Shown one piece after another: positions 1-36,910 of a stretch of DNA of 36,910 nt. The position numbers were made by a program, and so were the translations under genes. Under the pieces are notes generated by a model, which worked only from the letters and a program-made list of their open reading frames with translations, did not search any database and was not told the origin of the DNA. The DNA lies in assembly GCA_002691025.1 (NCBI GenBank), contig NZGT01000125.1, positions 6,817 to 43,726 of the forward strand, given 5' to 3'. Every line of letters starts with the position of its first letter. Positions within the stretch are counted from its first letter, which is position 1. This stretch comes from Spirochaeta sp. (GTDB lineage Bacteria > Myxococcota_A > UBA9160 > UBA4427).

Positions 1-506
1 CGAACCAGATCCGTGGTTTCAAGCAGGCGAGCCAGACCCTCAAGCGCGTAATACTCGCACTGCATGGGGATCAAAACCGAGTCGGCCGCCGTGAGGGCAT
101 TCAACGTGAGCAAACTCAAAGAGGGCGGACAGTCGATCAAGATGAATTCATATTGATCCCGAATCGGAGCGATGGCTTCCCGAAGTCGACTCTCGCGGGC
201 CTCGCGAGACACCAACTCCACCTCGGCCCCCACCAGGTCTGTCCCCGCGGGGACTACACCCAGGTATTCGATCTCGGTTCTCGAAACCAAAGAATCCAGA
301 GCCACCTCCGACACCAGCGCGTCATAGATCTGGCGAGGTGCGTCTACGATTCCGACGCCGCTACTCGCATTGCCTTGAGGGTCGAGGTCGATCAGGAGCG
401 TCTTCTTCTCTGCAACGCCCAGGCAAGCCGCAATACTGACGGCGGAGGTCGTTTTTCCGACCCCACCCTTCTGGTTGACTATTGCGATAACTCTTGCAGC
501 CGGCAT
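1..506 (-). CDS. parA: Chromosome-partitioning ATPase ParA (Soj), 5' part only
   Basis: ParA-type Walker ATPase that works with ParB and parS to segregate replicated origins. The frame opens at ATG 506-504, after an AGGA Shine-Dalgarno, and is still open at the window edge, so about 168 N-terminal residues are present. The deviant Walker A, KGGVGKTT, is at residues 13-20; the Walker A' region reads LLIDLDPQGN around residue 40, and Walker B reads FILIDCPPS near residue 125. No N-terminal DNA-binding extension is present, so it is the short chromosomal Soj type rather than a plasmid type Ia ParA. It follows rsmG in the order usual for chromosomes; parB would be expected just beyond the left edge. 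The parS palindrome at 1371-1386 fits this. Confidence 0.95.
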   Translation of the reverse strand, partial: MPAARVIAIVNQKGGVGKTTSAVSIAACLGVAEKKTLLIDLDPQGNASSGVGIVDAPRQIYDALVSEVALDSLVSRTEIEYLGVVPAGTDLVGAEVELVSREARESRLREAIAPIRDQYEFILIDCPPSLSLLTLNALTAADSVLIPMQCEYYALEGLARLLETTDLV

Positions 507-626
507 TTATCGTTTCCTGATCGCTGAGGCGCGATGTAGCACAGTCAGGCACCCAGGCGCATCGCTTCAGGCTAAGTTCCGCGACAGGAAAGAGCACCAC
601 GACGCCCACTGACTCAAAAACGAGGC

Positions 627-1298
627 CTAAACCTTTCGACCCCACCAGAGCCAGCGATCTGAGTCTTTGGCGGGGGTCGAATACCGGATCGACCCCCACT
701 CACCCAGTTCGCCATGGGGCCCAACCCCGGGATCAGGTCGATTGGCCGGGATCAGCACCACACCGCCTTTTCGGGCCCAGGGAAGGCCCAGCTCAAGAGC
801 ATCCTCGGGCTGAGCGACCGCTTGTGCGATCACCACATCTGATTGGATCGCGTCCAGGTCTTCGATACGGCCAAGCCGAGCGCTTACGTTGTCCAAGTGG
901 AGCTGGCGTCGCACCGCACGCTGAAAATGGTGCCTCCGCTCTCGGCTCTCGACGAGAGTCACGGAAACCTTGGACTTGAGGAGGGCCAGGGGTAGACCCG
1001 GAAAACCGGCCCCGGACCCCAGGTCCACGACCTGCATTCCAATCTCCACTTCGGCGTGATCTTCCACCGCGAACCAAAGCGCCAAGCCGTCGCACACCAG
1101 ACCCCGCATAACCGATTCCGCATCGCGATACCCGCTGAGATTCATGCGAGCGCCCCACTGGGCGACCAGAACCGCAAGCTCCAACAGCTGAGCTTCTACG
1201 GTCTCGTCCAGTCGCCTGCCCGCAGACTCGAGGAAGGCTTCCAGAGCCTCTCGACATCTCGCCGAAGGCCCGGTCTCGTCACTTTTGGCGGCTGCCAT
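627..1298 (-). CDS. rsmG: 16S rRNA (guanine-527-N7) methyltransferase RsmG (GidB)
   Basis: SAM-dependent enzyme that methylates N7 of G527 in 16S rRNA. I place the start at ATG 1298-1296 (223 residues), because the RsmG fold begins shortly after it; the frame stays open to 1589, but that part carries the parS sites and has no family match. The SAM-binding motif is VDLGSGAGFPGLPL near residue 90, followed by the acidic VESRERRHHF loop. A family signature MNLSGYRD (usually MNLT) is near residue 51. A GGGGAA possible ribosome site lies inside the degenerate parS copy. It lies between jag and parA, all reading the same way. Loss of this enzyme gives low-level streptomycin resistance in other bacteria. 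Confidence 0.92.
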   Translation of the reverse strand: MAAAKSDETGPSARCREALEAFLESAGRRLDETVEAQLLELAVLVAQWGARMNLSGYRDAESVMRGLVCDGLALWFAVEDHAEVEIGMQVVDLGSGAGFPGLPLALLKSKVSVTLVESRERRHHFQRAVRRQLHLDNVSARLGRIEDLDAIQSDVVIAQAVAQPEDALELGLPWARKGGVVLIPANRPDPGVGPHGELGEWGSIRYSTPAKDSDRWLWWGRKV

Positions 1299-1304
1299 CG
1301 GGTA

Positions 1305-1320
1305 CGTTCCCCGTGGAACA
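1305..1320. other. Degenerate parS-like site
   Basis: CGTTCCCCGTGGAACA differs from the perfect copy at 1371-1386 at two positions (1 and 7 of 16). It lies immediately upstream of the rsmG ATG and includes its likely ribosome-binding site. ParB binding here is inferred, not shown. Confidence 0.6.
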
Positions 1321-1370
1321 TAAAGGGTGGGCGTCAGGAAAAGGGGGCCAAGTAAGAACAAAGGCCTTGG

Positions 1371-1386
1371 TGTTCCACGTGGAACA
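1371..1386. other. parS: parS centromere-like site (ParB binding)
   Basis: TGTTCCACGTGGAACA is a perfect 16-bp palindrome that matches the bacterial consensus TGTTtCACGTGaAACA except for the C/G pair at positions 5 and 12. It sits in the jag-rsmG interval, less than 1 kb from parA, where origin-proximal parS sites are usual. ParB is expected to load here and spread. Confidence 0.9.
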
Positions 1387-1437
1387 CCCCCTCCGGCAGA
1401 ACCATACCGCGGATTCAGTGTACTGACGTCCGAGGTC

Positions 1438-1455
1438 GGAGCCTTTTGGGGCTCC
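1438..1455. repeat. Hairpin GGAGCC...GGCTCC, copy 1
   Basis: GGAGCCTTTTGGGGCTCC forms a six-base-pair stem plus a possible T-G closing pair. A close relative with the same stem arms lies at 5332-5349, in the origin candidate. Here it lies 72 bp downstream of jag and 52 bp from parS. No T-tract follows on either strand, so it is not a clear terminator. Confidence 0.5.
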
Positions 1456-1527
1456 TGGCGGCGGCTGCCGAGAATAAACGCCTGATTGGAGGGCCCGAGA
1501 TGGACCCCACTTCTCGGTGGGTCTTGC

Positions 1528-2391
1528 CTAGCTGCTCGACTGCGATGAAGCGACGGCTTCGTCGTATTCGTCGGCGCCTTCAGGAACAATCAGGACCTGG
1601 CGGTACTGCCCTTCCCCGATCCCCATCGTGGCTACACCTTCTCGCTCCTTGAGGGCCAGGTGAACGACTCGGCGGTCCCGGCCATTCATGGCGTCGAGAG
1701 CGAGCGCGCGTCCTGACTCCACGGCGCGGTCCGCGGCCCGATCAGCCAACTTCTCAAGGGATTCGGCTCGCACGGCGCTTTTGCCCTCGACTTCGATGAC
1801 AACCCGAGAAGAGGTGTCATCCGCAAGACGAAGAACTTGATTGGCCAGGAGCTGAACCGCGTCAGTGGCCCGGCCATCGCCCCCACCCAGGCCTTCACAG
1901 GCTTCGCCGGAAATCTTGTAGACGAGGAAGTCCGAACCCTCTTCGGATTCCTGTTCAATGTCAAAATTTCCCATCCCCAAGCGCTCGACTGCACCCAGAA
2001 TGAATTCGCCCACCGGCTCCAGAGTTCCCTTCGCGTTTCCCTTCGAGGGCTTGGCGGGTTGCTCCTTGGCGACACTCGGGGCTTCGGCGCGGGGTTCGCT
2101 TCGACCCCGTCTGCCAGAATCCCGATCTCGCGAGCGGCCCCGACCACGATCAGACCTGTCCGAGCGGCCCCCTGAGCCACCGCGATCGTCGCGCCCGCCG
2201 CCACCCGTACTCGGTGTGAATCCAACCGGACCCGCCACGACGACAAAGCGCCCTGCCGCACCCGAGACATCTTCCGGGACGACAATCTTCAAATCGGCTT
2301 CTTCTACTTCATAAAAGCGAGTCGCCTGGGCGATTGCTTCTTCCTTGCTGTCGCCCACAAATTCATTGGGTTCTGATTTTCGGTCATACAT
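1528..2391 (-). CDS. jag: RNA-binding protein Jag/KhpB (Jag_N-KH-R3H)
   Basis: Putative RNA-binding regulator linked in other bacteria to cell elongation and division. 287 residues. An N-terminal Jag_N domain (about 1-55) with the usual pattern of KEEAIAQATRFYEVEEADL is followed by a low-complexity linker rich in Gly, Arg, Asp and Ser (about 60-105), then a KH domain (about 125-205, loop GGDGRATDAVQLLAN) and a C-terminal R3H domain (about 210-270) with the signature MNGRDRRVVHLAL. The start is ATG 2391-2389; the gene follows yidC by 35 bp in the same direction, the usual order. The long charged linker is variable in this family. The C-terminal tail (EYDEAVASSQSSS) looks disordered. Confidence 0.92.
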   Translation of the reverse strand: MYDRKSEPNEFVGDSKEEAIAQATRFYEVEEADLKIVVPEDVSGAAGRFVVVAGPVGFTPSTGGGGRDDRGGSGGRSDRSDRGRGRSRDRDSGRRGRSEPRAEAPSVAKEQPAKPSKGNAKGTLEPVGEFILGAVERLGMGNFDIEQESEEGSDFLVYKISGEACEGLGGGDGRATDAVQLLANQVLRLADDTSSRVVIEVEGKSAVRAESLEKLADRAADRAVESGRALALDAMNGRDRRVVHLALKEREGVATMGIGEGQYRQVLIVPEGADEYDEAVASSQSSS

Positions 2392-2426
2392 CGAAATTAC
2401 CTCCCTGCCTATCGTGGTGTTTTGGA

Positions 2427-4187
2427 CTAGCCGGCCGCTTCGGCCTTTGCCTGCATTCTCCGACGGATCAGGAGTTGGTGGCCAATGCCCAGTAAGTTGC
2501 TGACCGTCCAGTAGAGAACCAAACCAGACGGAAAGGTGTAAGAAAAGAGGAGCATGATGCCAGGCATCATGATCATCATCATTTTGGCTTGCGCCGGATC
2601 CATGCCGGTCTGAGGCGTCATCTGCTGCTGAAAGACCATCGAACCCGCCATCAAGAAGGGAAGAATCCGCACCGGAAAATCAAGACCCGGAAGCGTGAAA
2701 AGAGTCGCGGGCGCAGAGAGGTCATTGATCCAGAAAATGAACGGAGCCTGCCTGAGATCAAAAGAAGTCTGCAATGCGTAAAAGAGACCGATAAAAACAG
2801 GCATCTGCAAAAGCAGGGGCAAACACCCACTGAGGGGATTTACACCCTCTTCTCGGTAGATCTTGAACGTCTCTTCGGACTGCTTTTGTCGATCGTCCTT
2901 GAACTTCTCCTGGATCTCCTTGATGCGGGGCATGACCTCGCGCATACGCTCGGCCGATCTCATCTGCTTGGTCACGATGGGAAGCGTCACCAGGCGAACC
3001 AGGATCGTCAAAACAATGATCGCCAAGCCGTAGTTGGGAATCACTCGATGCACCTTCTCGAGCGCCCACTCGAAAAAGAAGGTCAGCGGTTCAACCCAGG
3101 ACCAGCCGCGGTTGAGAGTCAGGTCAAGATCTCGACCCAGTTCCCGTAGAAGCGGCGGATCCTTCGGACCGAAGAAAACCGAATAGCGCCTGGAAACCGT
3201 CTCGCCCGGAAGAGCGCGACCTCCGCGTTGACGTACTTCAGCGGTGGCAATCTTCCCTTCTACCAGCGGCACAAAAGCCACTCCGACATCCGTGGGGTCA
3301 GCCGGAATCAAGACGCTGGCGAAATAGCGCAGGTCCACACCGGCCCAAACAACATCTGAACTCGCCTGAAAGGGACCTTCATCATTGCCAAGGAGACTGC
3401 CAAAGAAACCACTCGATCCCAGTGAAGGCACCAACTCACGGGTGACATCTTCACCGACCAGAGCAATCAAGGAGAGTTCACTGAAATCTGTTCGTTTGTT
3501 GACGGCGGTGGGAAGCGAAATGGAATACGCGGAATCAAGCGGCGACTGACCCCGGTTCGTAAACTCGACCACGAACTCCAGTTCGTACGTCTCATCGGGG
3601 CGACGAAAGATCTTTCTGATTTCAAGATCACCACGACGAAGCAAGAAGACGACTTCAGAGGCGCTTGCAGTTTCCACCTCGTAGAGCGCTTCGCTTAGAT
3701 CCGTGTCACCCGACGCCAGGAAATCGGTCGAAAGAGTCGCCTTGATACTCTCGGGTATATCGATCAATTCAACCGGGATTTCATGCCGGGGTGTCTCAAA
3801 GAATTGCTTCATCTGAACGGCATGAACAACTCCGCCTCGATTCGAGAGTTCTATTCGAATCCGGTCATTCTCAAGCACACCGGACCACGGCGCGACAGAA
3901 CCGGCGGGCGGAGCCAATTGAGCAGGTTTGAGAACTTGTTCGCTTTTCTCATTCCTGACTGGTTCGGCCGCAGGTTTGCCTGAATCCGCATAGGAGGGCG
4001 TCTTCTCTTCATTCCATCCGCCTCGTTGCGTTGGAAGGACGCGATCCGGTGCGGATGTCTCCTCGGCCGCTTCGGTGACGACACTGGGAAATTCCCGCTT
4101 TTCCGCCTGGATCTGCTGTTGCCAAGCGATCCATCCAATAAAGACAGCCATCGAAAGCGCGAATGCAGCAAGTAGATTGCGGTCCAC
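2427..4187 (-). CDS. yidC: Membrane protein insertase YidC
   Basis: Inserts and folds inner-membrane proteins with or without Sec; F0 subunit c is a classical substrate and is encoded in this window. 586 residues, close to the Gram-negative length. There is an N-terminal membrane anchor (about 5-22), a large periplasmic beta-sandwich domain (about 50-345), and then the conserved insertase core. The groove arginine sits in ILVRLVTLPI near residue 396, followed by the coiled-coil cytoplasmic hairpin (KEIQEKFKDDRQKQSEETF) and TM segments to the end. The large periplasmic domain marks a Gram-negative cell, as opposed to the short Gram-positive Oxa1-like form. The start lies 3 bp after the yidD stop. 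Confidence 0.97.
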   Translation of the reverse strand: MDRNLLAAFALSMAVFIGWIAWQQQIQAEKREFPSVVTEAAEETSAPDRVLPTQRGGWNEEKTPSYADSGKPAAEPVRNEKSEQVLKPAQLAPPAGSVAPWSGVLENDRIRIELSNRGGVVHAVQMKQFFETPRHEIPVELIDIPESIKATLSTDFLASGDTDLSEALYEVETASASEVVFLLRRGDLEIRKIFRRPDETYELEFVVEFTNRGQSPLDSAYSISLPTAVNKRTDFSELSLIALVGEDVTRELVPSLGSSGFFGSLLGNDEGPFQASSDVVWAGVDLRYFASVLIPADPTDVGVAFVPLVEGKIATAEVRQRGGRALPGETVSRRYSVFFGPKDPPLLRELGRDLDLTLNRGWSWVEPLTFFFEWALEKVHRVIPNYGLAIIVLTILVRLVTLPIVTKQMRSAERMREVMPRIKEIQEKFKDDRQKQSEETFKIYREEGVNPLSGCLPLLLQMPVFIGLFYALQTSFDLRQAPFIFWINDLSAPATLFTLPGLDFPVRILPFLMAGSMVFQQQMTPQTGMDPAQAKMMMIMMPGIMLLFSYTFPSGLVLYWTVSNLLGIGHQLLIRRRMQAKAEAAG

Positions 4188-4190
4188 GGA

Positions 4191-4478
4191 TCAACCTCGA
4201 GGTACGGGGTCGTAGCCCCCGGCGTTGAAGGGATGGCATCGCACAATCCGGCGGGCGCCCAAAAGGATTCCTCTACGGATCCCATGTTCGCGCAGTGCTT
4301 GTGCGGTGTAGGTCGAGCAGCTCGGTTCAAATCGACACATCGGACCGAAAAAGGGCGAAAGGAAGAGGTGCCATAGGTGAAGGATCCGGATCAAAACCCG
4401 AGCGACCATGGAGGGTCTTCTCTTCGGTTGGCCGGCCTGCGGCTCCGAGCCCGGTGAATGTCTTTCGCTTTGAATCAC
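4191..4478 (-). CDS. yidD: Membrane protein insertion efficiency factor YidD
   Basis: Small membrane-associated protein that assists YidC-dependent insertion. The family signature is plain: LSPFFGPMCRFEPSCSTY, then RRGILLGARRIVRCHPFN and GGYDPVP. The start given is GTG 4478, which overlaps the rnpA stop (GTGA), giving 95 residues and translational coupling. A start at ATG 4409 would give 72 residues and matches the usual N-terminus better (VARVLIRILHLWHLFLSPF); the first 23 residues are Ser/Pro/Arg-rich and not family-like. I cannot decide between the two. The gene lies between rnpA and yidC, as in most bacteria. Confidence 0.92.
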   Translation of the reverse strand: MIQSERHSPGSEPQAGQPKRRPSMVARVLIRILHLWHLFLSPFFGPMCRFEPSCSTYTAQALREHGIRRGILLGARRIVRCHPFNAGGYDPVPRG

Positions 4479-4891
4479 GAAAGGGTCCTTTTCTCTGTGT
4501 TCCCTTGAGTCAGGTTCTCCGGGTTTTTTACCAAAGGACTCACCAAACGATCCAGGGACCGAAATACGTCGACGGTATCAAGCTGCGCAGCCCGCTTTCT
4601 TGCTATCACCACCAGGTCAAGCGATGCGGGAAGCGTTCCTCTTTCCCTTCGGAACCACTCTCGAACCTGTCTGCGAATCCGGTTTCTCACCACCGCATTG
4701 CCCACCGCGCGGCTGGTGCTCAATCCCAAACGAGGATCGGCCGTGCTTCGACCAGGGCAATTCGGTTCAATGACACTCAACAAGACGAACTCCGAGCTCG
4801 CTCGTCGCTGGCCCTTACGCGAAACGCGCACAAAATCCTGCGATTTGAGGATCCGGCTGGACCGACCAAAAAGGCCGGTTTTCTCGACCAC
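4475..4891 (-). CDS. rnpA: Ribonuclease P protein component
   Basis: Protein subunit of RNase P, which matures the 5' end of tRNAs together with the RnpB RNA (not in this window). 138 residues, slightly longer than the usual 115-125. The RNA-binding signature RAVGNAVVRNRIRRQVREWF is near residues 61-80, and the N-terminal ILKSQDFVRVSRKGQRRAS motif is also present. GTG 4891 is the first start and lies 2 bp past the rpmH stop. The C-terminal tail is polar and poorly conserved. It is the second gene of the rpmH-rnpA-yidD-yidC block. Confidence 0.95.
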   Translation of the reverse strand: MVEKTGLFGRSSRILKSQDFVRVSRKGQRRASSEFVLLSVIEPNCPGRSTADPRLGLSTSRAVGNAVVRNRIRRQVREWFRRERGTLPASLDLVVIARKRAAQLDTVDVFRSLDRLVSPLVKNPENLTQGNTEKRTLS

Positions 4892-4893
4892 GA

Positions 4894-5043
4894 TTACTTG
4901 GAAGCGACAGTGACGGCCAGGCGCTTTCGCCCCTTCGCGCGTCGTCTTTTCAAGATCGTTCGGCCGGAGCGTGTTTTCATTCGCTCACGGAAGCCGTGTT
5001 TGCGGAGTCGCTTGATTCGACTGGGTTGGTAGGTTCTTTTCAT
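4894..5043 (-). CDS. rpmH: 50S ribosomal protein L34
   Basis: Small basic protein of the large subunit. 49 residues, beginning at ATG 5043-5041 with [19 protein letters not shown] and containing the family signature [19 protein letters not shown]. An upstream frame extension to 5241 exists but is not family-like. It is the first gene of the leftward cluster and faces away from dnaN, so its promoter should lie in 5044-5300. The length matches the usual 44-50 residues, and nothing appears broken. Confidence 0.97.
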
Positions 5044-5318
5044 GACGTCTGGCGCCTTCAATTCGCTGTCGTTTGTCAGATGAGGCAGGTGTCCAGCGTT
5101 GTCCTGCGCCCCTGCGGTGAGCTCATCGAGGCGAAAGGTGCCCCGCTCCTGGATGCTCGACCGCACTGTTCCGAAGGCGCGCGAGCTTAGCCAGCCCCTT
5201 TCCCAGCCGCCACCACCAGAAGAACATCGGTTGAAGGCCACGGCGGCGAAAAAAATCTCAACCCGGCCTTTCTCTTGCCTTCTATGGATCCCCGACCATG
5301 GTAAGATTCACTCAGTGT

Positions 5319-5347
5319 TTGAACAGATCCTGGAGCCTTTCTAGGCT
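5319..5347 (+). promoter_or_regulatory. Possible sigma-70-type promoter for dnaN
   Basis: TTGAAC (5319-5324), a 17-bp spacer and TAGGCT (5342-5347) give a weak -35/-10 pair about 140 bp before the dnaN start. The -10 hexamer falls within the right half of the 5332-5349 hairpin. Weak match; by eye only. Confidence 0.25.
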
Positions 5348-5349
5348 CC
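5332..5349. repeat. Hairpin GGAGCC...GGCTCC, copy 2
   Basis: GGAGCCTTTCTAGGCTCC forms a perfect seven-base-pair stem (GGAGCCT/AGGCTCC) with a four-base loop. It agrees with the hairpin at 1438-1455 in 15 of 18 positions. Its role is unknown. Confidence 0.5.
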
Positions 5350-5384
5350 GATGCTGTTTCCCGACATTCCACATTACTCAGACA

Positions 5385-5420
5385 AAGCATAAAGCATATT
5401 AATATCGGATACTTATGCTT
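5385..5420. repeat. Three copies of heptamer AAGCATA
   Basis: Two tandem direct copies (5385-5391 and 5392-5398) and one inverted copy (5414-5420) lie inside the AT-rich part of the origin candidate. The outer copies form an inverted repeat. Iteron-like in layout; the binding protein is unknown. Confidence 0.55.
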
Positions 5421-5489
5421 GTTTTGTTCTTCGTTTTACAGACTTCTACGACTACTCTTTAAAAATTGAAAAAAAATTGGGAGTGCTAG

Positions 5490-6611
5490 ATGAAACTATC
5501 TATCGCCAAATCTGAACTCCAAAAAGGATTGGCTCGAATTCAAGCCATTGTCGACAAGCGAAACTCGATGCCGATCCTCGCCAATGTCATGATCGAAGCC
5601 ACCGAGGAGGGCAGTGGGAGTCTCCAGATCTCGGCAACCGATCTTGAAGTGGGAATTCGAAGCCGCCAGGACGCAGATGTATCCGAGCCGGGGGGGCTGA
5701 CCGTTTCTGCAAAGACCCTTTACGAGATTGTTCGAGAGTTACCGGATGAGACCGTCCACCTGGAAAGCACTGCGAACTCATTTCTTTTGATTCAGTGTGA
5801 ACGTTCCCATTTCAAGCTTGCAGGTACTTCCCCCGAGGAATACCCCACTCTCCCCGATTTCTCACCGCAAAACACGGTCACCGTGCCGAGCAACGTGCTC
5901 GCGGTGATGATTGAACGAACCATGTACGCCGCCTCAACGGATGAGACTCGATATAACCTCAACGGCGTCTACCTCGAAGTCGACTCCGGGACCAATCAGC
6001 TTCGACTGGTGGCCACGGACGGCCACCGCCTGGCAATGGTCGAAAATGAGATCCCCGGGGAACTATCCGCCCTCCAAAGCGGGGTGATAATACCACGAAA
6101 AGGCCTGGCGGAGCTCAAAAGGCTGCTCGATGAAGACATGGTGGATGAGATTGATCTCGCTTTCGAAGGCAATAGCGGTTTGGCTCGAGGGGGAGAGGTC
6201 ACTTTGGTCATGCGTCTCATCGAAGGCGAATTCCCCAATTACCAACAGGTGATTCCCGGCGAGTCCACCGTGCAGGTCATTGTCGATAGCGAAAAGCTCT
6301 CACGCGCTTTGCGCCGAGTGGTTTTGCTCTCCTCGCAGCGAAGCCGAGCTGTGAAACTCGAGTTGGGGGAACACAAGCTCACGGTGTCCTCCAATAATCC
6401 GGACATGGGTGATGCACGCGATGAACTCGACAGCGATTACGCGGGGGAAGCGATTTCCATTGGATTCAACGCTCGATACATGCTGGATGCCTTGGCGGCT
6501 CTTCAGGTCAAGGAAGTGTGGTTGGGCCTGAACAGCGACCTTTCGCCCGCGAAGGTCAAGCCGACGAACGACGAAGGGGCCCTGGCTGTCGTAATGCCGA
6601 TGAGGCTCTAG
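5490..6611 (+). CDS. dnaN: DNA polymerase III beta sliding clamp
   Basis: Ring-shaped processivity clamp that tethers DNA polymerase III to DNA. 373 residues, the usual length. The N-terminus MKLSIAKSELQKGLARIQ and the block NSMPILANVMIEA are typical. The three clamp subdomains follow in order, with VATDGHRLAMVE near residue 172 and the C-terminal VMPMRL, which shapes the peptide-binding pocket. The start is ATG 5490 after GGGAG with a good spacing. It heads the rightward block, but without dnaA before it or recF after it. Nothing in the protein suggests damage. Confidence 0.98.
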   Translation: MKLSIAKSELQKGLARIQAIVDKRNSMPILANVMIEATEEGSGSLQISATDLEVGIRSRQDADVSEPGGLTVSAKTLYEIVRELPDETVHLESTANSFLLIQCERSHFKLAGTSPEEYPTLPDFSPQNTVTVPSNVLAVMIERTMYAASTDETRYNLNGVYLEVDSGTNQLRLVATDGHRLAMVENEIPGELSALQSGVIIPRKGLAELKRLLDEDMVDEIDLAFEGNSGLARGGEVTLVMRLIEGEFPNYQQVIPGESTVQVIVDSEKLSRALRRVVLLSSQRSRAVKLELGEHKLTVSSNNPDMGDARDELDSDYAGEAISIGFNARYMLDALAALQVKEVWLGLNSDLSPAKVKPTNDEGALAVVMPMRL

Positions 6612-9506
<2,895 letters not shown>

Positions 9507-9515
9507 GAACCGATT

Positions 9516-12032
9516 GTGGCTGACGATCCGAATCTTCCGACCGTGCTCCCCAATGGGGGAGATCCAAACGGCGGTGAAGTAGGCGGCATCAATATCGAAG
9601 ACGAGATGAGGACCTCGTTCCTCGCGTATTCGATGTCCGTAATCATCAGTCGCGCGCTGCCCAGTGTTCGTGATGGACTGAAACCGGTCCATCGCCGGAT
9701 CCTGTATGCGATGAACCAGGAAGGACTCCTTTCGAATCGCCCTCACAAGAAGTCTGTGGGTGTGGTGGGCGAAGTGCTCAAGCACTATCACCCGCACGGA
9801 GACAGTGCGGTCTATGAAGCGATGGTCCGCATGGCCCAGGACTTCTCACTCCGGTATCCGCTGGTGGATGGGCAGGGAAACTTCGGTTCCATCGACGGAG
9901 ACTCCGCAGCCGCCTACCGGTATACGGAAGCTCGTTTGGCGAGTCTGGCCGAAGAGATGTTGCGCGATATCGACAGCGAAACCGTTGATTTCGAGCCCAA
10001 CTTCGATGAGCAGATGGAGGAACCCACGGTTCTTCCGAGCCGCTTTCCGAACCTCCTTGCGAATGGGTCCTCTGGGATCGCGGTGGGGATGGCAACCAAT
10101 ATTCCGCCCCACAACCTGGTGGAGTTGACCGATGCCCTGATTCACGAAGCCAGAAATCCTGACTGCACCATTGAAGACCTCGTCGAGAAGATGCCGGGAC
10201 CGGATTTTCCGACGGGCGCCGAGATCTGTGGGATGGACGGAATCCGCAGCTATTACTCGACGGGACGAGGGCACCTGCTTGTCAGGGCCAAGGCCGACTT
10301 CGAGGAAACCAAGCGCGGCCCTCGGATCGTCGTGTCCGAGATTCCCTATCAGGTCAACAAGTCGACGCTGATCGAGCGCATGGCGGAACTGGTTCGGGAC
10401 GGGCGGATCGAAGGAATCACGGATCTTCGAGATGAGTCGAATCGCGAGGGAATGCGAATCGTCATCGAGCTTCGAAGAGACGCGTCAGAAGATGTGGTCC
10501 TCAACCAGCTTTACAAATTGACCCCACTCCAGACCACCTTCGCGGTCAACCTCCTGGCTCTGGTGAACGGGCGTCCAGAAACCCTTTCCGTCAAGCAAGC
10601 GCTCCGCCACTTCATCGAGTTTCGCAAGGAAGTGGTCATCCGGCGGACCATCTACGATCTGGCCCAGGCCGAAGCGCGTGCCCATATTCTCGAAGGCTTC
10701 GCGATCGCGCTGGATAACCTCGACGAGATCATCAGCCTGATCCGGGCCTCGGCGGATGCCGCCTCGGCGAGAACGGAACTCCAATCCCGCTTCGCACTTT
10801 CGGAGCGTCAGGCCCAGGCCATCCTGGAGATGCGTCTCCGAGCCCTGACCGCCATGGAAAGACAGAAGGTCCTTGCGGAACTGGAGGAGATCCGGGCTCG
10901 TATCGCGGAATACAAAGCGCTTCTGGCCAGCGATGAACTCATCCTGAACGTGGTGGTGGAGGAGGTCAGTGAGATCTCCGAGCGCTATGGGGATCCCCGC
11001 CGAACACAACTGGTCGAGGCCATCGATGGGATCACGAACGAAGACCTGATTGTCGAAGAAGACATGGTCGTGACGCTTTCGCATCTGGGTTACATCAAGC
11101 GAAATCCGGTCACCCTGTACCGGGCTCAGCGCCGTGGTGGTAAAGGGGCTCGTGGGATGGAGACCCGGAGCGAAGATTTCGTTCGCCATCTGGGTGTTGC
11201 TTCGACTCACGCGTATCTGCTCTTTTTCACGAATCTCGGTCGTCTGCATTGGCTCAAGGTGCATGCGCTTCCTCAGCTCGGTCGCGCCGCAAAGGGCAAG
11301 GCCATCGTCAATGTGCTGAACCTGGCCGAGGACGAACGCGTGCAGACCATGCTCCCGGTGAGGAGTTTCGATGAGATCGGAGACGATGAGTATGTGATCC
11401 TCTGTACGCGCAAGGGTGTCGTGAAGAAGACAGCTCTGGGGGCGTATTCGAACCCGCGTAAGGCCGGCATCATTGCTGTGAGCCTGGCGGACGGCGACGA
11501 ACTGATCGCGGTGGGTCGCTCTGCCGGGGACAATCGCGTCCTGGTGGCGAGTTCGACCGGGAAGGCGATTCTTTTCGAAGAAACCGACATTCGTCCCATG
11601 GGTCGAACGGCCACAGGTGTGCGCGGTGTGGCGTTGGCGGACGGCGATGAAGTGATTGGTATGGAGGTCATTGATCCGGAGTCCACGGTGTTGACGGTGA
11701 CGGCCAACGGATACGGGAAGAGGACCCGGATCGAGGACTACCGGGTCCAGCGACGCGGAGGCCAGGGAATCATCAATATCAAGACCACGGCCCGCAATGG
11801 ACAGGTGGTCGGGGTGACCCAGGTCGTGGACGGTGACGATGTCATGCTCATCACGGATGCCGGTAAGGTCCTACGCTGTTCAGTGGACGGCATTTCAACC
11901 ATGGGTCGAGCCACCCAGGGTGTGCGCGTGATGAACCTGTCTTCCGACGAGAGTCTGGTGACTGTGGCTCGCCTGGCCGAGGGGGACGCGGTACCGGATG
12001 CTGAGGGCGAGGAAGGCGAAGAGTCTTCCTAG
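9516..12032 (+). CDS. gyrA: DNA gyrase subunit A
   Basis: DNA-cleaving and rejoining subunit of gyrase. 838 residues from GTG 9516, which follows an AGGA Shine-Dalgarno 9 bp after gyrB, so the two are co-transcribed. The catalytic tyrosine is Tyr136 in [13 protein letters not shown]. The quinolone-determining segment reads [12 protein letters not shown], with the Ser of wild-type E. coli kept and Glu in place of its Asp87, a common natural variant. The C-terminal beta-pinwheel has the GyrA box QRRGGKG (538-544), which marks gyrase rather than topoisomerase IV, plus a related QRRGGQG later. The acidic C-terminal tail is typical. Confidence 0.98.
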
Positions 12033-12073
12033 ACACGGATTGCTTTCCGTAGACCAGACTGTTTGGACAAGAA

Positions 12074-13399
12074 ATGAAAAGTCGAAAACCCCGTCTCGGT
12101 GGCGCGAGTCACGCAAAATCCAACGCTGCCTTTCGTTCCGCCAAGCGAAGAATTCCCGGCGGAGTCAACAGCCCGGTCCGCGCGTTTGGTTCCGTGGGCG
12201 GGACGCCGATTTTCATCGATCGCGGCAAGGGCTGTCGCATTTGGGATATCGATCAGAACGAATACATCGATTATGTGGGATCGTGGGGCCCTCTGATCCT
12301 GGGTCACAGCGCTCCGGCAGTGTTGCGCGCGGTACGAAAGGCGCTTGCGCGGGGAACTGGCTTTGGGGCGCCCACCGAGGCTGAGACCGTGCTGGCCAAG
12401 GCGATTCGGCGCGCCCTTCCTTCGGCTGAGATGGTTCGGATGGTTTCGTCGGGCACCGAGGCGACCATGAGTGCGATCCGCCTGGCTCGCGGCGTCACGG
12501 GCCGGGACCGGGTCTTGAAATTCGAAGGGGGCTACCACGGCCATTCGGACGGTCTGCTGGTGGGGGCGGGGAGTGGCGTCGCGACTCTCGGAATTCCCGG
12601 ATCACCGGGGGTGCCGGCCGCCATGGCGGAACTCACATTACAGGTTCCCTATAACGACCTGGCGGGGGCGGAGGAAGCCTTCGCGAGTTGGCCCGATGAG
12701 ATTGCATGCGTGATTGTCGAACCCATTGCGGGGAATATGGGTTGCATCCCACCTGAGCCTGGATTTCTCGAGGGCTTGCGATCCCTGTGCACCGACCGTG
12801 GCGCGCTGCTTATATTCGACGAGGTGATGACCGGCTTTCGTGTCGCCCGAGGTGGGGCGCAGCGTCTCTATGGAGTTTCCCCCGACCTGACCTGTCTGGG
12901 AAAGATCGTCGGTGGGGGGTTGCCGGCCGCCGCGTACGGGGGGAGCAACGATTTGATGCAGCATGTGGCGCCCGCCGGTGAGGTCTACCAAGCGGGCACC
13001 CTTTCAGGCAATCCGCTCGCGGTGGCGGCGGGGATAGCCACTCTGGAGGCTCTTGAAGCCGAGGGGGTCTACGAGCGGCTTTCGCAGAGCTCGGAGGCGC
13101 TGGTCGGTGGACTTTCCCAGTTGGCCGATGAGGTCGGGATTCCCCTCACGACGACCTCCGTGGGGGGCATGTTCGGTTTCTACTTCCACCCGGGTCCGGT
13201 TCGGAATTTCACGGAGGCCAAGCAGAACCACGAGGCTCGCTTCAGGCGGTTTTTCGCGCGAATGCTCAAAGGGGGAATCAACCTTGCCCCTTCCCCGTAT
13301 GAGGCGGGTTTCATCTCTTTGGCGCACCGGCCAGCGGACGTGGCCCAGACCCTGGATGTAGCGGCGGTTGCCCTCAAGGAGGCCGCAAAGGTCCGTTGA
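12074..13399 (+). CDS. hemL: Glutamate-1-semialdehyde 2,1-aminomutase
   Basis: PLP enzyme that converts glutamate-1-semialdehyde to 5-aminolevulinate in the C5 pathway to tetrapyrroles. 441 residues; ATG 12074 has a weak ribosome site. The N-terminal IPGGVNSPVRAF signature is near residue 28, the PLP-contacting GTEATMSAIRLAR near 135, and DEVMTGFR near 252. The Schiff-base lysine is Lys277 in CLGKIVGGGLP, and the GTLSGNPLA motif follows. It starts 41 bp after gyrA and may be in the same transcript. It shows that this cell makes haem by the C5 route and not by ALA synthase, as far as this gene shows. Confidence 0.97.
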   Translation: MKSRKPRLGGASHAKSNAAFRSAKRRIPGGVNSPVRAFGSVGGTPIFIDRGKGCRIWDIDQNEYIDYVGSWGPLILGHSAPAVLRAVRKALARGTGFGAPTEAETVLAKAIRRALPSAEMVRMVSSGTEATMSAIRLARGVTGRDRVLKFEGGYHGHSDGLLVGAGSGVATLGIPGSPGVPAAMAELTLQVPYNDLAGAEEAFASWPDEIACVIVEPIAGNMGCIPPEPGFLEGLRSLCTDRGALLIFDEVMTGFRVARGGAQRLYGVSPDLTCLGKIVGGGLPAAAYGGSNDLMQHVAPAGEVYQAGTLSGNPLAVAAGIATLEALEAEGVYERLSQSSEALVGGLSQLADEVGIPLTTTSVGGMFGFYFHPGPVRNFTEAKQNHEARFRRFFARMLKGGINLAPSPYEAGFISLAHRPADVAQTLDVAAVALKEAAKVR

Positions 13400-13424
13400 G
13401 GCTGTCTTGGCGGTTGGCTATGCT
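13396..13424 (+). promoter_or_regulatory. Candidate promoter of the F0 ATP synthase genes
   Basis: TTGAGG (13396-13401) and TATGCT (13419-13424) are separated by 17 bp, close to the sigma-70 spacing. The -35 hexamer overlaps the hemL stop codon. It would give a leader of about 185 bases before the first AtpI-type gene. Confidence 0.4.
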
Positions 13425-13615
13425 GCGCGCCGTCCTTTTGGATCGTGGTGTGGCTGAGCGCGGGTGAAGAAGCATCGGCCTGCGAACCATCGCCGCCGGT
13501 TTCGGTCTTCAGAGGATTCGGACTCGAGCTGCGTGTCGCAGGAAGATGAAGGCAGAAACAGAAAAGGCATAGGGTAGATAGGGAAGACAAGAGGTCAGAT
13601 CATAAGAAAGCCGTG

Positions 13616-13888
13616 ATGTCAGAGGGCCAGGAAAAGAAACCGGGAGACCGGGCCAGTCAGATGCTGAATAAAACCGCCGATCGGATGAATGACGGTTCGA
13701 AGTATCAAGGGGCCTTGGAGGCTGTGCTGGCCATCCCGATCGGAGCTGGACTGGGTTACTGGGCGGACAAGGAATGGGATGTTTCTCCCGTTGGGCTTTT
13801 GATCGGATTCGGCTTGGGGTTTGCGGCGTTTATTCTCGGAGTGATTCGCATGCGACCTGGAGTAGAGACCTCGGACGACGAAGAGTAG
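13616..13888 (+). CDS. AtpZ/AtpI-type small F0 assembly protein
   Basis: Small two-helix membrane protein of the group annotated as F0F1 ATPase assembly factor (AtpZ/AtpI). About 90 residues from ATG 13616; GTG 13613 immediately before it is also possible. A soluble N-terminal part is followed by two membrane segments (about 36-52 and 58-78), with the GAGLGYWADKEW loop typical of the family (GxxLGxxxDxxxG-like). Helix 2 reads LLIGFGLGFAAFILGVIRM. It is the first of four consecutive F0-related genes. In related operons such proteins aid c-ring or a-subunit assembly and may carry Mg2+; neither is shown here. Confidence 0.8.
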   Translation: MSEGQEKKPGDRASQMLNKTADRMNDGSKYQGALEAVLAIPIGAGLGYWADKEWDVSPVGLLIGFGLGFAAFILGVIRMRPGVETSDDEE

Positions 13889-13950
13889 AAGTATTCAACA
13901 GTCGGGAGCAGGTGTAGAAAGACCCTCCCCGGTTGGAATTGAGACAAACC

Positions 13951-13969
13951 GGTTGGCGCTGAGCCAACC
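13951..13969 (+). promoter_or_regulatory. Hairpin at the start of the second AtpI-type gene
   Basis: GGTTGGC (13951-13957) pairs with GCCAACC (13963-13969) around a 5-base loop. A second copy of the left part (CCGGTTGG, 13929-13936, again at 13949-13956) can compete for the same right arm. The hairpin ends one base before ATG 13970, so it could control initiation there. Confidence 0.45.
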
Positions 13970-14368
13970 ATGCATGAAAGAGGCGCTTCAAGCGTGAATC
14001 AAGATTTTGCCATACATCTGATCATCGGACTCGGGACACTGGTCGCGGGCCTGCTGGCTTTGTTGGTATCGCCGGGGCAAGGGGCTGCTGCGGCAGCCGG
14101 TGTTGCCTTGAGTGTTCTGAATTATCAGTGGCTCTACCGAGGCGCCGTGCGCTTTTTTGAAGCGGCCCAGGCAGGGAATGCTGGCCAGGGGATCTGGATC
14201 GTGGTGGCTTTGTTGCGAATCGGCCTTCTGGTCGGCGGCCTCGCAGTTCTTCTGAAATTGGGTTTGCCAGGCGTGGGCCTGGTGGTCGGTCTTTCAGTTC
14301 CCGTCTTCTCCCAGATTGCGTGGAGTAGCTACAGGGCATTTCATCAATCAGTGCAGGCGCGGAGTTGA
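13970..14368 (+). CDS. atpI: ATP synthase subunit I family protein
   Basis: Four-helix membrane protein of the ATP synthase I family, thought to help c-ring assembly. 132 residues from ATG 13970, or 124 from GTG 13994, which has AGAGG 10 bp upstream; the later start is attractive because a hairpin abuts ATG 13970. Hydrophobic segments lie at about 16-32, 36-55, 70-92 and 95-112. The second segment includes AGVALSVLNYQWLYRGAVR, a pattern usual for AtpI. It is followed by atpB after 7 bp. Having both an AtpZ-like and an AtpI-like gene before atpB is seen in several deltaproteobacterial operons. Confidence 0.75.
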   Translation: MHERGASSVNQDFAIHLIIGLGTLVAGLLALLVSPGQGAAAAAGVALSVLNYQWLYRGAVRFFEAAQAGNAGQGIWIVVALLRIGLLVGGLAVLLKLGLPGVGLVVGLSVPVFSQIAWSSYRAFHQSVQARS

Positions 14369-14375
14369 TCAAATC

Positions 14376-15092
14376 ATGAATCTTTATAACGTGTTGGGAA
14401 ACCAGATCCCACCTGTCTACCAGGCGACCGCCTTGGTCTTGATGATCCTGTTGGCCGGAGGTCTCGTGGTTCGCAGTCGGCTGGCCGACGGGGAGGCCGC
14501 ACTCCTTCCCGACGAAGGCTTTTCCATCCGGAACATCTTCGAGGTCCTGATTGAGCTCATGGCCGATCAGGGTCGTTCGATCATCGGTGAGCACTATCGC
14601 TCGTACTTCCCGTTGGTGGGATCCATCTTCTTCTTCGTTCTCGTCGGGAACGTGATGGGGTTGATTCCCGGCCTTGGAGAGCCTGCCACGGGGAACGTGA
14701 ATACGGCGGCAGCCTGGGCGATCATTGCCTTCACGGCCTACAACTATATCGGGATCAAGGAGCACGGTTGGAGCTACATCAACCACTTCATGGGCCCGGC
14801 GTTCTGGCAGCCGACCATCGGCGGTAAGACGTATCATGTACGCGTCATGATGCCTCTCTTCCTGCCCCTGGAGCTCCTTTTGCATGGGGCACGTGTCATC
14901 ACGTTGACGGTGCGTCTTGTCGCGAACATGTTTGCGGATCACGCCGTGGTCATGGTCTGGATTGGAATCGTGCCCATTGCGGTTCCGGCCATCTTCATGG
15001 GCCTCGGACTGTTCGTGGCCTTTCTGCAGGCTTTCGTTTTCGCGCTTCTTACCATGATCTACATCGGCCTCGCCCTTGATGAAGCCCACTGA
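14376..15092 (+). CDS. atpB: ATP synthase F0 subunit a
   Basis: Stator subunit of F0 that forms the two half-channels next to the c-ring. 238 residues from ATG 14376, with GGAG upstream; the longer frame to 14316 overlaps the preceding gene and is not family-like. The essential arginine is Arg180 in LTVRLVANMFADH. Earlier motifs include GNVMGLIPGL near residue 92 and the helix-rich C-terminus ending in IYIGLALDEAH. Five to six membrane helices are visible. It lies directly between the AtpI-type gene and atpE, while subunits b, delta, alpha, gamma, beta and epsilon are not in the window. Confidence 0.96.
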   Translation: MNLYNVLGNQIPPVYQATALVLMILLAGGLVVRSRLADGEAALLPDEGFSIRNIFEVLIELMADQGRSIIGEHYRSYFPLVGSIFFFVLVGNVMGLIPGLGEPATGNVNTAAAWAIIAFTAYNYIGIKEHGWSYINHFMGPAFWQPTIGGKTYHVRVMMPLFLPLELLLHGARVITLTVRLVANMFADHAVVMVWIGIVPIAVPAIFMGLGLFVAFLQAFVFALLTMIYIGLALDEAH

Positions 15093-15156
15093 GGGTGGAT
15101 GTCTGAATCACAGCTGCTGGCATAAGGTCCGGCACAAAGCTCTGAAGGAGAAAAAG

Positions 15157-15477
15157 TTGAAAAAAGTGCTTTCTACATTGTTTTGGTCATTGGTCTTCGT
15201 TGCCGTTCCCACCCTGGCCTTCGCGGCTGATGGAGGCGGTACGGGTGCCGATGCCGGTATGAACGCCGGTAAGGCGATTGGCGCAGGCCTGGCGATTGGT
15301 GCCGCCGGTCTGGGAAGTAGTATCGGGATGGGGATGACCGCGGGTAACACCACAGCCGGTATTGCTCGAAACCCCGGTGCGGCCCCCGCCATGTTTACGA
15401 ACTTCATTCTGGGCATGGTGCTGCTCGAGTCCGTGGCGATTTACGGCCTCCTGATTGCATTCCTTCTCCTCCCCTGA
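15157..15477 (+). CDS. atpE: ATP synthase F0 subunit c, with signal-like N-terminus
   Basis: Proteolipid of the rotating F0 ring. I place the start at TTG 15157, which follows AGGAG at 15146-15150 with a 6-bp gap, giving 106 residues; the frame upstream overlaps atpB. Residues 1-23 look like a signal peptide (MKKVLSTLFWSL, cleavage likely after AFA), leaving about 83 residues, the normal length. The ion-binding Glu91 is in LLESVAIYGLL. Ser92 and Tyr96 match the E-S-x-x-x-Y part of sodium-binding rings, but the helix-1 Gln of sodium types is Met58, so proton coupling is more likely. The loop ARNPGAAP is typical. Confidence 0.93.
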   Translation: MKKVLSTLFWSLVFVAVPTLAFAADGGGTGADAGMNAGKAIGAGLAIGAAGLGSSIGMGMTAGNTTAGIARNPGAAPAMFTNFILGMVLLESVAIYGLLIAFLLLP

Positions 15478-15850
15478 AGTCGTGGCCCATTGAGGCGCCG
15501 GGCAAGAGCTCGGAGCGGATCTCACCCCGTGTGTTGGTCCGTTCCGAATACAATGCTCCTGCCCGGCGACTCGGGTTCCGCCTACCCCCGGTCCCGTTAG
15601 AGGGGTTGGGCGGATTGTCATCGTTTGATGACAGGGCTTGGCTAAAGCAAAGCCCATGCCAGCTTCCTTTCTTGAAGCCAGGCGGTTCCCAGCGTGCGCA
15701 AAGCTCTTTCGCGCAGTGGGGACGAGGATCCAGGCCCGACTTCGTGAACACGAGGTCTTGTTTGCGTCGCGAACTCCCGGGCTCCTGGTCTGCCTTCGCC
15801 GCCACCGGTCCGTTTGACATGCTGCTTGCCACGCGGGGAGGAGTTTGAGC
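15478..15850 (+). ncRNA. Candidate structured RNA region between atpE and tmk
   Basis: 373 bp without a gene I can support. At least five stem-loops follow one another. (1) 15496-15568: CGCCGGGCA with TGCCCGGCG, then GAGC with GCTC, then TCGGAGCGGA with TCCGTTCCGA (one G-U), in total about 23 pairs. (2) 15577-15614: about 12 pairs with one bulge. (3) 15616-15633: TGTCATC-GTTT-GATGACA. (4) 15634-15655: GGGCTT with AAGCCC. (5) 15730-15788: CCAGG and CCCG with CGGG and CCTGG, enclosing a smaller stem. No T-tracts follow, and no motifs of SRP RNA, tmRNA, RNase P RNA or common riboswitches were recognised. Transcription is not proven; it could be a 3' UTR, a leader of tmk or an independent RNA. 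Confidence 0.45.
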
Positions 15851-16459
15851 GTGTCCGGTTGCTTGATTGCCTTTGAAGGGATCGATGGCTCGGGGAAGAG
15901 CACCCAGGTCGAACGACTGGCGTCCGCCTTGCGGGCGGCCGGTCATGAAGTCTGTGTGACCCGGGAGCCCACGGATGGAGAACACGGTCGGAAGATCCGT
16001 GCTCTTTCGACGCGCGGAGCGCCGCTTTCCCTGGAAGAAGAGCTCGACCTCTTTGAGCAGGATCGCCGAGAACACGTAAAGGAGCTGATTGCTCCGGCGC
16101 TGGGTCGTGGCGAGGTCGTCATTACAGACCGTTACTTTCTGTCTACGGCCGCCTATCAAGGTTCACGGGGTTTGGACAGTGACGCCATTCTCCGATCTCA
16201 CGAAGAACTCTTCCCCATCCCGGACGTGGTCTTCTTCATCGATGTCCCGCCCGAAGCGGCTCTTCTCCGGGTCGAGGCACGGGGAGAAGAGATGAACGAG
16301 TCCTATGAAAAATTGGGCTTTCTGCAGGATGTGGCGAAGTTGTTTCGATCCTTTGAGAGGGCGTATATCTGCCCCATCTCCGGTGAGGGAAGCCCCGAAA
16401 CCGTCCATCAGGCGGTGTTGGCCCAACTGACCGCGCGACCCGGGCTGCCGTCTCTCTAG
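15851..16459 (+). CDS. tmk: Thymidylate kinase
   Basis: Phosphorylates dTMP to dTDP with ATP. 202 residues from GTG 15851, chosen because GGGGAGGAG (15835-15843) is at the right distance; the TTG at 15845 is too close to it. The P-loop reads FEGIDGSGKSTQ near residue 8-19, followed by [16 protein letters not shown], and the DRY motif is ITDRYFLSTAAYQGSRGL near residue 90. The C-terminal half is shorter than usual but complete. It is preceded by a structured intergenic region and faces the CPBP gene convergently, so it ends the rightward block. Confidence 0.94.
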   Translation: MSGCLIAFEGIDGSGKSTQVERLASALRAAGHEVCVTREPTDGEHGRKIRALSTRGAPLSLEEELDLFEQDRREHVKELIAPALGRGEVVITDRYFLSTAAYQGSRGLDSDAILRSHEELFPIPDVVFFIDVPPEAALLRVEARGEEMNESYEKLGFLQDVAKLFRSFERAYICPISGEGSPETVHQAVLAQLTARPGLPSL

Positions 16460-16485
16460 TCTTGGTTCGGCACCCTCGTGTCGGG

Positions 16486-17382
16486 TTATGGCTCGGGGGG
16501 AGCGATCGGGATTTCGATGGGTCTTTTCTGGGCTTGTTTCCAGAGCGTCGAAATTCCCCAGACGACTGCGATCAGAGACGGCCAGAACACAAGTGCGGGT
16601 ATGCCGGTGCCCGGCTCGTTGAAGGCCGGTACGGAGAAGATCGGGTCTTCTTCTGTCGCGGCCAGGTGGATGATGGAAAAAGCCGACGAGACCAGAATGA
16701 CGGGGAGAATCGAGCCCGAGGCCAATCGGATCAGGCACAGAAGCGCCCCGACGATGAGCCATGTCGGGAGAGGCACCACCGAGTCGCCCGGTGCGCCCGA
16801 GGCCGGGAAGTGGACCACGGAGTAGAGAACCGTAATCAAGAGCATGCCTCGGATGCGCCCCATCTTCGCGACGATTCCCTGCTGCAAGACACCAAAGAAG
16901 AAGAAGCCTTCGACGATGGGAATGATGCCGGCCGCGACGACCACGGTCTCCAAGGCGGCGAACGTGGACTCGGCCTTGAGGAGCGCGTCCATTTCTTCGC
17001 GCAGCTCAGTGAACTCGGGGGATGGAGGCAGGACCCATTCCAGGTAGAGGTTGAATTCGCTGATCAGGAATACAGACGGCAGGAGCGCGAGGAGTGCGGG
17101 AATCAGGTTGGGATCAAAATTCTGGAGTCCCAACCGGACCTCGTGCGGGGGCGGAACCGCACGCGCCGCGAGTGTGGCGATTCCTCCGAGCCCTACCGCA
17201 TAACCGATTCCCATGGAAACCATCAAGGGAGAACTCCCGGCGATACCACTCCCGGCCATGATGCTGGCAATCAGTGAAGAAAGGAAAAGGCCCGTAAGCG
17301 CAAGCATGGATCCCGCCAGGGGACCGGGGAACATCTCGACGGGTTCGTCCGACTTTCGAGGGGGTCTGGAATCAGGATCCAT
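16486..17382 (-). CDS. CPBP-family intramembrane protein with altered protease motif
   Basis: Multi-helix membrane protein of the CPBP (CAAX protease and bacteriocin-processing) type; about 298 residues from ATG 17382, which overlaps the uvrA stop by 11 bp. The longer frame to 17583 is antisense-like and not family-like. Eight or so hydrophobic segments are visible. Motif 1, normally EExxxR, reads IVEGFFFFGVLQ: the first Glu is kept, the second is Gly and the Arg is Phe. Motif 2 reads LYSVVHFPA and motif 3 reads AFSIIHLAA, so both histidines are present. It may be catalytically dead or use a different mechanism. Its substrate is unknown. Convergent with tmk. Confidence 0.7.
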   Translation of the reverse strand: MDPDSRPPRKSDEPVEMFPGPLAGSMLALTGLFLSSLIASIMAGSGIAGSSPLMVSMGIGYAVGLGGIATLAARAVPPPHEVRLGLQNFDPNLIPALLALLPSVFLISEFNLYLEWVLPPSPEFTELREEMDALLKAESTFAALETVVVAAGIIPIVEGFFFFGVLQQGIVAKMGRIRGMLLITVLYSVVHFPASGAPGDSVVPLPTWLIVGALLCLIRLASGSILPVILVSSAFSIIHLAATEEDPIFSVPAFNEPGTGIPALVFWPSLIAVVWGISTLWKQAQKRPIEIPIAPPEP

Positions 17383-20263
17383 GAAGTTTCTTCTTCCTCC
17401 TCTTCGTGGTCTTCTGTGAAAAGAGGTGGGCGAGAGCCTGCCCTGTATGGGACTCGGGTTGCAGTGCGACTTCTTCCGGTGGACCCGCGGCCAGGATCTG
17501 TCCGCCGGCTTCCCCCCCGTCGGGTCCGAGGTCGATGACGTGATCGGCGCTCTTGATGACATCGAGGTGGTGTTCGATGACAAGCACTGTATTTCCCTTG
17601 TCGACCAGCCTCTGAAGCAACTCGATCAGCTTGCGCACATCCGACAAGTGGAGTCCTGTGGTGGGTTCATCGAGAAGGTAGAGGGTCCGTCCGGTGGATC
17701 GCTTGGCGAGTTCTCGCGCGAGCTTGACACGCTGGGCTTCTCCGCCGGACAGAGTGGTGGCGGGTTGCCCAATGCGCAGATAGCCGAGTCCCACATCACA
17801 AAGGGCCTGAAGGGCTCTGCGTATGGACGGGATGTTTTCCATGAAGGTGAGCCCTTCTTCCACCGTCATTTCCAGGACATCCGAAATGGTGCGTCCTTTG
17901 TACCGGATCTCAAGGGTCTCCCGGTTGTAGCGTCGGGCTTCACAGACCTCGCACGTAACGAAGAGGTCGGGCAAGAAGTGCATTTCGACCCGAAGCCGAC
18001 CGGCTCCTTCGCAGGCCTCGCAACGTCCACCGGAAACGTTGAATGAAAATCGCCCCGCATCATAACCGCGGGTGCGCGCGAGCGGCACCTGGGCGAAAAT
18101 CTGTCGGATGGCTCCAAAGGCCCCGGTATAGGTGGCCGCATTGGAACGCGGCGTCCGGCCGATGGGCGCTTGATCGACCTGGGTGACCTTGTCGATCAGG
18201 TCTTCGCCTTCAATAGAATCAAAAGGAGCCGGTCTCTCAAGCCCTCCATGAAGCTGGGCAGAGAGAACCCGATGGAGGGTTTCGGTGATGAGCGTCGACT
18301 TGCCGGATCCCGATACGCCGCTCACCACGATCAAGGTGCCCAGTGGGAGTTCGAGGTCGACATTCTTGAGATTGTTGCCGCGACACCCGCGAAGGCGAAG
18401 CGATCCGACCCCTTGGCGGCGTGTGGTTGGAACTGGAATGGTTTCGCGCTGGGCAAGCCAGGCTCCAGTGGGAGAGTTCGGGTCGGCGATGAGGTCTTCC
18501 TGGCGCCCGGAGGCCACCACACGCCCTCCGTGCACACCGGCGCCTGGACCCATATCGATCACCTGATCGGCCGCTTTGATGGTGTCTTCGTCGTGCTCCA
18601 CGACCACGACACTGTTGCCGTGGTCTCGCAAGCGGAGCAGGCTCTCGAGTAATTTCTGATTGTCACGGATGTGCAGGCCAATGGAAGGCTCATCCAGGAT
18701 ATACAGTACGCCGCGGAGAGAGGATCCGATCTGGGTGGCCAGGCGGATGCGCTGGGCTTCACCGCCTGAAAGAGAACGGCTGGGTCGATCCAGGGTCAGG
18801 TATGTCAGACCGACTTCTTCGAGGAAGATCAAACGTTCCCGGATTTCCGCGACGATGCGTCGGATCACGTCTTCTTTGGGGGAGCCTTCTTTGCGCTTCA
18901 GACCGTCGAGAAAGTTCCGTAGTTCCGCGATCGATAGAGAGCTGAGTTCGTGAATCGCTCGTGAGCCGATGTGTACGTTCCGCGCTTCCAGCCGTAGTCG
19001 GCTGCCCTCGCACTCGTCGCACGGCTGGGAGGTCTGGTAGCGAGCCAGCTTCGTGTCATTTCGTCTTTCGAGTTCATCGAGCACTCCGCTCCATTCCCTC
19101 GAGACGCGTGCTTTCCGGGGCTGGCCTGTGCGTGTGGGGCGCGCTCCTACGGAAAAAGAAACTTCCCCTTTCTTCCCACGAAGGATGGCCTTCTTGGCGA
19201 CATCGGGGAGTTCACGCCACGGTGTGTCGAGGTCCACCTCAAGATCCTCGGCGAGGTCCTTCAGGATCTGGGCGTAGTAGCGACGGTTGCGCTTTCGCTG
19301 CCATGGTTCGATGGCCGAGCTCAACGGCACATCCACATCGGGTACAACCCGATCGGGGTCGAAGCTATGGCGCTCCCCCAGGCCGTCACAGGCGGGACAC
19401 GCACCGGCCGGACTGTTGAAGGAGAACAGACGGGGTGCGATTTCGGGCAATGAGATTCCGCAGTCCGCACAAGCGTTCGAACTCGAGAAAAGCCAATCCC
19501 GATCCGGTTCTTTCTTGGAGGGGTCTTGAACGAGAACGACCACCAATCCGTCGGCCAGGCCCAGTGCGGTTTCAATCGAAGCGAAGAGGCGTTCCTCCAC
19601 GCCTTTCTTGGCGATGATGCGATCGATGACGAGTTCGATGTCGTGTTTTTTCTGCCGAGCCAATTTGATTTCATCATCGAGTTGCCGCATCTCGCCATCA
19701 ATACGCGCATGGACGTAGCCCCGGCGACGCATGTCTTCGAGTTCTTTGCGGTACGCCCCTTTTCGGCCGCGGATCATCGGAGCCATGATCTGGATCCGTG
19801 TCCCCGATTCCAGCGCGAGAATGCGACTCGTCATCTCTGAAGCACTCTGGGCTGCAATGGGTTCGCCGCATTTCGGGCACAGTGGGTCTCCTCCTCGTGC
19901 GAACAGGAGTCGGAGGTAGTCGGATATCTCTGTGGCGGTTCCGACGGTACTGCGAGGGCTTCGACCGATGCTGCGCTGTTCGATGGAAAGGGTCGGGGAC
20001 AGTCCTTCAATGGATTCCACATCGGGCCGTTCCATCTGATCGAGGAATTGTCTCGCGTAGGCGGAAAGCGATTCAATGTACCTTCGCTGACCTTCGGCGT
20101 AGAGGGTATCGAAGGCGAGGCTCGATTTACCTGAGCCGGACGGCCCCGTGATGACGACGAATTGATTTCTTCGGATCCGGACGTCCACACCCTTGAGATT
20201 GTGGGTGCGTGCGCCGGTGACGACGATTTCCGGGTATGCGTTTGAAGTCTGGAGCGGAGTCAT
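17372..20263 (-). CDS. uvrA: Excinuclease ABC subunit A
   Basis: Damage-recognition ATPase of nucleotide excision repair. 963 residues from ATG 20263. It has two ABC-type nucleotide-binding units: the first Walker A reads GPSGSGKSSLAFDTLYAEG near residue 40, and the second reads SGVSGSGKSTLITETL near residue 655. The signature sequences are LSGGEAQRIRLA and LSGGEAQRVKLA. Zinc-finger pairs are seen as CPKCGEP, CPACDGLG, CDECEGSR, CEACEGAG and CEVCEARRY. The C-terminal tail is basic (RRKKK). It partners with UvrB and UvrC, which are not in the window, and is functionally linked to mfd further right. An 8-bp inverted repeat lies just upstream of the start. Confidence 0.97.
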   Translation of the reverse strand: MTPLQTSNAYPEIVVTGARTHNLKGVDVRIRRNQFVVITGPSGSGKSSLAFDTLYAEGQRRYIESLSAYARQFLDQMERPDVESIEGLSPTLSIEQRSIGRSPRSTVGTATEISDYLRLLFARGGDPLCPKCGEPIAAQSASEMTSRILALESGTRIQIMAPMIRGRKGAYRKELEDMRRRGYVHARIDGEMRQLDDEIKLARQKKHDIELVIDRIIAKKGVEERLFASIETALGLADGLVVVLVQDPSKKEPDRDWLFSSSNACADCGISLPEIAPRLFSFNSPAGACPACDGLGERHSFDPDRVVPDVDVPLSSAIEPWQRKRNRRYYAQILKDLAEDLEVDLDTPWRELPDVAKKAILRGKKGEVSFSVGARPTRTGQPRKARVSREWSGVLDELERRNDTKLARYQTSQPCDECEGSRLRLEARNVHIGSRAIHELSSLSIAELRNFLDGLKRKEGSPKEDVIRRIVAEIRERLIFLEEVGLTYLTLDRPSRSLSGGEAQRIRLATQIGSSLRGVLYILDEPSIGLHIRDNQKLLESLLRLRDHGNSVVVVEHDEDTIKAADQVIDMGPGAGVHGGRVVASGRQEDLIADPNSPTGAWLAQRETIPVPTTRRQGVGSLRLRGCRGNNLKNVDLELPLGTLIVVSGVSGSGKSTLITETLHRVLSAQLHGGLERPAPFDSIEGEDLIDKVTQVDQAPIGRTPRSNAATYTGAFGAIRQIFAQVPLARTRGYDAGRFSFNVSGGRCEACEGAGRLRVEMHFLPDLFVTCEVCEARRYNRETLEIRYKGRTISDVLEMTVEEGLTFMENIPSIRRALQALCDVGLGYLRIGQPATTLSGGEAQRVKLARELAKRSTGRTLYLLDEPTTGLHLSDVRKLIELLQRLVDKGNTVLVIEHHLDVIKSADHVIDLGPDGGEAGGQILAAGPPEEVALQPESHTGQALAHLFSQKTTKRRKKKLHGS

Positions 20264-20276
20264 CGTTTCGCTTTAT

Positions 20277-20302
20277 CTCGATGACTCTTCCGGATCATCG
20301 AG
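20277..20302 (-). promoter_or_regulatory. Inverted repeat in the uvrA leader
   Basis: CTCGATGA (20277-20284) and TCATCGAG (20295-20302) are perfect inverted arms around a 10-base spacer that contains TCCGGA. The repeat ends 13 bp from the uvrA ATG and could be an operator or an mRNA hairpin. It does not match the E. coli LexA box (CTGT-N8-ACAG). Confidence 0.4.
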
Positions 20303-20342
20303 TTGAGACACATCGGTGCTGTTCACGCGATCTCCTCCCGGC

Positions 20343-21335
20343 TTACCGGGAACTCTCCGCATAGCGACCCTTGCGTGCGATGAAGGTCTGCTTCCGGACT
20401 TCGTCGAGCCATTCGCCAATTTCACGATCGGTTTTGCGGTTGACCAGCTCGGCTCGCAAAGAAGCATTCGCTTGCTCGAGGGTGACCGGTTCGAAGGAGC
20501 GTTCGTCCACCAGCTGAAGAAGGTTGCAGCCAAAAGGCATGGGGATGGGATTCGTGATTTCCCCGGGTTTGAGGGTTTGGATGGCATTCACCATCCAGGG
20601 CGCAATTTCATTCAAGTGGAGCCAGCCCAGTTCTCCTTGCTGTTCCGGGTTCATCTCGGTGAGCTGTCGAGCCGCTTCGTTGAAGTCGAGCTGGCCGGCT
20701 CGAATCTTGACGGCGGCCTCGTCAATCATCGCGCAGGCGGTATTTTCGTTGCGCATCGTTGAGCCGCCGACCCCCACCAGGATGTGCCGAAGCCGGACCT
20801 CTTCTCCGCCTGCTTTCTGGTCACCGTATCGTTCGTTGAAGAGCGCCTGAATCTCTTCGGGAGTGACGCGAACGCGGTCGCTCACCATGGCGCCAATGAT
20901 CTTGTTTCGTTCGATTTCGCCTTTCAGCTTGGTCCGGTATTCCTTCATGGTCAGGCCATGGTTTTCGACGCTGGCCTTGAGCTGGGCTGCCGTGAGCCCG
21001 TTGCTTTGTGCGATCCCCTCGACCGCCTGACTGATTTCGTCCTGGGATGCGCCCATTTCCAGTCGAGTCACCATGTTGGCGATCAACCTTTCGTCGATGA
21101 GCCGCTCAAGGGCCTCGCGATGCATATTGTTGACCTGGGCATCGGGCGCTCCGGCGTCCCGCATCCTCTTCTCCATCGGGCGAGTCATCTCGTCGAGTTC
21201 GGAAACGAGGACGATTTCGTCGCCCACCTGGGCCGCGACCCCATCGAGGAGTTTTTCATCGGTGGCCCCGGCCGAAGAGGACCAGAAGAAGATCGACGAA
21301 ACGAGCATGAGAAGTATGGGTAGGTGCAAAATCAT
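20343..21335 (-). CDS. surA: SurA-like periplasmic peptidyl-prolyl isomerase/chaperone
   Basis: Periplasmic chaperone that escorts outer-membrane proteins. 330 residues with a cleavable signal peptide (hydrophobic MILHLPILLMLVSSIFFW, cleavage likely after SSAGA). A SurA N-terminal helical domain (about 25-165) begins LDGVAAQVGDEIVLVSELDEM, the family pattern. One parvulin domain follows (about 175-280) with RLRHILVGV, and then GELGWLHLNEIAPWMVNAI and MPFGCNLLQLVDERS. E. coli SurA has two parvulin domains and 428 residues, so this is the shorter one-domain form. The symbol is by similarity only; it could equally be a PpiC-type paralogue. It is co-directional with uvrA, 79 bp upstream. Confidence 0.85.
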   Translation of the reverse strand: MILHLPILLMLVSSIFFWSSSAGATDEKLLDGVAAQVGDEIVLVSELDEMTRPMEKRMRDAGAPDAQVNNMHREALERLIDERLIANMVTRLEMGASQDEISQAVEGIAQSNGLTAAQLKASVENHGLTMKEYRTKLKGEIERNKIIGAMVSDRVRVTPEEIQALFNERYGDQKAGGEEVRLRHILVGVGGSTMRNENTACAMIDEAAVKIRAGQLDFNEAARQLTEMNPEQQGELGWLHLNEIAPWMVNAIQTLKPGEITNPIPMPFGCNLLQLVDERSFEPVTLEQANASLRAELVNRKTDREIGEWLDEVRKQTFIARKGRYAESSR

Positions 21336-21376
21336 TACTCCGCCCCGCAGGGAGATAAAGGAAGCTCTGGTTTCTC

Positions 21377-21427
21377 CCGTAAATCGATTACGAGGTCTTA
21401 CGGATACTAGCGGTCTCCTCCGCTAGT
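21377..21427. promoter_or_regulatory. Cluster of inverted repeats between surA and the TetR gene
   Basis: ACTAGCGG-TCTCCT-CCGCTAGT (21406-21427) is a perfect 8-bp stem. Just before it, CCGTAA (21377-21382) can pair with TTACGG (21398-21403), or CGTAA (21378-21382) with TTACG (21388-21392). The cluster lies in the divergent promoter region of two genes and may hold operators. Confidence 0.45.
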
Positions 21428-21567
21428 GCGCCAAGCCTTCCGGGCCCAAGAGGCCCCTCGCCATTGAATTGGAATCACCCAAAGGCGCTCGGAGTGATCT
21501 ATCCTGCCCATTGGTAGAGATATATTTATCAGTATGTCCGTGTTTGATCTTTTCTCTTTCCGTTCTA

Positions 21568-22200
21568 TTGTATCGAAAAACCGGGAGAAGACTGATATCT
21601 ATATCATACTCTTTAAGCTCGAATGCCGAAAAGGCGTCGACCCGTGACCGGATTCTGAGTCGCGGGTGTGAGTTGATCGCGGAATGTGGCCTCGAGGGGG
21701 TCAACACGAATTCAATTGCTCGCAGGGCGGGTGTGGGGGTAGGTACCTTCTATCGCCACTTTGAGGACAAGCATGCCTTTTTGAGAGCCTGCATGGCGGA
21801 GGGGTTGGAGAGTCTCCAGGCGGACCTCCTCGCCGCACAGGCCGCCACCGCCGGCGCGGAGGTACGAGAGCAGGTGCGCGCGAGTCTGGTGGCTTTTGTG
21901 GGTTTCGCGGTCCGAGACCCCGCTCGTTTCCGGCTGATGTTCTCCTTGGGGCACAGCCTGAGCCCTCGCTTTCGGGGCGGTCGGGGTCTCTCCCATCGGG
22001 CCGTGGAGCGGGCCTTGTATGGCATGCAGGAAAGAGGAGATGTGGACCCCGGGCTCAATCCGGCCGTGGCGGCCCGGGCCTTTACGGCCGCCCAGTCTCA
22101 AGCCGTTCTATGGTGGCTGCAGGATCCGGACGCACCGGAGGAATCGGATTTGATCGACACCTTGGTGAGGCTTCATCCTGCCATCGCGTGTCGAATCTGA
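21568..22200 (+). CDS. TetR-family transcriptional regulator
   Basis: Ligand-responsive repressor type. The frame is open from 21469. The start is unclear: TTG 21568, used here, has no Shine-Dalgarno, and no ATG or GTG lies in frame near the fold. The HTH domain runs from TRDRILSRGCELIAECG through SIARRAGVGVGTFYRHFEDK, the family signature. The C-terminal half (about 90-210) is helical, with a WWLQDPDAPEESDLIDTL tail similar to TetR C-terminal domains that bind small ligands. A 14-bp palindrome (TGATAT-CT-ATATCA) at 21593-21606 lies just downstream of the assumed start and may be an operator. Targets are unknown; surA is divergent and the glycosyltransferase follows after 106 bp. Confidence 0.8.
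   Translation: MYRKTGRRLISISYSLSSNAEKASTRDRILSRGCELIAECGLEGVNTNSIARRAGVGVGTFYRHFEDKHAFLRACMAEGLESLQADLLAAQAATAGAEVREQVRASLVAFVGFAVRDPARFRLMFSLGHSLSPRFRGGRGLSHRAVERALYGMQERGDVDPGLNPAVAARAFTAAQSQAVLWWLQDPDAPEESDLIDTLVRLHPAIACRI
21593..21606. promoter_or_regulatory. Palindrome near the TetR start
   Basis: TGATAT and ATATCA are perfect inverted arms with a two-base centre, in an unusually AT-rich stretch (about 21510-21620). It fits a dimeric repressor operator, perhaps for autoregulation. Confidence 0.4.
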
Positions 22201-22306
22201 ATCTAGAGAGTCTGGACCTGCTTTGGCCTGAGATCCTCAGTCGCTTCGCTCAAGGGACCCGAGTACTCTTGGGCCTGGCTTGGTTTGAGCCTTTCAGGGG
22301 TAGACG

Positions 22307-23278
22307 TTGTCGGACCGCGATGCATCAGTTCTTGAGCCCGTCGTTTATACCGCGGGTGTCATCAACTATCGGAATTACGACGATCTGTCTGCTTGCTTGA
22401 AGGCCCTCCAGGCTCAGACCCATGGGGCTGCTCATATCACCGTCGTGGATGCGGACTCAGACGAGACCCGTCTGGCTCCCCTTGAACTCGAGTTTCCGAC
22501 CGTGGATTTCGAGCGTATCGAGAATCATGGCTACGCGGGGGGGGCCAACCGGTTGCTGGCCTTCCTGGGGCGCGCAGTCCCGGACGCCGAGTTTTCGTTG
22601 ATTCTCAATCCCGACACCTTTCTGGAAGCGGATTTTTGCGAAGTCCTTCTCAACTCCATGCGCAGTCGTCCCGATGTCGCTCTGGCGGGTGGGAAGTTGT
22701 TTCGCTCGGGTCGTGAGCGGCTTGATAGTGCGGGCCTTCGCCTTCCGCTCAACCGTCGTCCTCAGGACCGGGGGAGCTGTCAACCGGATCGAGGTCAGTT
22801 CGATCGGGCCGAGTATGTGTTCGGGGCCAGCGGTGCGGCCATGATGATCCGCCTGGCGGCTCTTCCTGATCTTGAAATCGAAGGGGAGATCTTTGACGAG
22901 GATTTCTTCGTCTATCACGAGGATACGGACCTGTCCTGGCGGGCTCACAAACTGGGGTGGCGGGTCTACTATGAGCCGGCCGCGGTAGCGATCCATAAGC
23001 GCGGTTGGCAGAAGGAATCCCGGTATTCGGTTCCCGCTGAAATCCGGCGTCATTCCTTCAAGAACCATTACCTGCAGATAGCGAAGAACGAATCGCTTCT
23101 TTCGTTTGTGTGTCTATTGCCGGTCTTCCTCTTCTGGGAGGTTCTTCGCTTTGGTTTTGCGATTCTCCTGGACCGGACCATCCTGCCCGCGTATGGGCAG
23201 GCCTACAAGCTCATGGGTCGTGCTTTTCACAAGCGTGGCGTGCTGCAAGCGAAGCGGAGAGATCGCAAGTCCCGCTGA
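22307..23278 (+). CDS. Family 2 glycosyltransferase, rhamnosyltransferase-like
   Basis: GT-A fold enzyme likely to add a sugar to a surface polysaccharide. 323 residues from TTG 22307, which follows AGGGG with 7-bp spacing. The N-terminal strand GVINYRNYDDL and NHGYAGGANRLL are typical of the rhamnosyltransferase-like subgroup. The metal and donor motif is LNPDTFLEADF near residue 100, and the acceptor-region motif DEDFFVYHEDTDLSWRAH is near residue 200. A hydrophobic stretch at about 263-290 (LLSFVCLLPVFLFWEVL) suggests membrane association. The C-terminus is basic. It is convergent with gmhB, separated by 10 bp. The sugar is not determinable from the sequence. Confidence 0.88.
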   Translation: MSDRDASVLEPVVYTAGVINYRNYDDLSACLKALQAQTHGAAHITVVDADSDETRLAPLELEFPTVDFERIENHGYAGGANRLLAFLGRAVPDAEFSLILNPDTFLEADFCEVLLNSMRSRPDVALAGGKLFRSGRERLDSAGLRLPLNRRPQDRGSCQPDRGQFDRAEYVFGASGAAMMIRLAALPDLEIEGEIFDEDFFVYHEDTDLSWRAHKLGWRVYYEPAAVAIHKRGWQKESRYSVPAEIRRHSFKNHYLQIAKNESLLSFVCLLPVFLFWEVLRFGFAILLDRTILPAYGQAYKLMGRAFHKRGVLQAKRRDRKSR

Positions 23279-23288
23279 GTCAGTCTTG

Positions 23289-23906
23289 TCACGGTTTGGG
23301 GTGGGCGGTCGTGTCCTCAAGGATGGCGCTTACGGCCTCCGAGAGATTCTCGTAGGTTGCGATTTCCTCGAGTCCATTTTCTTTCAGCGCGACGCTGTTT
23401 CCCCGACCGGTGCGCACGAGAATCGGCCGGCAGCCGGCTCGCCGAGCGGCTTGTAGATCACTGAGTTGATCGCCCACAAGGGGTGCGCCGTGAAGCGAGC
23501 AGCCCAGGGCGGCTTCGGCTTGGCGGATCAAGCCTACGTTGGGTTTTCGACATTCACAGCCTTCGTCCGGGTGATGGGGACAGAAGAAAATCCCGGCAAT
23601 CTCGCCGCCGGCTTTTTCGAGGGTTCGTTTCAGTCGAAGGTGGATGGATTCAAGGGTGGGAAGATCGAGAAGGCCACGGCCGATGGCCGACTGATTGGTG
23701 AGGATCACCACGCCGATCCCGGCCGCCCGAAGTCGCGCGATGGCTTCGACGCTGCCTGGAATCGGGATCCATTGATCCGGCTCAAGGATGTAGGAGCCGG
23801 GATTTTCCTGGTTGATGACTCCGTCTCGATCGAGCAGCACCCAGCGGCGTGCGGGGCTTTCCGGGGCCTGCACGGACGGGGCCTGATGGCGATCGATGGG
23901 TTTCAC
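23289..23906 (-). CDS. gmhB: D-glycero-beta-D-manno-heptose-1,7-bisphosphate 7-phosphatase
   Basis: HAD-superfamily phosphatase of the ADP-heptose pathway for LPS core. 205 residues. The catalytic motif is LLDRDGVIN, with the nucleophile Asp26 and acid/base Asp28. A zinc-binding loop CPHHPDEGCECRKP is near residue 110, the GmhB hallmark that separates it from histidinol-phosphatase relatives without zinc. The last HAD motif reads LVGDQLSDLQAARRAG. The start ATG 23906 faces gmhA across a 121-bp gap. It is expected to act with gmhA and a bifunctional or split HldE; HldE is not in the window. Confidence 0.93.
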   Translation of the reverse strand: MKPIDRHQAPSVQAPESPARRWVLLDRDGVINQENPGSYILEPDQWIPIPGSVEAIARLRAAGIGVVILTNQSAIGRGLLDLPTLESIHLRLKRTLEKAGGEIAGIFFCPHHPDEGCECRKPNVGLIRQAEAALGCSLHGAPLVGDQLSDLQAARRAGCRPILVRTGRGNSVALKENGLEEIATYENLSEAVSAILEDTTAHPKP

Positions 23907-23970
23907 GAGGACTCCTGACGGCTTCGGGAGGTCTTGATGTCGAACCGGACCGGCGCAGGAGAAATTAGCG

Positions 23971-23990
23971 GCCTTGCCCCGCCTTGCCCC
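23971..23990. repeat. Tandem 10-bp repeat in the gmhB-gmhA gap
   Basis: GCCTTGCCCC occurs twice back to back, followed by a diverged third-like unit (GCTCTTGTGG, CTTGCCC). It lies in the divergent promoter region, near a possible TACACT -10 at 24016-24021 for gmhA, which would leave almost no leader. Confidence 0.5.
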
Positions 23991-24027
23991 GCTCTTGTGG
24001 CTTGCCCACGCCCGCTACACTGGGGGC

Positions 24028-24630
24028 ATGCCCTCCCATCCGACTCTTGATCGTGTGCTGGAAGAAGCGCGAGAAACCCTGGAGGCCTTCGAGGCAGACG
24101 GGGATCTGGGCCGGGTTTTTGAGGAGTTCGTGGACGTATGTCTCGCGACGCTCCGTTCGGGTGGCAAGCTCCTGGCCTGTGGCAATGGGGGGAGTCTGTG
24201 TGATGCGATGCATTTCGCCCAGGAATGTGCGGGCCGGCTCTTTCGCGATCGGCCTGCTCTCTCGGCCATCGCACTGTCCGACCCGGCGCAGTTGACGGCC
24301 ATCGCCAACGACTATGGGTTCGAGCAGGTATTCGCCCGACAACTGGAAGCCCACGGGCGGCCGGGAGACGTGTTGGTTGCGATTTCCACCAGTGGCAATT
24401 CCGAAAACCTGGTCCAGGCGGTGGAGTCGGCGCGTCATCGAGACATCCGAAGCGTAGGCCTCTTGGGTCGTGGGGGTGGCAAGCTGCTGGAGCGGGTCGA
24501 CCTGGCCATGGTGGTTCCTCACGCGACTCGGCCCGATCGCATTCAGGAGATGCACATCAAGATCCTGCATGCGGTGGTGGAGGCGGTGGAAGCCAGACTC
24601 TACCCCGAGCTCGATACCGACGCGCGCTAG
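24028..24630 (+). CDS. gmhA: Phosphoheptose isomerase GmhA
   Basis: Converts sedoheptulose-7-phosphate to D-glycero-D-manno-heptose-7-phosphate, the first step of LPS heptose synthesis. 200 residues from ATG 24028, with GGGGG upstream; an upstream frame to 23974 lacks family match. The SIS-domain motifs are GGKLLACGNGGSLCDAMHFAQE near residue 48, with the conserved NGGS, and LVAISTSGNSENLVQA near residue 120. QEMHIKILHAVVE near residue 177 carries the C-terminal histidines of the metal site. The A-to-L/C change in NGGSLCD (usually NGGSAAD) is notable but keeps the loop shape. It faces gmhB divergently. Confidence 0.92.
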   Translation: MPSHPTLDRVLEEARETLEAFEADGDLGRVFEEFVDVCLATLRSGGKLLACGNGGSLCDAMHFAQECAGRLFRDRPALSAIALSDPAQLTAIANDYGFEQVFARQLEAHGRPGDVLVAISTSGNSENLVQAVESARHRDIRSVGLLGRGGGKLLERVDLAMVVPHATRPDRIQEMHIKILHAVVEAVEARLYPELDTDAR

Positions 24631-24654
24631 CCGGCTCGACGGCTCCGGGATCGA

Positions 24655-27600
24655 TCACGCTTTGGCGACGGATTGCAGCGCGTCTCGGGCGATTTCCAAC
24701 AAGGCTCCAGGGGTCGGGACTTTTCGGGGCAGCGCGGCGTGGATCTTGTGATCGGGGGTGACTCGAAGGTTGGATTTCTTGCGAGAGACCAGACCCACGA
24801 GTCGGCTGATATCGATTCGGCTGACGGCCGCGACCTGGAAGATCAATTGATTGTGTTTGAGCGTAATCGACTCAATGCCCATTCGTCGGGCCAGGACCTT
24901 GAGTCGGATGACTTCAAGCAGGTTTTCCGCTTCAAGTGGAGTCGCACCGTAGCGGTCGAGCAGTTCATCCCGGATGAGTTGGATTTCCGTTTCGTCTTTG
25001 GCTCCCGAAAGTCGCTTGTATAGAACCAGCCTCTGGTTCACTTCCGGCACGTAGTCTTCGGGGAGTCGGGCGATGATGGGAAGCAGGATTTCAGGGTCCA
25101 GGAATTCTTCGTGGACCTGGCCTCGGAGTTCGTCGATGGTCTCCTGTAGCATTTCCATGTAGGTCTCGTAGCCGACGGTTCGGAGATTGCCCGATTGCTC
25201 GCTTCCGAGCATGTCTCCGGCTCCACGAATCTCGAGATCCATGTTGGCGAGTTTGAAGCCGCTCCCAAGCTCGGTGAGATCCTGGATGGCTTCCAGTCGT
25301 CGCTGGGCATCTGTATGAAGTCGTCCCACGGGTGCGGGGACAAGAAGGTACGCATAGGCGCGCCGGTTGCTTCGTCCGACTCGCCCGCGCAGTTGGTAGA
25401 GTTGGGCGAGACCCAGGGCATCCGCGCGGTTGATGATGATGGTATTGGCCCTGGGGATGTCCAGACCACTTTCTATGATGGTGCTGCACAGGAGCACTTC
25501 GGCCTCCCCTTTCAAGAAGGCATGCATGCGATTTTCCAGATCGCGTTCCTTCATCTGACCGTGGGCCACCATCACGCGCACTTCAGGGACCACCTCTTCG
25601 AGCATCTCGGCCATGCTCTGGATGCTGCTGACGCGGTTGTGGAGGAAGAAGATCTGACCTCCTCGGCGAACCTCTCGGAGGATGGCTTCGCGGATCAGGG
25701 ATGGACTGGATAGACAGACCTGGGTGCGGACGGAGAGTCGATCCACGGGTGGCGTATCGATGACAGAAAGATCTCGCATGCCCGAAAGGGCCATCTGCAG
25801 TGTTCGTGGGATCGGGGTGGCGGTGAGAGTAAGGACGTCCACGGTGCGCCGCAGTTTCTTGATGCGCTCTTTGTGGGTGACGCCGAAGCGTTGTTCCTCG
25901 TCGACAACGAGAAGGCCGAGATCACGAAAGCGTGTTTTCTTGTTGAGGATCCTGTGGGTGGCGATGACGATATCAACACTCCCCGAGGCGAGATCTTCGA
26001 GGACTTCTCGCGCTTCAGCGGCGGTTCGGAAGCGGGAAAGCATCTCAACACGGACCGGGTACCCGGCAAAACGTTCGCGGAATGTCTTGTAGTGTTGTTC
26101 GCACAGAATCGTGGTGGGCGTGAGCACGGCGACCTGTTTTCCGTCGAGAGCGGCCCGCAAGGCGGCTCGAATGGCGACTTCGGTCTTTCCATAGCCGACG
26201 TCGCCACAGACGATCCGGTCCATCGGCCGTTGTTTCTGCATGTCGGCCAGTACGTCGTCGATGGCGGCTGCCTGATCGGGTGTTTCTTCATAGGGGAAGG
26301 CCCCTTCGAATTCTTCGAAGTAGGCGTCCTTGGGAGAGAATGCATGGCCCTCGGCCAGTTCTCGTGCGGCGTGCATGGCGAGGAGTTCACCGGCCATGTT
26401 CCGAAGGCTCTTCTTGACCCGTTCGCGTGCCTTCTCCCAGCTTTCCCCTCCAAGTCGATCGAGCTTGGGGGCGACGCCCTCAAAGGCCCCGTACAGCTGA
26501 ACCAGGGCCAGGCGGTGGACGGGGAGGAAGAGTTTGTCGGCCCCTGCGTATTCGATGCAGAGCAGCTCATTTTCATCGCGCCCGGTTCGCAAGACCTGCA
26601 GGCCCCGATAGAGACCGATGCCATGTTGCCGATGAACCAGATGATCGCCCGGTTGCAGTTGGGATAGACCTTCAAGCGCCGAGCCTTCCTTCCACCCCTG
26701 GGAGGAACGCTTTCTCTTGCGTTGACCGAAGATCTCCTCTTCCGTGATGACGACCAGTCGATGGGTCGGGAGGATGAAACCTTCCGAAAGGGGAATGACA
26801 CGGATTTCAATCCGGCCCGGCCGGGCCCACGCCCAGGCGGGTCGAGGGTCGGTCAAGATGGTGGCCTCCAGGCCGTATTGATCCAGCAGGTCTCTGAGGC
26901 GTTCCGCGGCCGAGAGCACACTGACGGTGATGTTGATCTGCCAATCCCGTAGCACCCAGTCTGCGAGTCGGTCAGCGAGAGGGGCCAAGGCGTGTTCGTG
27001 GGTGCGGGCGGTGTTCAGTTCCCGCCTCAGCGTGTCGTGGCTTTCGGTGGGGATCGCGAGGTGCTCGGTGGGGTTTTCGGTATCTCGAACGTCCATCCGT
27101 TCCAGGGAAACAGCGCGGCGTTCGCTGAGGCCCGATTCGATGTCTTCCGGTGACGCCAGCAGTTGCTCCGGGGGGCTGATGATTCGCCCGCTTTCCAGCG
27201 CGGCGGCATGGCTGGCCCGGGCTTCTTCGTCGTAGCGCGCAAGACGGTCGAGTCCGGCATCCGGATCATCGAGAACCACCAGGGATCCGGATGGCAGGTA
27301 GTCGAGCACATTTTCCATGCTGGGAAGCAGGGCGGGGGCGAGCGCCTCGGTGCCGGGTGGCAGATCGCCTCGCAGCAAGGCGTCCATCATCGATCGGATC
27401 TCTTCTTCGGAGCTCTCGCCACTCTTGCCCAGTTCCTGCAGGCGGGTTTCGGCTTCCACGATCTGATTTCGACGCAAAGCGATTTCCCGAGCGGGAATCA
27501 CGGTGGCTCGATCTTTTTTGGCCAGGGATCGCTGGCTGGCCGGATCGAATTCCCGAATGGAGTCGATCTCGTCATCGAAGAACTCGACTCGAAGCGGATG

Positions 27601-28320
27601 AGAGGAATGAGGGGGAAAGAAATCCACGATGCCGCCGCGTACGGCCACCTCGCCCTTTTCTTCCACCAGGGGCATGGGGTGGTAGCCCGCCTGATGGATC
27701 GCCTGGAGCCAACTCTCGCGATCCAGACTCTGGCCCACATGGAGTTCCTGTATATGCTGGGCAAAATGCTCTCGCGAGGGCACGCGGTTTGATAGAGCGG
27801 TCCAATCCGTGACGACGATGGGCGCCTTGATGGCGGCTTTTTCTTCTTGAGCGCCAGACTCAAGCCAGCGGTAGAGGACATTGATGCGCGCGGTGGTGAG
27901 AAAGGATTGCGGGGAGAAGCGATCGTAGGGGAGGGTATCGTGGCGCGGGAATGCGAAGAGACGCTCGCTCGAAAGCTCGCTCCCGAGGCAGCTTCGCAGG
28001 TCATCCATCAGCGCATCGCAACGTTTCGCGGAAGGAGCGAGAATCAAGGCGGGCTGGTCGGGCTGCGCCCGAATCAGCTCGGCGGCGATTCGTGCACCGG
28101 AAGCACCTCGAAGCCCCGTAAGGCGGAGCGCTTCCTTGCGCGCCGTGATCTTCTCGGCGAGTTCAAGGAGCCCGTCCCTCTTTTTCCCAGCTTTTTTTCG
28201 TGCCGGCAAGTGAGTGCTCTTTCTGGTTTGCGGCGTTGCGCCTTTTCCCAAACACAACAAGGCCCGTCCGCCCCCGGTTCGGGTGGGGGCTGCGGGCCGC
28301 TCTTCTTGTGTTTCGTTCAC
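24655..28320 (-). CDS. mfd: Transcription-repair coupling factor Mfd
   Basis: ATP-dependent translocase that removes RNA polymerase stalled at lesions and recruits UvrA. 1221 residues from GTG 28320, longer than E. coli Mfd (1148). Domains in order: UvrB-like N-terminal module (about 65-345), CarD-like RNA-polymerase-interacting domain (about 545-615, LQPGDHLVHRQHGIGLYRG), the RecG-like motor (Walker A GDVGYGKTEVAIRAA near 705, DEEQRFG near 800, LTATPIPRTL, QLRGRVGRSNRRAYAYLL), and the C-terminal TRCF domain. The first 60 or so residues are basic and not conserved; a later TTG 28209 would remove them. A strong terminator-like hairpin (28261-28298) lies in that stretch, which argues that the true start may be later. 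Confidence 0.95.
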   Translation of the reverse strand: MNETQEERPAAPTRTGGGRALLCLGKGATPQTRKSTHLPARKKAGKKRDGLLELAEKITARKEALRLTGLRGASGARIAAELIRAQPDQPALILAPSAKRCDALMDDLRSCLGSELSSERLFAFPRHDTLPYDRFSPQSFLTTARINVLYRWLESGAQEEKAAIKAPIVVTDWTALSNRVPSREHFAQHIQELHVGQSLDRESWLQAIHQAGYHPMPLVEEKGEVAVRGGIVDFFPPHSSHPLRVEFFDDEIDSIREFDPASQRSLAKKDRATVIPAREIALRRNQIVEAETRLQELGKSGESSEEEIRSMMDALLRGDLPPGTEALAPALLPSMENVLDYLPSGSLVVLDDPDAGLDRLARYDEEARASHAAALESGRIISPPEQLLASPEDIESGLSERRAVSLERMDVRDTENPTEHLAIPTESHDTLRRELNTARTHEHALAPLADRLADWVLRDWQINITVSVLSAAERLRDLLDQYGLEATILTDPRPAWAWARPGRIEIRVIPLSEGFILPTHRLVVITEEEIFGQRKRKRSSQGWKEGSALEGLSQLQPGDHLVHRQHGIGLYRGLQVLRTGRDENELLCIEYAGADKLFLPVHRLALVQLYGAFEGVAPKLDRLGGESWEKARERVKKSLRNMAGELLAMHAARELAEGHAFSPKDAYFEEFEGAFPYEETPDQAAAIDDVLADMQKQRPMDRIVCGDVGYGKTEVAIRAALRAALDGKQVAVLTPTTILCEQHYKTFRERFAGYPVRVEMLSRFRTAAEAREVLEDLASGSVDIVIATHRILNKKTRFRDLGLLVVDEEQRFGVTHKERIKKLRRTVDVLTLTATPIPRTLQMALSGMRDLSVIDTPPVDRLSVRTQVCLSSPSLIREAILREVRRGGQIFFLHNRVSSIQSMAEMLEEVVPEVRVMVAHGQMKERDLENRMHAFLKGEAEVLLCSTIIESGLDIPRANTIIINRADALGLAQLYQLRGRVGRSNRRAYAYLLVPAPVGRLHTDAQRRLEAIQDLTELGSGFKLANMDLEIRGAGDMLGSEQSGNLRTVGYETYMEMLQETIDELRGQVHEEFLDPEILLPIIARLPEDYVPEVNQRLVLYKRLSGAKDETEIQLIRDELLDRYGATPLEAENLLEVIRLKVLARRMGIESITLKHNQLIFQVAAVSRIDISRLVGLVSRKKSNLRVTPDHKIHAALPRKVPTPGALLEIARDALQSVAKA
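28247..28298 (-). terminator. Terminator-like hairpin before or within the mfd 5' end
   Basis: On the minus strand, GGCCCG and GCCCCC pair with GGGGGC and CGGGCC to give about 12 GC-rich pairs and a 9-base loop, followed by TTGTTGTGTTT. It reads as an intrinsic terminator or attenuator for the upstream glycosyltransferase operon or for mfd. If translation begins at GTG 28320 it is inside mfd, about 23 bases after the start. Confidence 0.5.
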
Positions 28321-28417
28321 GAGTCTAGCCGGAAAGGCGGTCGACGTCCTTGACTGAAGAGAGGCTCGCTTTCTTCTTCCGCTGGAGTCTGTTCGGCTTG
28401 CGCCCTCAGCCCGGGTT

Positions 28418-29617
28418 TTACGTCAGGACACTCGAGACGTATTCGCAGGTCCTTTGTCCGATGTCCGACCAGTCGTGTTCTTTTTCGAGTGTCTTCTTGG
28501 CTGCTTGGCCCAGTCGTGGACCGAGGTCGGTTTCTTTGCGGATTCGCGAAATCGCTTCGGCAAGTTCCCTCCCCGAGGCATCGCGATGGAGGAGGAGCCC
28601 GGATTCACCGCGGATCAGGGTCGGCGCGATGCCCTCAAAGGCGATGATGGGTCGGCCTGCCTCCATGTAGTTGAGAAGTTTGATGGGAAACCCTCCAGGC
28701 CTTCTCCGGGGGAGGATCAGGCTTTCGGCTCCGTGAATCAGGAAGCGCATTTCCTTGAAGTCTTCGACCCCGAGGTAACGAAGACCAGGATGGCTCGAAC
28801 GCCGAGCCAGTGAGATGGCTTGAGGATCGTGGCAGGCCACCACGATGGGGAGCTCTGGGTTTGTGATGAAGCGGGCGGCCCTCTCAAGCAGTTCGAGGTC
28901 CTGGTATCGGTCGAGGTTTCCGGAATACAGCGCATACCGATTCGGATCGAGGTCGTGACGCTGGCAGACCCTGGAGACTTCCTCTTCGGTGGGACGTTCT
29001 TCCTCGAAGTGGCCTGGCGGAATGACCACCAGGGGAGCGTGGGTGTGGGGCTTCAACTCTTGTGCCGCCTCATCGGTCAGGGCGATCAGGCCATCGCAGT
29101 GCCGGGCGATCCACCGATCGACGGTCTGACCCATCTGGTTGGATGGGCCGCCAAGGCTTTCGGGCAGGTAGGCGGAGAGTTCATGGCGGAGAATCGTATG
29201 CACGACGTAGATCACCGGGACCCGGGTCCAGGGGCGCGCGGCGAGGGCCAGGGCGGCGGCTTCTGCATTGTGAGCGAGTACGCAATGGAAGGCGTCTCCC
29301 TGCAGCTTGGCGTTGCGCGCTGTTTTCATGAAGGTCTGAGCCAGAGCGAGGTCGGCGAGGGGTTTACTCCAGTGCGGCCCGGATCGCATGTTACGAGGAG
29401 AGGACCAGGCCGGCGTCCTGTGGCCAGGCAGGTCTGGGGGCGCGGATCCTTGGCCGCATCCGTAGCTGAACAATTCCGGTCTGGCTCCGCGAGCCAACAG
29501 GGCACGCGCTTGATCGCGGGCAAAGATCTGGGAGCCCTGCGGATAGGGGAAGGGAAAGGCCCCGATCAGAGCGAGCCGTAAGGCCGACTCCTTTGGCGCG
29601 GTTCGAGCCTGATTCAT
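28418..29617 (-). CDS. Family 4 glycosyltransferase
   Basis: GT-B fold glycosyltransferase (GT4), likely acting on a surface glycan. 399 residues from ATG 29617, which overlaps the stop of the preceding gene (ATGA). The N-terminal domain has FPYPQGSQIFARDQARAL, the usual acceptor-side glycine loop. The C-terminal domain reads YALYSGNLDRYQDLELL near residue 235, then HPGLRYLGVEDFKEM, and FPIKLLNYMEAGRPIIAFEG with the GT4 Glu in the nucleotide-sugar site (the usual EX7E pattern is only partly recognisable). No membrane helix is visible. It ends the three-gene operon; the terminator-like hairpin follows before mfd. Confidence 0.87.
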   Translation of the reverse strand: MNQARTAPKESALRLALIGAFPFPYPQGSQIFARDQARALLARGARPELFSYGCGQGSAPPDLPGHRTPAWSSPRNMRSGPHWSKPLADLALAQTFMKTARNAKLQGDAFHCVLAHNAEAAALALAARPWTRVPVIYVVHTILRHELSAYLPESLGGPSNQMGQTVDRWIARHCDGLIALTDEAAQELKPHTHAPLVVIPPGHFEEERPTEEEVSRVCQRHDLDPNRYALYSGNLDRYQDLELLERAARFITNPELPIVVACHDPQAISLARRSSHPGLRYLGVEDFKEMRFLIHGAESLILPRRRPGGFPIKLLNYMEAGRPIIAFEGIAPTLIRGESGLLLHRDASGRELAEAISRIRKETDLGPRLGQAAKKTLEKEHDWSDIGQRTCEYVSSVLT

Positions 29618-30384
29618 CCGAGGTTGGCGCGGGAGGGCGAAGGGGTCCTTTTGGAGCGGGCCGCCTGCCTCAGTTCTCGATACAGGGAACCGAGCTCAAG
29701 AACCGCTCGGACCAGCACGCGAGGGTGAGCTCCGGTCTGGGTTCCGTGTTGACGCCTTCGGTGCGTGACGGGGACTTCGCGGATCCGGAAACCGGCTGCT
29801 TTGGCACGAACGAGCAGCTCTGTATTGATGAAGGCCCCCACGGAAGCCAGGGCAACCCCTTCGATGACCCGGCGATGAAAGAGTTTGAACGCGCAGTCGA
29901 TATCCCGGACGCGGAGTCCGAAGAGACTCTGCACGATGCGCCTCCAGACACGGGCGATGGCGATACGGTGCCAGGGGTCGCGGCGAGGAAAGCGATATCC
30001 GGCCACGATGTCGAAATCACGCGTGTGAGCCAGGAGGTGTCGGATCTCACTGAGGTCGAACTGGAGATCGGAATCACTGAAGAAGACGAGATCACCTTTG
30101 GCCGCGGCGAGTCCTGAACGAAGAGCCGCTCCGTAGCCTGCATTGTGAGCATGGCGAACGCCGCGAATACGCGTGTCTGTTTTTGTCCACTTGGAAATGA
30201 TGTGAGGACTGGAGTCCCTTGAGCCATCATCAACGACGATGACTTCGAAATCCCGATTCAGATCCTCACCAATCTGACGAGCCGATTGGATGACCTTCCC
30301 GATGTTTCTCTCTTCGTCGAAGACAGGGAAGACGAAGGAGAGTTCCGGTCGGTTCACTTGCTCAACGTGGGCGCTTGCACTCAA
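29614..30384 (-). CDS. Family 2 glycosyltransferase, polyprenol-phosphate sugar synthase type
   Basis: Soluble GT2 enzyme similar to dolichol- or undecaprenol-phosphate glycosyltransferases. 256 residues from TTG 30384, whose TTGA overlaps the stop of the preceding gene; GTG 30357 is the alternative. Motifs: LSFVFPVFDEERNIGKVI near residue 18, VIVVDDGSRDSS near 50, NAGYGAALRSGL near 80, and the metal site FFSDSDLQFDL near 102. The DIDCAFKLFHRRVIE motif is typical of DPM1-like proteins. No C-terminal membrane helices, so it differs from GtrB. Coupled to the GT4 gene by a 4-bp overlap, which suggests a shared pathway. Confidence 0.88.
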   Translation of the reverse strand: MSASAHVEQVNRPELSFVFPVFDEERNIGKVIQSARQIGEDLNRDFEVIVVDDGSRDSSPHIISKWTKTDTRIRGVRHAHNAGYGAALRSGLAAAKGDLVFFSDSDLQFDLSEIRHLLAHTRDFDIVAGYRFPRRDPWHRIAIARVWRRIVQSLFGLRVRDIDCAFKLFHRRVIEGVALASVGAFINTELLVRAKAAGFRIREVPVTHRRRQHGTQTGAHPRVLVRAVLELGSLYRELRQAARSKRTPSPSRANLG

Positions 30385-32066
30385 TCCAGGTACCCCAAAT
30401 CCCGAAGACGGGCCGCGACGGCGGCATCTTCTTCCTCAGTGTAGCTTCGTGGAGGCAGAGCAGCGATGGAGGGCTCGGGTTGCCAGGGGAGCCCCATGGC
30501 GCGCGAGAGTTCGCCCGCCACGTCCACGAGGGATTCCGGTTTCATCGCGCGGGCTTGAGAGAGGCTTTCGCCCTCACCCGTGGCGATGAAGATCCCGTCG
30601 TTTCGGTGTGTTCCGTTCATTCCGCGACCCCGGCCGCCCGCGAGGTCCGTTCCTTCCAGAAGCCGGACGGACGGAGTTTTCTCAGCGGGTACGTTCTCCT
30701 CCCAGTTTGTTGGAACCAGGGAAAGACCGTAACCGCCATCCAGAGCCAGCTCGATGACAATATCGGGCGCCCTCTCCATGAAGGGTCCCGGGTGGACCTC
30801 CTCTCGGCGTCGCGCCGACGCCACCACGGGTTCGCCGTTGGGGAGGGTCCATTCCATGAGACGGGTGATGAGGCTCTCGCGGACACTCTCATAGTCGGAC
30901 TTCGAAACGCACCCTTCTTTTTCCCGGTCCTGGAGGTTGATCCAGATGCCCGGTTGGGTGTTCACCTCCTCGGAGAAAGCCTGGGTCTCCGACCAGTTGA
31001 GTCCGCCAAAGCGGACTGCACTCTCGACCCGCCCGGCGGCTCCTCGGGCTCGCCTGAAAATCATCTGGGCTGCGCTTGCGGGAAGAAGGCGAATGGCCAT
31101 GTCACGTGCAAACCGAGCGAGCTTTCGTTCCAAGCCAGCCGCAGAGCGCTTGCGTGCAAGAAATCCGTTCTGGGCCAGGAAGGCATTCAGGTGCACGATG
31201 TAATCAGAGGCCCCGCCCATTCCGTGATCGGAAAGCACGACGCACAGGGCGTCCTGGCCCACTTCACTCCGGATACGTCCACAGGCTTCATCGAGTTTTT
31301 CGTAGATATTTCCAAGGGCATTTTGTCTCGGTGCGCTGACATCCGGGTCATGACGTGGACTTCCGGGGTCATGGTCGCGCCAGTAGTGGTGGCCCGCGGT
31401 ATCGCTCTCTGAAAAAACCACGATGGTGAGGTCCGGGTTGGGTTTTTTGTAGTGGTCCCTCATTTTCTTGAGGGCGGTGAGGACGAATTCGGTCTTGCGG
31501 TCGATCCGGGTCAGCAGGGTATCCATGGCGGTTTCATGAAAGCTCGCCCCGGTAGCGGATTCGTCCATGTCGGGTCGCATCCAATGGCCCGCGTTGGCTG
31601 CGATGCGTCGATAGAGCTCGGGGTGACTGGTGGCTTCTGCGTCCGTTCCGGTTGAGACGGGTGCATCAAAACCCGGAACCAGCAGTCCAGTCATTTTTTC
31701 CGGTGGAAAGGTGGCTGGCAAACCGAGAACGAGGGCCTGGCCCCCTGCTTGGGAAACCGCGGACTGGATCGAGCGTCCTTGGCGATCCGATGCATTGACG
31801 AAACGGATCTGGTATTGCCCCGGGAGTTTCTGGGAAAAATCGAAAATACCATGCTGAGCGGGCGCGAGGCCGGTCATGAATGACGACCAGGCGGGAAAGG
31901 TGACAGGGGGTGTCGTGGATGGCAGCTTCTGGGCGTGGCCTTCTTTCATCCAGGCACTCAGGTGAGGGAGGCGTCCCTCTTTTATGAGCGGTTCGATGAC
32001 ATCGAAGCTGGCGCCATCGAGGGCCAGCACCAGAACCGGCCGCAGAGGTTCTTCAGGTGCGTTCAC
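30381..32066 (-). CDS. Alkaline-phosphatase-superfamily phosphodiesterase/nucleotide pyrophosphatase-like
   Basis: Metal-dependent hydrolase of the type I phosphodiesterase/nucleotide pyrophosphatase group. 561 residues from GTG 32066, preceded by GAGG with 6-bp spacing. Motifs: VLALDGASFDVI near residue 13 (metal-binding Asp17), PPVTFPAWSSFMTGL with the likely nucleophile Thr56, SESDTAGHHYW near 230, and the metal-ligand motif LSDHGMGG near 285. The C-terminal half has GLSLVPTNWEENVP and NGTHRNDGIFIATG, a common arrangement. No signal peptide or membrane segment, so it acts in the cytoplasm. It shares overlaps with two glycosyltransferases, so it may release or trim a sugar-phosphate intermediate. 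Substrate unknown. Confidence 0.85.
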   Translation of the reverse strand: MNAPEEPLRPVLVLALDGASFDVIEPLIKEGRLPHLSAWMKEGHAQKLPSTTPPVTFPAWSSFMTGLAPAQHGIFDFSQKLPGQYQIRFVNASDRQGRSIQSAVSQAGGQALVLGLPATFPPEKMTGLLVPGFDAPVSTGTDAEATSHPELYRRIAANAGHWMRPDMDESATGASFHETAMDTLLTRIDRKTEFVLTALKKMRDHYKKPNPDLTIVVFSESDTAGHHYWRDHDPGSPRHDPDVSAPRQNALGNIYEKLDEACGRIRSEVGQDALCVVLSDHGMGGASDYIVHLNAFLAQNGFLARKRSAAGLERKLARFARDMAIRLLPASAAQMIFRRARGAAGRVESAVRFGGLNWSETQAFSEEVNTQPGIWINLQDREKEGCVSKSDYESVRESLITRLMEWTLPNGEPVVASARRREEVHPGPFMERAPDIVIELALDGGYGLSLVPTNWEENVPAEKTPSVRLLEGTDLAGGRGRGMNGTHRNDGIFIATGEGESLSQARAMKPESLVDVAGELSRAMGLPWQPEPSIAALPPRSYTEEEDAAVAARLRDLGYLD

Positions 32067-32433
32067 GGAGACCTCGGCAGCGGATCGTGATCCCCTGGGG
32101 GGAGTCGTCTGGTTGGGTTTCGGGGGCGAGAGAGAAGAGAAGGGGCATGGTGAAGGGGTGGGTCCGGTCAGGAACCCTCTTGCGCTCGGCGGCTTTCCTC
32201 CAAAGAATCAGAGGTGGCTCGACAGCGGTCTTCGGTCTTCCTATATTGCGGCGCCCCGAGCAGGAGAGGCCGATTTGGCCGCATCTCGGGGTGCTGTGCG
32301 CCCCGGCGTGCAGTCGGGGAAGACCGGTAGAATAGCAGTTCGGTTCGAACCGGTGTCAAGCGGGCTTGTCCGCATCATGGAGCCGCGACGAACGATCCTG
32401 GATCGTTCCAATCCGGAATCCGGAGAATCTATA
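32067..32433. promoter_or_regulatory. Divergent regulatory region with rplC leader
   Basis: 367 bp between the phosphodiesterase gene and rplC. No gene is supported. Near rplC, a possible -10 TAGAAT (32328-32333) is followed by the perfect palindrome CGGTTCGAACCG (32341-32352), the stem GCGG-GCTTGT-CCGC (32360-32373), and GAACGATC-CTG-GATCGTTC (32390-32408). A direct repeat ATCCGGA lies next, then GGAG before GTG 32434. Autoregulation of L3 is plausible but not shown. Confidence 0.45.
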
Positions 32434-33072
32434 GTGTCCATTGAACTTCTTTGCCGCAAGCTCGGCATGACCCAGGTGTTTCGTGATTCGGGAGAAGCGG
32501 TTCCCGTCACGGTTCTCGAAGCCGGCCCGAACACTGTCGTCCAACTCAAGACCGAATCAGGTCCCGATGGTTATACCGCTGTGCAACTCGGTTTCGGCGA
32601 GCGCAGGGAAGAACTCTTCAACAAGCCCGAGTTGGGACATTTCAAGAAGGCTGGAGCTGCGCCGACCCGATATCTCGCGGAGAGTCGCCTCACCGCCGAA
32701 GAGGCGGAGGGTCTCGAGTTGGGTCAGGTCATCAAGGTCGATCTTTTTGAAGAGGGCCAGCGCGTCGATGCCTGCGGGACTTCAAAGGGTCGTGGTTACA
32801 CGGGTGTTGTGAAGCGCCATAATTTCAAGATCAAGAAACGCACTCACGGAACCCACGAGTACTTCCGGCACCCGGGCTCCATTGGTGCCGGCGCCTGGCC
32901 GGGTCGCGTCTTCAAAGGCGGAAAGCAGGCCGGTCAACACGGAAATGCGCGCACGACGGTGCTGAACCTGGAAGTGGTTCGCGTAGATGAAGAGAGGAAC
33001 CTTCTCTTTGTGCGTGGGGCTGTGCCCGGTCATCGCAACGGTCTCGTTCGCGTTCGCCCAGCGATCAAGTAG
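32434..33072 (+). CDS. rplC: 50S ribosomal protein L3, stand-alone
   Basis: Early-assembly protein of the large subunit near the peptidyl-transferase centre. 212 residues from GTG 32434 after GGAG at 8-bp spacing. The N-terminus IELLCRKLGMTQVFRDSGE is the L3 signature, and THEYFRHPGSIGAGAWPGRVFKGGK is followed by QAGQHGN, in which the Gln that PrmB methylates in E. coli is kept. The sequence is complete, with PAIK as the C-terminus. Its usual neighbours rpsJ, rplD, rplW and rplB are absent on both sides. The gene is instead followed by rlmE. Whether a second rplC exists in an S10 cluster elsewhere cannot be seen here. A frame extension to 31984 is antisense to the neighbour. Confidence 0.94.
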   Translation: MSIELLCRKLGMTQVFRDSGEAVPVTVLEAGPNTVVQLKTESGPDGYTAVQLGFGERREELFNKPELGHFKKAGAAPTRYLAESRLTAEEAEGLELGQVIKVDLFEEGQRVDACGTSKGRGYTGVVKRHNFKIKKRTHGTHEYFRHPGSIGAGAWPGRVFKGGKQAGQHGNARTTVLNLEVVRVDEERNLLFVRGAVPGHRNGLVRVRPAIK

Positions 33073-33080
33073 GCTCCGCC

Positions 33081-33695
33081 GTCGCCCGTTACAATCGCAA
33101 AGACCATTTCCACCAGCGCGCGCAACGCGAAGGATTCCGTTCGCGTGCCGTCTACAAGCTGGCTGAGCTTCAAGGGGCTCATAAGATCCTGAAGCCGGGC
33201 TACAAGGTGGTGGATCTGGGTTGTTGGCCGGGGGGTTGGTTGGAAGAAGCCTCTCGTGCGGTGGGCCATTCCGGTCGTGTCGTGGGGATCGATCTGGTCC
33301 CCATCGAGCCGCCTCTTGTGAACGCCAATGTGGAATCGTTGGTGGGAGACATGACCGAGCCCACAGTGATTTCGCAGATACGCGAAGCGCTGGGGGGCTC
33401 CTGCGATGTCCTTCTTTCCGATGCGGCGCCCAAACTCACCGGCGTGCGCGAACGCGATGATGCGGCGGAAGAGAATCTATTGCTCGCGGTGGAAGGGTTG
33501 AGCGAAGCCCTGCTCCGGACGGGTGGGGACCTTCTCATCAAGCTCCTGGAATGTCCCGAGGCGCAGTCTTTCCAGCAAAGACTTCGTTCGTGCTATTCGA
33601 GTGTGAAGACGGTGAAGTCGGCCGCGACCCGGAAGGGCAGTCGAGAGCGATATCTGCTGGCCCGTGGGTTCCAGGGTTCAGCGGTGGTGGAGTAG
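33081..33695 (+). CDS. rlmE: 23S rRNA 2'-O-ribose methyltransferase RlmE-like, no canonical start
   Basis: SAM-dependent FtsJ-type enzyme that methylates U2552 of 23S rRNA in other bacteria. The frame carries the conserved N-terminus RYNRKDHFHQRAQREGFRSR, then RAVYKLAEL with the catalytic Lys (33156), VDLGCWPGGWLEEAS (SAM site), LLSDAAPKLTG with catalytic Asp (33420), LLIKLLE with Lys (33540), and SRERYLLARGF with Glu (33645), so all four K-D-K-E residues are present. Yet no ATG, GTG or TTG lies in frame between the stop at 32988 and GTG 33207, which is past the first Lys. The coordinate given is where similarity begins near GTC 33081; it is not a known start. The gene follows rplC by a few bases. 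Either an unusual start, a frameshift or a sequence error is needed. Confidence 0.8.
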   Translation, partial: VARYNRKDHFHQRAQREGFRSRAVYKLAELQGAHKILKPGYKVVDLGCWPGGWLEEASRAVGHSGRVVGIDLVPIEPPLVNANVESLVGDMTEPTVISQIREALGGSCDVLLSDAAPKLTGVRERDDAAEENLLLAVEGLSEALLRTGGDLLIKLLECPEAQSFQQRLRSCYSSVKTVKSAATRKGSRERYLLARGFQGSAVVE

Positions 33696-33745
33696 ATTGC
33701 CGGAGAGCGACGTAAACAGCACAGTAGTTGATGGAGGAAACATCC

Positions 33746-34234
33746 ATGTCCGATCAAAGACCCTTTTCTGTTCTGGGCGTACAGCAGATTGCCGTGGGGG
33801 GACTCGATAAAAGCAGGCTCCGAAAATTCTGGGTCGACATCATGGGCTTCCAGTATGCGAGTTCCTACCGGAGCGAAAGCGAAAACGTCGATGAAGACAT
33901 CTGCGAAGTGGGCTCGGGCCCCTTCAAGGTGGAAGTCGACCTGATGCAACCGATTGATCCGGAATCGCGACCCAAGGTCCATGATCCGGCCCTCAACCAT
34001 GTGGGGTTGTGGATCGATGACCTGGCGGTCGCCGTCGAGTGGCTTGAAGCCCAGGGAGTCCGCTTTACGCCGGGTGGGATTCGCAAGGGTGCGGCGGGCT
34101 TCGATGTCTGTTTCATCCACCCAAAGGGAAACGAAGCGTCTCCCATCGGTTCCGAAGGGGTTCTGGTCGAACTCGTTCAGGCCCCGCCCGAGGTTTGTAA
34201 AGCGTTTGCGGCCTTGGCGGAGTCGAGCCAATAA
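33746..34234 (+). CDS. VOC-superfamily protein, methylmalonyl-CoA epimerase/glyoxalase-like
   Basis: Two-betaalphabetabetabeta-module (VOC) metal enzyme. 162 residues from ATG 33746, with GGAGGAAA at a good distance. Two modules are visible, [20 protein letters not shown] (about 11-30) and [19 protein letters not shown] (about 84-102). The end has [20 protein letters not shown], close to the C-terminal pattern of methylmalonyl-CoA epimerase. The usual first ligand His (DHIGI) is Gln here (QQIAV), whereas the second-module His and the C-terminal Glu are kept, so substrate and metal use are uncertain. It is followed after 12 bp by the SMP-30 gene with a strong ribosome site, so both are probably in one operon. 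Confidence 0.78.
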
Positions 34235-34246
34235 GGAGGTCTCCAG

Positions 34247-35098
34247 ATGCAGACCCTGAAGACCCAGACACTTCTGGGGGACATCGCGTTTGGTGAGGGG
34301 CCGCGTTGGCGAGATGGCCGGCTCTATTTTTCCGATATGCACAGTCAAAGGGTGCTGGCCGTGGACATGGAAGGCCGCACCGAGGTCATCTGCGTGGTGC
34401 CGCAGGACCCTTCGGGTCTGGGCTGGTTGCCGGACGGTCGCATGCTTGTGGTTTCCATGCGGGATCGAAGGCTTCTGTGTCTTGAGGAAGATGGATCGCT
34501 GAGGGAAGTCGCCGATCTGAGCGAGCACGCGACTTTCCATTGCAACGACATGGTGGTGGACAAAGTGGGGCGCGCCTACGTGGGCAACTTCGGTTGGGAC
34601 CTGCACGGTGAGGCAGAGCCGCGAGGAGCGAACCTCGTTCTGGTCATGCCGAATGGAGAGACTCGTGTGGTGGCTTCGGATCTCGGCTTTCCCAACGGAG
34701 CGATCTTGACCGAAGATGGTGGGACCCTGATCCTGGCGGAGACCATGGCGCAAAGACTCAGCGCCTTTGATGTCGAGGAAGACGGTTCCCTTTCCGCTCG
34801 CCGAGATTGGGCGTTGTGCCCGGGCATACTTCCCGATGGGATCTGCCTGGATGCAGAAGGAGGGGTCTGGGTTGCTTCGCCGACCCGTCAGGCTTGCTTC
34901 CGGATGATCGAAGGCGGAGAAGTCACCCATACGGTTGAGGTGGAGACGGACGCTTTTGCGTGCATGCTGGGCGGTCCGGACCGTCGGCATCTCTTGATCT
35001 GCACCGCGGGGGCGAGTGAGCCGGAGCCGTGTAAAGCCAACCGCGATGGCCGCATCGAGTACGTGGAAGTGGAAGTCCCGGGTGCGGGGCTCCCTTGA
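34247..35098 (+). CDS. SMP-30/gluconolactonase/LRE-type beta-propeller
   Basis: Six-bladed beta-propeller of the SMP-30/gluconolactonase family, which hydrolyses lactones or similar esters with a divalent metal. 283 residues from ATG 34247 after AAGGAGGT. Likely metal ligands are Glu17 in FGEGPRWRDGRLYFSD, Asn near residue 104 in HCNDMVVD, Asn near 152 in GFPNGAIL, and Asp near 199 in LPDGICLD, the typical pattern. No signal peptide, so cytoplasmic. The C-terminus is short and carries a stretch rich in Glu. It ends 1 bp before the convergent nudC stop. Its partner VOC gene suggests catabolism of a sugar-derived or acyl compound; the substrate is unknown. Confidence 0.85.
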   Translation: MQTLKTQTLLGDIAFGEGPRWRDGRLYFSDMHSQRVLAVDMEGRTEVICVVPQDPSGLGWLPDGRMLVVSMRDRRLLCLEEDGSLREVADLSEHATFHCNDMVVDKVGRAYVGNFGWDLHGEAEPRGANLVLVMPNGETRVVASDLGFPNGAILTEDGGTLILAETMAQRLSAFDVEEDGSLSARRDWALCPGILPDGICLDAEGGVWVASPTRQACFRMIEGGEVTHTVEVETDAFACMLGGPDRRHLLICTAGASEPEPCKANRDGRIEYVEVEVPGAGLP

Positions 35099-35099
35099 T

Positions 35100-35945
35100 T
35101 CAGGACCCGCTCTTGCCCTGCTTCCGCTCGATGAAATCGTTCAACAGCCATTGAGAGATACTGATGTTGCCCGGGAATGTATTCGGGAGATCATCGACAT
35201 GGAAGAAGTCGGCGCTTTCCATTTCGGCATCGTAGCGGGTGTCCACGGAGCCACTCTTGTACTCGGCGGTAAAGCCCAGCATGAGCGAGTTCGGAAAGGG
35301 CCAGGCCTGGCTTCCGAAGTAGCGCACGTTTTCTACCACGATCCGGGTCTCTTCATAGACCTCCCGGATGACGGCTTCTTCGGCACTTTCTCCCGGCTCG
35401 ACAAAGCCGGCGAGAATACTGAAGATGCCCGGCGGAAAGTTTCCTGATCGACCCAAGAGGATTTCGTCCCCTCGCTCCACGGCCACAATCATCGCCGGTG
35501 CGAGTCGGGGATACATGGGGATCTGACACTCGGGACAACTGCGGGAGCGGTCGGTGGTCGACAGCTCGGTGGCCTGGCCACAGGCTCCGCAATGCTGATG
35601 GGTTCGGTCCCACTCCACGATCTGGACGGCCCGGCCCGCCAGCGCATGGGTGACTTCGTCGAGGGAGCCGAAAAGCATTCGGAGATCACGGGTGACGAAA
35701 CCTTCGGGCGCTTTGAAGTCGGCTTCGAGTTCGGCCGAGTAGCAGGGCCTTTCGCCCAGTTGTCCAAGGTATTGGGTTCGAACGGCTTCCACACCATGCT
35801 GGTCGATTTCGGAGACCGTCGGCATGATGCCGTCCGGCGTGACAAGGAGTTCGCGCCTCCAGAAACAAAAGAGAAGGGGGTCTTCGCCCGGGTTTTCAGG
35901 GGGTGAATGCGAGGGCACAAACGGCAGCGGAAATTCAGTATCCAT
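35100..35945 (-). CDS. nudC: NADH pyrophosphatase/NAD-capped RNA decapping enzyme NudC
   Basis: Nudix hydrolase that cleaves NAD(H) and NAD caps on RNA. 281 residues from ATG 35945. It has an N-terminal non-Nudix domain, a zinc ribbon with CGACGQ and CPECQIP (about 120-140), and the Nudix box GFVEPGESAEEAVIREVYEE (about 180-200). The NudC-specific SQPWPFPxS motif reads SQAWPFPNS, with Ala in place of the first Pro. Its ATG start is 100 bp from the divergent ABC transporter gene; that gap has no clear promoter. The stop is 1 bp from the convergent SMP-30 stop. Confidence 0.93.
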   Translation of the reverse strand: MDTEFPLPFVPSHSPPENPGEDPLLFCFWRRELLVTPDGIMPTVSEIDQHGVEAVRTQYLGQLGERPCYSAELEADFKAPEGFVTRDLRMLFGSLDEVTHALAGRAVQIVEWDRTHQHCGACGQATELSTTDRSRSCPECQIPMYPRLAPAMIVAVERGDEILLGRSGNFPPGIFSILAGFVEPGESAEEAVIREVYEETRIVVENVRYFGSQAWPFPNSLMLGFTAEYKSGSVDTRYDAEMESADFFHVDDLPNTFPGNISISQWLLNDFIERKQGKSGS

Positions 35946-36045
35946 GGGGGTAGGCTAGCTCGCATTTCGCATGGGATCGCATGGCCTGAAAGGGGGGATG
36001 TGATTTCAGCGGCCCGGTGGTGGGAGCCGTGGTAGGCTGGCCTCT

Positions 36046-36786
36046 GTGTCCATTCTCGAGCTCAAAGGGGTCACGAAACGCTTCGGATCCCGTCAAGCGT
36101 TGTCCTCGGTGGATCTTCATCTACCGGAAGGCAGTTCGCTTGGACTCCTGGGGCCCAACGGGGCGGGCAAGACGACCGTTCTCCGATTGATTCTCGGCCT
36201 GGCCTCTCCCACCGAAGGGCGCGTTCAGCTCCAGGGTCTCGATCCCGAACAAGCCGAGTCTCGAAAGGGTGTGGGCTATCTGCCCGAGCGGGTTCTTCTC
36301 CCCGGTCGGCTCTCGGTCCGGCATTTCCTGGAAGTGCATGCGCGACTGGCCGGACTCGAGGCGGGTGCCGTGGCGGACGAAGTGAAGCGTGTCACGGAAC
36401 AGGTCGGGATCTCGGATCGACTGAGTGAACGGATTTCGACGCTCTCCAAGGGGCTCGCACAAAGGGTGGGCTTCGCCCAGGCTTTTTTGTCTCGCCCTCG
36501 GGTTCTTCTGCTCGACGAACCCAGTTCGGGCTTGGATCCGATTGGAATGAGGGAAGTCCGGGACTGGATCCAGGCGGTTCACGAACAGGGCTGCTCGGTG
36601 CTTTTGAGTTCCCACCTCCTTTCTGAAGTCGAACGTGTGTGTGACCGGGTTGCGATCCTGCACGAGGGGCGGGTCATTGAAGAAGGCAAGACGTCCGAGA
36701 TCGTGCACGACGGCGAAGCCCTGGAAGATGCCTTCATTCGCCTGATCAAAGGCGGCCCGTCTTCGCAGGGGGTTGGCGAATCGTGA
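36046..36786 (+). CDS. ABC transporter ATP-binding protein
   Basis: ATPase of an ABC-2-type exporter. 246 residues from GTG 36046 with a weak ribosome site. Walker A is GPNGAGKTTVLRLILGL near residue 37, the signature is LSKGLAQRVGFAQAF (a divergent LSGGQ) near 136, Walker B is VLLLDEPSSGLDP near 157, and the H-loop is LLSSHLLSEVERV near 190. The SKGLAQR signature is common in ABC-2 exporters of gliding or drug type. The following permease starts within its stop (GTGA). Cargo unknown. Confidence 0.92.
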   Translation: MSILELKGVTKRFGSRQALSSVDLHLPEGSSLGLLGPNGAGKTTVLRLILGLASPTEGRVQLQGLDPEQAESRKGVGYLPERVLLPGRLSVRHFLEVHARLAGLEAGAVADEVKRVTEQVGISDRLSERISTLSKGLAQRVGFAQAFLSRPRVLLLDEPSSGLDPIGMREVRDWIQAVHEQGCSVLLSSHLLSEVERVCDRVAILHEGRVIEEGKTSEIVHDGEALEDAFIRLIKGGPSSQGVGES

Positions 36787-36910
36787 CGCCGGGCCAGACT
36801 TTTACTCTTCTCACACGAGAATCGCTGCGTGATGCAGCGCGACGTCGGATTGTGCCCGCGGTCATCGGCCTCTGCCTCTTGACGCTGGGAAGCATCAACA
36901 GCTGTACGAC
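36783..36910 (+). CDS. ABC-2 type permease, 5' part only
   Basis: The frame starts at GTG 36783, overlapping the ATP-binding gene's stop, and continues past the right edge. The 42 residues seen begin with a short amphipathic segment (TLLTRESLRDAARRR) and then the first membrane helix (IVPAVIGLCLLTLGS), as in many ABC-2 permeases. The overlap implies coupled translation and a shared complex. Nothing more can be said from this piece. Confidence 0.7.
   Translation, partial: MTPGQTFTLLTRESLRDAARRRIVPAVIGLCLLTLGSINSCT

Follow-up and report, generated by a model that had tools for sequence, protein, structure and literature searches.

The closest described system to the locus reported here, in both lineage and control, is the Pxr sRNA of Myxococcus xanthus, a 108 nt RNA with several stem-loops and a predicted sigma-54 promoter, whose gene has nla19 on one side and an NADH dehydrogenase gene on the other (PMC5568312). 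GlmY and GlmZ of Escherichia coli are likewise structured sRNAs, and are concerned with the cell envelope (PMC7073468). Among protein-coding genes, the PEP-CTERM regulon has an enhancer-like motif, sometimes repeated, separated by a spacer of 32–92 nt from a -24/-12 promoter (PMC1569441, PMC9850573); the motif and sigma-54 promoter are correlated with the presence of PrsK/PrsR (PMC1569441), and the RpoN promoter of one PEP-CTERM gene has been mapped (PMC9850573). 6S RNA (RF00013) is a single-copy structured RNA of similar length. GlmY and GlmZ are also controlled by sigma-54, whose promoters have the consensus TGGCAC-N5-TTGC, with 10 nt between the GG and GC elements. Going by the published description of Pxr, the RNA that we describe differs from it in locus, length and distribution, and our covariance models R2 and R3 found nothing convincing outside the class. 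It differs from GlmY/GlmZ in lineage and structure, in having no Rfam match, and in the lack of Hfq in the relatives tested. It differs from the PEP-CTERM regulon in its motif (GTTCAC here, the TTTACA type in the published cases) and in that its product is an RNA, and from 6S RNA in its architecture.

The gap between atpE and tmk in the window (the whole 36,910 nt stretch of DNA that was analyzed, from an uncultured relative of the myxobacteria) in our judgment probably contains a stand-alone structured RNA gene, driven by sigma-54 and located on the minus strand (Table 1). The conserved gene spans positions 15493–15633, about 145 nt, and was scored by the minus-strand covariance model R3 at 122.8 bits (E 3.5e-25), compared to 19.2 bits on the plus strand. 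In the source order the RNA heads toward the 3' end of atpE, and its expression is predicted from the sequence. Rfam 15 gave no family above its gathering threshold anywhere in the window, and none even at E 10, in agreement with the initial annotation, which had recognized no known family and no credible protein frame; we likewise found no such frame in 15440–15800. In eight homologous loci, Rfam gave two overlapping weak miRNA-type matches (34.8 bits with a threshold of 97, and 31.6 bits with one of 71), which look like chance matches to the long hairpin. A literature search found no description of an atpE/tmk RNA motif or of a Myxococcota structured RNA of this kind, and the main text of three genome-wide RNA discovery surveys does not mention Myxococcota or tmk. 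The family is absent from Rfam 15 and previously undescribed, and belongs to a known kind, since sigma-54-controlled sRNAs exist.

The initial annotation implied, although it did not state, that the RNA is read from the plus strand, and our models R1 and R2 were also built on that strand first, with R3 built on the minus strand. In the plus-strand alignment, A-C cells outnumbered G-U cells at paired positions (229 versus 68), contrary to what is expected of an RNA, and this exposed a strand error; the minus-strand alignment contained 326 G-U and only 72 A-C cells. The consensus fold (alifold) was -65.6 kcal/mol on the minus strand versus -33.5 on the plus, single sequences were more stable on the minus strand at 73 of 79 loci, and the loops of P5 were UNCG-like or GNRA in 42 of 65 cases on the minus strand and 6 of 65 on the plus. 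Because the first alignment had been fitted to the plus-strand model, its bias ran against the minus-strand conclusion. By pair asymmetry, fold energy, tetraloops and model score, the RNA is read from the minus strand, and the implied direction has to be reversed. The case illustrates how reading the wrong strand can conceal a gene, as the supposed single-stranded tail was a promoter, and the supposed leader was antisense.

Table 1. Features of the atpE/tmk region (positions in the window).
Feature	Position	Strand	Basis or remark
atpE (ATP synthase c subunit)	15160..15477	+	ORF, conserved neighbor
Structured RNA, predicted transcript	~15635 (+1) to ~15490; feature 15488..15635	-	Covariance model R3, fold z, covariation; ends inferred
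Long hairpin P1+P2	15493..15571; P1 15555-15571 with 15493-15509; P2 15539-15546 with 15511-15518	-	Minus-strand alignment
P3 enclosing P4	15577..15614; P3 15609-15614 with 15577-15582; P4 15601-15605 with 15585-15589	-	Minus-strand alignment
P5, first hairpin of the RNA	15614..15633	-	UUCG-type or GNRA tetraloop caps frequent in relatives
Apparent sigma-54 -24/-12 promoter, TGGCATGGGCTTTGCT	15646..15661; GG 15660-15659, GC 15648-15647	-	GG-N10-GC conservation
Enhancer-like site GTTCAC	15744..15749	-	83 bp upstream of the -24 element
Second enhancer-like half-site GTTCGC, weaker and imperfect	15769..15774	-	25 bp from the first, 108 bp from -24; in the tmk upstream region
tmk (thymidylate kinase)	15845..16459	+	ORF, conserved neighbor; divergent from the RNA gene

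Covariation in homologous intergenic regions and folding relative to shuffles of the same composition had been named as checks in the initial annotation, and both upheld its proposal of a new structured RNA. The region 15440–15800 folds better than shuffles on either strand (z -4.8 on the plus, -4.2 on the minus), and the RNA part alone (15488–15636, minus strand) reaches z -6.7, with none of 200 shuffles as good. The neighboring 15661–15788 folds like shuffled sequence (z -0.71), and over 79 homologous loci the mean z was -2.76 in the core and -0.12 in the region beyond it. The chain of stem-loops that had been described over 15496–15788 is therefore only partly RNA. Its 73-nt hairpin (15496–15568) and the hairpins next to it are present and exceed chance, but the RNA is confined to 15493–15633, and 15661–15788 consists of promoter and enhancer DNA plus chance hairpins. 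We dropped the hairpin at about 15634–15655 (our P6), which overlaps the sigma-54 promoter and whose helix is not conserved among relatives. We also rejected an extension of the RNA 3' toward tmk, given the mean z beyond the core; the conserved GTGAAC of that region is simply the upstream GTTCAC sites in reverse complement.

Read 5' to 3' on the minus strand, the helices are P5, then P3/P4, then P1/P2, and they are supported by compensatory changes among homologous sequences. The final minus-strand alignment covers 76 loci and was made from sequence alone; in it, 91.7% of cells are paired and 37 of 42 pairs are doubly changed, with a covariation score of 0.425 versus 0.202 for shuffled columns (reached in 0 of 500) and at most 0.118 for slid controls. 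When all column pairs across the whole core were tested in an 80-locus alignment, the 21 top covarying pairs all fell within the model helices. P1 and P2 have 94.6% and 92.7% of their cells paired, respectively, and double changes in 24 of their 25 pairs; in P4, CCCC/GGGG is replaced by CUCC/GGAG in several lineages. Two of the loops are nearly invariant: the P4 loop (15590–15600, CUAACGGGACC, with 3' part ACGGGACC) has GGGACC at all 76 loci, and the P2 loop, which ends in ACGGGGUGA (15522–15530), has GGGGUGA at 73 of 76. We discarded a pseudoknot joining the P2 loop to P4, since P4 covaries with its own partner and the P2 loop does not vary. On the 3' side of P1 there is only a weakly U-rich stretch.

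The conserved unpaired block 5' of P5 apparently represents a -24/-12 promoter rather than RNA. It contains GG-N10-GC at 78 of 79 loci, in keeping with the -24 GG / -12 GC rule of sigma-54 promoters (PMC1569441), and its consensus on the minus strand is (T/C)GGCAYG-N4-TTGC; the only match to GGCAYGN4TTGC in the whole window is at this promoter. The predicted +1, counted 25 nt from the first G, coincides with the foot of P5. RpoN is encoded in 12 of the 13 genomes searched, the source assembly, which is 85% complete, being the one without a match. Pairs of TTCAC sites occur upstream at 36 of 79 loci (25 bp apart in 33 and 22 bp in 3), compared to 0.7% of random windows, and the GTTCAC repeats are probably enhancer sites. 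The distance from the nearest site to the -24 element clusters at about 41, 51, 63–65, 74, 84 and 95 bp, steps of about one helical turn as for a looping activator, a regularity that is only suggestive because related genomes are not independent. Within 15661–15750 and the equivalent regions of relatives there is also a conserved minus-strand DNA motif, CGCAAGT(G/C)C or GCAACTCC, which lies about 30 bp downstream of GTTCAC at many loci and at other promoters of the set described below, and is possibly a further protein site. Related genomes have a very large repertoire of sigma-54 activators, with 21–47 TIGR02915-like NtrC-type proteins per genome (30 in genome G000). PrsR itself (TIGR02915) was considered as the activator and set aside, as it scored above the cut-off in only 1 of 25 relatives.

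The same promoter architecture occurs at other genes. A search of 80 genomes of the order with GTTCAC-N58..88-GGCAYR-N4-TTGC gave 80 matches, 31 of which are the RNA, versus 4 for the reversed pattern. Among 27 other sites inspected, 4 precede genes for PEP-CTERM proteins (Pfam PF07589 above cut-off) and about 10 more precede a single family of secreted propeller proteins, most members of which end in DAWTGGW (ELAAGLDAWTGGW); these PEP-CTERM and propeller loci are L196, L197, L199, L203, L208–L213, L216, L219, L223, L225 and L226. This common architecture suggests that the RNA may have a role in cell-surface or exopolysaccharide control. Several genes in the set have a start codon only 13–15 nt after TTGC, suggesting near-leaderless mRNAs. 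The promoter, the enhancer sites and the genes that share them offer a direct way to test the regulation and the putative targets of the RNA.

The RNA is widespread and nearly always present once per genome. Searched by nucleotide sequence, 43 of 61 related genomes had a match, nearly always single and centered on the core. Of 80 genomes in the order, 73 carry one copy according to the first covariance model; one genome of the order had an extra match, antisense to the first and overlapping it. Later models extended the range to a second order of the class, where 9 of the 11 genomes from family f12 have the RNA. Outside the class, there was no convincing match in about 290 other genomes of a phylum sample (best E 0.115 with R2 and 0.18 with R3). 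Scanning about 85,000 genomes of named species for a sequence pattern yielded 52 loci, mostly titled Myxococcota or Deltaproteobacteria, and the final model confirmed all but one; the exception, L036, titled Gammaproteobacteria, was discarded as a chance match. The pattern was not found in viral contigs. Genome G041 has another, weak match to the model (contig C338:6818-6952, 36 bits, E 2e-4), possibly a paralog. Presence once per genome throughout one large lineage suggests an important regulatory job, and an RNA that is near-universal and single-copy in a whole bacterial class, yet absent from Rfam, likely does something important.

The gene is most likely to encode a sigma-54-activated, trans-acting regulatory RNA with two ACGGG loops. 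We infer that an NtrC-type enhancer-binding protein, bound to the GTTCAC repeats that lie 83 and 108 bp upstream of -24, would contact the -24/-12 promoter, at which RNA polymerase with sigma-54 would initiate at about 15635. The transcript would fold as P5, P3/P4 and P1/P2, and would end after P1, a long GC-rich hairpin, at the weakly U-rich stretch. Acting in trans, it would display the same G-rich motif in the loops ACGGGACC and ACGGGGUGA, and these nearly invariant loops are likely its working parts. Their most likely role is pairing with C-rich or ribosome-site sequences in target mRNAs, with protein binding as the alternative. The evidence that bears on the mode of action is the conservation of the loops, and we give antisense pairing slightly less than an even chance. 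Hfq was found in none of the 13 genomes searched, so the classical Hfq-dependent sRNA route would be unavailable. The lack of Hfq would also suit a different main action, in which the two ACGGG loops bind or titrate a protein in the manner of CsrB or 6S RNA, as would the occurrence of a common motif in separate hairpins that is nearly invariant across the class. However, the obvious GGA-binding partner, CsrA, is present in only 5 of the 13 relatives searched, and the P2 loop lacks GGA, making for a weak case for CsrA titration; protein binding as the main action is possible, and we consider it less probable than antisense pairing. It is conceivable, as a speculative extension that we regard as doubtful, that this essentially universal single-copy RNA is the RNA arm of a class-wide sigma-54 regulon of the cell surface, including the PEP-CTERM and secreted propeller proteins, working free of Hfq through its two G-rich loops, possibly within a new ribonucleoprotein.

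The plus strand also folds well, and nearly every genome of the order has the RNA in the atpE/tmk gap, which could indicate a plus-strand tmk leader, or a 3' UTR of atpE, regulating tmk in cis. We consider this very unlikely, as the G-U/A-C asymmetry, alifold energies, tetraloops and sigma-54 promoter all favor the minus strand, and the spacer toward tmk folds at chance level. A tmk leader or riboswitch would lie on the same strand as tmk, and 5' of it, in all carriers, whereas in the order the RNA is on the opposite strand. In family f12 the cassette is inverted relative to its orientation in the order, yet it still adjoins tmk and in most cases occupies the atpE/tmk gap. A cis leader of tmk would be lost by this inversion, so that, judged by gene order, the RNA is a transcription unit of its own, autonomous from tmk. 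At seven of the f12 loci (L180, L182, L183, L184, L187, L189 and L190), the 3' end of the RNA is only 10–88 nt before the start of tmk.

An element acting at the DNA level without transcription, such as a cruciform, recombination site or binding site, would be compatible with the strong inverted repeats and the one inversion relative to the neighbors, but offers no reason for 326 G-U versus 72 A-C cells on one strand and does not explain the UUCG/GNRA caps or a promoter with its +1 at the first helix, and is highly improbable. We regard it as just as improbable that the RNA is a divergent form of some universal RNA already known, with 6S as the chief candidate, even though it is single-copy, near-universal in the order and about the right size, and Rfam 6S matched in only 2 of the 80 genomes. 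Even at E 10 the window matched no Rfam family, and the RNA forms three hairpins under a sigma-54 promoter rather than the one long bubble hairpin of 6S. In addition, four genomes (G033, G037, G041 and G044) carry both the RNA and a separate 6S-like locus, which refutes the 6S identity in them provided that the second locus is a genuine 6S. The 6S-like loci are L192, L193, L194 and L195, indicating that 6S in these bacteria is divergent and mostly missed by the Rfam model.
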